A stretch of DNA of 64,000 bases. Origin: Gammaproteobacteria bacterium (GTDB lineage Bacteria > Pseudomonadota > Gammaproteobacteria > Nevskiales > Nevskiaceae). The stretch's first letter is position 1; the number at the start of each line of letters is the position of its first letter. The notes beneath the pieces were generated by a model. It ran no database searches, was not told the DNA's origin, and saw nothing but the letters and a program-made list of their open reading frames with translations. The position numbers and the translations under genes were made by a program. Location of the stretch: contig JAGWMX010000003.1 in assembly GCA_028871525.1 (NCBI GenBank), forward strand, positions 1-64,000, read 5' to 3'. Of this stretch, positions 1 through 64,000 are shown in pieces.

Positions 1-311
1 TATGAGGTTTTATCGAATACAGCAGCTGTCGCTATCTTGCTCTCGATCCTCGCGACCAGCCCAGGCAACGGATCAACGGTGACATTGAGAGCGTATGAGC
101 GAGATCCATAGCTTCTCGCTTTTCTTTCCTCTATCGCTCTGCGCGAACTGCCACCATCGTCCTGGGTCTCATCGCTGTGGAATTGAGTAACTTCAATTCC
201 GATCCGCGTATCGCCTATTACTCCAATTACGTCTGGTCGATCGCCTGGCGTGAGTTGAATATCAGAGCATCCAATCGCTTCAAACAGAAGCTTAGTCAGA
301 CTCATTTCCAT
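1..311 (-). CDS. Partial hypothetical protein, PD-(D/E)XK-like
   Basis: An open frame runs from an ATG at 311 leftwards off the window edge, so about 103 N-terminal residues are visible and the C-terminus is missing. In-frame ATGs at 329 and 305 are alternative starts; none has a strong ribosome site. Residues about 26-46 read PDVIGVIG then RIGIEVTQFH, the D...(I)E-x-T arrangement seen in PD-(D/E)XK-fold nuclease-like proteins, although the usual lysine of E-x-K is threonine here. A charged helix (RRAIEERKA) follows. Base composition is lower in G+C than the housekeeping genes to the right, which suggests acquired DNA. The frame reads cleanly as protein, but assignment to a nuclease fold is inference and no function can be given. 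Confidence 0.6.
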   Translation of the reverse strand, partial: MEMSLTKLLFEAIGCSDIQLTPGDRPDVIGVIGDTRIGIEVTQFHSDETQDDGGSSRRAIEERKARSYGSRSYALNVTVDPLPGLVARIESKIATAAVFDKTS

Positions 312-941
312 CTTTTGTTTTTGGTTCATGCGATAGGCGCGAATACTACAAATAAAGATATACATGCTGGCGGAAGCTGACACCGGCCGATCATACGTCG
401 TACTGCCGGCTAAGGGCAATAGATCTCGTAAGGTCAGAAAAAAGTGATGGAAAAACGGAAAAAGGTGACAGATTTATTTATTTCCAACCCAACCTGCGTA
501 AGCGCACGGCTTACCAGAGGACCCGTCGCCACTCGACCAAGACCCGGCCCACGACCGGGGAGAAGTAGGGGCCAGGTCTTTACATGCAAAGTCAAGTCGC
601 CAACGTTCCCGTGCGCGCCGAGTACCAGCCTGCTGCAGCAGTTGATGCCAGCGCCAGCAGCGACAATGCCACGAGACTACGCAACTTCCTTTTGCTCATC
701 CCTATTACTCCTTAAGTTTTTGTTTATGGGCCACCCGGTTTTTGCGACCGGATACATCACTGGCACGGCACACACCGCACGCGGCGTATTCCCACGGATA
801 TATTTTAACGTTTACTCCAGCCCTGATTTACCTATCAAGCTCCGGGTACCGGATCAGCCGTGCAACACGCGGGTCCGACAGACGCAGAGGCGGAGTCGAC
901 TTCTCCGGTTTTTCGAGTCGTTCCCGGCGGCCGCAAACCCG
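312..941. other. Gene-poor accessory stretch with possible transposon scar
   Basis: No convincing gene is seen here on either strand; the ORFs that enter it from the right are antisense shadows of the flavoprotein gene at 942-2093. Composition is lower in G+C than in the genes to the right. Two motifs stand out: an A/T-rich block at about 459-485 (AAAAAGGTGACAGATTTATT) and GGGGCCAGGTCTTTACATGC near 568-588. Similar strings often flank small Y1-type (REP-associated) transposase genes in proteobacteria. This is from memory and was not checked; no transposase remains between them. Confidence 0.3.
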
Positions 942-2093
942 TTACAGGCTGGCCTGTCGGGCCAGGAAGGTCCGCAGCGGGCGGATCTGGCCGACCAGTC
1001 CGAGCCCCTCGCGTCTAAGGATCTTGAACAACGCGTTGTCGGTCCGGTACAGACGTACCAGAGCGTCGGTCAGGGCCATCATCCGCAGCGTATCGGCCTT
1101 GCGCATTCGCGAATAGCGTTCAAGTTGCCGCGCCGCATGCCAGCAGCGCCCAACCGTGCGTGCCTCGACCAACGTTTCGATCAACGCTGTCGCGTCGGCC
1201 AGGCCGAGGTTCAGCCCCTGCCCGGCTAGCGGATGCACCACGTGCGCCGCGTCGCCGACCAAGGCAATGCCGTCTGCGGCATACAGCGGCGCGTGGCGTA
1301 GTCTGAGCGGGAACGCCAGCCGCGGCCCGACTGCGACGATTTCGCCGAGCCGGGACTGGCTGGCTTCGGTCAGCCGCTGCGCGAACGCGCCATCGTCGAG
1401 CGTGAGCAACGACTTCGCCAGCGACGAGTCGGCCGACCAGACGATCGAGCAGCGGCCGTCGGCCAGCGGCAGCAGCGCCAACGGACCGCTCGGCAGGAAG
1501 CGTTGCCAGGCGGTGTGGCGGTGACTGCGCTGCGGCCGGACGTTGGCGACCAGGCCAAGCTGGTCGTAATCCCAGCCGACCGCAACCAGCCCGGACAAGC
1601 GCCGCAGGCTGGATTCCGCGCCGTCGGCGGCCACTGCCAGCCTCGCGCGCAGCTGCAGACCGCCGGCGCACTGCAACGTCAGACCCCGGGCTTGCCGCTG
1701 CATGCTGACCAGTTCGGCGCCCGCGCACAGCACTTGCGACGGCAGACGCCGCAGCAGTGTGCCCAACAGCGCACCGTGGCCGACGATCCAGCCCAGTTCG
1801 GCGCGGCCGACGTCGCCGGCATCGAATTCAAGTCCGTGCCGTGGATCGTTTTCCCAGACCGTCATGTGCGAGTACGGGCACGCGTCGCGCAGCGCATCGC
1901 CGGCGCCGAGACTGCGCAACCAGGCCACCGAGGCCGGCGACAGTGCATAGTAGCGGCGCTCCTCGGCGTCGCTCACGGTCGGCGCGGCGCGATCCAATAC
2001 CCGCACCGTGAAACCCGCCTCGACCCCGGCCAACGCCAGCGCCAGACCGACCGGTCCGGCGCCGGCGACCGCCAGATCGCAGCCGCTGTTCAC
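942..2093 (-). CDS. ubiI: FAD-dependent ubiquinone-biosynthesis hydroxylase (UbiI/VisC type)
   Basis: This is a class A flavoprotein monooxygenase of the UbiH/UbiI/UbiF family, predicted to hydroxylate a polyprenyl-phenol intermediate of ubiquinone synthesis as part of the membrane-associated Ubi complex. Visible are the N-terminal dinucleotide fold GAGPVGLALALAGVEAG (residues ~10-26), the second FAD motif with GDAAH near residue 280, and the conserved HPLAGQGLNLGLAD segment after it. Length (383 aa) is normal for the family. The GTG start at 2093 lies 6 bases past the end of ubiH, so the two are probably co-transcribed. UbiI is preferred over UbiF because of the ygfB-pepP-ubiH-ubiI gene order; position specificity cannot be read from sequence. 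Confidence 0.9.
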   Translation of the reverse strand: MNSGCDLAVAGAGPVGLALALAGVEAGFTVRVLDRAAPTVSDAEERRYYALSPASVAWLRSLGAGDALRDACPYSHMTVWENDPRHGLEFDAGDVGRAELGWIVGHGALLGTLLRRLPSQVLCAGAELVSMQRQARGLTLQCAGGLQLRARLAVAADGAESSLRRLSGLVAVGWDYDQLGLVANVRPQRSHRHTAWQRFLPSGPLALLPLADGRCSIVWSADSSLAKSLLTLDDGAFAQRLTEASQSRLGEIVAVGPRLAFPLRLRHAPLYAADGIALVGDAAHVVHPLAGQGLNLGLADATALIETLVEARTVGRCWHAARQLERYSRMRKADTLRMMALTDALVRLYRTDNALFKILRREGLGLVGQIRPLRTFLARQASL

Positions 2094-2099
2094 CGTCTG

Positions 2100-3713
2100 T
2101 CAGATCTCCGGCGCCGCAGCCAGCGGCAGGCCGAGGTAGCCGAGGTGCTGGCGCGCCACCCGTCCGCGCAACGGCGGCAGCAGGCCGATGCCGAGCAGGC
2201 TCCAGTGGCGCACCTGGGCCAGCCCCGGCAGGCGGTTGGAGAAAGCTCGCACCATCAGATCGGTCAATTCGGCGACGGCGCGCCGATCGGTGCGGCGACC
2301 GGCCGCGTAGTCCTGCAGCAGTTCGCCGGCGCCCGGATCGCCGGCACCGGCCACCCGCTGCGCCAGGGCGGCGACATCGCGCAGACCGAGGTTGAACCCC
2401 TGCGCGGCGACCGGGTGCAGGCTTTGCGCGGCGTTGCCCAACAGCACCACGCGCGGCGCTCGCGTCGCCTCCACCACGCTCTCGGCCAACACCCGGGCCA
2501 GCGGGTAGGTCCAGCGCCGGCCGAGCGCACGGAACCGGCCCAGGCGTTCGCCGAAAGCCTGTTGTGCGGCGTGCAGATAGTCGGATTCCGGCTGCCGCAG
2601 CCGCTGCTCGGCCAGCGCGGCCGGCTGCGTCCACACCAGAGAGGCCGCCGCGTCCAGCCGCCATGCTCCGCTCGCGGCTAAAGGTTTCGGAATCAGCGCG
2701 AGCGGGCCGTCCACGGTGAAGCGCTCGTAGGCCACGCCGCGGTGCGGCCGCGAAAGCTGCACCGCGCTGACGATGGCTTGCTGGCCGTAGTCGCGCGTTT
2801 CGGCGGCGATACCCAGCAGCGACCGCACGCTGGACGCCGCGCCGTCGGCGGCCGCCAGCAGGCGCGTGCGCAGGCGGCGCCGGCCGCAATCGGTTTCGAC
2901 ATCGATCGTGACCGCCGCGGCCGCCGGCTGCACGCCGACCACCCGCGCCGGCACTAGCGTCTCGCAGGTATTTTCCAACTCCCGCCACAGCTGCGCGCCG
3001 ATCGCACGCAGCGGCACGTTGTAGCCGAGCGCCGGCAGCCCCAGCTCGGCGGCGGTGATCCGCAGCACGCCGAAACGACCGCGCTCGGACACATGCGTCG
3101 CCAGAATCGGTTCCGCCTGCGGCCGCAGCCGGTCCCAGAGGCCGAGCGCGGTGAAAATCCTCACCGAAGCATCGTTCAAGGCGATGCAGCGTTCGTCCCA
3201 GCCCGGCCTCGACACGGTGTCCGACCGCAGGTCGGTGGGTGCGGGAGAGGCCGGAGGGCTCGCGCAACAAGGTTCCGTCGAGGCTCCACGGCTGGCTGCC
3301 GCATCCACCGTTGCGGACGCCGCGTCGCGAGCCGGCCTCGACACGGTGTCCGACCGCAGGTCGGTGGGTGCGGGAGAGGCCGGAGGGCTCGCGCAACAAG
3401 GTTCCGTCGAGGCTCCACGGCTGGCTGCCGCATCCACCGTTGCAGTCACCGCGTCGCGAGCCGGCCTCGACACGGTGTCCGACCGCAGGTCGGCGGCTGC
3501 GAGAGAGGCCGGAGGGTTCGCGCAACAAGGTTCCGTCGAGGCTCCACGGCTGGCTGCCGCATCCACCGTTGCGGACGCCGTGTCGCGAGCCGGCGCCGGC
3601 GGCCGCGCCGCTTCGATCAGCGCTACGCGCAGCCGGCCGCCTTTGGCCAGCGCCACCGCCAGGCTGGCGCCGACCAGACCGCCGCCGACGATCACCACGT
3701 CATAGTCGTTCAC
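2100..3713 (-). CDS. ubiH: UbiH hydroxylase carrying a 129-residue triplicated insertion
   Basis: Homologue of 2-octaprenyl-6-methoxyphenol hydroxylase (ubiquinone pathway). It has the FAD motif VIVGGGLVGASLAVALAKGG near the N-terminus, and GNAAQ followed by HPVAAQGFNLGLRD in the C-terminal half. The GTG at 3713 is chosen because GAGGA lies 7 bases upstream and the protein then begins VNDYDVVIVGGG; the frame is open for 17 more codons upstream. The oddity is residues ~42-170: three in-frame copies of a 43-residue unit sit between the strand ending VALIEAARP and the conserved DERCIAL loop, adjoining segments in E. coli UbiH. Without them the protein would be about 408 aa, the usual size. Flanking motifs are intact, so activity is plausible but untested. 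Confidence 0.92.
   Translation of the reverse strand: MNDYDVVIVGGGLVGASLAVALAKGGRLRVALIEAARPPAPARDTASATVDAAASRGASTEPCCANPPASLAAADLRSDTVSRPARDAVTATVDAAASRGASTEPCCASPPASPAPTDLRSDTVSRPARDAASATVDAAASRGASTEPCCASPPASPAPTDLRSDTVSRPGWDERCIALNDASVRIFTALGLWDRLRPQAEPILATHVSERGRFGVLRITAAELGLPALGYNVPLRAIGAQLWRELENTCETLVPARVVGVQPAAAAVTIDVETDCGRRRLRTRLLAAADGAASSVRSLLGIAAETRDYGQQAIVSAVQLSRPHRGVAYERFTVDGPLALIPKPLAASGAWRLDAAASLVWTQPAALAEQRLRQPESDYLHAAQQAFGERLGRFRALGRRWTYPLARVLAESVVEATRAPRVVLLGNAAQSLHPVAAQGFNLGLRDVAALAQRVAGAGDPGAGELLQDYAAGRRTDRRAVAELTDLMVRAFSNRLPGLAQVRHWSLLGIGLLPPLRGRVARQHLGYLGLPLAAAPEI
3204..3590 (-). repeat. Family 1 repeat: three tandem 129-bp units within ubiH
   Basis: Three head-to-tail units of exactly 129 bp start at 3204, 3333 and 3462. 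Units 1 and 2 differ at only a few bases near their end, and unit 3 differs at a few more. Each begins CGGCCTCGACACGGTGTCCG on the plus strand and ends near GTCGCGAGC. Because 129 is 43 codons, the ubiH frame is preserved through all three; each unit encodes a low-complexity Ala/Ser/Pro/Thr-rich peptide containing ASRGASTEPCCA and DLRSDTVSRP. A related single copy is inside queG at 12817-12948 in the same sense orientation. Near-identity of the units suggests recent tandem amplification. Confidence 0.95.
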
Positions 3714-3787
3714 CGCCGCTTCCTCAAGTGCCGCTCCCGGCTCCGCGCCCGCTGCAGCCAGCATGCTCGCCGGCTGCGACCGCCAAT

Positions 3788-5143
3788 TCAGGCGGCGCGG
3801 CGGGCGTCACCGTCACGCCGCGCCTCGCGCATCAGCGCCTCGACCTCGGCGATCGCTTTCGGCACGCCGGCCGTCAGGACTTCGGGCCCGCCTTCGGTGA
3901 CCAGCACGTCGTCCTCGATGCGCACGCCGATGCCATGGAAACACGGGTCCACACCCTGGCTGCCGGGAGCGACGTACAACCCCGGCTCCACCGTCATCAC
4001 CATGCCGGGCGCGAACGGCCGGTGCTTGCCGGCCAGTCTGTAGCGGCCGACGTCGTGCACATCCATCCCCAGCCAGTGGCCGGTGCCGTGCATGTAGAAA
4101 CGCTTGTGCGCCTCGGTCCTGATCAGCTCGTCGACGTCGCCGGACAGCAGCCCCAACGCCACCATGCCCTCGGTCAGCACCCGCGTAGCGACCTGGTGCG
4201 GCCGCCCGGAGTCGTTGCCGGGCTTGAGTTCCGCGATCGCCGCCAGCTGCGCCGCCAGCACCAGTTCGTAGATTTCGCGCTGCGGCCCGCTGTAGCGGCC
4301 GCCGACCGGGAAGGTGCGGGTAATGTCGGCGGTGTAGCCGCGGTATTCGCCGCCGGCGTCGATCAGCAGCAGCTGACCGTCGCGCAGCTCGGCGTCGTTT
4401 TCCACGTAGTGCAGGATGCAGGCGTTGTCGCCGGCGCCGACGATCGAACCGTAACCCGGCTGCATGCCGGCCAGCTCGAACTCGTGGTGGATCTCGGCGG
4501 CCACCTGGTACTCGTGGCGACTCGGCCGGGCGTAGCGCATCGCCCGCAGGTGGGCGCGCGCCGACACCGCGCAGGCGTGGCGGATCTGCCCGAGTTCGTG
4601 CGCAGACTTGATCAGCCGCTGCTCGTGGAGCGTGGCTTCCAGCGCGACGAACGCCGCCGGCGCCGCCGGACCGCGGCGCGACAGCTCACGGATCTGCCGC
4701 ACGCAGGCGGTGATCTCGGCGTCACGCACCGGGTATTCGCCGAGCGTGTAATCGATCCGTTCACGGCCCGCCAGCAACTGCGGCAGCTGTTCGGCGAACT
4801 GGTCGATGGTGAACGCCTGTTCGGCGCCATAGTCACGCACCGCGCCCTCCGGGCCGGCGCGGCGGCCGTCCCAGATCTCGCGCTCGGGGTTGCGCGGCCG
4901 CACGAACAGCAGGTACGTGCCTTGCTTGCGACCGGGCGCCAGCACCGCGATCGCGTCCGGCTCCGGAAAGCCGGTCAGGTACCAGAAATCCGAATCCTGG
5001 CGGAAGCGGTGGTGTACGTCGCGATTGCGAACGGTCTCCCGCGCGGCGGGCACGATGACGATATCGCCGTCACCGACCGTCTGCATCAGACGGGTGCGGC
5101 GGGCGGCGTACTCGGCCAGGTCGGCGGCGGTCGGCAGGGGCAT
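3788..5143 (-). CDS. pepP: Xaa-Pro aminopeptidase P
   Basis: Dimetal M24B metallopeptidase that removes N-terminal residues preceding proline; cytoplasmic. The protein has the N-terminal creatinase-like domain (to ~residue 170) and a pita-bread catalytic domain. Metal ligands are visible in IDAGGEYRGYTADITRTFP (both Asp), HGTGHWLGMDVHD (His), VEPGLY (Glu) and GVRIEDDVLVT (Glu). The 451-aa length matches the family. The start MPLPTAADLAEYAARR aligns with the usual N-terminus. It lies between the ygfB-like gene and ubiH in the order typical of gammaproteobacteria, with short gaps consistent with one operon. Confidence 0.96.
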   Translation of the reverse strand: MPLPTAADLAEYAARRTRLMQTVGDGDIVIVPAARETVRNRDVHHRFRQDSDFWYLTGFPEPDAIAVLAPGRKQGTYLLFVRPRNPEREIWDGRRAGPEGAVRDYGAEQAFTIDQFAEQLPQLLAGRERIDYTLGEYPVRDAEITACVRQIRELSRRGPAAPAAFVALEATLHEQRLIKSAHELGQIRHACAVSARAHLRAMRYARPSRHEYQVAAEIHHEFELAGMQPGYGSIVGAGDNACILHYVENDAELRDGQLLLIDAGGEYRGYTADITRTFPVGGRYSGPQREIYELVLAAQLAAIAELKPGNDSGRPHQVATRVLTEGMVALGLLSGDVDELIRTEAHKRFYMHGTGHWLGMDVHDVGRYRLAGKHRPFAPGMVMTVEPGLYVAPGSQGVDPCFHGIGVRIEDDVLVTEGGPEVLTAGVPKAIAEVEALMREARRDGDARRAA

Positions 5144-5178
5144 GGCAGTCTCGTGGACACGACTGCCGGCATTATCGC

Positions 5179-5730
5179 TCAGTGCAGCGTCGGTGCGGCG
5201 TGGTCCGGCGGCCGGCCGCGCAGTTCCATGAACATCAGTTGCGCGCCGACGCGGATGTACTCCACCAGTTCGGCGTAGGCGCCTTCCTCGACCTCGGCGT
5301 CGTCGCCCTCGCGCAGCGCAGCCCGGGTGAACTCGACGAAATCGCCGACCACTTCCCGCACTTCTTCCGAGCAGCGCTCCAGCTCCAACTCGCTACGCCC
5401 GGCCACGCCGAACAGAAAACCGTCGCACCAGGCCGCCAGTGCCCGTGTCCGCTGGGCCAGCGGCACCTCGTCATCGGGCAGCAGCAGGGTGAGCCCGGCC
5501 TGCGGATCGGCCAACGCAGCGGCGCTGGCATCGCGCAGCGCATCGAGCACCGCGGCGCTGATCGTGTCTCCGGCGACCCGCTCGCCGAGCAGCGTCAGCG
5601 GCCGTACCGCCGGCGTCTGCGCGATGCACAGCGCGCCGCAGATCAGCCCGTGCACTTCCGCCGGCGTCGGCCTTACGCCGAGCTGCGCCAATGCTTCCTC
5701 GACCTGTCGATAACTGGGGGATGCGGGCAT
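5179..5730 (-). CDS. ygfB: YgfB/YecA (UPF0149) family protein
   Basis: A 183-residue acidic, mostly helical protein of the UPF0149 family, normally first gene before pepP-ubiH-ubiI in gammaproteobacteria. Recognisable segments are the N-terminal PTPAEVHGLICGALC, the central LAAWCDGFLFGV, and the C-terminal EVVGDFVEFTRAAL with YAELVEYIRVGAQLMFMEL. The ATG at 5730 gives the standard length; the frame is open upstream but the extra N-terminus resembles nothing. The biochemical role is not settled for the family; in Pseudomonas a member has been linked to AlpA-type antitermination and antibiotic tolerance. It ends 35 bp before the pepP start. Confidence 0.9.
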   Translation of the reverse strand: MPASPSYRQVEEALAQLGVRPTPAEVHGLICGALCIAQTPAVRPLTLLGERVAGDTISAAVLDALRDASAAALADPQAGLTLLLPDDEVPLAQRTRALAAWCDGFLFGVAGRSELELERCSEEVREVVGDFVEFTRAALREGDDAEVEEGAYAELVEYIRVGAQLMFMELRGRPPDHAAPTLH

Positions 5731-5831
5731 CGACGACGCAGCGGCGGGCGGAAATCGATTATAGGTCCGGCGGCGGCGGGCAACCGGGCCGCGCGCCGTG
5801 ATCGGGCTGAACGGCACGCCCGCGAGCGCTC

Positions 5832-5844
5832 TACAATCCGCGCC
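5832..5844 (+). promoter_or_regulatory. Candidate -10 box giving a leaderless argA transcript
   Basis: TACAAT at 5832-5837 matches the sigma-70 -10 hexamer in five of six positions and is followed by seven bases and then the argA ATG. Transcription from it would begin at or next to the start codon. No Shine-Dalgarno sequence is visible before this ATG, which agrees with a leaderless message. The -35 region is poor (around 5807-5813, CTGAACG). Inference from sequence only. Confidence 0.45.
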
Positions 5845-7197
5845 ATGAACGACTCGACCGCCGCGGCAACGGCGAGCACGGGCTTCGTCGCCGCGTTGCG
5901 CGCGGCGGCGCCTTACGTGCACGCCCACAATGGCCGTACCTTCGTCATCGCCTTCGGCGGCGAGGCCTGCGCGCGGCCGGATTTCGAACGGCTGATCTAC
6001 GACATCGCGCTGCTGCACAGCCTCGGCGTCAAGCTGGTGCTGGTGCACGGCGCGCGGCCACAGATCGAAGCCCGGCTCGCCGACCGCGGACTGGCGCCGA
6101 CGCTGGTCGGCGATCTGCGCGTTACCGATCCGCCGGCGATGGACTGCGTCAAGGCCGCGGTCGGTGCGCTGCGCCTGGACATCGAAGCCCGGCTATCGAC
6201 CGGCCTGGCCAGCACGCCGATGGGCGGCGCGCGCCTCAAGGTGGCCGGCGGCAACTGGGTCACGGCGCGGCCGATGGGCGTGCGCGACGGCATCGATCAT
6301 CAGTTGACCGGCGAGGTGCGGCGCATCGACATCACCGCCATCGGCGAACTGCTGGCGGCCGGCCGCATCGCGCTGCTGTCGCCGCTTGGCCATTCGCCGA
6401 CCGGCGAAACCTTCAACCTGCGCGCCGGCGAGGTGGCGCAGGCGGTCGCGGTGGGGCTGGCCGCCGACAAGCTGATCTTCGTGCTGGCGGAAAATCCGGA
6501 TCACTGGACGCTGGCCGCAAGCGCCGGCGACGCCGGACAATTGCCGCTGGCCGAGGCCGAACGGCTGCTGTCGGCAACCGACGATCTGCCGCTGTCGGCC
6601 GAGGACCGCGCGCTGCTGGCCGCGGCGCTGGCCGCCGGCCGTGGTGGGGTCAAGCGCGTGCATCTGCTCGGCGCCGCCGCCGACGGCGCCCTGCTGCGCG
6701 AGCTGTACACCCGCGACGGCTGCGGGCTGATGATCTACACCGACGAAAATTACGAGGCGGTACGCAAGGCCTCGATCGAGGACGTCGGCGGGATTCTGGC
6801 GCTGATCAAGCCGCTGGAGGAAGCCGGCGTGCTGGTGCCGCGCTCGCGCGAGCAACTGGAGCTGGAGATCGGCGATTTCGACGTGATGGTGCGCGACGGC
6901 ACGGTCATCGCCTGCAGCGCGCTGTTCGCCTTTCCGCAGAACCGGATGGCCGAGCTGTCCTGCGTCGCCGTGCATCCCGACTACCGTCGGGCCGGCCGCG
7001 CGGCCGCGCTGCTGGCCCGCGTCGAGACGCGGGCGCGGCAGCAGGGCATCGAAAAGCTGTTTGCGCTGACCACCCACAGTCCGCACTGGTTCATCGAGCA
7101 CGGTTTCGTCGCCGGCGGCATCGGGGAGCTGCCGATGCAGAAACAGCGGATCTACAATTACCGCCGAAAGTCGATCGTGCTGATCAAGGCGCTGTGA
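5845..7197 (+). CDS. argA: N-acetylglutamate synthase (ArgA, kinase-like plus GNAT)
   Basis: Catalyses acetyl-CoA + L-glutamate to N-acetylglutamate, the first step of arginine synthesis. It has an amino-acid-kinase fold (residues ~20-290) with GGEACARPDF and LVLVHGARPQIEARL, then a GNAT domain (~300-450) with AELSCVAVHPDYRRAGRAAALL as the acetyl-CoA loop. The 450-aa length and architecture match ArgA rather than ArgB, which lacks the GNAT domain. ATG 5845 is preferred over upstream in-frame starts because it fits the family N-terminus. It is divergent from the ygfB operon, and its stop overlaps the bioA start by 4 bases (GTGA), suggesting translational coupling. Arginine feedback on the kinase-like domain is known for the family. 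Confidence 0.95.
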   Translation: MNDSTAAATASTGFVAALRAAAPYVHAHNGRTFVIAFGGEACARPDFERLIYDIALLHSLGVKLVLVHGARPQIEARLADRGLAPTLVGDLRVTDPPAMDCVKAAVGALRLDIEARLSTGLASTPMGGARLKVAGGNWVTARPMGVRDGIDHQLTGEVRRIDITAIGELLAAGRIALLSPLGHSPTGETFNLRAGEVAQAVAVGLAADKLIFVLAENPDHWTLAASAGDAGQLPLAEAERLLSATDDLPLSAEDRALLAAALAAGRGGVKRVHLLGAAADGALLRELYTRDGCGLMIYTDENYEAVRKASIEDVGGILALIKPLEEAGVLVPRSREQLELEIGDFDVMVRDGTVIACSALFAFPQNRMAELSCVAVHPDYRRAGRAAALLARVETRARQQGIEKLFALTTHSPHWFIEHGFVAGGIGELPMQKQRIYNYRRKSIVLIKAL

Positions 7198-8558
7198 ACA
7201 ACGCCGAGTTGACGGCGCGCTCGCTGGCGCGGGTCTGGAACCCGTGCACGCAGATGCAGGATCACGAGTGGCTGCCGCTGGTGCCGATCCGGCGCGCCGA
7301 GGGCGTCTGGCTGGAGGATTTCGACGGCCGCCGCTACCTCGACGCGGTCAGCTCGTGGTGGACCAACCTGTTCGGCCACCGCCACCCGCACATCGTCGAG
7401 CGGCTCAAGGCTCAGCTCGATGTGCTCGACCACGTGATCTTCGCCGGCTTCACCCACGAGCCGGCCGTGCGCCTGGCCGAAAAACTGTGCGCCATCGCGC
7501 CGGCCGGGCTGGCGCGCGTGTTCTACGCCGACATCGGCAGCGCCGCGGTCGAGGTGGCGCTGAAGATGAGCCATCACTACTGGCGCAATCTCGGCCAGCC
7601 GCAGAAAACCAGGTTCATCGCCCTGACCGGCGGCTACCACGGCGAGACGCTGGGCGCGCTGGCGGTCGGCGGCACCGGCTTGTACCGCGACGCCTACGCG
7701 CCGCTGCTGATGCAGCCGATCCACGTGCGCTCACCCGACTGCTGCCCGATGGTCGAGGACGGCCGCGCGCCGGGCGAATCCTGGGAAGACTACAGCCGCC
7801 GCGCCTTCCGGCACATGGAACAGGCGCTGGAACGTCACGCCGGCGAGGTCGCCGCGGTGATCGTCGAACCGCTGGTGCAGGCGGCCACCGGCATGCGCAT
7901 GTATCACCCGGTATACCTGAAGCTGCTGCGCCAGGCCTGCGACCGTCACGGCGTGCACCTGATCGCCGACGAGATCGCGGTCGGCTTCGGCCGCAGCGGC
8001 CGCATGTTCGCCTGCGACTGGGCCGGCATCGCGCCGGACTTCATGTGCCTGTCCAAGGGACTGACCGGTGGCACGCTGCCGCTGGCCTGCGTGCTGACGA
8101 CCGATGCCGTCTACCGGGCCTTCTACGACGACTACGCCACCTACAAGGCCTTCCTGCACTCGCACAGCTACACCGGCAATCCGCTGGCCTGCGCCGCGGC
8201 GCTGGCGACACTGGAGATCTTCGAGCAGCAGGACTGGTTGGCGCACAACCGCCGCAACGGTCAGTTGATGTGGAATGCGGTGGCGGATTTATCGCGGCAC
8301 CCGCAGGTGGCCGAAATTCGCCAGCAGGGCATGATCCTGGCGATCGAGCTGGCGAGGAATCCGGAGCGGCGCCAAGCCTACCCGGCCGAGCAGCGCCGCG
8401 GCCTGCGCGTCTACCGGCACGGCCTCGAACGCGGCGTGTTGCTGCGCCCGCTCGGCAACGTGATCTATTTCATGCCGCCGTACGTGATCGACATCGAAGA
8501 GATCGCGCAGATGGCGGCGGCGGCGATCGAGGGCATCCAGCAAGCCACGCGCGACTGA
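7194..8558 (+). CDS. bioA: Adenosylmethionine-8-amino-7-oxononanoate aminotransferase
   Basis: PLP-dependent class III aminotransferase that makes 7,8-diaminopelargonate in biotin synthesis, using S-adenosylmethionine as amino donor. Seen are NPCTQM and VSSWWTNLFGHRHPHI at the N-terminus (substrate pocket typical of BioA), GGYHGETLGALAVGG, HLIADEIAVGFGRSG (PLP-ring aspartate) and LSKGLTGGTLPLA with the Schiff-base lysine near residue 286. Length (454 aa) is slightly longer than E. coli BioA. The GTG start overlaps the argA stop, an unusual pairing of arginine and biotin genes; no other bio gene is in the window. Confidence 0.95.
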   Translation: MNNAELTARSLARVWNPCTQMQDHEWLPLVPIRRAEGVWLEDFDGRRYLDAVSSWWTNLFGHRHPHIVERLKAQLDVLDHVIFAGFTHEPAVRLAEKLCAIAPAGLARVFYADIGSAAVEVALKMSHHYWRNLGQPQKTRFIALTGGYHGETLGALAVGGTGLYRDAYAPLLMQPIHVRSPDCCPMVEDGRAPGESWEDYSRRAFRHMEQALERHAGEVAAVIVEPLVQAATGMRMYHPVYLKLLRQACDRHGVHLIADEIAVGFGRSGRMFACDWAGIAPDFMCLSKGLTGGTLPLACVLTTDAVYRAFYDDYATYKAFLHSHSYTGNPLACAAALATLEIFEQQDWLAHNRRNGQLMWNAVADLSRHPQVAEIRQQGMILAIELARNPERRQAYPAEQRRGLRVYRHGLERGVLLRPLGNVIYFMPPYVIDIEEIAQMAAAAIEGIQQATRD

Positions 8559-8663
8559 CCGCACCGCCTGCCGCGCGCCGGCTTCACCGAGGCAAGCGGC
8601 CGTCAAACTCCACTTGAGCTTGGCATGGCCCGGCCGCGGTGCGGCAACAGAGCAGGCGCGGCT

Positions 8664-10016
8664 TCAGCGCGACGGCGGCGGGTAGCTGACCGGCTCGGCC
8701 TTGGCGGTAGCCTGCAGCTGCGGCTGCGGCCGGTAGTGGCTGAAGTAGCTTTTGATACCGCCGAGCATCGCCCGCGACAGCGACTCCTGGAAACTGTCGG
8801 AGGCCAGCCGGCGCTCCTGCCGACGGTTGGTCAGAAAATCAGTTTCCACCAGTATCGACGGGATGTCCGGCGCCTTGAGCACCACGAACGCCGCTTGCTG
8901 CACATACGGTTTCTGCAGCGCGTTGACACTTTGGATCGCCTGCAGCAGGCGGTGCGCCAGATCAAAGCTGGCCTCCATCGTCGCCGACTGCGAGATGTCC
9001 AGCAGCACCGCGGCGACCTGGCTGTCCTTGTCGCTGATGTCGATGCCACCGACCAGATCCGCCGCGTTCTCCTGATTGACCAGCCAGCGCGCCTGTTCGC
9101 TGGTCGCGCCGCGGTTGGACAGCACGTACACCGCGCTGCCGTGCATCGAATGATCACGGTAAGAATTGCAGTGAATCGACACGAACAGGTCCGCCTGCGC
9201 CTTGCGCGCTTCGACCATGCGCTCGCGCAGGCCGACGTAATAATCGCCGCTGCGCGTCAGCACCGCCTTCATCCCCGGCACGGCGTCGATCAGCGCCGCC
9301 AGTCTGCGGGCGATCGCCAGCGTGACGTCCTTTTCCTCCACGCCGTCCGGACCGATGGCGCCCGGATCCTGTCCACCGTGGCCGGCATCGACCGCGACCA
9401 CCACCGGTTTGCGTCGAGTCGGCGCGATCGGCGCGACGACCGGCGCCTCGGTGCTTCTGGCGTTCGGCCTGACGTTACCGGTCGAGGCCGCAATCGGTGC
9501 GGCGGCCGGTGCGGCGGCGGCTTTGTCCGCCGACGCAGGTATGGCCCGTTTTGCCGTCAGCTCATGCGCCAAACGCCCGGGCGACGGCGGCGCGTCGGCG
9601 CGCGGCCGCTTCAAATCGATCACCAGCCGGTAACCGAAACCGCCGTCGGCCGGCAGGTTGAAGCTGTTGACCGTGACCGGCGCATCCAGATCCAGAACCA
9701 CCCGCAGACCGCCGTCGAAACGCCCGTGGCGCACGTCGCGCACCGCACCGCCACGGGCGCTCAACCGCCGGTCGGGCCTGAGCGAGGTGTTTTTGAGGTC
9801 GATGACCAGACGATCGGGGTTGGCCAGCGTGAACACCTGCGATTCGGCGGCGCTGCCGATGTCCAGCACCAGGCGCTGCGATTCGCCGGTGCCGAGCAGC
9901 CGCAGGCTGCGCAACTCGCCGGCAACGGCAGCCTGCGCCGCCATCACGCAACCGCAGGCGACCAGCGCCAAAGACGCCAGCCAGCGGCACGCACTGTGCG
10001 ACCACAAGCCCGTCAT
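8664..10016 (-). CDS. amiC: N-acetylmuramoyl-L-alanine amidase (AmiC/AmiB type)
   Basis: Periplasmic zinc amidase that cleaves the stem peptide from peptidoglycan during daughter-cell separation. From the ATG at 10016 there is a signal peptide (hydrophobic ASLALVACGCVMAAQAAVAG), an AMIN domain (~35-135) for septal targeting, a Pro/Ala-rich linker, and an Amidase_3 domain with VDAGHGGQDPGAIG, EARKAQADLFVSIHCNS and LVETDFLTN carrying the Zn ligands and catalytic Glu. A longer in-frame start (TTG at 10058) would add a charged stretch before the signal peptide. No LysM domain is present. It is last in an nnr-tsaE-amiC operon; mutL, the usual next gene, is absent because bioA converges from the other side. 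Confidence 0.94.
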   Translation of the reverse strand: MTGLWSHSACRWLASLALVACGCVMAAQAAVAGELRSLRLLGTGESQRLVLDIGSAAESQVFTLANPDRLVIDLKNTSLRPDRRLSARGGAVRDVRHGRFDGGLRVVLDLDAPVTVNSFNLPADGGFGYRLVIDLKRPRADAPPSPGRLAHELTAKRAIPASADKAAAAPAAAPIAASTGNVRPNARSTEAPVVAPIAPTRRKPVVVAVDAGHGGQDPGAIGPDGVEEKDVTLAIARRLAALIDAVPGMKAVLTRSGDYYVGLRERMVEARKAQADLFVSIHCNSYRDHSMHGSAVYVLSNRGATSEQARWLVNQENAADLVGGIDISDKDSQVAAVLLDISQSATMEASFDLAHRLLQAIQSVNALQKPYVQQAAFVVLKAPDIPSILVETDFLTNRRQERRLASDSFQESLSRAMLGGIKSYFSHYRPQPQLQATAKAEPVSYPPPSR

Positions 10017-10123
10017 GCAACCCCCAAACACCAAGCGGGATCGATTCCGCCGTCGCAACGCTAGCGCCGATTCATGAAAAATGCAAATTTTCCTTTTTGA
10101 TTCATATCACAGAAGAACTTTGT

Positions 10124-10648
10124 TCATGCGCGATCTGGAAATAGCTCGCAAAGCCTTGCCACCGCCGCCGCGTCGCCGGCTGTGGTCGTCCGCAGCTGCA
10201 GCCTGCGGCCGCCGTCCTGCGGCCCCAGCCGGAGCGCCAGCCGCAGCGGCGGCAGCACACTGGCGGCGTGTTCCGGCCACTCGACCAGCCACAGCGCCGT
10301 TTCCGGCGGTTCCGCATCGATTCCCAGTGTGAGCAATTCGGCTGGCGTGCCGATGCGGTATAGATCCAGATGCAGCACGCGTCCGCCGGGCACGTCGTAG
10401 GGTTCGACCAGCGTATACGTCGGGCTGTGAATTGGTCCGCCGACACCGCAGGCGCGCAAAAGACCCCGCACCAGCGTGGTCTTGCCGGCGCCCAGCGGCC
10501 CGCTGAGCGTGACCACGCCGCGCACCGGCCTGAGCACCTGCACCAGCCCGGCGCCGAAGTCGAGCGTTGCCGACTCGTCGGCCAGCCAGCAGCCGTCGAT
10601 GTGCGCCATCCCTGGCGCGTTCCCTTCGGGCGTGCTGTGTGTGTCCAA
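10124..10648 (-). CDS. tsaE: tRNA t6A37 biosynthesis ATPase TsaE
   Basis: P-loop ATPase that works with TsaB, TsaC and TsaD to form threonylcarbamoyl-adenosine at position 37 of ANN-decoding tRNAs. The Walker A motif GPLGAGKTTLVRGLL is at residues ~50-64, followed by SPTYTLVEPY (switch-like) and VEWPEHA near residue 122, all diagnostic of TsaE. At 174 aa it is slightly longer than E. coli TsaE because of an N-terminal extension (MDTHSTPEGNAPGM). The frame has an internal ATG 13 codons in that could also serve. It sits between nnr (30-bp gap) and amiC, the classical order. Confidence 0.95.
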   Translation of the reverse strand: MDTHSTPEGNAPGMAHIDGCWLADESATLDFGAGLVQVLRPVRGVVTLSGPLGAGKTTLVRGLLRACGVGGPIHSPTYTLVEPYDVPGGRVLHLDLYRIGTPAELLTLGIDAEPPETALWLVEWPEHAASVLPPLRLALRLGPQDGGRRLQLRTTTAGDAAAVARLCELFPDRA

Positions 10649-10678
10649 AAACGTTCCCGACGTTTTAAGGCCTGACAG

Positions 10679-12289
10679 TCAAGGGTTGACGACGGCGCGC
10701 AGCTCGGCGATCAGGTCCAGCGCCGACAGCCCCCGCTCGCCACCGGCTGCGGCGGCGCGGTCGCCGGCCAGTGCATGCGCCAGCACGCCGGCAGACGCCG
10801 CGGTGTCGGGTGTCAGACCCTGCGCCAAAAACGCCGCGATGACGCCGGTCAGCGCGTCGCCCATGCCGCCGGCGGCCATGCCCGGGTTGCCGAACGGACA
10901 AACCCGGATCCCGGAGGCGGTGAAAACCAGGCTGCCGGCACCTTTGAGCAGCGGAGTGCCGCCATAGCGCTGTGCCAGCGCCCGCAGCGCCGCCGGCCGG
11001 TCGGCCTGCACCGCGGCGGTGTCGCAGCCCAGCAGGCGCGCCGCCTCGCCGGGGTGCGGAGTCAACACCCAGTCGTTGCGCCGGCGCGGTCGCTCGGCCA
11101 GCAGGTTCAGCGCGTCGGCATCCACTACCAGGCGCGGCGCGTCGATCACGGCGGCCAGCATCGCCTTTCCCCATGCGTCGCGGCCGAGACCCGGCCCCAG
11201 CGCCACCACGTCGGCGTGCTCCAGCAGCGGCGCAAGCTCGCCGGCCGATTCGACGCCGCGCCACATCGCTTCCGGCTGCGCCGCCACCATCACGTGGGCG
11301 TGCGCATGGCGGGTGGCGACGCTCACCAGTCCGGCACCGGCACGCAGCGCCGCGCGCGCCGCCAGCAGCGCGGCGCCGGCCATGCCGTGCTCGCCGCCGA
11401 TGACCAGCACGTAGCCGTAGCGTCCCTTGTGGCCGTCGCGCGCCCGCGGCGGCAGCCAGCGGCGCAGATCGTCGCGGCCGGCCAGCCGCGCCGCCGGCTC
11501 GATGCCTTCGTATATAGCTGCCGGCACGTCCAGGGATTCGAACCGGATTTCGCCGCACAGGCGGGGACCGGCGCCGGTGTAGAGCCCGAGCTTGGGCGCA
11601 ATGAAGGTCACCGTCAGATCCGCCGACACGGCGGCTCCGGGTGCGGCGCCGGTGTCGGCAAAAAGGCCCGACGGCAGATCCAGCGCCAATACCTTGGCGC
11701 TCTTGTATGTTTCGTACCCGCCATCCGCAGCGCAACGTCGATGACTTCGTTCAACCCCGGCCCGCCCTTCCCTGGCCGGGCGTTCGGGGTCGCCGCAACC
11801 GGGGGTCGCGAACCGCGGTCCCTCACCTCCAACGGCGTTGATCGCCTCGATTGCCCGCTGTGCGGAACCCTGCGGCGCCCGCGACAGGCCGGTTCCGAAC
11901 AGCGCATCCACCACCAGTTCGGCCCGTGCCAGCGTCACGCCCGTGTCCTCGTCCCACGGCCGCACTTCGCCGCCGACCGCACGCCAGGCGGCGCAGGCAC
12001 GCTCGGCATCGCTGCCCGGCGCCGGCGGCGCCACCGCATAGACCTGTACCTGGCAGCCGTCGGCGACTGCCAGCCGCGCCAGCGCGTAGCCGTCGCCGCC
12101 GTTGTTGCCGGAACCGCAGATCACGGCCACGCGCCGCACATGCGGCCAGCGCCGGCGCACCGCGCCCCAGGCCGCCGCCGCGGCGCGGCGCATCAGTTCG
12201 CCGCCGGCAATGCCATGTACCGCGATCGCGCGGCGATCCAGTTCGCGTACCTGCGCGGCTGCGTACAATGCGGTCGATGGGTCGTTCAT
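10679..12289 (-). CDS. nnr: Bifunctional NAD(P)HX epimerase/dehydratase with repeat insertion
   Basis: Repairs hydrated NADH/NADPH. The N-terminal epimerase domain (YjeF_N, ~1-230) shows GSGNNGGDGYALARLA. The C-terminal dehydratase domain (~240-536) shows KGRYGYVLVIGG, GPGLGRDAWGKA, VVDADALNLLAE and GGMGDALTGVIAAFL. Start ATG 12289 gives MNDPSTALYAAAQ; a longer frame from 12313 would overlap queG. In the epimerase domain, conserved AIEAINA and KVLALDLPSG are separated by about 45 extra residues (~155-197) that come from a family 2 repeat; normally they are a few residues apart. The frame is kept and both active-site regions are intact. Divergent from queG, with 14 bases between start codons. 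Confidence 0.93.
   Translation of the reverse strand: MNDPSTALYAAAQVRELDRRAIAVHGIAGGELMRRAAAAAWGAVRRRWPHVRRVAVICGSGNNGGDGYALARLAVADGCQVQVYAVAPPAPGSDAERACAAWRAVGGEVRPWDEDTGVTLARAELVVDALFGTGLSRAPQGSAQRAIEAINAVGGEGPRFATPGCGDPERPAREGRAGVERSHRRCAADGGYETYKSAKVLALDLPSGLFADTGAAPGAAVSADLTVTFIAPKLGLYTGAGPRLCGEIRFESLDVPAAIYEGIEPAARLAGRDDLRRWLPPRARDGHKGRYGYVLVIGGEHGMAGAALLAARAALRAGAGLVSVATRHAHAHVMVAAQPEAMWRGVESAGELAPLLEHADVVALGPGLGRDAWGKAMLAAVIDAPRLVVDADALNLLAERPRRRNDWVLTPHPGEAARLLGCDTAAVQADRPAALRALAQRYGGTPLLKGAGSLVFTASGIRVCPFGNPGMAAGGMGDALTGVIAAFLAQGLTPDTAASAGVLAHALAGDRAAAAGGERGLSALDLIAELRAVVNP
11703..11827 (-). repeat. Family 2 repeat copy inside nnr
   Basis: This stretch aligns with the two tandem copies at 48551-48787. 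On the plus strand it runs from CTTGTATGTTTCGTACCCGC through CCCTGGCCGGGCGTTCGGGG to GGTCGCGAACCGCGGTCCCT. The two hairpins that are perfect in the other copies are degenerate here, suggesting an older insertion. Its minus-strand translation in the nnr frame gives GEGPRFAT, PERPAREGRAG and GYETYK. The first two are in the same frame and nearly identical in the exonuclease tail at 48697-49557. Confidence 0.9.
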
Positions 12290-12296
12290 CCGGTGG

Positions 12297-12302
12297 AGTA
12301 TA
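12297..12302 (-). promoter_or_regulatory. Candidate -10 box for nnr between divergent nnr and queG
   Basis: TATACT read on the minus strand lies seven bases before the nnr ATG at 12289 and overlaps the region just upstream of the queG GTG at 12304. With only 14 bases between the two start codons, promoters for the two genes must overlap the coding sequence of the neighbour, and the nnr message could be leaderless. A plus-strand TACAAT at 12264-12269 is a possible -10 for queG. Inferred from motif and spacing only. Confidence 0.4.
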
Positions 12303-12303
12303 A

Positions 12304-13515
12304 GTGGCCGCAAACCGCACTCCGATCGGCGGCGCGGCTGACGCGGTTGGGCGCATCCGGCGCCTGGCGCGCGAATACGGCTTCGCCGACGCCGGTATCG
12401 CGCGCCTCGACCTCGGCGAGGATCTGCAGCACCTGCGCGACTGGCTGGCGGCCGGTCATCACGGCACCATGGCCTACATGGCGCGCGCGCCCGAGCAGCG
12501 CGCTGACCCGCAACGGCTGCGGCCCGGCACCGTGTCGGTGATCAGCCTGCGGATGGACTGCACGCCGCCGGCCGCGGACGCCGCGGCGGTGCTGGCCGAC
12601 GCCCGCCTGGCCTACATCGCCCGCTACGCCCTGGGTCGCGACTACCACCGCCTGCTGCGCCATCGGCTGCTGAAGCTCGCCGCGCGTATCGGCGGGGAAA
12701 TCGCCCCGCACGGCTACCGGGTGCTGACCGACAGCGCTCCGGCGCTGGAGAAAGCCTTGGCCCGCAACGCCGGCCTGGGCTCGATCGGCAAGAACACTCT
12801 GCTGCTGCAGCGCAAAGCCGGCTCGCGACACGGTGTCGGGACCGGCTCGCCAGCCGGAAGTGAGCCAGTGGCCTCGGCCGACTCCTTCCTTCGCGAGCCC
12901 TCCGACCCCTCCCGCACCCGCCAAGCTTCGCTCGGGCACCGTGTCGGGGCCGGCTCGATGTTTCTGCTCGGCGAGATCTACACCGACATGCCGCTGCCGG
13001 CCGACGCGCCGCCGCCGCGCGACCTGTGCGGCGCCTGCCGCGCCTGCCTTGATATCTGCCCGACGAAAGCCTTCACCGGCCCTTACCAACTCGATGCCCG
13101 GCGCTGCATCTCCTACCTGACCATCGAAAATCGCGGCCCGATTCCGGTCGAACTGCGGCCAGCCATCGGCAACCGCATCTTCGGCTGCGACGACTGCCAA
13201 CTCGTCTGCCCGTGGAACCGCTACGCACGGTCGACCGACGAGCCGGATTTCGCCCCCCGCCACGGGCTGAGCGCGACGAAGCTGGTCGAGCTGTTCGCCT
13301 GGAGCGAGGAAGAATGGCTGATGCGCACCGAGGGCACGGCGCTGCGCCGGGCGACATATCGAGGCTGGCTGCGTAATCTCGCCGTAGCGCTCGGCAATGC
13401 GCCGGCGTCAGCGGAAATCGACGCGGCGCTGGCGGCGCGGGCCGGCGAGGCGGATGCAATGGTGCGCGAGCACGTGGCGTGGGCGCGCGCGCGACGACGC
13501 TCGGCGGCTGCTTGA
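12304..13515 (+). CDS. queG: Epoxyqueuosine reductase QueG with 44-residue insertion
   Basis: Cobalamin- and iron-sulfur-dependent enzyme that reduces epoxyqueuosine to queuosine in tRNA. The N-terminal B12-binding part includes DWLAAGHHGTMAYM and GLGSIGKNTLLL (~160-175). Two ferredoxin-like clusters are bound by CGACRACLDICPTKAF (~238-253) and CDDCQLVCPWN (~297-307); a HEAT-like C-terminal segment follows. GTG 12304 gives the standard N-terminus. Residues ~172-215 are a family 1 repeat between KAGS and MFLLGE, segments that are contiguous in other QueG proteins. AGS is duplicated at both edges, as expected if the insertion created a short direct repeat. Without it the protein would be about 359 aa. 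All cluster cysteines remain. Confidence 0.93.
   Translation: MAANRTPIGGAADAVGRIRRLAREYGFADAGIARLDLGEDLQHLRDWLAAGHHGTMAYMARAPEQRADPQRLRPGTVSVISLRMDCTPPAADAAAVLADARLAYIARYALGRDYHRLLRHRLLKLAARIGGEIAPHGYRVLTDSAPALEKALARNAGLGSIGKNTLLLQRKAGSRHGVGTGSPAGSEPVASADSFLREPSDPSRTRQASLGHRVGAGSMFLLGEIYTDMPLPADAPPPRDLCGACRACLDICPTKAFTGPYQLDARRCISYLTIENRGPIPVELRPAIGNRIFGCDDCQLVCPWNRYARSTDEPDFAPRHGLSATKLVELFAWSEEEWLMRTEGTALRRATYRGWLRNLAVALGNAPASAEIDAALAARAGEADAMVREHVAWARARRRSAAA
12817..12948 (+). repeat. Family 1 repeat copy inside queG
   Basis: A 132-bp insertion bounded by a 9-bp direct repeat, GCCGGCTCG at 12817-12825 and again at 12949-12957. It aligns along its length with the ubiH units read on their sense strand. 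Shared blocks include CGCGAGCCCTCC, CTCCCGCACCC and CACCGTGTCG followed by GCCGGCTCG. It is translated in a different frame from ubiH (LREPSDPSRTRQ and GHRVGAGS instead of ASPPASPAPTDL), so the element is open in more than one frame. The near-palindrome CGACACGGTGTCG sits at its left edge, and its partner CACCGTGTCG at the right. Confidence 0.92.
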
Positions 13516-13584
13516 AGCATGCGGTGGATTCGCTTCACCGTACCCGCCCTACGTGGACTTATATCAGCTCAACGCCAAATCCCT

Positions 13585-14046
13585 TCAGTCGTCGCGTCCA
13601 CCATGGCCGTGGCCATGGTCCCCGTGGCCATGGTCCCCGTGGCCGTGGTCTTCGTGGCCGTGCCCTTCATCTCCATGGCCGCGACCACGTCCGTGATCCT
13701 TGCGGTAGCGGGGTGCATATACAGTGTTATACCAATCGTCACGCACAAAATAGACGCGTCGACCGCAGGCCCTATACTCCGCGCAATGCCGGCTCCAATG
13801 TTTGGTATAACCGGGAGGAACCCGCAGATAGATCGGCCGGCTGTCGTAGTCAGGGCCCCGTTCCACGAGCACGGGCTGCCGATAGATCACGCGGGGTTGC
13901 GGATAGTTCCCGATATCGATCTGGCCATAGAACCCCGGTTCCCCGATACTGACCGAAACCCCGACATCGGCGGCATATGCCGTACCCGCGGCCACTGCCG
14001 CCAGCACGGCTATCGTCGCGAAAAGCCTTTTATTGATCTTGTACAT
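13585..14046 (-). CDS. Exported protein with His/Gly/Asp-rich tail
   Basis: A 153-residue protein with a clear signal peptide (charged MYKINKR then LFATIAVLAAVAAGTAYA, cleavage likely after AYA). The mature part has GEPGFYGQIDIGNYPQPRVIYRQPV and a segment with two cysteines (CAEYRACGRR). From about residue 123 it ends in a tail of alternating His, Gly and Asp/Glu. The first part resembles small exported proteins of beta- and gammaproteobacteria with unknown role. The tail could bind Ni, Zn or Cu, which is inference. ATG 14046 is chosen; a TTG at 14055 is possible. Convergent with queG (70-bp gap) and in a separate unit from the methyltransferase gene. Confidence 0.85.
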   Translation of the reverse strand: MYKINKRLFATIAVLAAVAAGTAYAADVGVSVSIGEPGFYGQIDIGNYPQPRVIYRQPVLVERGPDYDSRPIYLRVPPGYTKHWSRHCAEYRACGRRVYFVRDDWYNTVYAPRYRKDHGRGRGHGDEGHGHEDHGHGDHGHGDHGHGHGGRDD

Positions 14047-14289
14047 GACATTCAATTCTCCATGACTGTTCTTGATTCCCGGAGCCGACCGGCGACCACC
14101 CTGTCACCGAAATTCTAGAGTTGCCCACTCACGTCGAATCTATCTGCTGCAATTCGGCGGTTGGCCTGATCGTGCAGGGGCATTTTACATGCCCCGGGCC
14201 ACGAAAATGATCCCTGCGGTCTGGATCAGGAGCATGCTTTCCGTTACGTTTCGGTTTTTGTCGGCATCGCCGGCGCGTGATGGCGGTTG

Positions 14290-15132
14290 CTATCGCCCCA
14301 ATTGCGGATTTGCGGTGCGTTGCGCGACGATTTCGAGAACCATCGGCGTGAACATCAGCGAATCGGGATTGGATCCGGCCGTATCGAACTCGTGTCGGAC
14401 CATGGCGGCCCAGGTCTCGTCAACCTGCCCCAATTCCAGCATCCTCTTGAGATTGATGTCGATGAAGCTGGCGGGCCACTGCCAAACGTAATCGCTGGGG
14501 CGCACACAAAATATCTTCGGCGTGGCAGAACGCACCCTGAAACCGGTCTGCGTCAACACAGACGGCAGGGCGAGCGCGACGTCCGGTTCGCCCCCGGACG
14601 CGCGCCAACTGTCGCCGACACGCTGGACGAACGCTTCGACTGCCGGACTCCGTGGCGCCAGACGGAAAGTGGAGTAGTCGACATACTCGTGGAAGATGGC
14701 GACCCCGCCCGGCCGGACGGCGCGCGCGAGCTTGGACAGCAACAGCGCAGGCGACGAGACGAAAGATGCCACCCAGCGGCACCAGGCGGCGTCCATATCC
14801 TCGGCCGGAACCGGGTCGGTCATCAGGTCCAGTTCGAGCAACTGCACCTGGCGCAAACCTTGGGACTCGCACCGATCGCGCGCCGCCCGCGCGAAGCGCC
14901 GAGAACGCTCCACTGCGATGACCTGACCGGTTTCGCCGACGATCTCGGCCAGATCGACGGTGGCGTAGCCCGGCCCGGCGCCGACGTCCAGCACGCGTGA
15001 GCCAACCGTGATGCCGGCGCGCTGCCAGCAGTCCAGCACAGCTGGCCGCCAGACACGGTGCTGCAGTCCGAGGCGACGAATTTCCTCGTCGTTGGTGCCG
15101 AGGATGTAATCCCGTTCAGCGGGCTGAGACAT
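14290..15132 (-). CDS. Class I SAM-dependent methyltransferase
   Basis: A 280-aa Rossmann-fold methyltransferase. Motif I is VLDVGAGPGYATVDLAE (~47-63), the acidic end of strand 2 is VIAVERS (~72-78), motif II/III is ELDLMTDPVP followed by DAAWCRWVASFV, and motif IV/V is LARAVRPGGVAIFHEYV (~135-151). The C-terminal half holds AFVQRVGDSW and a helical lid. The first residues (MSQPAERDYILGTNDEEIRRL) match a group of proteins annotated as small-molecule or arsenite-type methyltransferases. Substrate cannot be deduced; there is no pathway neighbour. It stands alone on the minus strand with about 240 bp on its 3' side. Confidence 0.85.
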   Translation of the reverse strand: MSQPAERDYILGTNDEEIRRLGLQHRVWRPAVLDCWQRAGITVGSRVLDVGAGPGYATVDLAEIVGETGQVIAVERSRRFARAARDRCESQGLRQVQLLELDLMTDPVPAEDMDAAWCRWVASFVSSPALLLSKLARAVRPGGVAIFHEYVDYSTFRLAPRSPAVEAFVQRVGDSWRASGGEPDVALALPSVLTQTGFRVRSATPKIFCVRPSDYVWQWPASFIDINLKRMLELGQVDETWAAMVRHEFDTAGSNPDSLMFTPMVLEIVAQRTANPQLGR

Positions 15133-15248
15133 GATCGGATACTTGGCGTTGCGGGTCGGTCACTGTGTGGGAGCCTCGTGGGTTCGCCGCACAATATACC
15201 GGCTCGGGCCGGCCGGCCCGTCGCGGACACGCGCAGCCGCTGCGTCCG

Positions 15249-16484
15249 TCAGCGCCTTGCCGCCCGCCGCACGACACGCCCGATCGTCAGCCCCTGCCCC
15301 AGAATCGACGCGACCACGACGCAGTAGGTCAGCGCCAGCAGCGGCTCGCGCTCGGGGCCTTGAGGCAGCGACAGGGCCAGCGCCACGGAGATGCCGCCGC
15401 GCAAGCCGCCCCAGGTGAGCACAGTCGATGCGCCGCGGGGCAGGCGGAAAGTTTTGCGCAGCCCGGCGACCGGCAGGCCGACGCTGAGCCAGCGCGCCAG
15501 CAGCGTGACCAGTACCGCGGCGACGGCGGCCGGCGCGATGCCGGCCGGAAAATGGATCACCGCCACTTCCAGGCCGATCAGCACGAACAGCAACGCATTG
15601 AGAATCTCGTCGATCAGCTCCCAGAAAAGATCAACGTGGTGGCGGGTGGTGTCGGACATCGCCAGCGCGCGGCCGTGGTTGCCGACCGCCAGCCCGGCGA
15701 CCACCATCGCCAGCGGAGCGGAGACTTCCAGGCGCTGCGCCAGGGCGTAGCCGCCCACCACCGCCGCCAGCGTGATCAGCACCTCGACCTGATAGTGGTC
15801 GATGCTGCGCAGCAGGCGGAAGGTGACATAGCCCAGCGCGCCGCCGAACAGCAGCCCGCCGCCGGCCTCATGCAGCAGCAGCCCGGCGCCGTGACCGAGC
15901 GTCGGCGTCTGGCCGCCGGCGGCCATCCCCAGCAGCAGCGAAAAAATGACGACGCCGACGCCGTCGTTGAACAGTGATTCGCCGGAGATCACCAGCTCCA
16001 GATTCTTCGGCGCGCCGGCGGACTTGAGGATGCCCATCACCGCGATCGGGTCGGTCGGCGAGATCAGCGCGCCGAACAGCATGCAGTACAGCAGCGGCAG
16101 GGGCATGCCGACCCAGGGCAGCACCCACCACAGCGCGGCACCGACGATCAGGGTCGAAGCCAGCGTGCCGACCCCCGCCAGCGCGCCGATCTGCCAGCGA
16201 TACGTGCGCAGCTCGCTCAAATCCACGTGCAACGCGCCGGCGAACAGCAGCAGCGACAGCATGCCCTGCATCAGCAGCGCCGAGAAATCGATCGAGCGCA
16301 GCAGCGAGGTCTCGTAGCTGTGCAGCCCGTGCAGGTAGCCCAGCGCGTCGAGCGCGACCAGCAGCAGCGACAGCGACAGCGCCGCCACCATCACCCCGAT
16401 CGACGTCGGCAGGCCGACGAAACGGTAGTTCACATAGGCCAGCAGCGCGGTGAGGGCGAGGCAGCTTGCGGCGATCTCCAGCAT
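15249..16484 (-). CDS. CPA1-family Na+/H+ antiporter (NhaP-like)
   Basis: Inner-membrane cation/proton antiporter with about 12 hydrophobic segments over 411 residues. The signature block ISPTDPIAVMGILKSAGAPK followed by ISGESLFNDGVGVVIFSLLL (~158-198) holds the ion-binding Asp and the Asn-Asp pair of CPA1 exchangers; TWGGLRGGISVALALSLP lies near the C-terminus. ATG 16484 (MLEIAASCLALTALLAYVNY) starts directly with the first membrane span. The frame is open 39 codons further upstream, but that stretch is basic and not membrane-like. No cytosolic regulatory domain follows the last span. Role in pH or Na+ homeostasis is by family; ion preference is unknown. Confidence 0.92.
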   Translation of the reverse strand: MLEIAASCLALTALLAYVNYRFVGLPTSIGVMVAALSLSLLLVALDALGYLHGLHSYETSLLRSIDFSALLMQGMLSLLLFAGALHVDLSELRTYRWQIGALAGVGTLASTLIVGAALWWVLPWVGMPLPLLYCMLFGALISPTDPIAVMGILKSAGAPKNLELVISGESLFNDGVGVVIFSLLLGMAAGGQTPTLGHGAGLLLHEAGGGLLFGGALGYVTFRLLRSIDHYQVEVLITLAAVVGGYALAQRLEVSAPLAMVVAGLAVGNHGRALAMSDTTRHHVDLFWELIDEILNALLFVLIGLEVAVIHFPAGIAPAAVAAVLVTLLARWLSVGLPVAGLRKTFRLPRGASTVLTWGGLRGGISVALALSLPQGPEREPLLALTYCVVVASILGQGLTIGRVVRRAARR

Positions 16485-16730
16485 GGCGGGGAATTCGTGG
16501 CAGCGGGCATTCTTGGCTGCGATTGTCCACCATCGTCGATCGCCACGGCCCCACGTGCGGCGACTCGACTTTAGCGGGCTGCCGGCGGAGGTGATGCGCA
16601 CTCGGCCCGGATCGCCCCTGCAGCCTGGAGCAAATGGGGTCGGCCGAAGTTCGCGGGAATGCCGCGCTTCGAATCAACCACGTCCGGGCATGACCTGGGC
16701 TTGATCGCAACGCAGCGCGGTGCGGAAAGG

Positions 16731-17111
16731 CTACGCCGCCTGCACCGGAATCGTGTTGGCGGTGCGGACCACGCGGTTGGATTCGTCCAGATACACCAGC
16801 CGCGGCCGATGTGCGCGCGCTTCGCCGGCGTCCAACTGCGCATAAGCGCAGATGATGATGCGGTCGCCGACGCAGGCCTTGTGCGCGGCCGCGCCGTTGA
16901 TCGAAATCACGCCGCTGCCGGCTGCCGCGGCGATGGCGTAGGTGGAGAAGCGCTCGCCGTTGGTGATGTTGTAGAGGTGCAGTTGCTCGAACTCGTGCAG
17001 CCCGGCTAGATCCAGCAGGCGGGCGTCGATCGCGCAGGAACCCTCGTAATCCAACTCGGCGTGGGTCACGCGCGCACGGTGCAGCTTGCACTTGAGCAGG
17101 GTCAGTTGCAT
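16731..17111 (-). CDS. panD: Aspartate 1-decarboxylase
   Basis: Pyruvoyl enzyme that makes beta-alanine from aspartate for pantothenate synthesis. The proenzyme self-cleaves between Gly and Ser in YEGSCAID (residues ~22-29), giving the pyruvoyl cofactor on the new N-terminus. Also visible are [32 protein letters not shown] and [16 protein letters not shown]. Length (126 aa) matches E. coli PanD. It is last in the panB-panC-panD order, 135 bp after panC. That gap contains two imperfect copies of a short repeat (17141-17176 and 17193-17222). Confidence 0.97.
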
Positions 17112-17140
17112 CGCGGTGATTTCCGTAATTGTCCGACTCC

Positions 17141-17222
17141 GGGCGGCCCACGGAAGACATTCGCACCCGGCGTCAAGGTGATCGCTTAAAGAAGGCGGCC
17201 CACTAAGGCATTCGCCCGCATG
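17141..17222. repeat. Two imperfect direct copies of a short repeat
   Basis: Copy one at 17141-17176 reads GGGCGGCCCACGGAAGACAT then TCGCACCCGGCGTC. Copy two at 17193-17222 reads GGCGGCCCACTAAGGCATTC then GCCCGCA. A third, weaker match lies in the duplicated stretch before era (53399-53433: GCCCAACGTCGGCATTCGCC then GCCGGGTGTC). The consensus is about 30 bp and G+C rich. It fills most of the panC-panD gap; function unknown. Confidence 0.5.
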
Positions 17223-17246
17223 ACGCATTCAACCAGCGCGGCCAGT

Positions 17247-18098
17247 TTAACCGTTGACCGCGGGCGCGCCAACCCGCAGACAATCGAGCAGGCGTGTACC
17301 ACCGAGCCGGGCCGCAGCCAGCAGCACCCACGGACCGCGCTCCGCCGGCGCGCGCAATTGCGGATCACGCACGGCGACGTAGTCCGGCGCAAAGCCGGCT
17401 GTGCGCAGGCCGGCGACGGCCTGTCGTTCCAGCGCCGTGAAGTCCCGTTGGCCGGCGGTTAACCGCTCGGCGAGCGCACGCAGCGCCTGATAAAGCCGCG
17501 GCGCCACGGCGCGTTCGACGGCGCCGAGATATCGATTGCGCGAAGACAGCGCAAGACCGTCGGCGGCACGCACCGTCGGCTGACCGAGAATCTCGACCGC
17601 CAGGCCGAGGTCGGCGACCATGCGTCGGATCACGCACAACTGCTGGTAATCCTTCTCGCCGAGCACGGCGACGGCCGGCTGCACCAGGTTGAACAGGATG
17701 TTGACGACGGTGGCGACCCCGGTGAAATGGCCGGGCCGGTGAGCGCCCTCCAGTGAATCGACCAGCTCACCGGCCAACTGCACCGTGGTCGCCGGCGGAT
17801 AGCCGTGCGGATAGATCGTCTCTACCGACGGCGCGAACAGAACGTCGGCACCTGCCTGCCCGAGCTGCGCGGCGTCGGCCTCGAGCGCACGCGGATAGCA
17901 CGCGTAGTCCTCGCCGCGGCCAAACTGCAGCGGGTTGACAAACACGCTGGCGACGACGACGTCTGCCGCTTCCCGGGCGCGCTCGACCAGCCGCAGGTGA
18001 CCGGCATGCAGGCTGCCCATCGTCGGCACCAGCGCCACGCGGCCACCGCGGCCGGCCAGCGCCGCCCGCAGCGCGGCGGGCGTCTCGCAGCGCTGCAC
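17247..18098 (-). CDS. panC: Pantothenate synthetase
   Basis: Condenses pantoate with beta-alanine using ATP, via pantoyl-adenylate. A nucleotidyl-transferase fold with PTMGSLHAGHLRLVERA (HIGH-like, ~26-42), VFVNPLQFG, GHFTGVATVVNILFNLV, GEKDYQQLCVIRRMV and the KMSKS-like LSSRN near residue 186. The GTG at 18098 gives VQRCETPAALRAALAG, the normal PanC N-terminus, and 283 residues, the usual length; it lies 2 bases after the panB stop. The frame is open far upstream through panB, but that is a shadow. Confidence 0.96.
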   Translation of the reverse strand: MQRCETPAALRAALAGRGGRVALVPTMGSLHAGHLRLVERAREAADVVVASVFVNPLQFGRGEDYACYPRALEADAAQLGQAGADVLFAPSVETIYPHGYPPATTVQLAGELVDSLEGAHRPGHFTGVATVVNILFNLVQPAVAVLGEKDYQQLCVIRRMVADLGLAVEILGQPTVRAADGLALSSRNRYLGAVERAVAPRLYQALRALAERLTAGQRDFTALERQAVAGLRTAGFAPDYVAVRDPQLRAPAERGPWVLLAAARLGGTRLLDCLRVGAPAVNG

Positions 18099-18100
18099 GT

Positions 18101-18934
18101 CTATCCGCCGAAGCCGTGCTCTGGCGCCGGATAATCGCCGCGTTTGACTGCGGCGACGTAGGCGGCGATCGCCGCCTCGATGCCGTCGGTGCCGGCAATG
18201 AAGTTCTTCACGAAGCGCGGCGTGTGGCCGCGCAATACCGTCGGTGAGATGCCGAGGATGTCCTGCAGCACCAGGATCTGGCCCGAGGTATGCGGTCCGG
18301 CGCCGATGCCGATCACCGGAATAGCCACCGCCTCGGTGATCGCGCGGCCGAGGCTGGATGGAATGCACTCCAGCACCATCAGGTCGGCGCCGGCTTCGCC
18401 CAGCACGCGCGCATCGTGCAGCATCGCCTCCGCCACCGCCGCTTCGCGACCCTGCACGCGGAACGCGCCGAGCTTGTGGATCATCTGCGGCTGCAGGCCG
18501 AGGTGCGCGCACACCGGCACCCCGCGCACGGCCAGGTACTCGACGATACCGGCCTGCTCGCGGCCGCCTTCGAGCTTGACCATCTGCGCGCCGCCCTCCT
18601 GCATCAGCCGCTGCGCCGCGTCGAGCGCGCGTTCGTGAGTGGCGAATGACAGAAACGGCAGATCGGCGACCAGGAACGCGCGCGACAACTGCGGCGCCAC
18701 GCAGCGGCAGTGATAAACCACGTCGGCCACCGTAACCGCGGTGGTGGTCGGCCGGCCCTGCATCACCATGCCCAGCGAGTCGCCGACCAGGATCAGGTCG
18801 ACGCCGACGCGGTCCTCGACCAGCGCGAAGCTGGCGTCGTACGCGGTCAGGCAGGCGATCTTCTCGCCGGCGGCGCGCATGCGCTTCAGTTCGGCGACCT
18901 GCACCACCGGACTCGGCTTGGCAGCTTGGCTCAT
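18101..18934 (-). CDS. panB: 3-methyl-2-oxobutanoate hydroxymethyltransferase
   Basis: Transfers a hydroxymethyl group from 5,10-methylene-tetrahydrofolate to ketoisovalerate, giving ketopantoate. The Mg-binding and barrel motifs TAYDASFALVEDRVGVDLIL, GDSLGMVMQG, VADLPFLSF, VKLEGG, CAHLGLQPQ and GIGAGPHTSGQILVLQD are present. Length is 277 aa. It starts the panB-panC-panD unit. In many gammaproteobacteria folK and pcnB lie directly upstream; here about 2.3 kb of foreign-looking sequence separates them. Confidence 0.97.
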   Translation of the reverse strand: MSQAAKPSPVVQVAELKRMRAAGEKIACLTAYDASFALVEDRVGVDLILVGDSLGMVMQGRPTTTAVTVADVVYHCRCVAPQLSRAFLVADLPFLSFATHERALDAAQRLMQEGGAQMVKLEGGREQAGIVEYLAVRGVPVCAHLGLQPQMIHKLGAFRVQGREAAVAEAMLHDARVLGEAGADLMVLECIPSSLGRAITEAVAIPVIGIGAGPHTSGQILVLQDILGISPTVLRGHTPRFVKNFIAGTDGIEAAIAAYVAAVKRGDYPAPEHGFGG

Positions 18935-19025
18935 GCAGGGCTCATCCGCTGTTATGAGCCGAAAATGCTAGCATGCCGCCCGCTGGCCCTTTCTTTCCGC
19001 CCCCAAACACTGCAGGCTGGCGCTT

Positions 19026-19095
19026 CTCAATAATGTTCCGTGCCTGCCATCCATGGCGCTACGCTGGCGACTTCGATCCGGCCCCGGCCCGACCG
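19026..19095 (+). repeat. Partial family 2 repeat at the 5' end of the EamA gene
   Basis: The run AATGTTCCGTGCCTGCCATC then CATGGCGCTACGCTGGCGAC and CCGGCCCCGGCCC aligns with the left half of the copy at 48661-48787 (ATGTTCCATACCTGCCGTCC then ATGGCGCGACCTCAGCG). The alignment stops at the first hairpin. The CCATGG palindrome in this stretch supplies the ATG at 19053, so the repeat encodes the first ~14 residues of the transporter. Similarity is clear but shorter than for the other copies. Confidence 0.7.
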
Positions 19096-19997
19096 CCAAA
19101 GCCACGCTGCAGATCCACTTCTGCGTTTTGCTGTGGGGCTTTACCGCCATTCTCGGCCGGCTGATCAGCCTGCCGGCGCTGGCGCTGGTGTGGTGGCGCA
19201 TGCTGCTGGTGGTCGGCGCGCTGCTGCTGTTGCCCCGTGTGCGCCGGGAAATGCGCCGCCTGCCATGGCGCCTGACGGCAAGCTACGCCGGTGTCGGCGC
19301 ACTGGTGGCCCTGCACTGGTTGACGTTTTACGCCGCGATCAAGCTGGCCGACGCCTCGGTGGCGGCCACCTGCATCGCGCTGGCACCGATTTTCCTGGCG
19401 CTGATCGAGCCGCACATCGCCGGACGGCGCTTCGATCCACGCGAGCTGGTGCTGGGTGCGCTGGTGGTGCCCGGCGTCGCGCTGGTGGTCGGAGGTATAC
19501 CGCGCACAATGTGGTTCGGCGCCGCCGTCGGCGTGACCTCGGCGCTGCTGGACGCGGTGTTCGGCGCGCTGAACAAGCGGTTGGTCGGCGCCGCCGATGC
19601 GCTGACCATCACCGCGCTGGAGCTCGGCGCCGGCTGGCTACTGCTATCGCTGCCGCTGGCGCTCAGCGGCGGCTGGCGGCTGCCGGACACCCACGACGCC
19701 TGGTTGCTGGTGACGCTGGCCTACGCCTGCACGCTGCTGCCGTTCTCGCTGTCGCTGGTCGCCTTACGGCAATTGTCGGCGTTTTCGGTACAGATGGCGG
19801 TCAACCTCGAGCCGGTTTACGCGGTGCTGCTGGCGGTGCCGATTTTCGGCGAGCAACGTCAGTTATCAATCGGCTTTTACGGCGGGCTAGCGCTGATTCT
19901 CGGAGCGCTATTCGCCCAGCCGCTGCTCAAGCGCCCGCGCGGCCTGGCCGACGCCGCGACGCTGGCGGTCGAAGAAGGCAAGAGTCTCGGCGACTGA
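19053..19997 (+). CDS. EamA/DMT-family transporter
   Basis: Inner-membrane drug/metabolite transporter superfamily protein with ten predicted hydrophobic helices in two EamA repeats. The first covers about residues 20-150 (FCVLLWGFTAILGRLISLPA to PGVALVVGG), the second about 160-300 (AVGVTSALLDAVFGALNKRL to LALILGALFAQPLL). Typical family features are HWLTFYAAIKLADAS at the end of TM3/4 and SVQMAVNLEPVYAVLLAVPI in TM9. Substrate unknown; exporters of amino acids or metabolites are common in the family. The start lies inside a partial family 2 repeat, giving the basic leader MALRWRLRSGPGPTA. Divergent from panB, within the stretch that splits panBCD from folK-pcnB. Confidence 0.88.
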   Translation: MALRWRLRSGPGPTAKATLQIHFCVLLWGFTAILGRLISLPALALVWWRMLLVVGALLLLPRVRREMRRLPWRLTASYAGVGALVALHWLTFYAAIKLADASVAATCIALAPIFLALIEPHIAGRRFDPRELVLGALVVPGVALVVGGIPRTMWFGAAVGVTSALLDAVFGALNKRLVGAADALTITALELGAGWLLLSLPLALSGGWRLPDTHDAWLLVTLAYACTLLPFSLSLVALRQLSAFSVQMAVNLEPVYAVLLAVPIFGEQRQLSIGFYGGLALILGALFAQPLLKRPRGLADAATLAVEEGKSLGD

Positions 19998-20059
19998 TCA
20001 GGCCGGCGAAACCACCGGCGCGATGCCGCCGGTAACGATCAAACTGGCTACCCGCAACG

Positions 20060-20250
20060 GGTTGAACCGCCCCGGGACTCCCTGAGGTATTTTCCCTGGA
20101 GCCAAGCCATCATAGTCTCACCCGGGCGTTGGAAATGGCACTCGCACTCGACCTCGGTCAGCGGACGCCAACCGTTGCTGCCGCCTAAGCCGTTGGTGGT
20201 CGAACCGACGCACCCATTCGAGCGTGTCCAGCCGTAGCGGTCCGCGGCTC
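20060..20250 (-). pseudogene. IS3-type transposase C-terminal remnant
   Basis: On the minus strand one frame reads LDTLEWVRRFDHQRL (about 20238-20190), close to the C-terminal L-E-W-V-x-W-F-N-H-x-R-L signature of IS3-family OrfB integrases. After a frame change it continues GWRPLTEVECECHFQRP, resembling the usual following G-x-x-P-x-E-x-E-x-x-Y segment. Another frame then gives KYLRESRGGS. No upstream catalytic DDE part, ends or target repeats are visible. A decayed fragment, adjacent to the stop codon of the hypothetical gene at 20272. Confidence 0.6.
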
Positions 20251-20271
20251 GCCGCAGGCTACCCGCGCTCC

Positions 20272-20958
20272 TCACCTGGCGCGGTAAACCACTTTGCCAT
20301 TCGGGTCCAGCATCTCGATGCGCGGCTCGCCGGCCTTGTTCACGCCGATGCGGATGCGGGGGTGTCCCTGCGGGTCGGAGATCACCAGTTGCGCGTTCTG
20401 GTTTTCGTTGGATAGCGAGATGCGTTCAACCCCTTGGCTGGATTTGATATCACCGGGTTTATAGGGGCGGCGATCGCTGATGCCAAAGCCAGCCCGCCAG
20501 CGCGCGCCGTCGGGGCTTTCCGACTTACCCATCCAGATGCCGTCGGTCGGCTGGTAGATGTAATCGAAGATCAGCGCGGTTTGGTCTTCGTCACGCAGCT
20601 TGCTCAGGGCCAAGCCGCCGATCTCTCCCCCGTTCACGTCGTAAAAGGCCAAACCCGCGGTATCGTGAATGCTGCGTTTATAGGCTTTGCCGCGGACCAC
20701 GGCGTCCGGAAAGCGCTTACTGTTGGCAATCACCAGCCGCGTCCTGCCATCGGGGTCGACGATGTTGATCCGCTGCACGGTCAGCGTATCGAAGGTCGCC
20801 GACTTCGGCGCGGGCGACGCCTTGGCCTCGGAAATTGCCAATGGCAGGTAGGGTCTCAGCAACAATCCCCAGACAGTGCGAGCGCGGCGAGCAGGAATTG
20901 CGTCAGACGTTGCGGACGAATCGCTGAAACGGGCATTGCGGGCCTCCTCCATGCGCAT
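20272..20958 (-). CDS. Hypothetical membrane-anchored or exported protein
   Basis: From ATG 20958 (a second ATG lies at 20952) the protein has 228 residues. It starts with a charged leader (MRMEEARNARFSDSS), a weakly hydrophobic stretch VWGLLLRPYLPLAISEAKA, and then a soluble domain. The domain begins FDTLTVQRINIVDPDGRTRL, and related beta-rich lines recur (AFYDVNGGEIGGLAL, ISLSNENQNAQLVISDPQ, PRIEMLDPNGKVVYRA). Each has a D-P/N-x-G turn, suggesting a repeated strand-turn-strand unit. The upstream 61 in-frame codons to 21141 do not look like protein. Function unknown; located in the island between folK and panB, beside the IS3 remnant. Confidence 0.65.
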   Translation of the reverse strand: MRMEEARNARFSDSSATSDAIPARRARTVWGLLLRPYLPLAISEAKASPAPKSATFDTLTVQRINIVDPDGRTRLVIANSKRFPDAVVRGKAYKRSIHDTAGLAFYDVNGGEIGGLALSKLRDEDQTALIFDYIYQPTDGIWMGKSESPDGARWRAGFGISDRRPYKPGDIKSSQGVERISLSNENQNAQLVISDPQGHPRIRIGVNKAGEPRIEMLDPNGKVVYRAR

Positions 20959-21071
20959 CCGTAAGGAGCCTACACCGCAGCTTGAAGCCCGAAACTCGAA
21001 ATTGATTCCTTCACTGCACCAGCGCTTCTGGCGCCCCCGTCCGTGCCAACTCGGCTTCGATTGCTTCAAGC

Positions 21072-21164
21072 TTATTGATCCGGCCACCTCGGTGCCGAAT
21101 CGTACCGAAGTTTCCTGTTGCAACGACGACAGCAAATTCAAGGTTCATGTGGCCGGATCAATAA
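21072..21164. repeat. Perfect 16-bp inverted repeat with 61-bp spacer
   Basis: TTATTGATCCGGCCAC at 21072-21087 is the exact reverse complement of GTGGCCGGATCAATAA at 21149-21164. The 61 bases between include a smaller imperfect pairing (CGGTGCCGAATCGTACCGAA). The structure lies between the hypothetical gene and folK, at the end of the island. It could be the ends of a very small mobile element or an RNA hairpin; there is no T-tract, so a simple terminator is unlikely. Confidence 0.75.
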
Positions 21165-21223
21165 CCGAACGATGCTCTGTGCGGGATTGCTTCGCCGTCG
21201 TTGGCTCCTCGCAATCACCGCCG

Positions 21224-21727
21224 TCAACCGTCCGCCGACGGCGGCCACGGCTCCAGGCCGCTGCGATCGCAGGCCTCCGCCAGCCGGCCGATTTCGCCGA
21301 CGCCGGGCACGACCAGGCGCGGCGCGATCTCGCTCCACGGCACCAGTACGAAAGCGCGCCGGGCGATCTGCGGATGCGGCAAGGTCAAGCGCGTGGTGCG
21401 GCGGCGAACGCCTTCGACGTGCAGCAGATCGAGATCCAGCACCCGCGCTCCCCAGCGCTGCTCACGGGTGCGGCCGGCGGCATCTTCGAAATCCTGCAGC
21501 CGGGCGAGCAGAACCTCCGGCGTGATCGTGGTTTCCAGCGCGGCGACGGCGTTGCAATAGTCCGGCTGCGGCTGCGGTCCGATCGCCGTGCTGCGCCAGA
21601 AACGCGAGCGCGCGATCACGGTCAATCGCGGCTCCGCGGCCAGTGCGGCCAGCGCGGCGGCAATTTGCGCCGGCGGATCGCCCAGGTTGGCGCCCAGGCC
21701 AATCCAGGCGCGGCGCACTGCGGCCAT
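21224..21727 (-). CDS. folK: 6-hydroxymethyl-7,8-dihydropterin pyrophosphokinase
   Basis: Transfers pyrophosphate from ATP to hydroxymethyl-dihydropterin in folate synthesis. Visible motifs are GLGANLGDPPAQI (N-terminus), RFWRSTAIGPQPQPDYCNAV, LQDFEDAAGR and RWGARVLDLDLL, which carries the two Mg-binding aspartates (~residues 94-106), then LPHPQIARRAFVLVPWSEIAP. Length is 167 aa. It starts 9 bp after the pcnB stop, the conserved pcnB-folK pair. Confidence 0.96.
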   Translation of the reverse strand: MAAVRRAWIGLGANLGDPPAQIAAALAALAAEPRLTVIARSRFWRSTAIGPQPQPDYCNAVAALETTITPEVLLARLQDFEDAAGRTREQRWGARVLDLDLLHVEGVRRRTTRLTLPHPQIARRAFVLVPWSEIAPRLVVPGVGEIGRLAEACDRSGLEPWPPSADG

Positions 21728-21736
21728 CGACGCCGA

Positions 21737-23038
21737 TCAGTCCTGTGCTTTTTTGCCGCGCCGGCGGCGGCCGCCGCGCCGCCGACTGCGCCGCTTCGGC
21801 ACCGGGGCCGACGCCGCGGCGTCGTCCGCGGGCGCCGGCGGCAGCTCCTTGGCGGTCTGCGCCTGCGTCCACCAGTCGGCCAGCCCGGCGAGCTGCGGTT
21901 CGGCGGAAGCGCCGCGCAACACCAGAAAATCGTAGGCGGCGCGGAAGCGCGGATGCGCCAGCAGTCTTTTGGCGCGTGCGCCGTGCCGATGATCGAAACG
22001 CGGCTGCAGCAGCCAGATCTCGCGTATCGGCGTTGAAAATCGCCTGGGGATCGACACCCGCAGCGACTGCCGCGCCAGTACCTCGTCGGCAGCCTGCGAC
22101 AGCGCCAGCATCGGCGCATAGCCTTCGTTGCAAGCGAGAAACTGCGCGCGCAGCGCCACCGACGGCCACAACAGTGCGGCGTAGAGAAATGCCGGCGTCA
22201 CCGGCTGGTCGTTTTCGACCCGCGCCGCGGTATTGGCCGCTGCCTGGTGCAGCAGTCTCAGCCAGCGCGCGTCCTCGGCCAGCGCAGTTTCGGTATCCGC
22301 AAACAGGATGCCGAACAGGCCGCGCTCGCGCATCCCATCGAGGTTGGCCCGCGCCTCGCGCGACAACAACATCTTGATGATCTCGTCGAACAGCCGCGCC
22401 GGCGGGATCTCGCCCAGCAGTGGCGCCAGGCGGGAGATCGGCTCGGCGGTCGCCGGCTCGATCTCGAAGCCGAGTTTGTTGGCGACGCGTATCGCGCGCA
22501 GCATCCGCACCGGGTCTTCGCGATAACGCAACTCGGGCTCTCCGATCATCCGCAGCCGCCGGCGCTGCAGGTCGGAGATGCCATCGGCGAAATCGATGAT
22601 CGAATAGTCGCGAATATCGTAATACAGCGCGTTGACGGTGAAATCGCGACGGAATGCGTCGGTCTCCAGGCTGCCGTAGATGTTGTCCGAGAGAATGCGC
22701 CCGGTTTCGTCGCGCTCATGAGAATCGGTGATCGGACCGCGGAAGGTGGCCACTTCCGCGATTTCGCCGCCCGCGCGCACATGGGCGATCAGAAAGCGGC
22801 GGCCGATCAGCCGGCACTGGCGAGCGAACACCTTCTTGACCTGTTCCGGATGAGCCGAAGTGGCGATATCGAAATCTTTCGGCTTCAGGTTGGCCAGCAG
22901 GTCGCGCACACCGCCGCCGACGAGGTACGCCTCAAAGCCGGCTTCCACCAGCGTGTAGAGCACCTTCAGCGTGCCCGGCGAGATCTGTTTGCGCGAGATG
23001 CCGTGCTGCGCGCGCGGAATACGGACTGGTGGATTAAT
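21737..23038 (-). CDS. pcnB: Poly(A) polymerase I, apparent AUU start
   Basis: Adds 3' poly(A) tails to RNA and thereby promotes decay. The nucleotidyltransferase core has EAYLVGGGVRDLLANLKPKD, DFDIATSAHPEQVKKVFARQ and EVATFRGPITDSHERDE; the tail is a basic Arg/Lys-rich C-terminus (RRSRRRGGRRRRGKKAQD). Conserved N-terminal residues IPRAQHGISRKQISPGTLKV lie upstream of the first GTG (22963), with no ATG, GTG or TTG between them and a TAG stop. ATT at 23038-23036 is in frame, six bases after a GAGG ribosome site, giving INPPVRIPRAQHGIS. E. coli pcnB is a known case of AUU initiation, so this start is chosen; the protein is 433 aa. Confidence 0.9.
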   Translation of the reverse strand: MNPPVRIPRAQHGISRKQISPGTLKVLYTLVEAGFEAYLVGGGVRDLLANLKPKDFDIATSAHPEQVKKVFARQCRLIGRRFLIAHVRAGGEIAEVATFRGPITDSHERDETGRILSDNIYGSLETDAFRRDFTVNALYYDIRDYSIIDFADGISDLQRRRLRMIGEPELRYREDPVRMLRAIRVANKLGFEIEPATAEPISRLAPLLGEIPPARLFDEIIKMLLSREARANLDGMRERGLFGILFADTETALAEDARWLRLLHQAAANTAARVENDQPVTPAFLYAALLWPSVALRAQFLACNEGYAPMLALSQAADEVLARQSLRVSIPRRFSTPIREIWLLQPRFDHRHGARAKRLLAHPRFRAAYDFLVLRGASAEPQLAGLADWWTQAQTAKELPPAPADDAAASAPVPKRRSRRRGGRRRRGKKAQD

Positions 23039-23099
23039 CGTCTGCCTCGGCTTGTCGGGTCGGTGCGGCGCCGCCGGTGGCGGTCGCTACGCGATTATT

Positions 23100-23128
23100 T
23101 TGCGGATTTTTCGGCGCTCGCGGATAAT
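23100..23128 (+). promoter_or_regulatory. Sigma-70 promoter of tRNA-Glu
   Basis: TTGCGG at 23100-23105 and GATAAT at 23123-23128 are separated by 17 bases, the ideal spacing. The bases after the -10 (ACGCGCCCGC) are G+C rich, the discriminator type that makes stable-RNA promoters sensitive to ppGpp. The tRNA begins 25 bases after the -10. Confidence 0.75.
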
Positions 23129-23152
23129 ACGCGCCCGCTGCCGGCCTCGCAC

Positions 23153-23228
23153 GCTCCCATCGTCTAGAGGCCCAGGACGTCGCCCTCTCACGGCGAAAAC
23201 CGGGGTTCGAATCCCCGTGGGAGCGCCA
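23153..23228 (+). tRNA. tRNA-Glu (anticodon CTC)
   Basis: A 76-nt cloverleaf with CCA encoded. The acceptor stem GCTCCCA pairs with TGGGAGC, the anticodon loop CCCTCTCACGG holds CTC, and the T arm is CGGGGTTCGAATCCCCG. It closely resembles E. coli tRNA-Glu, whose anticodon is TTC. CTC reads GAG, a frequent glutamate codon in this G+C-rich genome. It lies just upstream of pcnB on the opposite strand. Confidence 0.97.
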
Positions 23229-23315
23229 CGGCGCGGTGAGGGGTGTGATCGGGCTGCTAGTCCAATCGTGAAACGATCGCCCGGATTGCGGGGAAACTCC
23301 CGCCCGTACCGGGCG

Positions 23316-24620
23316 TCATGCCCCGGCTACAACGGGGACCGCGCGCCATAGCCGGTAGACACCGCCGCCCACCGCCAGCGCGCCGGCGCCGGCGATTAGG
23401 TTCGACCCGGTGGCGCTGGCCAGCAGCGCGCCCGACAGCAGCAGCGCCGCGATCGGAATCGCCGGCCCCCAGGGCAGGCGCACCGCGCCGGGACGATCGC
23501 CGAAACGCCGGCGCAAGACCGGCACGGCGGCGGCGGTGCCGAGGTAGGTGGCCAGCCGCGCGATCACCGACAGCATCGCCAGCTGCACGAACGAGCCGGA
23601 CAGGGCCAGCGCCAGCGCGATCAGCGTCTGCGCGACGATGGCGGCGGCCGGCGTGCGGTATTGCGGGTGCACGCGCGCCAGCCATCGCGGACCGTAGCCG
23701 TCGGCGGCGAGCGCGTAGAGGTAGCGCGGCCCGATCAGCATGGTGTTGCCGACGTTGCCGGCGATCGAGACGATCGCGCCGGCCGACAGCAGCCATGCGC
23801 CCCAATCGCCGGCGAAGCGGCGCGCAGCCTCCGCCAGCGGCGACTGCGAGTGTGCGATTCCCGGCAGCGTGCCGAGCGCGACGATCTGCGCCAGGCTGTA
23901 GACCAGCGTCACGATCAGGATCATCGCCAGCAGCGCGAACGGCACGTCGCGCCGCGGGTTCTTGTACTCTCCGGCCGCCGCCGGCGTGTTCTCGAAGCCG
24001 GCGTAGGCGAACAGCAGCAGCAGCGCGGCCTGGCCCAGCACACCGCCGTGCGGCGGCTCGAGTGCGCCGAGCCGTGACGGTCGCACGAACCACAGGCCGA
24101 CGGCGATGAAAAACAGCAGCGGCAGCATCTTCGCGATCACCAGCGCGACGGCGGTGCGCGCGCCCGCCTTGACTCCGCGCACGTTGATCCAGCCCAGCAG
24201 CAGGATCGGGCCGGAAATGATCGCGGCCCGTTGCCAGCCGCCTGCCGCGGCCGGCCAGAAATAGGTGCAGGCCTGCGCCAGACCATTCGCCAGCGAGGCG
24301 ACCGAGGCGACCCGCGCCAGCCAGCTCATCCAGCCCACTTCGAAGCCGATGAAGCGCCCGAACGCCTCGCGGGTGTAGAGGTAGGCGCCGCCGGGTTGGT
24401 CGAAATAGCTCGACGCCTGCGCAAAGCACAGCACCAGCAGCGCGACCGCGAAGCCGGCCAGCAGCACCGCCCAGATGCTGGCCGCGCCGAGCAGCGCCGC
24501 CGCCGCCGCCGGCAACAGATAAACCCCGCTGCCGATCACGTCGTTGAGCGCCAGCCCCACGATCTGCCAGCGCGACACCGCGCGCAGCAGGCCGGGGCCA
24601 GCGGACTCCGCAGTGCTCAT
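23316..24620 (-). CDS. APC-family amino acid permease
   Basis: An inner-membrane amino acid/polyamine/organocation transporter with about 12 hydrophobic helices over 434 residues. Family landmarks are the unwound TM1 region LALNDVIGSGVYLLPAAAAA, the TM2 segment ASSYFDQPGGAYLYTREAFG, and the TM6 segment LLLFAYAGFENTPAAAGEYK with a conserved aromatic-Glu. MSTAESAGPG from ATG 24620 is preferred to the ORF start six codons upstream. Substrate not identifiable; YjeH- or basic amino-acid-like carriers are possible. Its neighbour on the same strand is a threonine-synthase-like enzyme, so an amino-acid role is reasonable. Confidence 0.9.
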   Translation of the reverse strand: MSTAESAGPGLLRAVSRWQIVGLALNDVIGSGVYLLPAAAAALLGAASIWAVLLAGFAVALLVLCFAQASSYFDQPGGAYLYTREAFGRFIGFEVGWMSWLARVASVASLANGLAQACTYFWPAAAGGWQRAAIISGPILLLGWINVRGVKAGARTAVALVIAKMLPLLFFIAVGLWFVRPSRLGALEPPHGGVLGQAALLLLFAYAGFENTPAAAGEYKNPRRDVPFALLAMILIVTLVYSLAQIVALGTLPGIAHSQSPLAEAARRFAGDWGAWLLSAGAIVSIAGNVGNTMLIGPRYLYALAADGYGPRWLARVHPQYRTPAAAIVAQTLIALALALSGSFVQLAMLSVIARLATYLGTAAAVPVLRRRFGDRPGAVRLPWGPAIPIAALLLSGALLASATGSNLIAGAGALAVGGGVYRLWRAVPVVAGA

Positions 24621-24696
24621 ACGGGAAAACGCCGCCAAGGACGCCGCGCAAAAAGAATAAGGCGGTGCGGCGCGGCTGCAATCGCCAGGTGCGATC

Positions 24697-25944
24697 TCAT
24701 AGCAGATGCCGCAATTCCGGCAGGTACTTCTCCAGCGAACCGGTGTTGACCGCCACCACGCGCTCGCCGGGCCGGATGGCGCCGGCCTGCGCCAGCGGTT
24801 CCAGCGCCGCCAGGCAGGCGGCGCCTTCCGGGCCGATCCACCAGTGTGTGTCGCGCCAGGCGGCGGACAGCGCCTGCGCGATCTGGTCTTCCGTCACCGC
24901 CACCGCGCAGCCGCCGCTGGCGCGCAGGATCTCCAGCACCCTGAAATGCCCGACGCCGCCCGGCACGTTGAGACCGACGCACAGCGTTTTGCCGCCCGCG
25001 GCCGGCGTGACGTCGGTCGCACCGTTTTCCCAGGCATCGACGATGGGTTTGGTCGCCGCGGCCTGCACGCAGATCATCCGCGGGCGCTGGCTGCCGATCA
25101 GGCCCAGCTCCTGCAGCTCGGCGAAGGCCTTCCACATGCCGAGCACGCCGGTGCCGCCGCCGGTGGGATAGACGATCGCATCGGGCAGCCGCCACTGCGT
25201 TGCGCCGGGCGGCGGTTCGGCCAGCTCCAGGCCGAGGGTCTTCTTGCCCTCGATGCGCCAGCCGGGCTCCTGGAAGGTGGCGACGTTGAAATAACCCTGC
25301 GGCAGAAACGTCTCGCGCATCAGGGCGCCGGCTTCGCGGATGGTGCCTGCGACCAGCTCCAGTGAAACACGCGGGTTGCGCAGTGACAGCGCCGCGATGC
25401 GGCCCTGGATCGGCATCGGCGTGTCGTCCGGCATGATCACCGCGACCTGCAGGCCCGCCGCCAGCGCGTATTCCAGCAGCGAGTCGCCGGCGTTGCCCTG
25501 GGTCGGCACCACCAGTTTGCGCAGGCCGAAGCGACGCGCCATCGACACCGCCATCGCCATGCCGCGGTCCTTGAACGACTGCGTCGGGTTGGCGCCGTAG
25601 CCAGGCTCGGCCTTGCCCTCGTCCTTGACCTGGAGCCGCAGGCCGAGCTTGCGCGCCAGCGGATGATGCGGATACTCGCGCAGCGGCGTATGGCCTTCGC
25701 CGAGGGTGACGATGTGCTCGCGGTCTTGGGGATCGTCGATGTCCAGCGCCAGCAGTGCGCCGAAGCGCCACAGATCGCGGCGCTGCGGGCGATACCAGGC
25801 GAGATCCGGCTGCTCGCGCTTGAGCCGTTCCAGGTCGAGCACCATCTGCACCGGCCGGCCGTCGGCGGGATCGAGGTTCATCGGCCGATCGGCAGGATAT
25901 TCGATTCCGGAACTCAGGCCCCGCAGGCAGCGGACGTAGCTCAC
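24697..25944 (-). CDS. Threonine synthase-like PLP enzyme
   Basis: Fold-type II PLP enzyme related to threonine synthase (phosphohomoserine to threonine). The Schiff-base lysine is in NPTQSFKDRGMAMA (~120-133); VPTQGNAGDSLLEYALAAG and YPTGGGTGVLGMWKAFAEL bind the cofactor phosphate. The GTG at 25944 gives VSYVRCLRGLSSGIEYPADR, a degenerate version of the N-terminal Cys/Tyr-Pro segment of the longer threonine synthases with only one cysteine. The frame is open 33 codons upstream, but that stretch looks unrelated. No thrA or thrB is nearby, and the gene pairs with a permease, so a role other than bulk threonine synthesis cannot be excluded. Confidence 0.85.
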   Translation of the reverse strand: MSYVRCLRGLSSGIEYPADRPMNLDPADGRPVQMVLDLERLKREQPDLAWYRPQRRDLWRFGALLALDIDDPQDREHIVTLGEGHTPLREYPHHPLARKLGLRLQVKDEGKAEPGYGANPTQSFKDRGMAMAVSMARRFGLRKLVVPTQGNAGDSLLEYALAAGLQVAVIMPDDTPMPIQGRIAALSLRNPRVSLELVAGTIREAGALMRETFLPQGYFNVATFQEPGWRIEGKKTLGLELAEPPPGATQWRLPDAIVYPTGGGTGVLGMWKAFAELQELGLIGSQRPRMICVQAAATKPIVDAWENGATDVTPAAGGKTLCVGLNVPGGVGHFRVLEILRASGGCAVAVTEDQIAQALSAAWRDTHWWIGPEGAACLAALEPLAQAGAIRPGERVVAVNTGSLEKYLPELRHLL

Positions 25945-26099
25945 AGGGCGCTTCCCGGCGGCCGTGCGACGGAAGACAATCTGGTCATTGTGTTCGGCTT
26001 CATCAGCGCCAACTTCCCGCACCCCCGTGCCAGGCGCAATCATGACAACTCCCGCGGGACTTTGCCCACGCCCCCGATCGCCTGCCGGACAACGGCGAC

Positions 26100-26350
26100 T
26101 CCATGACCGCCGCCGGCGGATGGAAATCAGCGGCGCCGATATCGACCGCGATCATGGCGTCGATGTCGGCGACGCCGAAGCGGTCGCCGCAGAGGAAGGG
26201 CTGCAACCCCGTTATGTTGATCGAGCCGGTCCAGAAAAGCCCGGGGGCGCCGGCGGCCGCGCTCGGCGAGATTCCGGCGGACAGCGCATGGCTCAACAGA
26301 CAAAAATACCGGCGGGGCCCGATGCGGTGTCCGCGAAACCGGGTCAGTTC
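26100..26350 (-). pseudogene. Glutathione S-transferase C-terminal remnant (possible)
   Basis: One minus-strand frame contains GLQPFLCGDRFGVADIDAMI then AVDIGAADF, close to the C-terminal-domain signature of GSTs (F-L-x-G-D-R-F-T-x-A-D-I). Neither the N-terminal thioredoxin-like half nor the rest of the C-terminal helix bundle is visible in the same or other frames. The fragment occupies most of the 416-bp gap between moaA and the threonine-synthase-like gene; the remainder (25945-26099) holds nothing I can identify. Confidence 0.45.
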
Positions 26351-26360
26351 CAATACGGGC

Positions 26361-27386
26361 TTAGCCGCCCATCGCGTGCATCGTCAGCGGCCGTTCGACA
26401 TAACCCTTGTGCTCGATATAGCCGGCTTCCTTGAACCAGATTTGACGACGGATGAGTGCCGCCAGCGCGGCATCGTCGGCCCCGGCGCGCAACGGACCGC
26501 GCAGATCGGCGGCGGTCGGCGAGAACAGGCAGGCGTACAGCTCACCGGTGGCGGTCAGGCGCACGCGGTCGCAACTGGAGCAGAACGGCTTGCTGACGGT
26601 GGAGATCACGCCGAGCCGATAGTGACCATCGAGCCGGTAGTAGGTGGCCGGTTCGTTGCTGCGCGGCAACGGCTCGATGCTGAAGCGCTGGCGCAGCTGC
26701 GCGAGAATCTCGGCCTCGGTAATCACCCGCGCGGGGCTCCAGGCGCCGCGGCCGTCCAGCGGCATGAACTCGATGAAGCGCAGCGGCAGGTTCTCGGTCC
26801 GCGCCCACTCGGCCAGCGGCAGCAGCTCGGCATCGTTGTGACCGCGGATCGCCACGCAGTTGATCTTGACCGGCAGCCCGGCGGCGCGCGCAGCATCAAT
26901 GCCGCGCAGCACCGGCTCGATGTCGCCGCGGGTCAACGTGTGGAATATTTCCGGCGTGCGCGCGTCGAGGCTGACGTTGAGATCGTCCAGGCCGGCGGCG
27001 GCCAGCGGCACGGCGAAGCGATCCAGCAGTGCGCCGTTGCTGGTCATGGCGATGCGCCGCAGACCGAGGCTGCGCAGCGCATCGAGCTCCGCGACGATCT
27101 CGACCACGTCGCGGCGCAGCAGCGGCTCGCCGCCGGTCAGGCGCAGGTGGGTGATGCCCATCTCGGTGACGAACAGCCGCGCCAGCCGCAGCAACTCCTC
27201 GCGCCGCAGCACCTGCGCCTTCGGCAGCCACTCGGGGTGTTCGGGCATGCAGTACAGGCAACGCAGGTTGCAGCGGTCGGTCAGCGACAGGCGCAGCTTG
27301 CGCTTCACCCGTCCATGTGCATCGCGCAGCTCGCCCTGCCGCGAAGGAATCGCCGCCGCCCAAACCGCTTTCGCGTCGTCCGCCAT
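26361..27386 (-). CDS. moaA: GTP 3',8-cyclase (molybdenum cofactor)
   Basis: Radical-SAM enzyme that starts molybdopterin synthesis by cyclising GTP. The radical-SAM cluster is bound by CNLRCLYC with SLTDR before it (~residues 35-46), followed by LRLTGGEPLLRRD. The second cluster is bound by CSSCDRVRLTATGELYACL near residue 265, and the C-terminus ends in the conserved Gly-Gly (HAMGG) needed for catalysis. ATG 27386 (MADDAKAVWAA) is chosen; the frame is open 16 codons further but that segment is basic and near the divergent neighbour. No moaC or moaD is in the window. Confidence 0.96.
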   Translation of the reverse strand: MADDAKAVWAAAIPSRQGELRDAHGRVKRKLRLSLTDRCNLRCLYCMPEHPEWLPKAQVLRREELLRLARLFVTEMGITHLRLTGGEPLLRRDVVEIVAELDALRSLGLRRIAMTSNGALLDRFAVPLAAAGLDDLNVSLDARTPEIFHTLTRGDIEPVLRGIDAARAAGLPVKINCVAIRGHNDAELLPLAEWARTENLPLRFIEFMPLDGRGAWSPARVITEAEILAQLRQRFSIEPLPRSNEPATYYRLDGHYRLGVISTVSKPFCSSCDRVRLTATGELYACLFSPTAADLRGPLRAGADDAALAALIRRQIWFKEAGYIEHKGYVERPLTMHAMGG

Positions 27387-27489
27387 ACTGTATTTTGAAC
27401 TCCGTCGCCGGTTTACTCTCTCATTTTTCGACATTATGCGCGCGTCGACGTTCGGCGCACGACCTCCACCGCATCACACGGAGCACGCA

Positions 27490-28464
27490 ATGGAATACCG
27501 CCGCCTCGGCCGTTCCGGCCTGAAGCTGTCCGCGCTGTCCTACGGTTCCTGGGTGACGTTCCACAACCAGGTCGACGTCGACCGCGCGGTCGAGTCGTTG
27601 GCGCTGGCCTACGATCACGGCGTCAATTTTTTCGACAACGCCGAGGGCTACGCCTACGGCCGGTCCGAGGAGGTGATGGGTGCGGCACTGGCCAAGCTCA
27701 GCTGGCCGCGCGACCGTTACTGCGTGTCGTCGAAGGTGTACTTCGGCCCGGTTGCGGAACCGGTGCCGACGCAGCGCGGCCTGTCGCGCAAGCATGTGAT
27801 GGACGCCTGTCACCAGGCGCTGCAACGACTGCGGGTGGATTATCTGGACCTGTACTTCTGCCACCGACCCGATCCGGACACGCCGATCGGGGAAACGGTG
27901 CGGGCGATGCACGATCTGGTCGCGCAGGGCAAAGTGCTGTACTGGGGCACGTCCGAGTGGTCGGCCGGCGAGATCGCGGCCGCGCACGCTCACGCCCGCG
28001 CCGATAACCTGACCCCGCCGACGATGGAGCAGCCGGAGTACAACCTGTTCGCACGGCACAAAGTGGAGGTCGAGTACACACGGCTGTACCAGGAATTCGG
28101 CCTCGGCACCACCACCTGGAGCCCGCTGGCCTCGGGCCTGCTGTCGGGCAAGTACGCCGATGGCGTGCCACAGGACAGCCGTTTCGCCCTGCCCGGCTAC
28201 GAGTGGCTGCGCAAGCGGCTGGAATCGCCGCTGGGCAGGCGTCAAGTCGCCGCGGCGGCGGAACTCGGCAAGCTGGCCGGGACGCTGGGCTGCAGCACCG
28301 CGCAACTGGCGATCGCCTGGATCCTCGGCAACCCGTGGGTCTCCACCGTGATTCTCGGTGCGTCCAGGCCCGGGCAGCTGCGCGAAAACCTCGGTGCGCT
28401 GGCGATGGCCGAAAAGCTGACGCCGGAGATCCGCAAGCGCATCGAGTCGATCAGCGCAGCTTGA
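27490..28464 (+). CDS. Aldo/keto reductase, potassium-channel beta-subunit-like
   Basis: NADPH-dependent (beta/alpha)8-barrel oxidoreductase of the AKR6/YghZ type, 324 aa. The catalytic tetrad is seen as Asp and Tyr in NFFDNAEGYAYGRSEE (~49-54), Lys in SSKVYFG (~83) and His in YFCHRPDPDTPI (~121). The cofactor-binding C-terminus shows WSPLASGLLSGKYADG and VILGASRPGQLRENLGAL. The substrate may be aldehydes such as methylglyoxal, as for YghZ homologues; that is inference. Divergent from moaA and converging on the acyl-CoA dehydrogenase with 10 bp between stops. Confidence 0.92.
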   Translation: MEYRRLGRSGLKLSALSYGSWVTFHNQVDVDRAVESLALAYDHGVNFFDNAEGYAYGRSEEVMGAALAKLSWPRDRYCVSSKVYFGPVAEPVPTQRGLSRKHVMDACHQALQRLRVDYLDLYFCHRPDPDTPIGETVRAMHDLVAQGKVLYWGTSEWSAGEIAAAHAHARADNLTPPTMEQPEYNLFARHKVEVEYTRLYQEFGLGTTTWSPLASGLLSGKYADGVPQDSRFALPGYEWLRKRLESPLGRRQVAAAAELGKLAGTLGCSTAQLAIAWILGNPWVSTVILGASRPGQLRENLGALAMAEKLTPEIRKRIESISAA

Positions 28465-28474
28465 GCCGAAGGGT

Positions 28475-30148
28475 TCAAGCCGGCAGCGCGCGCTCGATCA
28501 GCGCATCCATCGGCGCCGTTGGCGGCAGCGTGCCGAAGGCCATACCGTAGGCCCCGGCCAACCGCGATTCGCAGAAGGCGGCGGCCACCGCCTGGTTGCC
28601 GGCGCGCACCAGCAGCACCGCCTGCAAGGCCAGCGCGGTGCGCTCGACCAGAGCGCGGCAGCGACTCTCCAGTGAATCGGTATCGGCGTAGTCGGCCGCC
28701 AACCGCGCAACTGCCGCGTCGAGCGCCGGGTGCCCGCCCGCGGCCATGCCGAGTTCGGCGAACAGCGCGTCGCGGGTGGCCGGCTCGCGCGACAGCGCAC
28801 GCAGCACGTCCAGGCACTGAATGTTGCCGCAGCCTTCCCAGATCGAATTCAGCGGCGCCTGCCGGTACAGCCGCGCCAGGACCGACTCTTCGACGTAGCC
28901 GGCGCCGCCAAGACACTCCTGCGCCTCGTTGACGAACGCCGGCGCACGCTTGCATACCCAGTACTTGGCGATCGCGGTGGCGATGCGGGCGAACGCGCGC
29001 TCGGCCGCATCGCGCGGGCTGGAGTCGACGGCACGCGCCACCCGCATCGTCAGCGCCACCGCGGCCTCGGACTCCAACGCCAGGTCGGCCAGCACGTTCT
29101 TCATCAGCGGCTGTTCGACCAGCCGCTTGCCGAACGCGCTGCGGTGACGCGCATGGTGCAGCGCCTGCGCCAGCGCCTGGCGCATCAGGCTGGCCGAGCC
29201 AATCAGGCAGTCCTGTCGGGTCAGCGACACCATTTCCAGGATCGTCGCAACGCCGCGGCCTTCCTCGCCGACCATCCACGCCGCGGCGCCGCAGAACTCG
29301 ACCTCGGAACTGGCGTTGGACCAGTCGCCGAGCTTGTCCTTCAGTCGCTGGATACGCACCGCGTTGAGCACACCGTCCGGGGTGTAGCGCGGCAGCAGGA
29401 AACAGGACAGACCGCCGTCGGTCTGCGCCAATACCAGGTGGGCGTCGCACATCGGTGCCGAGTAGAACCACTTGTGGCCGACGAGTTCGTACAGCTTGCC
29501 CGGGCCGCGGCTACCAACCGGATACGCCTTGGTGGTGTTGCTGCGCACGTCCGACCCCCCCTGCTTCTCGGTCATGCCCATGCCGATGGTGTTGCCGGTC
29601 TTTTCCCAGGCCGGCAGGCAGCGCGGGTCGTAGTCGGTCGACAGGATCCGCGGCAGCCAGGCTGCGGCCAGTTCCGGCTGCTGGCGGATCACCGGCACGC
29701 TGGCGTACGTCATCGTCACCGGACAGCAATGGCCCTGGTCGGCCATGTAGTCGAGATAGGACAACGCCGCGCGGGCGACGTGGGCGCCGCTGCGATCGGC
29801 GTGGCGCCAGGCGAAGCTCGGCACACCGTGGCGCACCGAGGCGGCCATCAGCTGGTGATAGGCCGGATGGAACTCGACCTCGTCGATGCGCTGGCCGTAG
29901 GCATCAAATTGCCTGAGTTTCGGTTTGTTTTCGTTGGCCAGGCGGCCGGCCTCCATCAGCTCACCGCCGATCTGTTTGCCGTAGGCAGCCACTTCCCTTT
30001 CGCCCCAGGCGCCGCCCTCGCGCGCCAGCGCCTCGCGCAGCGGCAGATCGGTGTCGTAGGGGTCGTAAGGCACCAGCGGCGGCGGCTGGTTGTCGACCCG
30101 GTGCGTGTAAAAGCGTTCCGCTAAGGAACTGCGTTCGGCTGCGTTCAT
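28475..30148 (-). CDS. AidB-like acyl-CoA dehydrogenase
   Basis: FAD flavoprotein of the acyl-CoA dehydrogenase superfamily, 557 aa, closest in layout to AidB (E. coli, induced by alkylation damage and binding DNA). Recognisable parts are GMGMTEKQGGSDVRSNTTKA (FAD/substrate loop), HKWFYSAPMCDAHLVLAQT, RLKDKLGDWSNASSEVEF, RQALAQALHHARHRSAFGK, and the AidB-type C-terminal block LNSIWEGCGNIQCLDVLRAL. The start MNAAERSSLAERFYTHRVDN resembles the AidB leader. The position of the catalytic Glu cannot be judged by eye. A role in alkylation response or in acyl-CoA oxidation are both possible; the enoyl-CoA hydratase and monooxygenase nearby would favour catabolism. Confidence 0.88.
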   Translation of the reverse strand: MNAAERSSLAERFYTHRVDNQPPPLVPYDPYDTDLPLREALAREGGAWGEREVAAYGKQIGGELMEAGRLANENKPKLRQFDAYGQRIDEVEFHPAYHQLMAASVRHGVPSFAWRHADRSGAHVARAALSYLDYMADQGHCCPVTMTYASVPVIRQQPELAAAWLPRILSTDYDPRCLPAWEKTGNTIGMGMTEKQGGSDVRSNTTKAYPVGSRGPGKLYELVGHKWFYSAPMCDAHLVLAQTDGGLSCFLLPRYTPDGVLNAVRIQRLKDKLGDWSNASSEVEFCGAAAWMVGEEGRGVATILEMVSLTRQDCLIGSASLMRQALAQALHHARHRSAFGKRLVEQPLMKNVLADLALESEAAVALTMRVARAVDSSPRDAAERAFARIATAIAKYWVCKRAPAFVNEAQECLGGAGYVEESVLARLYRQAPLNSIWEGCGNIQCLDVLRALSREPATRDALFAELGMAAGGHPALDAAVARLAADYADTDSLESRCRALVERTALALQAVLLVRAGNQAVAAAFCESRLAGAYGMAFGTLPPTAPMDALIERALPA

Positions 30149-30328
30149 GGTCGCCTCGACGGTGAAACGGTTGCCTGCAGACTAGCACCGCGCCGGGATG
30201 CCGACGCACCGGCGGGAGCCGGTATTTTTGTGTTGAGGCATACAACGCTATAGGCTGCGGAATTCGAGCCTGTCCGCTTAACCTCGGCACAGGCCGGTTT
30301 TGAAATAGGCTTTCCAGGAGACCGGCGC

Positions 30329-31485
30329 ATGGACATCAAAGCTGCGGCGCGCGAGCGATTGGAGCTGGCCAGTGACGGGCTGGTGGCGTTGAGCCACCGC
30401 ATCCACGCGCACCCGGAGCTGGGGTTCGAGGAACGACGCGCCTGCGACTGGGTTGCGCAGGCGCTGAGCGATGCCGGGTTTACGGTGCATTCCGGTATCT
30501 GCGAGCTGCCAACCGCATTCGTCGCAAAAGCCGGCAGCGGGCCGCTGAACATCGGCCTGATGGCCGAGTACGACAGCCTGCCCGGAGTCGGCCACGCCTG
30601 CGGTCACAATCTGATCGCGGCGATGACGGTGGGCGCGGCGCTGGCGCTGGCGCACGTCGCCGACGACATCGGCATCACGGTGACGGTGATCGGCACGCCG
30701 GCCGAGGAAGTCGGCGACGCCTCGGGCAAGATTCTGCTGCTGCAGCGCGGCGCCTTCGCCGGCATCCACGCGGCGATGATGGCCCACCCGGCGCCGGTCG
30801 ATCTGGTGCAGCCGAAGATCATCGCCGCCTCGATGTTCGACGTTCACTATCACGGCAAGGCGGCGCACGCTTCGGCGTTCCCGGAGCTCGGCATCAACGC
30901 CGCCGACGCGCTGACGCTGGCACAGACCGCCATCGGTCTGCTGCGCCAGCATCTGCACGCGGGCGACCGCATCCACGGCATCTGTACCCACGGCGGCGAC
31001 GCACCCAACATCGTTCCGGCCCGGACCTCCGCGCGCTACATCATCCGCGGCGAGACGCTTGACGCACTGGAGGCGCTGCGCGCCCGCGTGCGTCGCTGTT
31101 TCGAGGCCGGCGCGCTGGCCACTGGCTCGAAGCTGGAAATCCGCGGCGGCGACCAGCCTTACACCGAGATGCTGCACGATCCAGCGATGGCCGGGCTGTA
31201 CCGCCGCAACGCCGAGGCACTGGGCCGGGTGTTCCCGCCGCCCGACTCGCCGATCGGGCGGATCGCCGCCTCCACCGACATGGGCAACGTCTCCAAGGTG
31301 ATCCCGTCGATCCACCCGATGATCGCATCGACTCGCTGCCGGCGGTGAATCACCAGCCGGAGTTCGCCGCGCACTGCATCAGCGCCGCGGCCGACCGCGC
31401 GCTGCACGACGGCGCGCTGGCGCTGGCGTGGACCGCGATCGACGCGGCGGGCGACGTCGACCTGCGGCGGCGCCTGCTCAACTGA
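30329..31485 (+). pseudogene. M20 family amidohydrolase with single-base frameshift
   Basis: Zinc-dependent amidohydrolase/peptidase (M20D, aminobenzoyl-glutamate or amino-acid-conjugate hydrolase type). Frame 1 from ATG 30329 shows ALSHRIHAHPELGFEE, GVGHACGHNLIAAM (metal His), GTPAEEVGDASGKI (catalytic Glu), MMAHPAP and STDMGNVSKVIPSIHPMI, then goes out of frame and stops at 31348. The next frame continues IDSLPAVNHQPEFAAHCISA to a TGA at 31485. Homologues read I-G-I-D here, so ATCGGCATC has become ATCGCATC near 31324: one G lost. All catalytic residues precede the break. It may be a true pseudogene, a recent mutation or a sequencing error. Confidence 0.85.
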
Positions 31486-31513
31486 GTCAAATCCAGCCGG
31501 TCACGGGCGCGGT

Positions 31514-32362
31514 TCAGGGCCTCCGCTGCCGCGGCTGGAACGCGAACAGCCACAGGATCGCCCCTTGCGCCGGGCGGCCAGTCCAGGTGACGCGGTAAGT
31601 GCCGGCCTCGGCGACCTCCCGGCCGGCAACCGCGCACTGGACGCCGCTGTTGGGCGGCAGATCGAGGAAACGGTCGATCACCCTGAACCCGTTGTTGGGC
31701 ACCGCCGTCATCCTGTAGACGGCGGCATCGCCCCACCACACCGCGACCAGGGTCGCCGGCCCGGTGGTGGTGACCGCACCGCTGGTCAGCGCGGCGCTGC
31801 CGCCCAGAACCTTCTGCAGGACATTGGGCAGCGGCCGCGCGAGCCGGGCCAGGAACCGGTCGAACCGGCCGGGAACAGGATAATTCAGCGCCATATCCTG
31901 CAGTACGGCTGCGTTCCTGATCTCGATGAAAGCCAGGCTCAGCTCGCCGGCCGCGTCGCCGTTCTTGGTCAGACTGACGGTGTGATCCCGACCGCCTCGC
32001 GCGGAGAGCGAGACATACGCTCTGGCGTCGAAACGTCCGTGGTAGCCGCGGAAGACTGCACGGCCCAACGCCGTCCAGACGTTGTCCTTGCTGTCGCTCG
32101 GCGGATGCGAATTGCTCGCCCAGCCGCCGACCAGAGTCAGCAGCGAGCTGCCCGCAACCTGCGTCGTCAGCGCAGCGGTAACGGCGGGAGTGGCCCCCTT
32201 GCCTTCCGTCTGCACCAGCAGGGTATGCGCGCCCAGCGCCGGACGCGGCAACTGTGAAGGCGCGGCCGCCACCGCCGGAACGACGCCGGTCATCGACGCC
32301 AGCAACGCGGCCGCAATGCCGTTGCGACGCCCGGCGTGCGGATGTACGCGACGATCGCCCAT
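31514..32362 (-). CDS. Exported hypothetical protein
   Basis: ATG 32362 is preceded by GGAG at six bases, the best ribosome site in the frame, and gives a 282-aa protein. The signal peptide is MGDRRVHPHAGRRNGIAA then ALLASMTGVVPAVAAA. The mature part is beta-rich without cysteines: LLVQTEGKGATPAVTAALT, LLTLVGGWASNSHPP, TLVAVWWGDAAVYRM and GTYRVTWTGRPAQGAILWLF. The Gly/Trp pattern recalls sandwich-fold extracellular proteins, but no family is recognised. It lies antisense between the frameshifted hydrolase and the enoyl-CoA hydratase gene. Confidence 0.75.
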   Translation of the reverse strand: MGDRRVHPHAGRRNGIAAALLASMTGVVPAVAAAPSQLPRPALGAHTLLVQTEGKGATPAVTAALTTQVAGSSLLTLVGGWASNSHPPSDSKDNVWTALGRAVFRGYHGRFDARAYVSLSARGGRDHTVSLTKNGDAAGELSLAFIEIRNAAVLQDMALNYPVPGRFDRFLARLARPLPNVLQKVLGGSAALTSGAVTTTGPATLVAVWWGDAAVYRMTAVPNNGFRVIDRFLDLPPNSGVQCAVAGREVAEAGTYRVTWTGRPAQGAILWLFAFQPRQRRP

Positions 32363-32598
32363 GCACAACTCCTCCCGCGCGTCCGAGCGTCCGGGATACA
32401 CCCGCGTCCGTCGCGGCGCAATAGTCCAGCCCGCCGGCTGCCGCCCGGCGCATGGCTGGACGCCGGCCGGTGCAGCCGTGACGCTCACCGCCGATAATCT
32501 TCCGCTCCGGCGCCTCGGTCCAGGCACACGCCCGCCGACTGCAAACGCACTGGCGCTCGACAATCGAGGTGCGAACGCACCGATACCGGCAAACGCCC

Positions 32599-33510
32599 AT
32601 GAACCTGAAGACCATCACCTACGCAGTCACCGGCCGCATCGCCCGCATCACCCTCAACCGCCCGCAGCGCGGCAACGGCATCACCATGGAGCTGCCGCGC
32701 GAGCTGGCCGGGTGCGTCGAGCGCGCCAACCTCGACCCGTCGGTGCACGTGATCGCGCTGGCCGGAAACGGCAGCGGGTTCTGCGGCGGCTACGACCTGG
32801 TGGAAAGCGCCGAGGCGCTGGCCATCGGCGGCGACGACCCGCAGCAAACGCAGAACTCGATTCTGGATCCCGCGGTGCAGCGCGCCAACCACGACCCAGG
32901 CCTGATCTGGGATCCAATGACCGATTACGCGATGATGAGCCGCAACGTGCGCGGTTTCATGAGCCTGTTCCACAGCGAAAAACCGGTGGCGTGCAAGGTG
33001 CACGGCTTCTGCGTGGCCGGCGGCACCGACCTGGCGCTGTGCTCGGACCTGCTGGTGATCGCCGACGACGCCAAGATCGGCTATCCGCCGGCGCGCGTCT
33101 GGGGCTCGCCGACCACCTCGCTATGGTTTCACCGCATCGGCCTGGAGAAGGCCAAGCGCCTGCTGTTCACCGGCGACTGCCTGTCCGGCCGCGAGGCGAA
33201 GGAATGGGGCCTGGCGATCGAATCCGCCCCGCCGGACCAGCTCGACGCGCGCTTCGAGGCGCTGCTGCAGCGCATCGCGCGGATGCCGGTCAATCAGCTG
33301 GTGATGATGAAGCTGCTGCTGAACCAGTCGGTGACGCAGCAGGGGCTGCACACCACGCAGCTCCTCGGCACCGTGTTCGACGGCATCACCCGCCACACCC
33401 GGGAGGGCTATGCCTTCCAGCAGCGTGCCGCCGAAGCCGGCTTCAAGCGGGCGGTACGCGAAAGGGATGAACCGTTCGGCGACTTCGGTCTGTCGACGTT
33501 CAAGGGTTAG
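32599..33510 (+). CDS. Enoyl-CoA hydratase/isomerase (crotonase) family protein
   Basis: A 303-aa crotonase-fold protein. The N-terminal YAVTGRIARITLNRPQRGN and oxyanion-hole segments ALAGNGSGFCGGYDLVESAE and CKVHGFCVAGGTDLALCSDL are clear, followed by KIGYPPARVWGSPTTSLWF and AKRLLFTGDCLSGREAKEWG. The position of the two catalytic glutamates of hydratases (around G-A-x-E) is not conserved: the segment reads ARVWGSPTT, so isomerase, hydrolase or other crotonase chemistry is possible. ATG 32599 follows a GGC-rich leader with no clear ribosome site. The product is longer than the ~260-aa family average because of an insertion around residues 75-115. Confidence 0.88.
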   Translation: MNLKTITYAVTGRIARITLNRPQRGNGITMELPRELAGCVERANLDPSVHVIALAGNGSGFCGGYDLVESAEALAIGGDDPQQTQNSILDPAVQRANHDPGLIWDPMTDYAMMSRNVRGFMSLFHSEKPVACKVHGFCVAGGTDLALCSDLLVIADDAKIGYPPARVWGSPTTSLWFHRIGLEKAKRLLFTGDCLSGREAKEWGLAIESAPPDQLDARFEALLQRIARMPVNQLVMMKLLLNQSVTQQGLHTTQLLGTVFDGITRHTREGYAFQQRAAEAGFKRAVRERDEPFGDFGLSTFKG

Positions 33511-33552
33511 CGGCGGCGGTCGCCGGTCTGCGCGCGCAGCCGCAGCCGTGAC

Positions 33553-35046
33553 TCAGAGTGCAGTTTTCCGCCCGGCCTGCGCCGTCCGCGCCGGGCTGGA
33601 AAACCGCATCACGCCGTCGTCGACCGCGCCATACCGCAGCGCCAACATATCCCGCAGGTAGTTCTGATACAGCCGCCACGGCGGCTTCGAACCCTGCTTC
33701 GGCAGCCGGTCGACGGCGCGCAGCACGTAACCGGAGGACAGATCGAGCAACGGCTGCGGGCGCACCGCGGGGTCGCTGTTGCGCGGGGTGCACTGACCAA
33801 AACCGTGCTGGTCCATGTAGTTGAGCAGCCGGCAGAGGTAGCGCGAACTCAGCTCCGCTTTCAGCGTCCATGAGGCGTTGGTATAGCCCAGCGCCATCGC
33901 CAGATTCGGTATGTCCGACAGCATCATGCCCTTGTAGCTGAGCGCCCGGGCGAGTTCGACTGCCGCCCCATCGACCGAAAACCGGATCCCGCCCAGCGCC
34001 AGCAGCTTCAAACCGGTGGCGGTGACGATGATGTCCGCCTGCAATTCCACGCCGGAGGCGAGCCTGACGCCCTGCGCGGTGAAGGTTTCAATGCGGTCGG
34101 TCACCACCGTGGCCCGGCCGTCGCGGATCGCCGTGAACAGATCCCCGTCCGGCACCACGCACAAGCGCTGGTCCCACGGGTTGTAGCGCGGCTTGAAATG
34201 CGTTTCGACGTCGTAGCCCGGCGGCAGTCCGGCGGCGACTCCCTTGCGGATCAATTTTTTCGCGAACCCGGGCCAGCGGCGGCATACTTTGAAAAACAGC
34301 AGATTAAGCAGCACGTTCTTCCAGCGAGCGATGCCATAGGCGAGCTTCTGCGGCAATGCGCGGCGCAGCACGCCGGCGAATCTATCCTCGGCGGGCAGCG
34401 CAACGACATAGCCCGGCGAGCGCTGTAGCAGCGTCACCTGCGCCGCAGTGGCCGCCAACGCCGGAACCAGCGTCATCGCCGTCGCCCCGCTGCCGATCAC
34501 CAGCACGCGCTTGCCCGCATAATCGAGATCGTCGGGCCACTGCTGCGGATGCACGATGCGCCCGCGGAACCGCTGTCTGCCCGGAAACGCCGGCAGGTGG
34601 CCTTGCGCATAATCGTAGTAGCCGCTGCACAGATAGAGGAAATTACAGCTCAGCCGCACCGTCTCCCGCCGGGGCCCGCGCTCGGCTTCCACCTTCCAGC
34701 ACGCAGCGGCCGACGACCACGCCGCGCGCACCACGCGATGGTTAAAGCGGATCCTGCGGTCGATACCGTATGCCCGCGCCGTGTCGCGAACGTAGCTCAG
34801 AATCGACGGCGCGTCGGCGATGGTCCTGGCGTCCGGCCACGGCCGGAACGCGTAACCGAGCGTGTACATATCCGAATCGGAACGCGCCCCGGGATATCTG
34901 AACAGATCCCAGGTGCCGCCGATGCAATCGCGCGCCTCGAGGATCAGGTAGCGCTTGCCGGAACACCGCGTCTGCAGGTGGTAGCCGGCGCCGATGCCGG
35001 AAAGACCGGCGCCGACGACCAGCACGTCGAAATGTTCACCCGTCAC
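33553..35046 (-). CDS. Flavin-containing (Baeyer-Villiger type) monooxygenase
   Basis: Two-dinucleotide-fold FAD/NADPH monooxygenase of 497 aa. The FAD motif VVGAGLSGIGAGYHLQ opens the protein. GGTWDLFRYPGARSDSDMYT is typical of the family, the Baeyer-Villiger fingerprint is FRGRIVHPQQWP (F-x-G-x-x-x-H-x-x-x-W), and the NADPH motif is VLVIGSGATAMTLVPAL. The GTG at 35046 is chosen because AGGA lies five bases upstream and the protein then begins at the usual point; the frame is open 76 codons further. Probable substrates are ketones or heteroatom compounds. Converges with the crotonase gene and diverges from mfd. Confidence 0.92.
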   Translation of the reverse strand: MTGEHFDVLVVGAGLSGIGAGYHLQTRCSGKRYLILEARDCIGGTWDLFRYPGARSDSDMYTLGYAFRPWPDARTIADAPSILSYVRDTARAYGIDRRIRFNHRVVRAAWSSAAACWKVEAERGPRRETVRLSCNFLYLCSGYYDYAQGHLPAFPGRQRFRGRIVHPQQWPDDLDYAGKRVLVIGSGATAMTLVPALAATAAQVTLLQRSPGYVVALPAEDRFAGVLRRALPQKLAYGIARWKNVLLNLLFFKVCRRWPGFAKKLIRKGVAAGLPPGYDVETHFKPRYNPWDQRLCVVPDGDLFTAIRDGRATVVTDRIETFTAQGVRLASGVELQADIIVTATGLKLLALGGIRFSVDGAAVELARALSYKGMMLSDIPNLAMALGYTNASWTLKAELSSRYLCRLLNYMDQHGFGQCTPRNSDPAVRPQPLLDLSSGYVLRAVDRLPKQGSKPPWRLYQNYLRDMLALRYGAVDDGVMRFSSPARTAQAGRKTAL

Positions 35047-35299
35047 GTTGATCCTGCTGATTGGGACATGAATCTGCGCTGAGACTTTAGCCGCAACCGT
35101 GACCCACGGCGAAACAAGCGCGGGGGCCCGCCCCGCCGCCCAAGATCCCTGCGCTGGCCGCTGCACCGCCGGCGGCGCGATAATACCGGCCCGCCGCGTG
35201 ATCGCAATCGATCGGCACGCGGGCCGTGTGCCGCAATGGCGGCACCTGATCCAGACATTTGCCGGCTGCCTCATAACGGCCGAATCCGAGATCGCTGTC

Positions 35300-38200
35300 G
35301 TGTCCGACGCCGCCCCCGACCAGAAAGACGCCAGCGTGCGTCTGCTGCCCCGCCTGCCGCCGGCCGGCGAGCGTCTCGATCTGCGCGACCCCGGCTTGCC
35401 GGCCGCCGCGCTGACGCTGATCGACGCCGCACAGCGCAGCCGGCAGATGCTGCTGGCGGTGGCCGCCGGCGAGCAGCAGGCTTACCGGCTGGAGGCGTTG
35501 TTGCGCTTCTTCGCTCCGGCGGGGCTGCCGATCGAACATTTCCCCGACACCGAGACGCTGCCCTACGACCCGTTTTCGCCCCACCAGGCGATCCTGTCGC
35601 AGCGGCTGGCGACGCTGTACCGCCTGCCGCAGCAGCGTCACGGCGTGTTGATCGCGACCTTCGGCACGCTGCTGGAAAAGCTGCCGCCGCGGCGCTGGCT
35701 GGACGGTCGCGCGATGCTGCTGGCCGCCGGCGACACGCTGGACCTGCAGGCGTTCCGCCAGCGGCTGGCGGCGGCCGGCTACCAGGCGGTCGCCGAAGTC
35801 GTGCAACCCGGCGAGTTTGCGCTGCGCGGCGCGCTGTTCGACGTCTTCCCGATGGGCGGCGAGCAGGCGTTCCGTATCGATCTGTTCGACCGCCAGATCG
35901 AATCGATCCGCGTGTTCGACCCTGAAACCCAGCGCTCGACCGACAAGGTCGAGGCGGTGCGGCTGCTGCCCGCGCGCGAGTTTCCGACCGACGCCGCCGG
36001 CATCGAGATCTTCCGCCGCCGCTACCGCGAAACCTTCTCCGGCGACCCGAGCCGCTCGAAGATCTACGGCGACGTCAGCCGCGGCGTCTGGCCGGCGGGC
36101 ATCGAGGCCTGGCTGCCGCTGTTCTTCGAGTCGACCGGGGAACTCGCCGACTATCTGCCGGAGGCGGCGCTGGTGACCTGGTTCGGCGATCCGGAGGCGC
36201 ACCTGGAAACCGAATGGCGGCAGGCGGACGAGCGCTACCAGCGCCTGCGCGGCGATCTGTCCCGCCCGCTGCTGCCGCCTTCGCTGCTGTTCGCCGACCG
36301 GCACGCGCTGCTCGGGCGTCTGCGCACGCACGCGCAACTGCGCTTCGGCGACGACGGCGAAACGCTGCCGGTGCAGCCGCTGCCCGGCGGCGAGACGGCG
36401 GTGCGCGAACGACTGCGCGCGCCCGGCGATCGCGTGCTGCTGGTCGCGGAATCCGCCGGCCGCCGGCAGATCCTGAACGACTGGCTGCGGCCGCAGGGCC
36501 TGGCGGCGCGCGCGGCGCGGGACTGGGGCGAGTTCCTGACTCAGGACAACCGCTACGCGCTGTGCATCGGTCCGCTGCAGGAAGGACTGCGGCTGTCCGC
36601 GGCCGGGTTGACGCTGATCGCCGAGGCGCAGGTGTTCGGCCTGCGCGCGCCGGCGGCCACCCGCCGCCGGGTGGCCAGCCGCGACCCGGAGGCGGTGCTG
36701 CGCGATCTCAACGATCTCGCCGCCGGCGCCCCGGTGGTACACGTCGATCACGGTGTCGGCCGCTATCGCGGCCTGGAGAAAGCCACCGCCGGCGGCATCG
36801 AGGCCGAATACCTGATCATCGAATACGCCGGCGGCGACAAACTGTACGTGCCGGTCGCGGCTCTGCATCAGGTCCACCGCTACACCGGCAGCGAACCGGA
36901 ATCCGCACCGCTGCACAGCCTCGGCTCCGAGCGCTGGGCCAAGGCACGGGCCAAGGCCGGCGAGAAAGCCGCCGACGTCGCCGCCGAACTGCTGTCGATC
37001 CATGCCCGCCGCGCGGCGCGGCCGGCACGCGCCCTCGCGCTGGATACCGAAGCCTACGCGCGATTCTGCGAAGGCTTTCCGTTCACCACCACGCCGGATC
37101 AGCAGGCCACGATCGATGCGGTCATCGCCGACCTGGGACGCGCCGTGCCGATGGATCGGGTGGTGTGCGGCGACGTCGGCTTCGGCAAGACCGAGGTGGC
37201 GCTGCGCGCGGCGTTTGCGACCGCCCGCGCCGGCTTCCAGACCTGCCTACTGGCGCCGACCACCCTGCTGGCCGCCCAGCACGAGCAGAGCTTCGTCGAC
37301 CGCTTCGCCCAGTACCTGGAGTCGGCGCCGGACGCACGGCCGATCCGCGTGCGCGGGCTGTCCAGGCTCAAAAACGCGGGCGAACAGGCGGCGCTGCTGC
37401 AGGATCTCGCCGCCGGACGGGTGGACGTCGTCATCGGCACGCACCGGTTGCTGCAGGCGGACGTGCACTTCAAGAACCTGGGCCTGGTCATCGTCGACGA
37501 AGAGCATCGCTTCGGCGTGCGGCACAAGGAGCGGCTCAAGGATCTGCGCGCCGACGTGCATCTGCTGACGCTGACCGCCACGCCGATTCCGCGCACGCTG
37601 AACATGACGCTGGCGGGCTTACGCGACCTGTCGATCATCGCCACGCCGCCCGAAACGCGGCTGCCGATCCGCACCTTCGTCACCGAGTGGAGCCCGGGCC
37701 TGCTGCAGGAGGCGATCACCCGTGAACTCAGGCGCGGCGGCCAGATCTACGTGCTGCACAACGAAGTCCGCAACATTCAGCGTTTCGCCCAGCGCGTCGC
37801 CGAATGGGTGCCGGAAGCCCGCATTCGCATCGCCCACGGCCAGATGCGTTCGCGCGAACTCGAGCAGGTGATGCTCGACTTCTACCACGGCCGCTTCGAC
37901 GTCCTGGTATGCACCACGATCATCGAATCCGGCATCGACGTGCCCAATGCCAACACCATGGTCATCGATCGGGCCGACGCCTTCGGCCTGGCGCAACTGC
38001 ACCAGCTCCGCGGCCGCGTCGGCCGCAGCCATCACCGCGCCTACGCCTATCTGATGGTGCCCTCCAAATCCGCGCTGTCGGCCGATGCGCAGCGCCGGCT
38101 GGAAGCGATCGAACAGTTCGACGAGCTGGGCGCCGGCTTCGTGCTGGCCACCCACGATCTCGAGATCCGCGGTGCCGGAGAACTGCTCGGCGAATACCAG

Positions 38201-38773
38201 TCCGGGCAGATCGAGGAGATCGGTTTCACGCTCTACAGTCAAATGCTGGCCGAAGCGGTGCGCAGCCTGCGCGCCGGCGCCCTGCCCGACACCTCATTCG
38301 AAAAACTGCGCACGGCCGGCTGCGAGATCGATCTCGGCGTCTCGGCGCTGATTCCGGACGGCTACGTCCCCGACGTCCACACCCGGCTGTCGCTGTACAA
38401 ACGGCTGGCCGAAGTCGCCGACACCGCCACGCTCGACGACCTCATGGCGGAGACGATCGACCGCTTCGGCGCGCTGCCGGAGCCCGCCGATCGGCTGTTC
38501 GACGCCGCCCGGCTGCGCCTGAGCGCGCAGCCGCTCGGCATCGTGCGCCTGCGCGCCGGCGTCGAATCGGCGACGCTGGAGTTCGGTGCCGCGCCGCGCG
38601 TCGATCCGGCACGGCTGATCGCACTGATCCAGGCCCAGCCCAAGCGCTACCGGCTCGAAGCTCCGCACAAGCTGCATCTGCGCGAGGCGCTCGGCCAGCC
38701 GGCGGCGCGGGTCACGCGGCTGGCGGCGCTTCTGGCTACACTGGCCGGCGAATCCGTCTCGCAAGCCGCCTGA
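35300..38773 (+). CDS. mfd: Transcription-repair coupling factor
   Basis: DNA translocase that removes RNA polymerase stalled at lesions and recruits UvrA. The 1157-aa product has the UvrB-homology N-terminus (~20-350), the RNA-polymerase-interacting domain beginning VVHVDHGVGRYRGLEKA (~482), the helicase core with Walker A GDVGFGKTEVALRAAF (~623) and DEEH box VIVDEEHRFG (~732), the TRG-type motif region RAHGQ-like HGQMRSRELEQVML, and the C-terminal TRCF domain. GTG 35300 gives about the E. coli length. The frame is open 67 codons upstream; that part is not conserved-looking. The 253 bp before it (to 35046) hold no gene. Confidence 0.96.
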   Translation: MSDAAPDQKDASVRLLPRLPPAGERLDLRDPGLPAAALTLIDAAQRSRQMLLAVAAGEQQAYRLEALLRFFAPAGLPIEHFPDTETLPYDPFSPHQAILSQRLATLYRLPQQRHGVLIATFGTLLEKLPPRRWLDGRAMLLAAGDTLDLQAFRQRLAAAGYQAVAEVVQPGEFALRGALFDVFPMGGEQAFRIDLFDRQIESIRVFDPETQRSTDKVEAVRLLPAREFPTDAAGIEIFRRRYRETFSGDPSRSKIYGDVSRGVWPAGIEAWLPLFFESTGELADYLPEAALVTWFGDPEAHLETEWRQADERYQRLRGDLSRPLLPPSLLFADRHALLGRLRTHAQLRFGDDGETLPVQPLPGGETAVRERLRAPGDRVLLVAESAGRRQILNDWLRPQGLAARAARDWGEFLTQDNRYALCIGPLQEGLRLSAAGLTLIAEAQVFGLRAPAATRRRVASRDPEAVLRDLNDLAAGAPVVHVDHGVGRYRGLEKATAGGIEAEYLIIEYAGGDKLYVPVAALHQVHRYTGSEPESAPLHSLGSERWAKARAKAGEKAADVAAELLSIHARRAARPARALALDTEAYARFCEGFPFTTTPDQQATIDAVIADLGRAVPMDRVVCGDVGFGKTEVALRAAFATARAGFQTCLLAPTTLLAAQHEQSFVDRFAQYLESAPDARPIRVRGLSRLKNAGEQAALLQDLAAGRVDVVIGTHRLLQADVHFKNLGLVIVDEEHRFGVRHKERLKDLRADVHLLTLTATPIPRTLNMTLAGLRDLSIIATPPETRLPIRTFVTEWSPGLLQEAITRELRRGGQIYVLHNEVRNIQRFAQRVAEWVPEARIRIAHGQMRSRELEQVMLDFYHGRFDVLVCTTIIESGIDVPNANTMVIDRADAFGLAQLHQLRGRVGRSHHRAYAYLMVPSKSALSADAQRRLEAIEQFDELGAGFVLATHDLEIRGAGELLGEYQSGQIEEIGFTLYSQMLAEAVRSLRAGALPDTSFEKLRTAGCEIDLGVSALIPDGYVPDVHTRLSLYKRLAEVADTATLDDLMAETIDRFGALPEPADRLFDAARLRLSAQPLGIVRLRAGVESATLEFGAAPRVDPARLIALIQAQPKRYRLEAPHKLHLREALGQPAARVTRLAALLATLAGESVSQAA

Positions 38774-39366
38774 TGCGCCTGCTGCCGTTCGCGCTTGCCG
38801 CCGTATTGCTGCCGCTGACCGCGGCCGCCGGCGATCGCTATCGCGTCGATCTGATCGTGTTCACCAACCCGGGGCTGGCCGGCGCCGAGCAGCCGATGCC
38901 GGTGGTGCCGCCGGCGACGAAACGCGCGATCGAAGCCGACGACCGGTTGCGGCTGACCGCCGCGCAGATAACGGTACTGCCGGCCCCGGATTTCGCGCTC
39001 GGCTGGCTGTGGCACCGGCTGCAGCGCTCGACCGAGTTCCAGCCGTTGCGGCACCTGTCCTGGGTGCAGGTCGATCCGCCGGCGCGTGACGGCCCGCGGC
39101 TGCAGGTGCAGGCGGGCCCCACCTACAGCCTGATGGATCAGGGCGTCGGCATCCCGCTGCAGCAACTCGACGGCAGCGTGGCGCTGTACGGCGGCGACCT
39201 GCTGCACATCGATGCCGACCTGACTTACACCCTTGCGGACACCGACGGCACGCTGCGCGGGTGGCGCCTGCACGAATTACGCCGGGTCAAGCTGGACGAA
39301 CTGCACTTCCTCGACGGCGGCGCCTTCGGGCTTCTGGTGCGCGTCAGCCGCGTACCGCCGCAGTGA
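38773..39366 (+). CDS. csiV: CsiV-like periplasmic protein
   Basis: A 197-aa exported protein whose ATG overlaps the mfd TGA (TGATG), implying coupling. The signal peptide is MRLLPFALAAVLLPLTAAAG. The mature protein begins YRVDLIVFTNPG, contains HRLQRSTEFQPLRHLSWVQV, and ends in GTLRGWRLHELRRVKLDELH with FLDGGAFGLLVRVSRV. This is the pattern of the mfd-linked peptidoglycan-binding regulator CsiV, which in Acinetobacter acts with CsiA. Assignment rests on motif pattern and synteny, not on a search. Confidence 0.75.
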   Translation: MRLLPFALAAVLLPLTAAAGDRYRVDLIVFTNPGLAGAEQPMPVVPPATKRAIEADDRLRLTAAQITVLPAPDFALGWLWHRLQRSTEFQPLRHLSWVQVDPPARDGPRLQVQAGPTYSLMDQGVGIPLQQLDGSVALYGGDLLHIDADLTYTLADTDGTLRGWRLHELRRVKLDELHFLDGGAFGLLVRVSRVPPQ

Positions 39367-39373
39367 ACCGGCG

Positions 39374-40054
39374 ATGCGCATCGCAGCCGATTTCGCGCGT
39401 CGCGCCGTCGGCCTGCCGGCGCAGGCGCAGTGGCATGCCTCGCCAGAGACCGGCGTCATCCGCCGCATGCTCGACCGCGTGGGCGGCGAAATCGCCCGCG
39501 CCACCAGCGTGGTGCGCTACGCGCCCGGCTCGCGTTTTGCCGCCCACACCCACGGCGGCGGCGAGGAACTGCTGGTGCTCGACGGCGTGTTCGGCGACGA
39601 GCACGGCCTGTACCCGGCCGGCAGCTACCTGCGCAACCCGATCGGTACCGCGCACGCGCCGTACTCCGAACCCGGTTGCACGCTGCTGGTCAAGCTGTGG
39701 CAGTTCGATCCCGCGGATCGACAGCCATTGATGCTCGACACCACCGTCGCCGGCTGGTCGGCGGGTCCGGCGGCCGGCATCGAAACGCTCCCGCTGCACC
39801 GCTTCGGCGCCGAGCGCGTTGCGTTACAGCGCTGGAGACCCGGCAGCCGGCTGTCGAAGATGCACTATCCGGGCGGCGCCGAATTCTACGTGCTCGATGG
39901 TTCGTTCGAAGACGAAGAAGGCAGCTATACGCAGGACGCCTGGCTGCGGCTGCCGCCCGGTGCGGTGCACCGCCCGCGCTCGCCGGCCGGTTGCCGGTTA
40001 TATCTCAAGACCGGCCATCTGCCGCCCAGGCGGCTGCCGGCGCCCGGCGCATAG
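39374..40054 (+). CDS. Double-cupin protein (ChrR-like)
   Basis: A 226-aa protein with two cupin half-domains. The first (~45-115) has SRFAAHTHGGGEELLVLDGV and FGDEHGLYPAGSYLRNPIGT; the second (~145-215) has SRLSKMHYPGGAEFYVLDGS and FEDEEGSYTQDAWLRLPPGA. Each includes cupin motif-1 metal-ligand positions (H-x-H...E in the first, H...E in the second). This resembles the anti-sigma ChrR cupin module and stand-alone ChrR-like cupins; no zinc-binding anti-sigma domain is present. It starts 7 bases after the csiV stop, so it is likely in the mfd-csiV operon. Function unknown. Confidence 0.85.
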   Translation: MRIAADFARRAVGLPAQAQWHASPETGVIRRMLDRVGGEIARATSVVRYAPGSRFAAHTHGGGEELLVLDGVFGDEHGLYPAGSYLRNPIGTAHAPYSEPGCTLLVKLWQFDPADRQPLMLDTTVAGWSAGPAAGIETLPLHRFGAERVALQRWRPGSRLSKMHYPGGAEFYVLDGSFEDEEGSYTQDAWLRLPPGAVHRPRSPAGCRLYLKTGHLPPRRLPAPGA

Positions 40055-40314
40055 CGCGGCTTCCGCTACAACCAGCACGCGAGGGCCGGCACGCGAAGTC
40101 CCGTTCCGGACATACCCGGCGCTGCGGCAAATTCCATGGAGAGGGCAAACAATAGCAGAACACAAGTCCATCAAAACGCCGCGCCGCGGGACGTCACCCC
40201 GTAGCGCTAAACGACGCCCAGTGATGTGAGCCAAACCGCAATGTAACCCGGGCGGCTGGCAACGACCGGGCACAGCCCCAGAGTTGCCGTCCACTGCGCG
40301 CTATCGGCGCCGTT

Positions 40315-41124
40315 TCACTTGGCGCCCGGCTGCAGGGCGCCGATAAACGGCATCACGCCCTGGCCGCCGAGAACCTGCGGCAGAACCCCGTTCCACTTCT
40401 GCACCGCGTTGAATTCGATGATCGCCGGCGTCAGCGTCTGCTGCAGCAGTTTCTGCGCCTCGGCCTGACCGCGGGCCTCGGCGATCTTCTGCCGGGCATT
40501 GACCTGCGCTCTCTGCAGATCGTATTCGGCCTGCTGCGCGCGCTGCTGGGCCACCTGCTTGGCCTCGATGGCACGACTGTATTCGCTGCTGAAGCGGAAG
40601 TTGGTGATGTTCACGCCCTCGACCTGCACCTTGTAGGGCGTCAGACTGGCGACGACCTGCTTCTCGATCAGGCCGCGGATTTCGTTGCGATGCTCGACCA
40701 GATCCTCGGCATCGTAACCGGCGGCCACCGCCTTTACCGCGTTGGACACGATCGGCTCGATGAGTTTGGTTACCAGCGCCCGCTCGTCGCCGATGTGCTG
40801 GTAGACCCATTCGGCGTCGCCGGCGTCGATCGACCAGTTCACGGCGGCGGTGGTGGTGACATCCTGCAGATCCTTGGTCGCCGCGGTCTGCTGCTCCTCC
40901 GATTTCTGGATGCGAACATCGATCATCTTCACGCTCTGCATCAGCGGCAGCTTGAAGTGCAGCCCGGGCGCCAGCACCCCCGGTTCGACCTTGCCGAAGG
41001 TCATCAGAACCCCGCGCTCACCAGGACCCACCGTTACGAACGCACTCCACCCGAGCACGATCGCGATAAGCGCCAGCGGGATCCAGCGGTTGCTTCTGAC
41101 AGCGTCATGGATGAATTTGGACAT
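40315..41124 (-). CDS. SPFH/prohibitin-family membrane protein
   Basis: A 269-aa band-7 protein. ATG 41124 is preceded by a strong GGGAGG ribosome site. One N-terminal transmembrane helix (WIPLALIAIVLGWSAFVTV, ~15-33) is followed by the SPFH core: GERGVLMTFGKVEPGVLAPG, LPLMQSVKMIDVRIQKSEEQ, VNWSIDAGDAEWVY and YKVQVEGVNITNFRFSSEY. Then comes an Ala/Gln-rich coiled coil (AKQVAQQRAQQAEYDLQRAQ). Family members form large ring assemblies around proteases or lipid microdomains. It is monocistronic, without HflK or an NfeD partner, and with about 250 bp of A+T-rich DNA upstream. Confidence 0.92.
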   Translation of the reverse strand: MSKFIHDAVRSNRWIPLALIAIVLGWSAFVTVGPGERGVLMTFGKVEPGVLAPGLHFKLPLMQSVKMIDVRIQKSEEQQTAATKDLQDVTTTAAVNWSIDAGDAEWVYQHIGDERALVTKLIEPIVSNAVKAVAAGYDAEDLVEHRNEIRGLIEKQVVASLTPYKVQVEGVNITNFRFSSEYSRAIEAKQVAQQRAQQAEYDLQRAQVNARQKIAEARGQAEAQKLLQQTLTPAIIEFNAVQKWNGVLPQVLGGQGVMPFIGALQPGAK

Positions 41125-41228
41125 GCCTCCCTCCCCAATTTTCCGACGACCGCTTAACGACCGCGGCGCTGAGGCGTTCATCGCCCCGCACGCCTGCGGA
41201 CAAGCTCTTGACACCGGCTTCACGAAGA

Positions 41229-41279
41229 ACGAAGAGCTTTAGCGTCACGAAGAGCTTTAGCGTCACGAAGAGCTTTAGT
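41229..41279. repeat. 18-bp tandem repeat, about 2.8 copies
   Basis: The unit ACGAAGAGCTTTAGCGTC occurs at 41229-41246 and 41247-41264, with a truncated third copy to 41279. It lies in the A+T-rich gap between the SPFH gene and the GIY-YIG-like gene, in the upstream region of the former. A multiple of three, but no credible ORF uses it. Confidence 0.9.
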
Positions 41280-41375
41280 AGATCATCAATTGTGTCAATG
41301 CAAGACCTGACGCATTCATGCATTAATGATCCAGTATCTTGTTATCCCTATTATCTTGCACTTGGTTATATTGCG

Positions 41376-41774
41376 CTATCCGTTCCTGTTAGCGGGGATA
41401 ACTAGATCCAACTTCCGCTCAAGAAAATGCTCCAGACTCAGAACCCAATGGATATCGTGGTCACAGGGTACGGTGAAGAGCAGCAAATGGCATTCCGCAT
41501 CATTCTTCAACGTGGCCATTTGCAAATGCTCGTTTCTTGTGTTGTCTGTAATATGCTGAAGTGCTCTGGCCTTAGCATTGCATAGGCTTCTACCGACCTT
41601 TATAACGCCTGTAACGCCTGCGTCCTGCTTCCAGAAAACGCAAACGCCAGGACGATTGAACTCCTGGCCATGCTCATTTGGCGCGTTGTCCAAAGTGAGG
41701 TCGTGAACTCTGAACTTACCCAACAGAGGAGAGAACTCGCTTCGAAAGATTGCTTCGATTTCATCTTTGGTCAT
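41376..41774 (-). CDS. GIY-YIG-like orphan protein
   Basis: A 132-aa protein in clearly lower-G+C DNA than its neighbours. ATG 41774 has AAGGAA six bases upstream. The sequence PGVCVFW...GVIKVGRSLCNAKARALQHI (~43-76) fits the GIY-YIG nuclease pattern (two beta strands, then K-V-G-R-S, Arg and His). The C-terminal SLEHFLERKLDLVIPANRN supplies the expected Glu and Asn. The tyrosines of GIY and YIG themselves are replaced (V-C-V and V-I-K), so activity is doubtful. Composition, orphan status and the adjacent tandem repeat suggest recent acquisition. Family call is by eye. Confidence 0.7.
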   Translation of the reverse strand: MTKDEIEAIFRSEFSPLLGKFRVHDLTLDNAPNEHGQEFNRPGVCVFWKQDAGVTGVIKVGRSLCNAKARALQHITDNTRNEHLQMATLKNDAECHLLLFTVPCDHDIHWVLSLEHFLERKLDLVIPANRNG

Positions 41775-41866
41775 GGCATTTCCTTTTGTATAACATAAAG
41801 CGGCCGGCGACGCCGGTTACGGCAGACAGCGATCAGTGTGCGCACCTCGGCCGGCGCCCAGCGCGG

Positions 41867-44368
41867 TCACGCCGCCGGCGCGTTGAGCAACGCCTCCACC
41901 GGCCGGCTCCAGGCGATGAAGCGGCCCTGCGCCCAGTCCACGCCCATCTCCCGCAGCGGCGCCAGCAGCGCCGGCGACTCGACGTGTTCGGCGATGGTCT
42001 TCAGGCCGAGGTCGTGGCCGATGCGGTTGATGGTCTCGACCATGCCGCGGTCGACGCGGCTGCCGAGCATGGCGCGGACGAAGCCGCCGTCGATCTTGAG
42101 GAAGTCGACGGCAAAGTTCTTCAGGTACGAAAACGAGGCCATGCCGGCACCGAAATCGTCCAGCGCGAAGCGGCAGCCCATCTGCGACAGCCGGGTGATG
42201 AAGTGCGCCGCTTCGGTCATCCGCGACACCGCCGCGGTCTCGGTGATCTCGAAGCACAGCCGCTGCGGCGATACGCCGGAACGCACCAACTCCTGCTCGA
42301 CCAGTTCCAGGGTCTTGTCGTCGGACAGCGACTGCGCCGACAGGTTGATGGCATAGATCACTCCGTCGGGCGGCAGTTGCGCCAGCGTATCCAGCGCGCG
42401 GCGGATCACCCAGCGATCCAGGGTGCTCATCATGAAGTAACGTTCGGCAGCCTGAATGTAGGCCGCCGGCGCAAGAAAGCGGCCACCGTGCTCGCGCAAC
42501 CGCAGCAGCAACTCGCGATAGACCACCGTGTTCGGATCGGTGACCGCCACCACGTCCTCGTAGAACAGCGTGAAACGCGACTCGTCCAACGCCTTGCCGA
42601 TTTTTCCGATCAGGCTCATCTGCAGATGGCGGCGCGCCAATTCGTCGCCGGCGCCGGCAAAACGCGCGCGGTCGCGGCCGGCATCCTTGGCGACATAACA
42701 GGCGGCGTCGGCCATGCTGATGGCCTGGGCGACGTTCTCGGTGGCGCCGTCGACCAGGACCGCGCCGAGACTGATCGTCACCGCGTGGTTTTGTCCCGCC
42801 CAGGAGAAACGGAAGCGCCGCGCCGCCTCGATCAGCAGATCGGCCACCGGACGTGCCGCCTCGAGATCGCGCTGCGGCAGCAGCACGCCGAACTCATCGC
42901 CGCCGAGACGGGCGAAAACGTCGCCCTCACCCAGGCAGCCGCGCAATTCGGCGGCCAGTTCGTGCAGCAGTTCGTCGCCGGCGACGTGGCCGAGCGTATC
43001 GTTGATCACCTTGAACTGATCGACGTCGAAAATGCACAGCGTCGAGGATTTGCCGCCATGCCGGGCACCGGCCAGCGCGCCGCGCACGCGCGCGTCGAAC
43101 TCGTCGCGGTTGAGCAGGCCGGTCAGCGGGTCGTGGGTGACGCGGTAAGCCAGCTCTTCGGCCAGCAGGTTGCGCTCGCTGACGTCCTCGAACACCATCA
43201 GCACGCCGTTGCCCCAGCGCTTGAGCCGCAGCCGCAGCGCAAGATGGCGGTTATCGCGGTGGATGATCCGGGTGTCCGGCAGTTCGGCGGTATCGTGTTC
43301 GCCCGCCAGCAGATCGGCCACCGGATCCGGGCTGCCGGTGCCGGTGTGCAGTTGCAGCACCTGCGTGTACGGCCGACCCAGCGCCTCGTCGCGAGTCACG
43401 CCGGACAAAGCCCAGGCGCGGCGGCTGAATTCGCGAATCACGCCGCGCTGGTCGACGATCACCACCGCTTCCGACAATTCGCCGAGCAGCGGGTCCGGCG
43501 TAACAGCCGGCGGCGGTACCAGCGTCGCCGCCGCAGCCGGCGGACCGCAGCGCGATGTCGCCGACACCGGCTGCCAGCGGTAGAGCATCGATCCGGTCTG
43601 GCGGCGATACAGGTCATCCGCTTCGGGCGGCAACGCCACCGCCGACCACAGCAGGCCGCCGGGCCGCTGTGCAGTGTGCAGCCGGGCCAGCAACTGGCGG
43701 CATGGCTGCGTCGCCAGCGCTTCCAGATCGGGGCACAAGATCAGATCCGCCAGCAGTCCCGGCGCCGGTGCGGTCAGACTCAGGCCGAGCGGCAACAAAT
43801 GCCGCTGCAGCGCCGGGATCAGCGTCAGGCCTTCGCCGCTCGCCTGCAGCAACCGCCGCCTGAGCGCTGCCGGCAGCCGTTCTCCGATCACCGGCGGCAG
43901 CGCCGCCAGCCCCTCCACCGACGGCGGCACGACATCGCTGGCGAACACCAGGAACTCGCCGGTTTCAGCGGCGGTCGCCAGCAGCACCGCCAGCGCTGCG
44001 GTCGGTGAGCCGTCGCAGGCCGGCACCCACACCCGCGGCGTCGCGCCGGCCGCGGCCGGCAGCGTCTGCATGACGCTGCGCAAACCCGCGATGGCCTCGG
44101 CATCCGCCAGCGGCACCGTGGCCGCCGGTACCAGTGCCGCCGCCAGTCGCTGCGCTTCGGACGGTTCGCGGACAAGATAGGCGGTATAGGCGCCGAAGTC
44201 GGCCAGGTCGAGCAGGCGCATACGCCGGCGCAGCCGGCGCAGCAGCGCGCCGCGCTGAAACAGCGCCAACGACAGTCCGCAGTCAGCCAGCGCGCAGTCG
44301 ATTACCGCCAGCGCCGCGTCCAGCGCGGAAGACATCGTCTCCCGCTGGCAGCCGTCGGATGGATCCAT
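41867..44368 (-). CDS. PAS-GGDEF-EAL cyclic-di-GMP protein with CheR-like N-terminus
   Basis: An 833-aa cytoplasmic signalling protein. The N-terminal ~300 residues look like a degenerate CheR methyltransferase (helical RRLRRRMRLLDLADFGAYTA, later VWVPACDGSPTAALAVLLAT). A PAS domain follows (~300-410, LLGELSEAVVIVDQRGVIRE), then GGDEF (~425-585) with intact LGGDEFG but without the upstream R-x-x-D inhibitory site. The EAL domain (~590-833) has ELLLRL in place of EALLR, NLSAQSL, FEITETAAVSR, LDDFGAGMASFSYLK, FLKIDGGFV, IAEHVES and AQGRFIAW. Most metal and catalytic residues are kept, so it is probably a phosphodiesterase, possibly with dual activity. An internal ATG at 44335 is an alternative start. 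Confidence 0.88.
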   Translation of the reverse strand: MDPSDGCQRETMSSALDAALAVIDCALADCGLSLALFQRGALLRRLRRRMRLLDLADFGAYTAYLVREPSEAQRLAAALVPAATVPLADAEAIAGLRSVMQTLPAAAGATPRVWVPACDGSPTAALAVLLATAAETGEFLVFASDVVPPSVEGLAALPPVIGERLPAALRRRLLQASGEGLTLIPALQRHLLPLGLSLTAPAPGLLADLILCPDLEALATQPCRQLLARLHTAQRPGGLLWSAVALPPEADDLYRRQTGSMLYRWQPVSATSRCGPPAAAATLVPPPAVTPDPLLGELSEAVVIVDQRGVIREFSRRAWALSGVTRDEALGRPYTQVLQLHTGTGSPDPVADLLAGEHDTAELPDTRIIHRDNRHLALRLRLKRWGNGVLMVFEDVSERNLLAEELAYRVTHDPLTGLLNRDEFDARVRGALAGARHGGKSSTLCIFDVDQFKVINDTLGHVAGDELLHELAAELRGCLGEGDVFARLGGDEFGVLLPQRDLEAARPVADLLIEAARRFRFSWAGQNHAVTISLGAVLVDGATENVAQAISMADAACYVAKDAGRDRARFAGAGDELARRHLQMSLIGKIGKALDESRFTLFYEDVVAVTDPNTVVYRELLLRLREHGGRFLAPAAYIQAAERYFMMSTLDRWVIRRALDTLAQLPPDGVIYAINLSAQSLSDDKTLELVEQELVRSGVSPQRLCFEITETAAVSRMTEAAHFITRLSQMGCRFALDDFGAGMASFSYLKNFAVDFLKIDGGFVRAMLGSRVDRGMVETINRIGHDLGLKTIAEHVESPALLAPLREMGVDWAQGRFIAWSRPVEALLNAPAA

Positions 44369-44462
44369 GGTTGCGTCCGCTCACCCCGCCGACCGAGATG
44401 CCGTAGCGGACAGTCTAGGCTCAGCGGCGACGGCAGCGCCAGCCAGACCGTTCAGCCGACTT

Positions 44463-45215
44463 TCATGGTCCTTCCTGCGCGCGCAGCGCCGGCAGCGCGC
44501 GCGCCAGCACCATGCGCGCCCGTACGATGCCTTCGCCGACCGCGGTTTCGATCTCGGCGTGAATGCCGGCGCTGCCCAAGCCGGCGGCCCAGTTGACCGA
44601 CACCGCCAGAATCGCGTACTCCAGACCCAGTTCGCACGCCAGCGCCGCCTCCGGCATCGCCGTCATGCCGATCATGTCGCAGCCGTCGCGCTTGAGCCGG
44701 CGCACTTCGGCGGCGCTCTCCAGCCGCGGCCCCTGGGTGACGCCGATCACGCCGCCATCGTAGATGTCCACGCGCGCGGCCAGCGCAGCGTGCAGCAGCT
44801 CGCGCCGCACACGTTCGGCGAACGGGACAGTGAATTCGACGTGACGCAACGGCACTTCGGCGCTGTCCGAACAGGTGTGCGCGCGGCCCCAGGTGTAGTC
44901 GATCAGATCCGCCGGTACCGCCAGCTGCGCTGGTCCGATCCACGGCGCGATGCCGCCGACCGCGCACACCGCCACCACGCTGCGCGCGCCGGCCTGCCGC
45001 AGCGCGCTGAGGTTGGCGCGGTAATTGACCGCGTGCGGCGGAATCGCGTGTTGCTCACCGTGACGGGCCAGAAACAGCACCCGACTGCCGGCGAAGCGGC
45101 CTTCCAGCAGCGGCGCCGACGGCGTGCCGTACGGGGTGGCGATGTCCAGCCGCCGGTCCACCGTCAGTCCGGGCATCCGGTCGAGGCCGGTGCCGCCGAT
45201 CACCGCCACGCTCAT
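44463..45215 (-). CDS. mtiP: S-methyl-5'-thioinosine phosphorylase
   Basis: A 250-aa nucleoside phosphorylase of the MTA phosphorylase family. Motifs are VAVIGGTGLDRM (N-terminus), FLARHGEQHAIPPHAVNYRA, VAVCAVGGIAPWIGPAQLA and MIGMTAMPEAALACELGLEY. Its position before hpt and nagZ (and near mfd-csiV) mirrors the Pseudomonas locus, where the product acts on methylthioinosine rather than methylthioadenosine; the symbol follows that synteny. With hpt directly upstream, it could channel the released hypoxanthine into IMP. Start ATG 45215 is 8 bp past the hpt stop. Confidence 0.88.
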   Translation of the reverse strand: MSVAVIGGTGLDRMPGLTVDRRLDIATPYGTPSAPLLEGRFAGSRVLFLARHGEQHAIPPHAVNYRANLSALRQAGARSVVAVCAVGGIAPWIGPAQLAVPADLIDYTWGRAHTCSDSAEVPLRHVEFTVPFAERVRRELLHAALAARVDIYDGGVIGVTQGPRLESAAEVRRLKRDGCDMIGMTAMPEAALACELGLEYAILAVSVNWAAGLGSAGIHAEIETAVGEGIVRARMVLARALPALRAQEGP

Positions 45216-45222
45216 CGTCGCG

Positions 45223-45774
45223 CTACTCCCGCAGGGCCCAGATCTCGGGCAGATGACGCCAGTGTTCACCGTAATCCATGCCGCAACCGAACAGATAGCG
45301 GTTCGGCAGCCGCAAGCCGACATAATCGGCGCGCGCGGCGTCGGCCTCACGCGCCACCTGCTTTTCAACCATCACCGCCACCGCGATGCCGGCCGGCGCG
45401 AACCCGGCGAGCGCGCGGCACACCGCCGCCAGCGTGCGGCCTTCGTCGAGCACGTCGTCGATGACGATCACGTGGCGCCCGGCGATGCGCTCCGGCGCCG
45501 GCTGTCGCTTCCAGGTCAGCGCGCCACCGCGGGTGCCGCTGCGGTAGCGAGTGGCGTGAAGATAGTCCATCTCCAGCGGAAACGGCAGCCGCTGCGCCAA
45601 TTCAACCGTCGGCACCATGCCGCCGACCGCCACCGCCAGCAGCAGCGGATCGCGCTGCGCGTAGTCGGCGGCGATACGCGCCGCCAGCGCGTCATAGGCG
45701 CGGCCGACCGCATCGCGATCAACCAGCCGCTCGGCACGCTCCAGCGCCTGCCGGGCCTGCTGCGGATCGATCAT
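45223..45774 (-). CDS. hpt: Hypoxanthine-guanine phosphoribosyltransferase
   Basis: Purine salvage enzyme, 183 aa. The PRPP-binding loop is HVIVIDDVLDEGRTLAAVC (~100-118), the hood/metal region is LLLAVAVGGMVPTVELAQRL, and MDYLHATRYRSGTRGG follows. The C-terminal VGLRLPNRYLFGCGMDYGEH carries the purine-contacting residues. Its start overlaps the nagZ stop by 4 bases. Next to mtiP, it fits a methylthio-nucleoside/hypoxanthine salvage unit. Confidence 0.94.
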   Translation of the reverse strand: MIDPQQARQALERAERLVDRDAVGRAYDALAARIAADYAQRDPLLLAVAVGGMVPTVELAQRLPFPLEMDYLHATRYRSGTRGGALTWKRQPAPERIAGRHVIVIDDVLDEGRTLAAVCRALAGFAPAGIAVAVMVEKQVAREADAARADYVGLRLPNRYLFGCGMDYGEHWRHLPEIWALRE

Positions 45775-46751
45775 CCCGGCCGCCGGTAAAGCCGTGCCAG
45801 CCGGGCGCTGGCCAGCGGACGCGGGGCGGCCGGCAAGGCGTCAAGCATCGCCACGACGCCGGCGCGGTCGTTGCAGACCGGCAGCATGTCGCAACCGGCT
45901 TCCAGCGCCAGCCCGGCGCGCTGCGCCGGATCGCCGGCGCCGGCCGCCGCCTGCATCGACAGGTCGTCGCAGAACAGCGCGCCGTTGAAGTGCAGGTCGT
46001 TGCGCAGCATCCGGCGCAGCCAGCGGCGCGAGAACGTGGCCGGCAGCTCGTCGACCGCCGGATAACGCACATGCGCGGTCATCAGCGATTCGATGCCGTC
46101 TTCGATCAGCGCGCGAAATGGCAGCAGATCGCTGCCTTCGATCTCCGCCAGACGGCGGCGATCGACCGGCAGTTCGTGGTGCGAGTCGGCGCTCACTGCG
46201 CCATGTCCGGGAAAGTGCTTGCCGGTGGCGGCCAGCCCGGCGGCGTTCAGGCCGGCGCGGAATGCTCGTGCCAGCTCGACGATCCGCTGCGGCTCGCCGT
46301 CGAAAGCGCGATCGCCGATGACGGTGCTGACGCCGCAGTCGCGGTCGAGCACCGGCGCAAAACACAGGTCGACGCCGACGGCGCCGAGTTCGCGGCCGAT
46401 CGTCGCGCCGCAGTCCCGCGCCGCGGCCAGGGCCCGCTCGGGCGATTCGAGATAACGTTCGCCGAAGGTGCGCATCGCCGGAATGCGGGTGAAACCGACC
46501 CGGAAGCGCTGTACGCGGCCACCCTCGTGGTCCACCGCGATCAGCAGGCGCGGCCGCTTGACCGCCGCCAGTTGCGCGCACAACGCCGACAACTGCGCCG
46601 GATCGCTGAAGTTGCGCGCGAACAGAATCACGCCGCCGACCAGCGGGTGCGCCAACAGCTCGCGCTCCTCGGCGGCAAGCTGCGGGCCGATCAGATCGAT
46701 CATCAGCGGGCCGATCGATCCCCCGGTGCCTCGCTCAAGACTTGAATTCAT
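45771..46751 (-). CDS. nagZ: Beta-N-acetylhexosaminidase NagZ
   Basis: Cytoplasmic glycoside hydrolase family 3 enzyme that removes GlcNAc from anhydromuropeptides in peptidoglycan recycling. The barrel shows GVILFARNFSDPAQL, LIAVDHEGGRVQRFRVGFT, DLCFAPVLDRDCG, the flexible catalytic loop KHFPGHGAVSADSHHELPVD (His/Asp) and LMTAHVRYPAVDELPATFS. The start is uncertain. ATG 46751 overlaps the CYTH gene by 17 bp and keeps the conserved S-x-G-P-L-M segment, whereas ATG 46703 would begin MIDLIGPQ and lose it. The 326-aa form is preferred. Confidence 0.93.
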   Translation of the reverse strand: MNSSLERGTGGSIGPLMIDLIGPQLAAEERELLAHPLVGGVILFARNFSDPAQLSALCAQLAAVKRPRLLIAVDHEGGRVQRFRVGFTRIPAMRTFGERYLESPERALAAARDCGATIGRELGAVGVDLCFAPVLDRDCGVSTVIGDRAFDGEPQRIVELARAFRAGLNAAGLAATGKHFPGHGAVSADSHHELPVDRRRLAEIEGSDLLPFRALIEDGIESLMTAHVRYPAVDELPATFSRRWLRRMLRNDLHFNGALFCDDLSMQAAAGAGDPAQRAGLALEAGCDMLPVCNDRAGVVAMLDALPAAPRPLASARLARLYRRPG

Positions 46752-47223
46752 CGGGCCAGCGGCAGAACGGATGGAACGCCAGCGCGTGATTGTAATAGCG
46801 CGCCTGCTCGGTGACCTCCTCGCCCAGCCAGGGCGGTCGCGTAAACGCTTCGTCGGCGCTGCGCAGTTCGATTTCCGCCACCACCAGACCGGCGTTGTCG
46901 CCGCCGAACTCGTCGATCTCCCACAGGTGCCCGGCATGCGGCACGAAGTGGCGGGTCTTGACCACGCGGCCGACGCACAGCGCCAGCAACTCGGTCGCAT
47001 CCTGCCGCGGCAGCGGGTAGTCGTATTCGGCGCGCGCGGCGCCGACCACCGCCGCCTTGATGTTCAGCCGCGCGGCGCCGGCTTCCAAACGCACTCGCAC
47101 CGAGGCGCGCGCCCCACCGCCGGGCGGGTGCAGGTAACCTTGCTGGTAATCGACGCGCCGGTTGGCCGCGGCGCGCCATCGGTCGCCGACGACCAGGAAC
47201 TTGCGCTCGATTTCGGTCGCCAT
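46735..47223 (-). CDS. CYTH domain protein (inorganic triphosphatase-like)
   Basis: A 162-aa single-domain CYTH (triphosphate tunnel) protein. The signature EIERKFLV is at residues 4-11 (E-x-E-x-K). Further charged strands are ASVRVRLEAGAARLNIKAAV, EYDYPLPRQDATELLAL, HLWEIDEFGGDNAGLVVAEI and a C-terminal YYNHALAFHP. Homologues hydrolyse tripolyphosphate or thiamine triphosphate; some make cAMP. Without a regulatory domain, a triphosphatase is most likely. It is between rlmD (5-bp gap) and nagZ. Confidence 0.92.
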   Translation of the reverse strand: MATEIERKFLVVGDRWRAAANRRVDYQQGYLHPPGGGARASVRVRLEAGAARLNIKAAVVGAARAEYDYPLPRQDATELLALCVGRVVKTRHFVPHAGHLWEIDEFGGDNAGLVVAEIELRSADEAFTRPPWLGEEVTEQARYYNHALAFHPFCRWPDEFKS

Positions 47224-47228
47224 CGCAA

Positions 47229-48569
47229 TCAGTCTTCACGCTCGAACAGCGCCATGGTCTCGACATGCGCGGTGTGCGGGAACATGTCCAGCACGCCGAC
47301 GCGCCGCAGCCTGTACCCGCCTTCGCGCACCAGCAGGCCGGCGTCGCGGGCCAGCGTGCCGGGATGGCAGGAGACGTAGAGCACACGCGCCGGCGCGCGG
47401 GGCAGCAACAGCCGCAGCACGTCCTGGGCGCCGGTACGCGGCGGATCCAGCAGCAGCGCCGAGTAGTCGCGCGCCAGCCACGGCGCCTGCGCCGATGGCT
47501 GCAGCAGATCGGCCCATACCGCCTCCAGCGGCAAACGGTTGGAAGCCGCATTGGCACGGGCGCGGTCAACCAGCCGCACGTCGCCCTCGATCGCGGTCAC
47601 GCGACAGCCGGCCGCCGCCAGCGGCAGGCTGAAATGACCCAGGCCGCAGAACAGCTCCAGCACCGCCGCGCCGGGCGCCGGCGCCAGCCAGTCCAGAACC
47701 TGCCGCACCATCGCTTGAGAGATTTCCGGATTGATCTGCACGAAATCCGTCGGCCGGAACTCAAGTCTCAGCTCGCCGGCGTCCGGCGAATAACGCAGCG
47801 CGCGCGCAGGCGGGTGCAGCGGGCTGACGCTGTCCGGCCCGCCTGGCTGCAGATACAGCTCAAAGCCGGTGTCGGCGGCGAATTCAGCCAGCAGCTGACG
47901 GTCGGCGGCGTCGGGCATGCGCAGCACTCGCACCACCAGCGCGACGTGCTCAGCGCAGGCCACCTCGATTTGCGGAACGCTGTCGGCGATCGACAGCCGG
48001 CCGAGCATCTCGGCCAACGCTGCCAGCCGCATGCCAACGCGCGCGTCGAGTACTTCACAACGGGACAGTTGCGCCAATAACGGCGAGTGGCGCTGGCGGA
48101 AACCGACAATCACGCCACCCTTGCGCAGCACCAGCTTGACGCCCAGCCGCGCGCGGCGGCGGTAGCTCCAGACCGGGCCGGTCAACGGCGGCGCCATTTG
48201 CTGCGGCTGCACGCCACCGATACGCTGCAACGCATCCAGCACCCACCGCTGCTTGTACGCGACTTGCGCCGCCGGCGCCAGATGCTGCAGGGCACAGCCG
48301 CCGCAGACGCCGAAATGCCGGCAGCGCGGGGCGACGCGATCGGCCGCGCGCGTTTCCAGCTGCAGTACCGTCGCCTCGTCGGTCCGCCGCTTGCGGCGCC
48401 GCAGGCGTGCAAGCACACGCTCGCCGGGCAGGGCGTCGTCCAGCATCACCACCTTGCCGGCATGCTTGCCGTCCAGCCAACGGCCGAGACCGCGGCCGTC
48501 GTCAGTCAGCGCGACGACTTCGGCCAGGGCTTCGATGCCGGGTTGTTTCTTTGCGTGTCTGCCATCCAT
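47229..48569 (-). CDS. rlmD: 23S rRNA m5U1939 methyltransferase, start built from repeat
   Basis: Iron-sulfur SAM methyltransferase modifying U1939 of 23S rRNA. An N-terminal TRAM domain (VVALTDDGRGLGRWLDGKHA) precedes the [4Fe-4S] ligands CRHFGVCGGCALQH. SAM binding is VLELFCGLGHFSLPLA, followed by LLLDPPRTGAQDV and the catalytic cysteine in VLYVSCHPGTLARD. The product is 446 aa. The ATG at 48569 lies inside a family 2 repeat, so residues 1-5 (MDGRH) come from the element (compare MDGRYGTYK in the next copy and DGGYETYK in nnr). The frame stays open 84 codons further through both copies, but that part reads as repeat, not TRAM. Confidence 0.9.
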   Translation of the reverse strand: MDGRHAKKQPGIEALAEVVALTDDGRGLGRWLDGKHAGKVVMLDDALPGERVLARLRRRKRRTDEATVLQLETRAADRVAPRCRHFGVCGGCALQHLAPAAQVAYKQRWVLDALQRIGGVQPQQMAPPLTGPVWSYRRRARLGVKLVLRKGGVIVGFRQRHSPLLAQLSRCEVLDARVGMRLAALAEMLGRLSIADSVPQIEVACAEHVALVVRVLRMPDAADRQLLAEFAADTGFELYLQPGGPDSVSPLHPPARALRYSPDAGELRLEFRPTDFVQINPEISQAMVRQVLDWLAPAPGAAVLELFCGLGHFSLPLAAAGCRVTAIEGDVRLVDRARANAASNRLPLEAVWADLLQPSAQAPWLARDYSALLLDPPRTGAQDVLRLLLPRAPARVLYVSCHPGTLARDAGLLVREGGYRLRRVGVLDMFPHTAHVETMALFERED

Positions 48570-48660
48570 GCGCGGTCTATGGCTTCGGTTCGGGCCCGGC
48601 CCGGCCATCCCTGGCCGGGCGTTCGGGACCGTCGCGACCCGTGGTCGCGAAGCACGGCCC
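48551..48660 (-). repeat. Family 2 repeat, copy next to rlmD
   Basis: About 110 bp. It contains two perfect hairpins on the plus strand: GCCCGGCCA-TCCC-TGGCCGGGC (48599-48620) and TCGCGACC-CGT-GGTCGCGA (48632-48650). Its left end provides the rlmD start codon. It is immediately followed by a second copy in the same orientation; the shared stretch CCCGGCCATCCCTGGCCGGG and its flanks are identical. Confidence 0.93.
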
Positions 48661-48787
48661 CTTGTATGTTCCATACCTGCCGTCCATGGCGCGACCTCAG
48701 CGGTTCTCGGATGGCCCGGCCCGGCCATCCCTGGCCGGGCGTTCGGGGCCATCGCGACCCGTGGTCGCGAAGCACGGCCCCTCACCC
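48661..48787 (-). repeat. Family 2 repeat, copy forming the exonuclease C-terminus
   Basis: About 127 bp, starting CTTGTATGTTCCATACCTGC, which itself holds a small GTATG-TTC-CATAC hairpin, and containing the same two perfect hairpins as the preceding copy. Read on the minus strand it encodes GEGPCFATTG then GPERPARDGRAG and the stop of the exonuclease gene at 48697. This is the same frame and nearly the same peptide as the nnr insertion. Confidence 0.93.
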
Positions 48788-49557
48788 CAGGCGCGCGCGA
48801 ACTCGACCCAATGCGGCGCACCGCCGGCGGCGACGAAAGCGCGCACCCGCGCCTCCTCGGCCAGCCAGGCGTCGGCGTCGAGCAGGCCGCGCAGGCGCTG
48901 GAAACGCAGGAACAGCAGATAGGTGTTCAGCGCGTCGGTCTCGCAATAGGCGCGCACCGCGGCCAGCCGGCCGGCGCGAACCGCATCGGCAACCTGGCTG
49001 CCGTCCATGCCCAGCTTGCCGGGCAGGCCGCACAGCCGCGCCAGTTCGTCGAGGCGCACGTAGTTGCGGGCCTGGTACAGCGCCAGCACGTCCATCAGGT
49101 CGATGTGGCGGAACTGGTAGCGTCCGATGTAGCTGTCCCACTTCGATTCGCGCTCGAAGTGCCCGGTGTCCCAGTAGCGCGGTGCGGCAATGCCGTGGAT
49201 CAGCGCGCGGTAGTGCATCACCGGCAGGTCGAAACCGGAGCCGTTCCACGACACCAGCACCGGCCGGTATTTCTCGATGCCGTCGAAGAACCGCTGGATC
49301 AGCTCGGCCTCGGCAGCGGCCGGATCGCCCAGGGACCACACCCGCAGCTCGTCGCCGGCGCGCAGGCAGCAGGCGATGGCCGCCACTCTCTGCAGGTGCG
49401 GCGGCAGAAACTCATTGCCCTTTTCGGCGCGCTGGCGCGCCAGCAGCGCGGCTTCGGCGGCGGCGGCGTCGACGCCATCGAGCGGGTACAGCCGGCGTGC
49501 GCCGTCGACGTCCGGAACCGTCTCGATGTCGAATGCCAGTGTCGGTTCGACGGCCAT
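48697..49557 (-). CDS. Predicted 3'-5' exonuclease (DnaQ/PolB type) with repeat-derived tail
   Basis: A DEDD-family exonuclease domain protein of 286 aa. The metal-binding DIE motif is in LAFDIETVPD (residues ~8-17); Exo II-like is PVLVSWNGSGFDLPVMHYR; the C-terminal motif AVRAYCETDALNTYLLFLRF follows (with a Tyr/Cys-Glu-Thr-Asp). This matches the family annotated as predicted 3'-5' exonuclease related to the PolB exonuclease domain. The last ~26 residues (after EFARAWG) come from a family 2 repeat that supplies the stop codon, so the native C-terminus has been replaced or extended. It is between cysM (8-bp gap) and rlmD. Confidence 0.88.
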   Translation of the reverse strand: MAVEPTLAFDIETVPDVDGARRLYPLDGVDAAAAEAALLARQRAEKGNEFLPPHLQRVAAIACCLRAGDELRVWSLGDPAAAEAELIQRFFDGIEKYRPVLVSWNGSGFDLPVMHYRALIHGIAAPRYWDTGHFERESKWDSYIGRYQFRHIDLMDVLALYQARNYVRLDELARLCGLPGKLGMDGSQVADAVRAGRLAAVRAYCETDALNTYLLFLRFQRLRGLLDADAWLAEEARVRAFVAAGGAPHWVEFARAWGEGPCFATTGRDGPERPARDGRAGPSENR

Positions 49558-49565
49558 CGCGGCGC

Positions 49566-50456
49566 TCAGACCGGGTAGACGCCGGTGGAGACGTAGCGGT
49601 CGCCGCGATCGCAGACGATGGCGGCGATGGTCGCGCCGGACAGCTCGCGGCACAGCCGCAGCGCCGCCCATACCGAACCGCCGGACGACGGGCCGGCGAA
49701 TACGCCCTCCACACGCGCCATCTCGTGCATCGTCGTCTCGGCGTCCGCGGCCTCGACCTCGATGACGCGGTCGACCCGCGAGCGCTCGAAGATTTTCGGC
49801 AGATAGGCCTCGGGCCACTTGCGGATGCCCGGTATCGACGATTCTCCGGCCGGTTGCACGCCGACGACCCGGATTGCCGGGTTCTTCTCCTTGAAGAACC
49901 GCGAACAGCCCATGATGGTGCCGGTGGTGCCCATCGTCGCCACGAAATGGGTGAGGCGCCCGCCCGTGTCCCGCCAGATCTCCGGCGCCGTGCCTTCGTA
50001 GTGCGCGCGCGGGTTGTCCGGATTGGCAAACTGGTCCAGCACCCGGCCCTTGCCGTCGACCTGCATCGAAAGCGCCAGATCGCGGGCGTACTCCATGCCC
50101 TGCTCCTTGGTCACCGGAATGATCTCGGCGCCGAAAGCCTTCATCACCGCACGCCGCTCGCCGCTCATGTGCTCCGGCATGACCAGCGCCATGCGGTAGC
50201 CCAGGGTTGCCGCCACCATCGCCAGCGCGATGCCGGTGTTGCCGGAAGTGGCTTCGATCAAGGTGTCGCCGGGCTTGATCTCGCCGCGCTCGGCGGCGTG
50301 GCGGATCATCGAATAAGCCGGCCGGTCCTTGACCGAACCGGCCGGGTTGTTGCCTTCCAGCTTCAGCAACAGCGTGTTGTCGCCGATGCCGGGCAACCGC
50401 CGCACCTGTATCAACGGGGTGTTGCCGATGGTGTCGGCCAGGCCCTGGTAGCTCAT
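49566..50456 (-). CDS. cysM: Cysteine synthase B
   Basis: PLP-dependent O-acetylserine sulfhydrylase of 296 aa. The N-terminal IGNTPLIQVRRLPG and Schiff-base lysine NNPAGSVKDRPAYSMI (~35-50) are clear. EATSGNTGIALAMVAA, VATMGTTGTIMGCSRFFKEK and GPSSGGSVWAALRL bind substrate and phosphate. CysM rather than CysK is indicated by length and by the NPAGSVKDRPA and RRAVMKAFGAEII segments. Start MSYQGLADTIGNTP is 9 bases before acpS in transcription order, with a run of close genes on both sides. Confidence 0.95.
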   Translation of the reverse strand: MSYQGLADTIGNTPLIQVRRLPGIGDNTLLLKLEGNNPAGSVKDRPAYSMIRHAAERGEIKPGDTLIEATSGNTGIALAMVAATLGYRMALVMPEHMSGERRAVMKAFGAEIIPVTKEQGMEYARDLALSMQVDGKGRVLDQFANPDNPRAHYEGTAPEIWRDTGGRLTHFVATMGTTGTIMGCSRFFKEKNPAIRVVGVQPAGESSIPGIRKWPEAYLPKIFERSRVDRVIEVEAADAETTMHEMARVEGVFAGPSSGGSVWAALRLCRELSGATIAAIVCDRGDRYVSTGVYPV

Positions 50457-50465
50457 CGCGGCAGT

Positions 50466-50858
50466 TTAGCGAATCGCGGCGTCGCGGCCTTCGAGCACGA
50501 CGCAAGCCAGGACGTAGTCGCCGTCGTCGGACAAGCTCAGGTGCGCGTCCGCAATGCCCAGCCGCTGCAGCCGCGCCGCAAGCGGCGGCGAGAACACCAG
50601 GTACGGCCGGCGCTGCGGCTCGCGCAGCGCGCCGATCTCGTGATGCGCGATGCCGATGAACCCGGTGCCCAGCGCCTTGACGAAAGCTTCCTTGGCGGCG
50701 AACGCGCGCGCCAGCGCGTAGCCCACCGACTTGGCCTGCGGCAGCGCCGCCGTCTCCTGCGGATGCAGCAAGCGCAAAACCGCCCGATCGCCGAAGCGGC
50801 GCCAAAGCTGCTCGCCGCGGGCCACGCGCAACAGATCCACGCCGATGCCGTAGATCAC
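50466..50858 (-). CDS. acpS: Holo-[acyl-carrier-protein] synthase
   Basis: Transfers 4'-phosphopantetheine from CoA to acyl carrier protein. The 130-aa protein starts at a GTG that overlaps the pdxJ stop (GTGA), giving VIYGIGVDLLRVARGEQLW with the Mg-binding Asp. ALARAFAAKEAFVKALGTGF carries the Glu and Lys of the active site, and the C-terminal DAHLSLSDDGDYVLACVVLE follows. An upstream in-frame extension through pdxJ is a shadow. Confidence 0.95.
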   Translation of the reverse strand: MIYGIGVDLLRVARGEQLWRRFGDRAVLRLLHPQETAALPQAKSVGYALARAFAAKEAFVKALGTGFIGIAHHEIGALREPQRRPYLVFSPPLAARLQRLGIADAHLSLSDDGDYVLACVVLEGRDAAIR

Positions 50859-51592
50859 GTCGAATCCCGCCGCGCCGCGCGCATCGTCTGTTTGATCTCG
50901 GCCACCGCCGCGACCAGTCCGACGAACACGGCACGGGCGACGATGGCATGACCGATGTTGAGTTCGACGATCTGCGGAATCGCCGCGATCGGCGCGACGT
51001 TGTCCACCCTCAGGCCGTGGCCGGCGTGCACCTCCATCCCGGCCGCCTGCGCCGCCGCGGCGAACGCGCGGATACGCTCCAGTTCGCCCTGGCGCCGGTC
51101 GGGCGCCGCATCGGCGTAGCGGCCGGTGTGAATCTCCAGTTGCGGCGCGCCGCTGGCGCGGCAAACCTTTAATTGTGCGGGATCCGGGTCGACGAACAGC
51201 GCCACCGTGACGCCGGCAGCGCCCAACCGGCGGCAGGCATCGCCGATCGCCTGCAACTGGCTGTCGACATCGAGTCCGCCTTCGGTGGTCAGTTCGGCAC
51301 GACGTTCCGGCACCAGGCAGACGTAACGCGGACGCACCCGGCAGGCGAAGGCGACCATTTCCGGCGTCGCGGCCATCTCCAGGTTCAGCGGCAGCAGGCC
51401 GCCGGCCAAGAAACGCGTGACGTCGCACTCCTGCACATGGCGCCGATCCTCGCGCAGGTGCAGCGTAATCGAATCGGCGCCGCCGTCGCGTGCCAGCGCC
51501 GCGGCGGCCACCGGATCGGGATAGTCGGTGCCGCGCGCCTGGCGCAGCGTAGCGACGTGATCCAGGTTCACGCCGAGGCGGATGTCTGACAT
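50855..51592 (-). CDS. pdxJ: Pyridoxine 5'-phosphate synthase
   Basis: Condenses 1-deoxyxylulose 5-phosphate with 3-amino-2-oxopropyl phosphate. TIM-barrel protein of 245 aa starting MSDIRLGVNLDHVATLRQAR (ATG 51592; a TTG five codons upstream is less likely). Also visible are DSITLHLREDRRHVQ, PLNLEMAATPEMV, CLVPERRAELTTEGGLDV, HTGRYADA and VHAGHGLRVDNVAPIAAI with NIGHAIVARAVF. It is directly coupled to acpS, the standard pdxJ-acpS pair. Confidence 0.96.
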   Translation of the reverse strand: MSDIRLGVNLDHVATLRQARGTDYPDPVAAAALARDGGADSITLHLREDRRHVQECDVTRFLAGGLLPLNLEMAATPEMVAFACRVRPRYVCLVPERRAELTTEGGLDVDSQLQAIGDACRRLGAAGVTVALFVDPDPAQLKVCRASGAPQLEIHTGRYADAAPDRRQGELERIRAFAAAAQAAGMEVHAGHGLRVDNVAPIAAIPQIVELNIGHAIVARAVFVGLVAAVAEIKQTMRAARRDST

Positions 51593-51631
51593 GGGCCCGA
51601 TAGGCAATATGGCGAGGACGGCATTTTCGGC

Positions 51632-52339
51632 TCAGCGGGCGCGGTCCGCAAAGCCAGCGCGCAGACTGCGCAGCAGCTTCGGCGTCTCCAGCTCGCGCCC
51701 ACCGAGCAGGGTGGCGAGTGCTCCGGCCAGCAACCGCCTCGCCTCTTGCAGGGCTGCGGGATCGTTCAGCGCGCCATCGCGCAGCGCGATCAGCGTACTG
51801 CCGGCGATCGCATGGAGGTCATCCGCGGCCGCCGGCGCGGCGCCGCGCTGCGGATCTATGCGGTAGCGCCGAGCCGGCTCGATCGGCTCCGGCAGCGGCA
51901 GGGCGTAGCCGAGTGCACCGAGCAGGCGGTATTCGAAACCGCGCAGCGCGGCCTGAGCGCCGGCGCCGGTGAGCCGCGGCAACGTGTCGGCATAGACGGC
52001 AAACAGCTCGGGATGGGGATCGCGCCGCGGCAGCAGACGCAGCAGCAATTCGTTCAGGTACCAGCCGTAGAGCACCTGCTCGCCGGACAGCGCCAACGGC
52101 GGGCCGGCGGCTTCGGCCGAGGACAGGCTGGCAAGTTCACCGCTCTCGCGCCAACCGATCAGCAGCGCACAGAACGGCTGCAGCAACCCGCGTAACCGCG
52201 AGTGCGGCGCGCGCGCGCCGCGGGCGACGATCCCGAGCCGGCCGTGATCGACGCTGAACACTTCCAGCAGCAGGCTGGTTTCGCGGTACGGCAATCCGCG
52301 CAAGACGAAGGCGGCGACCGCCTCGATGCGCGCGCTCAC
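51632..52339 (-). CDS. recO: DNA repair protein RecO
   Basis: Recombination mediator that helps RecR load RecA on gaps. From GTG 52339 the product is 235 aa, near the family norm. An OB-fold N-terminus (AAFVLRGLPYRETSLLLEVFS then VDHGRLGIVARGARA) is followed by a helical C-terminal domain (GWYLNELLLRLLPRRDPHPE, AALRGFEYRLLGALGYALPL). Upstream ATGs at 52411 and 52429 would add residues with no family match. The gap to era is then 141 bp. Confidence 0.92.
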   Translation of the reverse strand: MSARIEAVAAFVLRGLPYRETSLLLEVFSVDHGRLGIVARGARAPHSRLRGLLQPFCALLIGWRESGELASLSSAEAAGPPLALSGEQVLYGWYLNELLLRLLPRRDPHPELFAVYADTLPRLTGAGAQAALRGFEYRLLGALGYALPLPEPIEPARRYRIDPQRGAAPAAADDLHAIAGSTLIALRDGALNDPAALQEARRLLAGALATLLGGRELETPKLLRSLRAGFADRAR

Positions 52340-52480
52340 CGCAGCCCGGCCTCTATACCCGAACCGGCTGCAGACATCGCCGATGCCGGCAGCCGCCGGG
52401 AGCCGCTGCATCGCGAGGCAACGCTTCAAACTGCTGGCGCATGCTGTCGATCCCGGTCGTCTGGTGATGGATTCGGGCCC

Positions 52481-53350
52481 TTACTCGCGGTAGCCGAAGC
52501 GGCGCAGGGCCGCCGGGTCGTCGCTCCAGTTTTCCTTGGCCCGCGCCCACAGTTTCAAATGCACATGCGCGCCGGTCAGCGCCTCCAGCTCGCGCCGCGC
52601 CGCGGTACCGATGCGTTTGAGCATCGCCCCGTTTTCGCCGATGACGATTTTCTTCTGGCTTTCCCGCTCGACCCAGATCAGCGCCGAAATCTTCAGCACC
52701 GGTCCCTGCTGCTCGATCGATTCGCTCTCCACCGTCAGCGCGTACGGCAACTCCTGCGCCAGTGCGCGGATCAGCTTTTCGCGCACGATCTCGGCGGCAG
52801 CGAAACGCAGGTCGTGACCGACGCTCTGACCCGGCGGATACAGCGGCGGACCCTCCGGCATCCGCGTCGCCAGTTCGGCGACCAGCGGCTCCAGGTTTTC
52901 GCCGTGCGCCGCCGCCAGCGGCACCACGAAGCCGAACGCAGCCAGCGCGCGCAACCGTTCGATCTCCGGCAGCAGGCGGGTCTTGTCGGCGAACCTGTCG
53001 ATCTTGTTGATCGCCAGCCCCAGCGGTGCGCGCACTGCGGCCACCCGCGACAGCGCCAGCTCGTCGTCTTCGTTCCAGCGTCCGGCCTCGACCACCAGCA
53101 CCACCGCGTCAACATCCTCCAGCGCGCCGAGTGCGGAGTGGTTCATCGCCTGGTTCAGCGCCCGTTGCGCCTTGTGATGCAGGCCCGGGGTGTCGATGAA
53201 CACAATCTGCAATTCGGCACGGTTGAGCACACCGTACAGCCGGTGCCGGGTGGTCTGCGGCTTCGGCGCAACAATGCCAACCTTGGTGCCGACCAGCGCA
53301 TTGACCAGCGAGGATTTGCCGACATTGGGCCTGCCGACGACCGCAACCAT
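52481..53350 (-). CDS. era: GTPase Era
   Basis: Ribosome-assembly GTPase binding the 3' end of 16S rRNA. G1 is VVGRPNVGKSSLVNAL (residues ~5-20), G2 KPQTTRHRLYG, G3 FIDTPGLHH, G4 NKIDRFADK; the KH domain near the C-terminus has QKKIVIGENGAMLKRIGTAA. ATG 53350 gives MVAVVGRPNVGKS, 289 aa. Upstream, a 133-bp duplication repeats the rnc stop/era start junction, so a second, false ATG with the same first residues lies at 53483. Confidence 0.96.
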   Translation of the reverse strand: MVAVVGRPNVGKSSLVNALVGTKVGIVAPKPQTTRHRLYGVLNRAELQIVFIDTPGLHHKAQRALNQAMNHSALGALEDVDAVVLVVEAGRWNEDDELALSRVAAVRAPLGLAINKIDRFADKTRLLPEIERLRALAAFGFVVPLAAAHGENLEPLVAELATRMPEGPPLYPPGQSVGHDLRFAAAEIVREKLIRALAQELPYALTVESESIEQQGPVLKISALIWVERESQKKIVIGENGAMLKRIGTAARRELEALTGAHVHLKLWARAKENWSDDPAALRRFGYRE

Positions 53351-53494
53351 GCCGCTACGCACGCCAGCCTCTGCCGCCGCGGCCGTGCCATACCCCGACT
53401 GCGCCCAACGTCGGCATTCGCCGCCGGGTGTCCGGCTGCGGACGCCCAGGCTTCCGCAGCGGCCTGCCGACGACCGCAACCATGCCGCTACGCA
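53328..53494. repeat. 34-bp direct repeats from a 133-bp duplication at the rnc-era junction
   Basis: GGCCTGCCGACGACCGCAAC continuing to CATGCCGCTACGCA occurs at 53328-53361 and again at 53461-53494, 133 bp apart. Each copy contains the era start codon, the codons for MVAVVGRP and the TAG that ends rnc. The intervening ~99 bp include a small GTCCG-GCTG-CGGAC hairpin and a match to the short repeat found near panC-panD. On the minus strand the outer copy starts a 42-codon ORF that ends at the inner copy of the rnc TAG, 12 bases before the real era ATG. Confidence 0.92.
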
Positions 53495-54186
53495 TCATCA
53501 CCCTCCAGTTGTGCCAGCAATACAGCGGCCGCCTGCTGTTCGGCGGCCTTGCGGCTGTCGGCCTCGGCGTCGGCGGCGCGCCCGTCGGGTGCCTCGCAGC
53601 GTACCTGAAAGCGGCGGCGGTGCGCGGGACCCTGCTCGCGCAGCACCCGGTATTGCGGCCGCGCCCGGCCGCGCGCCTGCAGCCATTCCTGCAGCCGCGT
53701 CTTGGCGTCCTTCAGCGCCGCGGCCGCCGGCAGGCGCTGCAGTCGTGGGGTGAACAGATGCCGGCAGACGCCAAGCGCGGCCTCGAGGCCGGCATCCAGG
53801 TACACGGAAGCGATCAGCGCCTCCAGCGCGTCGGCCAGAATCGAGTCGCGGCGGAAACCGCCGCTCTTGCGCTCGCCGCCGCCCAGCCGCAGCGCCTCGG
53901 CCAGGCCGAGTTCACGCGCCACCTCGGCCAGCGACGTCTCGCGCACCAGCGCCGCGCGCAGCCGCGACAGATCGCCCTCGTCGTCGTCCGGACGTGCGTC
54001 GAACAACGCCGCGGCGACGGCGAAATTCAGCAGCGCATCGCCTAGAAACTCCAGGCGTTCGTTGTTCGGCGGCGTCGCGCTGCGGTGAGTCAGGGCCTGC
54101 GTCAACAGCACGGGCCGACGAAAACGGTGCCCCAGCGCGTCCTGCAGACGCGCCAGCACCGGATCGACGACGCCACGCGCGGTCAA
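53488..54186 (-). CDS. rnc: Ribonuclease III
   Basis: Double-strand-specific endoribonuclease for rRNA and mRNA processing. The catalytic domain has NERLEFLGDALLNFAVAAAL (~42-61) and DSILADALEALIASVYLDAG (~113-132), with the acidic Mg ligands. The double-stranded RNA binding domain is at the C-terminus (DAKTRLQEWLQARGRARPQY, RCEAPDGRAADAEADSRKAA). 232 aa, slightly longer than E. coli RNase III. Its start overlaps the end of the DUF4845 gene by 4 bases. Confidence 0.96.
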   Translation of the reverse strand: MTARGVVDPVLARLQDALGHRFRRPVLLTQALTHRSATPPNNERLEFLGDALLNFAVAAALFDARPDDDEGDLSRLRAALVRETSLAEVARELGLAEALRLGGGERKSGGFRRDSILADALEALIASVYLDAGLEAALGVCRHLFTPRLQRLPAAAALKDAKTRLQEWLQARGRARPQYRVLREQGPAHRRRFQVRCEAPDGRAADAEADSRKAAEQQAAAVLLAQLEGDDA

Positions 54187-54569
54187 AAGCCCTGGCGGCC
54201 ACCGACGATCGGCCGGTCGTCCTGGAAATGAATCACAACGTAGACGTTGTAGAACAGCCGCGCCCGCGCCTCGTAGTCGTAAGCCATATGCAGGCTGTCC
54301 TGCTCACGCACGACCTTGACGTCGCGTGGATCCAGACCTTCGATGTCGTCGATGTCCCAGTGCCGCTGCAGCCCTTCATGGATCGAATCGGGATCGTCGG
54401 CGCCGTGCAGACCGCCGTTCTGCGCAATGTCCTTGATCGCCGCCGTGATCTTCATCTGGTTCAGGTACAGCGGCAGCACCTTGACCGTCACCAAGGCGAT
54501 GAACCCCACCACCAGCAGCACAAACAGAGTGCTCCACAGCCCAGCTCCGCGTTGGCTCTCATTGCCCAT
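54183..54569 (-). CDS. DUF4845 membrane protein
   Basis: A 128-aa protein between lepB and rnc, a conserved position in many gammaproteobacteria. One N-terminal transmembrane helix (GLWSTLFVLLVVGFIALVTV) is followed by a small periplasmic or cytosolic domain including LPLYLNQMKITAAIKDIAQ, IEGLDPRDVKVVREQDSLHM and YDYEARARLFYNVYVVIHFQ. GGAGG lies 8 bases before ATG 54569; a TTG at 54599 is less likely. Function unknown; possibly associated with the signal peptidase. Confidence 0.9.
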   Translation of the reverse strand: MGNESQRGAGLWSTLFVLLVVGFIALVTVKVLPLYLNQMKITAAIKDIAQNGGLHGADDPDSIHEGLQRHWDIDDIEGLDPRDVKVVREQDSLHMAYDYEARARLFYNVYVVIHFQDDRPIVGGRQGF

Positions 54570-54595
54570 GACCCGTGCCTCCGCAAGACCTCGTG

Positions 54596-55354
54596 TCAAT
54601 GAATAATCATACCCACGCGCGAGAAATCCGGGCGGAAGGTGTCGAAATTAAAGCTCATCCAGATCAAAAAAGCTCGGCCGCGCAGGTTGGCCTCCGGCAC
54701 GAAACCCCAGAAGCGGCTGTCGTCGGAATCGTCGCGATTGTCGCCCATGACGAAGAATTTGTGCGGCGGCACGATGCCGACAAAGTCCCGCGGCGGGATC
54801 GCCGGGTTGAGCATGATCTGGTGGTGCACGCCGTTCAGGGTCTCTTCGTAGATCTGCCAGAAACTGCCGTTCCAATAAGTGCTCCCGTCCGGCGTCAGCG
54901 GCACTGGCACGCCGTTGATCGACAGCGTCTTGTCGACGTAACGGATGCGGTCGCCGGGCACCCCGATCACGCGCTTGATGAAATCCTGGCTGGGATCCTT
55001 GGGAAACCGGAACACCACCACGTCGCCCCGATGCGGTTCGCCGATGGCCACCGGCTTGCAGTAGCCGATCGGACAGCGCAGGCCGTATTGATACTTGTTG
55101 ACCAGCACGAAATCGCCGATGTGCAGCGTCGGGATCATCGAGCCGGATGGGATGCGGAACGGCTCGACGATAAACGAGCGCAGAATGAACACGGCCAGGA
55201 TCACCGGAAACAGACCGGCAAAAAAATCGACCAGCGCTCCCGGCTTCTCTGGCACACCGCGGACGCGGCGCCGGCGTTTGAGCCAGAGCTTTTCGGCCAG
55301 CCAGAACCCCGCGGTGAACACGGTGGTCCAGGTCAGGATTTCGTTGAACAGCAT
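54596..55354 (-). CDS. lepB: Signal peptidase I
   Basis: Inner-membrane protease that cleaves signal peptides of exported proteins. The catalytic Ser is in IPSGSMIPTL (~residue 71) and the catalytic Lys in FIKRVIGVPGDRI (~127). The conserved box E motif VMGDNRDDSDDSRFWGFVPE is near the C-terminus. Two N-terminal hydrophobic helices (LTWTTVFTAGFWLAEKLWL and FAGLFPVILAVFILRSFIV) anchor it. AGGAGATAAAG precedes the ATG. It sits after lepA in the conserved lepA-lepB pair; 252 aa. Confidence 0.96.
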   Translation of the reverse strand: MLFNEILTWTTVFTAGFWLAEKLWLKRRRRVRGVPEKPGALVDFFAGLFPVILAVFILRSFIVEPFRIPSGSMIPTLHIGDFVLVNKYQYGLRCPIGYCKPVAIGEPHRGDVVVFRFPKDPSQDFIKRVIGVPGDRIRYVDKTLSINGVPVPLTPDGSTYWNGSFWQIYEETLNGVHHQIMLNPAIPPRDFVGIVPPHKFFVMGDNRDDSDDSRFWGFVPEANLRGRAFLIWMSFNFDTFRPDFSRVGMIIH

Positions 55355-55376
55355 CTTTATCTCCTGCAGGCGCCGC

Positions 55377-57179
<1,803 letters not shown>

Positions 57180-57255
57180 GCGCGGGTGTTCGGGCGTGGC
57201 GGGGTGGCGGTGCGCTGCCGGCCGGACCGGCCCGCGCGGGCGTTCAAAGCGCGGA

Positions 57256-57501
57256 TTATACCGGCTGACGGGCCAGCCACGCGGCCACGGCGTCGCGATC
57301 GAACACGGTGATGCAGATCGGCTGGCTCTCGGCATCCACCAGCACCGGGATCAGCCGGCCATAGCGCAGCCGCAGCGGCGGCTCGCGGTCGACGTCGACG
57401 ATCTCCACCGCCACGCGCCGCCCGAAGACACGGGCCAATTCAGAGGCAAACTCGTGGCACAGCCCGCAGTCCGGGCGCGACAGCAGGCGCACGCTCGGCA
57501 T
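57256..57501 (-). CDS. Glutaredoxin-like (DUF836) protein
   Basis: A small 81-aa thioredoxin-fold protein with the C-x-x-C motif [15 protein letters not shown] at residues ~9-23, then [20 protein letters not shown] and a cis-proline segment IPVLVDAES. Members of this family are common in proteobacteria next to mucD or lepA. ATG 57501 is chosen over a TTG at 57507; either way the start is within a few bases of the mucD stop, so translation is probably coupled. Redox partner unknown. Confidence 0.88.
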
Positions 57502-57503
57502 CG

Positions 57504-58994
57504 TCAAAGCGCCGCCGGAACCTGCAGCGCCAGAAACAGCGGACCGTCGCGACGCCGCACCAGCACCGGCACCGTCTGCCCCGGCGTCAACCGTGCGATG
57601 ACCCGCTTGAAGTCCGCCACCGAATTGACCGTCTGACCGGCGATCACCAGCAACACGTCACCGGGCACGATGCCGGCGGCACGAGCGGTGCCCGGCGCCA
57701 CCGACAGCACTTCGACACCGCTGGGCGGCTCGCGGGAACCGCCGTTGCCGGGCGCCGCGTCGCGCACCGTCAATCCGATCGACGGCGGCGGCATCCGTTG
57801 CAAAGCGCCCGGCGACGGCGGTTGCGGCTTTGGCGGCGGCGCCTCGGCGTCGGTTTCGGGCAATTCGCCGAGCTGCACGCGAATCACCACCTGGCGACCT
57901 GCGCGCAGCACGCCGAGGCTCACCATCTTTCCCGGGTCATCGTTACCCGACAACGGCGGCAGATCGCGCGATGACTGCAACCCGACGCCGTCGTACGACA
58001 GAATGATGTCGCCTGCGCGCAATCCCGATTGCTGCGCCGGGCTGTCCGGCAGGACGCGGGCGATCAGCGCTCCGCGCGGCCGGCTCAGACCGAAACTCTT
58101 GGCCAGACCGCGATCGACCTCCTGCACCACCACCCCGATCCAGCCGCGTTGTACGCGACCTTGGTCGGCGAGCTCCTTGGCCACCTTGGCGGCGACCTCG
58201 ATGGGCACCGCGAAGGCAACCCCCATGAACCCCCCGGTCTGGCTGTAGATCTGCGAATTGACGCCGACCACCTCGCCGCTCATGTCGAACAACGGGCCGC
58301 CGGAGTTGCCGGGGTTGATGGCGGCGTCGGTCTGGATGAACGGCACGTAGGGCTCGCTGTCCAGCGCACGGCCCTTGGCCGAAACGATGCCGGCGGTCAC
58401 CGAATAGTCGAAACCGAACGGCGAGCCGATCGCCACCACCCACTGCCCGACCTTGAGTTTCCGGGTGTCGCCCAGTTTGGCTGCAGGCAAACCCTGGGCG
58501 TCGATCTTCAGCAGCGCCAGATCGCTGCGTTGATCGGAGCCGAGCACCTTGGCGGTGAACTCGCGGCCGTCGGACAGCCGCACCACCACCTCGCTGGCGC
58601 CTTCGACGACGTGCTCGTTGGTCAGAATCTCGCCATCCGGCCGCAGAATGAACCCCGAACCCAGCGACTTCGGCTGGTTCGGACCTTGTTCATCCGGCCC
58701 TGCCGGCGGCGCCGAAGCCCCCGGCGCCGGTGCACCTTCCTGCGGGTGTTGCTGCAGGTACTTGCGCAGCCACTCCGGCGTCTCATCTCCGCTGCTGGCG
58801 CCGGCGGCCGGTGTGTCGCTTTCATCATCGCCGGCATCCGGCGCGCTGGCGCTGATATTGACCACCGAAGCGCTGACCCGCGCCACCAGCGCGCTGAAAT
58901 CCGGCGGCGCGTTCGGCGCGCGCGTACAGCCGCCGATCGCCAGCACCAGGAACAGCGCCGGCCCCAGCGGGCGGCACCGCAAGCTGCGGATCAT
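57504..58994 (-). CDS. mucD: DegQ/MucD periplasmic serine protease, probable lipoprotein
   Basis: HtrA-family protease/chaperone of the sigma-E stress system. Catalytic triad His in LTNEHVVEGA, Asp in DQRSDLALLKI and Ser in AINPGNSGGPLF; two PDZ domains follow (RGALIARVLPDSPAQQSGLR and GVEVLSVAPGTARAAGIVPG). At 496 aa it is longer than most because of a Pro/Ala/Gly-rich linker between PDZ domains and an extended N-terminal loop. The N-terminus PALFLVLAIGGCTRAP has a lipobox-like IGGC, so it may be membrane-anchored rather than soluble. It follows rseB after 113 bp containing a hairpin (CAGCCGG-AGA-CCGGCTG). Confidence 0.94.
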   Translation of the reverse strand: MIRSLRCRPLGPALFLVLAIGGCTRAPNAPPDFSALVARVSASVVNISASAPDAGDDESDTPAAGASSGDETPEWLRKYLQQHPQEGAPAPGASAPPAGPDEQGPNQPKSLGSGFILRPDGEILTNEHVVEGASEVVVRLSDGREFTAKVLGSDQRSDLALLKIDAQGLPAAKLGDTRKLKVGQWVVAIGSPFGFDYSVTAGIVSAKGRALDSEPYVPFIQTDAAINPGNSGGPLFDMSGEVVGVNSQIYSQTGGFMGVAFAVPIEVAAKVAKELADQGRVQRGWIGVVVQEVDRGLAKSFGLSRPRGALIARVLPDSPAQQSGLRAGDIILSYDGVGLQSSRDLPPLSGNDDPGKMVSLGVLRAGRQVVIRVQLGELPETDAEAPPPKPQPPSPGALQRMPPPSIGLTVRDAAPGNGGSREPPSGVEVLSVAPGTARAAGIVPGDVLLVIAGQTVNSVADFKRVIARLTPGQTVPVLVRRRDGPLFLALQVPAAL

Positions 58995-59025
58995 GAGATT
59001 CGCTCAAAACCTCAAAGGTTCAGGC

Positions 59026-59042
59026 ACAGCCGGAGACCGGCT
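59026..59042. other. Hairpin between rseB and mucD
   Basis: CAGCCGG-AGA-CCGGCTG, seven base pairs and a three-base loop (on the minus strand CAGCCGG-TCT-CCGGCTG), lies about 32-48 bases before the mucD start. There is no T-run, so it is not a typical intrinsic terminator; it could tune read-through or mRNA stability within the rpoE operon. Confidence 0.55.
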
Positions 59043-59107
59043 GCAGTGAGGAACTCCCGCCACCAGTTGACCACGGCGCCGCCGCCGAATCAAGACGGAC
59101 GCCGGCG

Positions 59108-60157
59108 CTACGGTGCGGTGCCCGCCGTCGCCGGCGTCGCCAGCCGGCCGGCGCGAATCTGGTCACCGATCATCTGTACCGTGACCCGGGGCGCCTCGCC
59201 GATCACCGTCACGTGATAGTTGCCCACTATGCGGCCGTAGGCCTCGACCGCACCGATCCGCGACAGGCCGCGGAAGTCGCCGTGCGTCGGCTCGGTCGAC
59301 TGCGGCACGGCAAATACCGACACCGTCGACAGCCCATCCGACAGCAGGATATGCTGCACCCGGCCGCCATCGGGCAGTTCGCGGAAATCCCGTAGCGTCA
59401 CCTGGAATCCCGGCGGCAGACGTTCAAACGAAAAATCGGCCGGCGTAGCCGCCGGCACCGGCTGATCCGGCGCCGGCAACGGCCCCACTTCACGGGCCAC
59501 CGCCTTGAACTTCGAGTTATCGAACTGGGCCCGGAACATGGAGTCCGGAATCGACGCCGGAAACTCGATCTCGGTAAACATGGCTTGTTCCAGCAACCGG
59601 TCGCTGTCGCTAATCAAGCTGACCCGCAGCGGCACGTGGGTTTTTGCGTCGGCCCAGACCCGGTAGCCGTAACGATACCTGTCTTTCGGAACCACGCTGA
59701 CGCCGCGGCAGTCGCGGCCGGCGACGCGCGCATCGCCGAGGGCGTGAAACGCATACCACTGCACCAGCATCTGCAATCGCTGCGCCGACAGCCGATCCAG
59801 AAGACCTTTGACCGCCGGCCGCCCGAGGGTGAAATGGTGTTCGCGCGGGAAGGTGGAATGGTACTCGCCCGCGCGCGGCAGAATGGAGACCACCTGGTTG
59901 TCCCGCCGGATCATTTCGCGCGGCTCGCCGTTCAGCGTCTCGATGCGCTCGTCTTCGTGGCCGTCCTTGTAGCGGTGCGTCACTCGCAGAACTTCCATCA
60001 CGCGGTCGCCGCGATACAGCAGCACGCCCTGGAAATCGGCCGCGCGGGCGGCCTCGGCCGCCTGCAGCAATAACTGGGTCGGAGCCGGTACGGGTGCGGG
60101 TGCGGCGTGCACCACCACCGCTGTTGCAACACCCGCGCATACCGACAGCGCACGCAT
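59108..60157 (-). CDS. rseB: Sigma-E regulatory protein RseB/MucB
   Basis: Periplasmic protein that binds the anti-sigma factor RseA and protects it from DegS-type cleavage. ATG 60157 has GGAGGTGG six bases upstream and begins a signal peptide (MRALSVCAGVATAVVVHAAP). The large N-terminal lipid-sensing domain has AARAADFQGVLLYRGDRVME, DGHEDERIETLNGEPREMI and YAFHALGDARVAGRDC; the small C-terminal domain has PPGFQVTLRDFRELPDGGRV and HILLSDGLSTVSVFAVPQS. 349 aa. The frame is open 121 codons upstream but the extra part is not protein-like. Confidence 0.93.
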   Translation of the reverse strand: MRALSVCAGVATAVVVHAAPAPVPAPTQLLLQAAEAARAADFQGVLLYRGDRVMEVLRVTHRYKDGHEDERIETLNGEPREMIRRDNQVVSILPRAGEYHSTFPREHHFTLGRPAVKGLLDRLSAQRLQMLVQWYAFHALGDARVAGRDCRGVSVVPKDRYRYGYRVWADAKTHVPLRVSLISDSDRLLEQAMFTEIEFPASIPDSMFRAQFDNSKFKAVAREVGPLPAPDQPVPAATPADFSFERLPPGFQVTLRDFRELPDGGRVQHILLSDGLSTVSVFAVPQSTEPTHGDFRGLSRIGAVEAYGRIVGNYHVTVIGEAPRVTVQMIGDQIRAGRLATPATAGTAP

Positions 60158-60545
60158 CAACGGCCACCTCCCCGACCGCCTGCGCTGGATCCGGCTGCGG
60201 CCGCAGCCGTGAAGGGTCTTGCGCGGGCGCGCGGCGGAGGCGCTGAATACAGCCACTGCGGCTACGTCGACGCGCGAAGACAAACGCGGTCTGGCGTGGA
60301 AACCGCCCGCTCGCGCACTGCTGGATCGGGCAACGGATTGGCAGGCGGCATCGTCGGTGCCGGGCGGACGGTCTTCGCGGCCGATGCCGGCGGTGCCCGC
60401 ACCGACGCGCGGCGCCCGATTGGCAACATTACGCGGCTCGCACCGTGCGGTGCAGCGAACGGTTCGCGCCGCGCGGCTTTTCGCGTCGCTTGCCTGACCG
60501 GACACAAAACAGCACTGCACGGAGAGTCAACCGGAGGCTCCCCGG
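60158..60545. other. 388-bp gap between rseA and rseB
   Basis: In most relatives rseA and rseB are adjacent. Here 388 bp separate them. The stretch is open in the rseB frame, but its translation is Arg/Ala-rich and not recognisable. I see no promoter, repeat copy or RNA motif that I can support. Confidence 0.5.
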
Positions 60546-61190
60546 TCAAGGCGGCGAGCCGCTGTCCGGTTGATAGTTGATTCCGTGGGCCGCGGCGCGC
60601 GCATAGGACAACGTCCCACCCATGCCCTCGCCGGCGCGGTAGGTGGAATGCTCCATCAGCAAGTCGTCGAGCTGGCGTGCGGTTTCCGGTTGCAGCTGAT
60701 CCCAGCGCACCTCCGCCACTGCCGGCCCGCCCAAGGCAGCGCCGGCACGGTCAGCCACCGAAGCCGGCTGTGCCAGCAAAGGCACTGAGCTGGCAGCGGC
60801 GACCGCCAAAGGCACAGGGGTCACAGCGGCCTGGCCCGGCACCTGGCGCCACTGCGGCAGTGCACCGACCCGCAGCACCGCCACCGTCACCAGTGCGCCG
60901 AGGGAGGCGGCCAACGCCAGGCCGATTGCCGGTCGCACCTGGCGGCGCCGGTGCCAGGGCATGCGGATGTGCCGCACCGGCGGCGGCGACACCTGGCTCA
61001 TCACCCGGGCGCAGAAGCCGGTATCCACGTGCACTGCGCCGCCCCGCAGAACCTCACGCACCAGGCACAACCGTTCGAAGCGCTGGATCAGCGGCGCGGA
61101 TTCGGCACAGCCGCGCAGCAGAGCGTCCAGCTCGGAGGGTTTGCATTCGCCATCGAGCAACGCCGAAAGCAGTTCATCCGAATGCGTCAT
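60546..61190 (-). CDS. rseA: Anti-sigma-E factor RseA/MucA
   Basis: Inner-membrane anti-sigma factor. The N-terminal cytoplasmic domain starts SDELLSALLDGECKPSELDA, typical of RseA_N, with QRFERLCLVREVLRG. A single transmembrane helix is near residues 87-107 (AIGLALAASLGALVTVAVLR). The periplasmic part ends with WDQLQPETARQLDDLLMEHS and YRAGEGMGGTLSYARAA, the MucA-like C-terminal segment that contacts RseB. 214 aa; GAGGA four bases before the ATG. Second gene of the rpoE operon, 102 bp after rpoE. Confidence 0.93.
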   Translation of the reverse strand: MTHSDELLSALLDGECKPSELDALLRGCAESAPLIQRFERLCLVREVLRGGAVHVDTGFCARVMSQVSPPPVRHIRMPWHRRRQVRPAIGLALAASLGALVTVAVLRVGALPQWRQVPGQAAVTPVPLAVAAASSVPLLAQPASVADRAGAALGGPAVAEVRWDQLQPETARQLDDLLMEHSTYRAGEGMGGTLSYARAAAHGINYQPDSGSPP

Positions 61191-61292
61191 AGTGTCCTCA
61201 ACCCGAAACTGCCGCTGACTGCTCTACTAAACCGCGCCGCGGCGGGAAAGTTCCCCAAGTCTGTCCACCGTTGCGCCCTTCGGTCGCCGACG

Positions 61293-61865
61293 TCAAGACA
61301 GTAAGGGCTGAATGACCGCGTCGATCGCTTCGCGCGCACGGAAAATCCGCGAACGCACCGTACCGATCGGACAGTCCATGACCTGAGCGATTTCCTCATA
61401 GGACAAACCCTCCAGTTCTCGCAGAGTGATCGCCTGCCGCAGGTCGGGCGGCAGCTTGCTGATAACTTCCGCGACCTTGCTCCGAATCTCCTCCGACAGC
61501 AATAGCGCCTCTGGTGTATCGAGGTCGCTCATCTGCTCGGTGTGACCGTAGAGTTCGGCGTCGGCAACATCGATGTCCTGCCCGGCCGGCCTGCGGTTGC
61601 GGGACACCAGGTAATTTTTCGCGGTGTTGATTCCGATCCGGTACAGCCAGGTATAAAAAGCGCTTTGGCCGAGAAACCCGGGGAGCGCGCGATAGGCCTT
61701 GATGAAGGTCTCCTGCGCGACGTCGGGCGCGTCCGCATCGCCGACCAGTCGCGCCACCAGCTGCACGATTTTGAACTGGTATTTGCGCACCAACAGCTCG
61801 AAGGCGCGTTGATCGCCCTGCTGCGAGCGCGCCACCAGCTGTTCATCGATTTGCTCTTCGTTCAT
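61293..61865 (-). CDS. rpoE: RNA polymerase sigma factor RpoE (sigma-E/AlgU)
   Basis: ECF sigma factor for the envelope stress response, held by RseA. Region 2 shows FELLVRKYQFKIVQLVARLV, DVAQETFIKAYRALPGF and SAFYTWLYRIGINTAKNYLV; region 4 shows KLPPDLRQAITLRELEGLSY then EEIAQVMDCPIGTVRSRIFR. About 190 aa. ATG 61865 (MNEEQIDEQLVARSQQGDQ) is preferred to an ATG two codons upstream (61871). Divergent from nadB across 194 bp that contain a C9 tract. Confidence 0.97.
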   Translation of the reverse strand: MNEEQIDEQLVARSQQGDQRAFELLVRKYQFKIVQLVARLVGDADAPDVAQETFIKAYRALPGFLGQSAFYTWLYRIGINTAKNYLVSRNRRPAGQDIDVADAELYGHTEQMSDLDTPEALLLSEEIRSKVAEVISKLPPDLRQAITLRELEGLSYEEIAQVMDCPIGTVRSRIFRAREAIDAVIQPLLS

Positions 61866-61982
61866 GCGCATCCGTGGCTGCCGGGCCAGCGGCGGCCAAG
61901 CTTTTGGTCAAACGCGGTTCCCCGGGCCGTGTCCAGCGGCACTCAAGCCCACACAACGGCTTATGTTAGCGCAGTGATCGTA

Positions 61983-61991
61983 CCCCCCCCC
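61983..61991. repeat. C9 homopolymer between rpoE and nadB
   Basis: Nine consecutive C residues (G on the rpoE strand) in the divergent intergenic region, about 118 bp before the rpoE start and 70 bp before nadB. It is the only homopolymer this long I noticed in the window. Slippage could change spacing in either promoter; no promoter has been located firmly enough to say which. Confidence 0.85.
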
Positions 61992-62059
61992 GCGACGCCG
62001 CCGGCCATGGCTCGCGGTAGACTGCGCGGCCAGGATTTTCATCTGCTTAGGAGCCGGCG

Positions 62060-63682
62060 GTGACCCGCGAAGACAGCCCCGAGGTGCTGATTATCGGCAG
62101 TGGCGCCGCGGGGCTTGCAGCCGCGCTGCGGCTGGCTGAAGCCGGCCACCAGGTGGAACTGGCGTGCAAGGAACAGCTGGCTTCCGGCAGCACCCTGTGG
62201 GCGCAAGGCGGCATCTCGGCAGTGCTCGATGACGGCGACTCGCTGGAAGCCCATGTGCGCGACACGCTGATTGCCGGCGCCGGCCTGTGCGATGAGGCCG
62301 CGGTGCGCTTCACCGTCGAGCGCGGCCCCGAATGCATTCGCTGGCTGCGCGATCGAGGCGTGGCGTTTACGGTTGACGACAGCGACTCATCGGGCCGGCG
62401 GCTGCATCTGACCCGCGAGGGCGGGCACAGCGCGCGGCGCGTGGTCCACGCCGCCGACGCGACCGGACGGGCGCTGGAAACGACGCTGGCAGGACGGGTT
62501 GCCGCCCATCCGCGGATCCAGGTGCGCGAGCGGCACATGGCGGTGGACCTGATCGCTGATCGGCCGCCGGGCGGCGCCGGTGAGCATCGGCTGCTGGGCG
62601 CTTATCTGCTCGACATCGATCGCGGCCGGGTCATCAGTCGCGCCGCGCGCGCGGTCATACTGGCCACCGGCGGCGCCAACCAGGTATACCTCTATTCGAG
62701 CAACCCCCACGGCGCTTCCGGCGACGGCATCGCCATGGCCTGGCGCGCGGGCTGCCGGGTGGCCAACATGGAATTCATGCAGTTCCACCCCACCACCTTG
62801 TATCACCGTGATTCGCGCAATTTCCTGATCTCGGAAGCGCTGCGCGGCGAGGGCGCAGTGCTGCGCCTGGTCAACCCCAACGGCAGCCCGGGAGAGCGTT
62901 TCATGCCGCGCTTTGATCCGCGCGCCGAGCTGGCGCCGCGCGACATCGTTGCCCGCGCCATCGACCACGAGATGAAGCGGCTGGGTGCGAAATACGTCTA
63001 CCTGGATATTTCGCACCGTCCCGCCGAATTCATCCGCAGCCACTTCCCGACCATCTACGAGCACTGTCTGCGTCTGGACATCGACATCACCCGCCAGCCG
63101 ATTCCGGTGGTGCCGTCGGCGCATTTCACCTGCGGCGGAGTCGCCACCGACCTCGCCGCCCGCACCGACGTGCCAGGTCTTTATGCAATCGGCGAAGCCG
63201 CCTGTACCGGCCTGCACGGCGCCAACCGGCTGGCCTCGAATTCGTTGCTGGAGTGCCTGGTGTTCGCCGCCGCCGCCGCCGAGGATCTGCAGCGGCAGCT
63301 GGCAAAGATCCCGTCGCCGCCACCGCCGCCGGCCTGGGACGAATCGCGGGTTTCCGATTCCGACGAGGACATCGTGGTCGCGCACAACTGGCTGGAACTG
63401 CGCACTTTCATGTGGGACTACGTCGGCATCGTGCGTACCAGCAAGCGCCTGCTGCGCGCGCAGCACCGTGTCGATCTGCTCAAACGCGAAATCATCGAGT
63501 TCTACCGCCACTACCGGGTCACGCCGGATCTGCTGGAGTTGCGCAATCTGGTCACCGTCGCCGAACTGATCGTGGCATCGGCGTTGGCGCGCCGCGAAAG
63601 CCGTGGCCTGCATTACACCCTGGATTTCCCGCAAACCGGGCCGGCCGCACAGCCGACGGTGCTGACGCCGCCACGACACTGA
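62060..63682 (+). CDS. nadB: L-aspartate oxidase
   Basis: FAD enzyme making iminoaspartate, the first step of NAD synthesis. GTG 62060 has AGGAG six bases upstream. Motifs are GSGAAGLAAALRLAEAG (residues ~10-26), GSTLWAQGGISAVLDDGDS, LATGGANQVYLYSSNPHGAS, NMEFMQFHPTTLYH, and HFTCGGVATDLAARTDVPGL with GEAACTGLHGANRLASNSLL near residue 375. The C-terminal helical domain has RTFMWDYVGIVRTS-like ELRTFMWDYVGIVRTSKRLL. 540 aa. nadA is not in the window. Confidence 0.96.
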   Translation: MTREDSPEVLIIGSGAAGLAAALRLAEAGHQVELACKEQLASGSTLWAQGGISAVLDDGDSLEAHVRDTLIAGAGLCDEAAVRFTVERGPECIRWLRDRGVAFTVDDSDSSGRRLHLTREGGHSARRVVHAADATGRALETTLAGRVAAHPRIQVRERHMAVDLIADRPPGGAGEHRLLGAYLLDIDRGRVISRAARAVILATGGANQVYLYSSNPHGASGDGIAMAWRAGCRVANMEFMQFHPTTLYHRDSRNFLISEALRGEGAVLRLVNPNGSPGERFMPRFDPRAELAPRDIVARAIDHEMKRLGAKYVYLDISHRPAEFIRSHFPTIYEHCLRLDIDITRQPIPVVPSAHFTCGGVATDLAARTDVPGLYAIGEAACTGLHGANRLASNSLLECLVFAAAAAEDLQRQLAKIPSPPPPPAWDESRVSDSDEDIVVAHNWLELRTFMWDYVGIVRTSKRLLRAQHRVDLLKREIIEFYRHYRVTPDLLELRNLVTVAELIVASALARRESRGLHYTLDFPQTGPAAQPTVLTPPRH

Positions 63683-63712
63683 GCCGATGGCGGAATCAGC
63701 GTCCGCACGCGC

Positions 63713-64000
63713 TCATGATTCAACCTGACGGCCATGCACACGCAGCTGCAGCAACTGCGCACGCAGCCGGCGCAGAGCCCCCGTTTCGAGTTCGTCGCCC
63801 ACCAGCACGCGGCAGCGGCGGCGGCCGTCATTGAGCACGAAGCACAGCATTGGCCAGACGCCGAACAGCACCGAACCGGACATCAGGCGCGCGGCCGACC
63901 AGCCGCGCGCATCCGCGATCTGCCAGCTGCCATCGGCGTAGAGCCGCAGACCGGTGATGGCGGTTGCGCCGAAGCCGAACGCGGCGTGGCGCCGGCAATA
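63713..64000 (-). CDS. YgfX-like protein, partial (5' end outside window)
   Basis: An open frame enters from the right edge and ends at a TGA at 63713-63715, giving the last 95 residues. It reads GFGATAITGLRLYADGSWQI, a hydrophobic stretch SGSVLFGVWPMLCFVLNDGR, then VLVGDELETGALRRLRAQLL. This is the layout of YgfX/CptA family membrane proteins (D-x-L...R-x-L-R-x-x-L at the C-terminus). In Pseudomonas and relatives ygfX lies beside nadB, together with sdhE, which supports the call. Converges with nadB, 30 bp between stops. Confidence 0.75.
   Translation of the reverse strand, partial: YCRRHAAFGFGATAITGLRLYADGSWQIADARGWSAARLMSGSVLFGVWPMLCFVLNDGRRRCRVLVGDELETGALRRLRAQLLQLRVHGRQVES

Follow-up and report, generated by a model that had tools for sequence, protein, structure and literature searches.

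The exonuclease/rlmD junction

The source genome is a 2.71-Mb draft in 146 contigs, 92% complete. In the window, by which we mean the whole 64,000-nt stretch of DNA that was analysed, the minus strand carries cysM, a PolB-type 3'-5' exonuclease gene and rlmD in that order, and the junction between the last two is occupied by two tandem copies of a repeated element. The features of the locus are as follows:

47229–48569, minus strand: rlmD (23S rRNA U1939 methyltransferase), with its start codon inside copy A
~48552–48663, minus strand: element copy A, in tandem with copy B, beginning AAGGGG and with a diverged 3' end; it contributes the RlmD ATG and ~5 codons
48567–48569, minus strand: RlmD ATG, inside copy A
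48664–48783, minus strand: element copy B, 120 nt, sense strand GAGGGG...CATAC; it encodes exonuclease residues 260–287 and the stop
48697–48699, minus strand: exonuclease TGA stop, inside copy B
48697–49560, minus strand: PolB-type 3'-5' exonuclease with an element-encoded C-terminal tail; PF10108 matches residues 49–258 of 287
48784–48787, minus strand: GGGT target or tag tetranucleotide, directly 5' of copy B

Copies A and B are 97% identical across a 70-nt core. The initial annotation had proposed that two tandem repeats at 48551–48787 rebuild this junction, one giving the exonuclease its last ~26 residues and stop codon and the other giving RlmD its ATG and first residues. The pair is indeed in place, with a start-to-start distance of exactly 120 nt, but its limits are corrected to 48664–48783 and ~48552–48663, and the flanking GGGT that had been included in the span is better read as a target than as part of the element. 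The exonuclease C-terminus reads ...EFARAWG, followed by the copy B-encoded EGPCFATTGRDGPERPARDGRAGPSENR and then the stop, so that the tail contributed by the repeat is 28 residues long rather than ~26. The assignment of the RlmD start to the other copy holds at the level of sequence. The frame from the ATG at 48569 begins MDGRHAKKQPGIEAL, and RlmD reads MDGRHAKKQPGIEALAEVV. There is no ATG, GTG or TTG between 48569 and the first conserved RlmD residues, and any standard start must therefore lie within the repeats; a possible alternative, the in-frame ATG at 48672, is likewise repeat-borne. No clear Shine-Dalgarno sequence was seen upstream of 48569. As far as the sequence can tell, then, the exonuclease tail and stop codon and the RlmD start codon derive from the repeats.

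In relatives with adjacent exonuclease and rlmD genes (loci L052, L053, L055 and L057) the junction is free of repeats. Their exonuclease terminates 2–8 residues past its final conserved Trp. No more than ~40 nt separate this end from the start of RlmD, whose N-terminus is short and basic, for example MTHRKKKPLPAGEF or MGRRARPKPLPTEEL. By comparison with these loci the native RlmD N-terminus in the present genome was probably (M)..AKKQPG..., and the element would have displaced both the native exonuclease stop and the native RlmD start.

The element family and its predicted structure

A BLAST search with the full unit matched 38 places in the present genome, comprising the best self-match (E 9e-121) and 37 others, and the repeats are thus not due to chance. 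A covariance model built from 25 copies gave 61 matches in the present genome and detected the element in 24 of the 41 genomes searched, the present one included. An exact-pattern scan of contigs returned matches in Nevskia, Solimonas, Stagnimonas, Hydrocarboniphaga, Lysobacter, Luteimonas, Xanthomonas, Thermomonas and others, and the element is found in many Nevskiaceae and Lysobacteraceae. From this distribution the window itself probably belongs in the neighbourhood of Nevskiaceae/Solimonadaceae. In most copies the unit is 120 nt, or 40 codons, with a sense strand running GAGGG...CATAC. A sub-group of copies (L010:124-195, L028 and L029) departs from the others in its inner stem, GAGCA.TGCTC, and in its middle segment, and is possibly a separate element lineage.

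Of 74 copies examined in other genomes, 64 have the tetranucleotide GGGT immediately 5' of the element, and no conservation is seen further upstream. In the RND pump that carries an insert, the Met-Gly preceding it also occurs in the two closest relatives, while all five aligned relatives have the Gly, and the Gly preceding the insert in the lipoyl-E2 protein is likewise present in relatives. Since these Gly codons are shared with relatives, GGGT is best read as target and not as element. The relatives are ~60% identical in protein and provide no allelic empty site at the DNA level, and that no target duplication is made is therefore judged from protein alignments, in which none is visible.

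In different species the element lies at the end of one tyrosine recombinase gene (L133, L195) and at the guaB/guaA junction (L143, L182; genes named by eye from sequence). The occurrence of copies at the same gene across species suggests either recurrent insertion at one stop-codon context or inherited insertions.

Both junction copies contain the two perfect hairpins described in the initial annotation, exactly as given there: GCCCGGCCA-TCCC-TGGCCGGGC with 9 bp, and TCGCGACC-CGT-GGTCGCGA with 8 bp, the second being extended, beyond a bulge, by an outer stem of ~8 bp. In the consensus structure predicted by RNAalifold, GGGT-GA is followed by an outer stem of 8 pairs, a 4-nt bulge and an inner stem of 7 bp closed by a loop of 3 nt; 3' of this long hairpin come a second one of 8 bp and a short third. 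Compensatory changes on both sides were found in 12 of the 26 predicted pairs, and in outer-stem pairs as many as 12 of 25 sequences had both sides changed. The fold has a z-score of -2.8 when about one copy is folded as RNA and of -5.2 when both copies are folded as DNA. The hairpin is kept across intergenic, terminal and intragenic copies, which agrees better with a need of the element itself, mobility as single-stranded DNA, than with a role in any single gene. The coding part of the earlier proposal stands at the level of sequence, with tail, stop and start repeat-derived and the junction of relatives repeat-free. The suggested function as RNA structures within the operon is no more than a possibility: REP/IS200-like mobilisation as single-stranded DNA accounts for the covarying hairpins at least as well.

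Copies within and at the ends of other genes

At least five further conserved genes in the present genome also contain the element in frame, a wider pattern that the initial annotation did not mention. One of these is in the window:

10679–12292, minus strand: nnr (NAD(P)H-hydrate epimerase/dehydratase), holding the third copy in frame
11705–11824, minus strand: third window copy of the element, in frame within nnr, with a net gain of 40 aa versus relatives

Nnr and an RND permease (L011) each contain a net 40-residue insertion compared with relatives, with homology intact on either side, and the alignment of Nnr to the solved structure 2ax3 breaks off after residue 155 and is taken up again at 198. 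RlmJ (L016) has an in-frame insert of about two copies, the lipoyl-E2 protein (L027) has its insert in the linker after the lipoyl domain, an Lhr-type helicase (L022) has an in-frame copy between WH3 and WH4, and PelB (L023) also bears one. At protein ends, the junction closely follows the last conserved domain. In Hda, the Hda_lid match (65/65) ends at residue 650 and the junction is at 651, leaving an element-encoded tail of 24 aa; in a Cys/Met PLP enzyme, Cys_Met (380/381) ends at 327 with the junction at 328 and a tail of 28 aa; and in HemF, Coprogen_oxidas (295/295) ends at 340, which is also the junction, with a tail of 6 aa. The tail added to a TonB receptor is 3 aa. The BPL_C match (48/48) ends at 294 with the junction at 295, and in BirA, PgpA and a pyrophosphatase the TGA stop arises across the junction itself, from the T of GGGT and the GA of the element. 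Copies of the same kind were found in the isolates Luteimonas aquatica (L194), in frame in a GMP/PMI enzyme (GMP_PMI), and Solimonas aquatica (L169), as an element-derived tail on NifE.

A second and apparently unrelated repeat family, with a 129-nt unit, is also found in frame in conserved genes of the window: three tandem 43-codon copies lie within a UbiH-type FAD monooxygenase (3194–3594, minus strand) and a single copy lies within QueG (~12820–12960, plus strand).

Among 55 own and foreign copies with a sense-direction coding sequence upstream, the junction phase places TGA in frame in 34, allows read-through in 16 and falls in the third phase in 5. The GGGT sites available in the window's predicted genes are distributed 46:27:89 (read-through : stop : third) and are about equal on the two strands (162 vs 157). 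Internal insertions are all in the sense direction (6/6) and five of the six are in the read-through phase (p about 0.02–0.03 against target availability), while all own sense copies have phases of 9:3:2 (p about 0.006), these tests being based on small samples and on phase labels that depend on a simple codon model. As most reading frames of the element are open, the bias favours purging of bad insertions over selection for a peptide. Long open GTG-AGG frames in five Lysobacteraceae copies (L133, L140, L143, L182 and L195) were judged to be out of frame with the real upstream gene, which has TGA at the junction.

Proposed origin and comparison with known systems

The repeats at the exonuclease/rlmD junction are, in our judgement, probably copies of a short, non-autonomous, REP-like mobile palindrome that is tolerated in coding sequence and has here replaced a native stop and start. 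The element would insert on one strand, immediately 3' of GGGT and with no visible target duplication, and a trans-acting HUH-type transposase (Y1/RAYT-like) would move it in single-stranded form; we infer this mode of transposition because a fixed left-flank tetranucleotide combined with a subterminal hairpin is the pattern of IS200/IS605 and REP systems (PMC6006769). At this junction a single insertion near the exonuclease stop may have come first and a tandem duplication afterwards, with the outcome that the exonuclease would acquire its 28-residue tail and RlmD would start at an ATG in the 3' end of the element. Copies may persist where a 120-nt unit that preserves the frame and contains few stops lands in loops, linkers and protein ends, whereas insertions causing frameshift or truncation would be purged. 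The element-encoded peptide is unlikely to be adaptive; a neutral to mildly harmful effect is the most likely.

A search for the mobiliser found no Y1_Tnp in the present genome (a 92% complete draft), none of the 8 Y1 loci examined in relatives is flanked by the element, and Y1 matches are lacking altogether in several relatives that bear the element; a RAYT/Y1 enzyme was for these reasons set aside as the local driver. The present genome does contain two Y2_Tnp (IS91-type HUH) genes (G000:C23:6771-7268 and G000:C10:42866-43537), and these were likewise rejected as the driver given that Y2 genes, rare among the relatives in general, are absent from most of those that bear the element.

The repeats could instead be retained chiefly for an RNA function in the operon, serving as mRNA stabiliser, processing site or attenuator, with their coding role incidental. 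This would agree with the stable covarying hairpins (z -2.8) and with the many copies at or just past gene ends, a position typical of REPs (PMC3733652), but the same structure is found in coding regions distant from gene ends (RND, Nnr, RlmJ and Lhr), the relatives keep the exonuclease/rlmD pair without repeats, there is no T-tract, and Rfam gave no family at the gathering threshold and only implausible matches below it, and we regard this explanation as unlikely. Domestication, in which the tail or insert peptide would be beneficial through localisation or binding and selection would act for the frame-A peptide GEG.CFATTGRG.PERPARDGRAG, seems to us very improbable. The internal insertions are all sense and mostly in one frame, with the p value against target availability given above, and similar peptides do occur in unrelated proteins; the element is, however, open in most of its frames regardless, peptide identity tracks DNA identity, the target proteins are unrelated, relatives lack the inserts and the sample is small. 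That a fragmented 146-contig draft might have misjoined repeats into the gene junction has to be considered, repeats being where assemblies err, yet the junction repeatedly falls on one and the same base after GGGT, with the frame kept and with homologous flanks on both sides, and the same anatomy is seen in the named isolates L. aquatica and S. aquatica, which makes an assembly artefact scarcely credible.

The wider reading of the mobile palindrome stands at about even chances: it would represent an undescribed GGGT-tagged class in Nevskiaceae and Lysobacteraceae, able to spread through protein-coding sequence because it is 40 codons long and poor in stops, and routinely remodelling the ends and loops of conserved enzymes and re-forming a TGA at its own junction. 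Selfish palindromes that lie in frame have so far been regarded chiefly as an oddity of Rickettsia and Wolbachia and of a few REP-rich species. A distinct palindrome family with in-frame behaviour is now seen in partly culturable gammaproteobacteria, and with culturable carriers the entry of a mobile element into coding sequence and its effect on enzymes become directly testable. There is also a warning for annotation, in that the starts, stops and "lineage-specific extensions" of many genes in these families may be repeat-derived.

The open-access literature, to which the search was confined, yielded no account of a GGGT-tagged family with a 120-nt unit. Rickettsia palindromic elements (RPE; Ogata et al. 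2000, as described in PMC2229807) are repeats of 105–146 bp found in frame in conserved protein genes as well as in intergenic regions. The present element resembles them in these respects: it is a palindromic repeat of ~120 nt in many copies (61) with covarying hairpins, it lies in frame in conserved genes that relatives have insert-free (RND, Nnr, RlmJ and E2), and its target proteins are unrelated and apparently tolerate the insert. It differs in having consecutive hairpins behind a GGGT tag, whereas RPEs are described with terminal inverted repeats, and in its host, a high-GC gammaproteobacterium only distantly related to the intracellular Rickettsia.

The likeness to the GTAG/CGTC REPs (Di Nocera et al. 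2013, PMC3733652) extends to a short tag that is left unpaired immediately 5' of an imperfect long hairpin (here GGGT-GA, 8-bp stem, bulge and 7-bp stem), to copies at gene 3' ends, to some copies inside genes and to tandem groups. GTAG REPs often supply a TAG stop codon (PMC3733652), and the tag contributes to the stop here also, as TGA. On the other hand the tag is GGGT (64/74 copies) and not GTAG or CGTC, and the unit is 120 nt of fixed composition as against 20–40 bp for REPs. Unlike IS200/IS605 Y1 and RAYT/REP systems, the element has no GT[AG]G guide and no Y1 gene in its own genome, and none was found flanked by it among the 8 Y1 loci of relatives. It nevertheless shares with IS200/IS605 Y1 and RAYT/REP systems (PMC6006769) a conserved left-flank target tetranucleotide, a subterminal hairpin, strand specificity and a long bulged hairpin.
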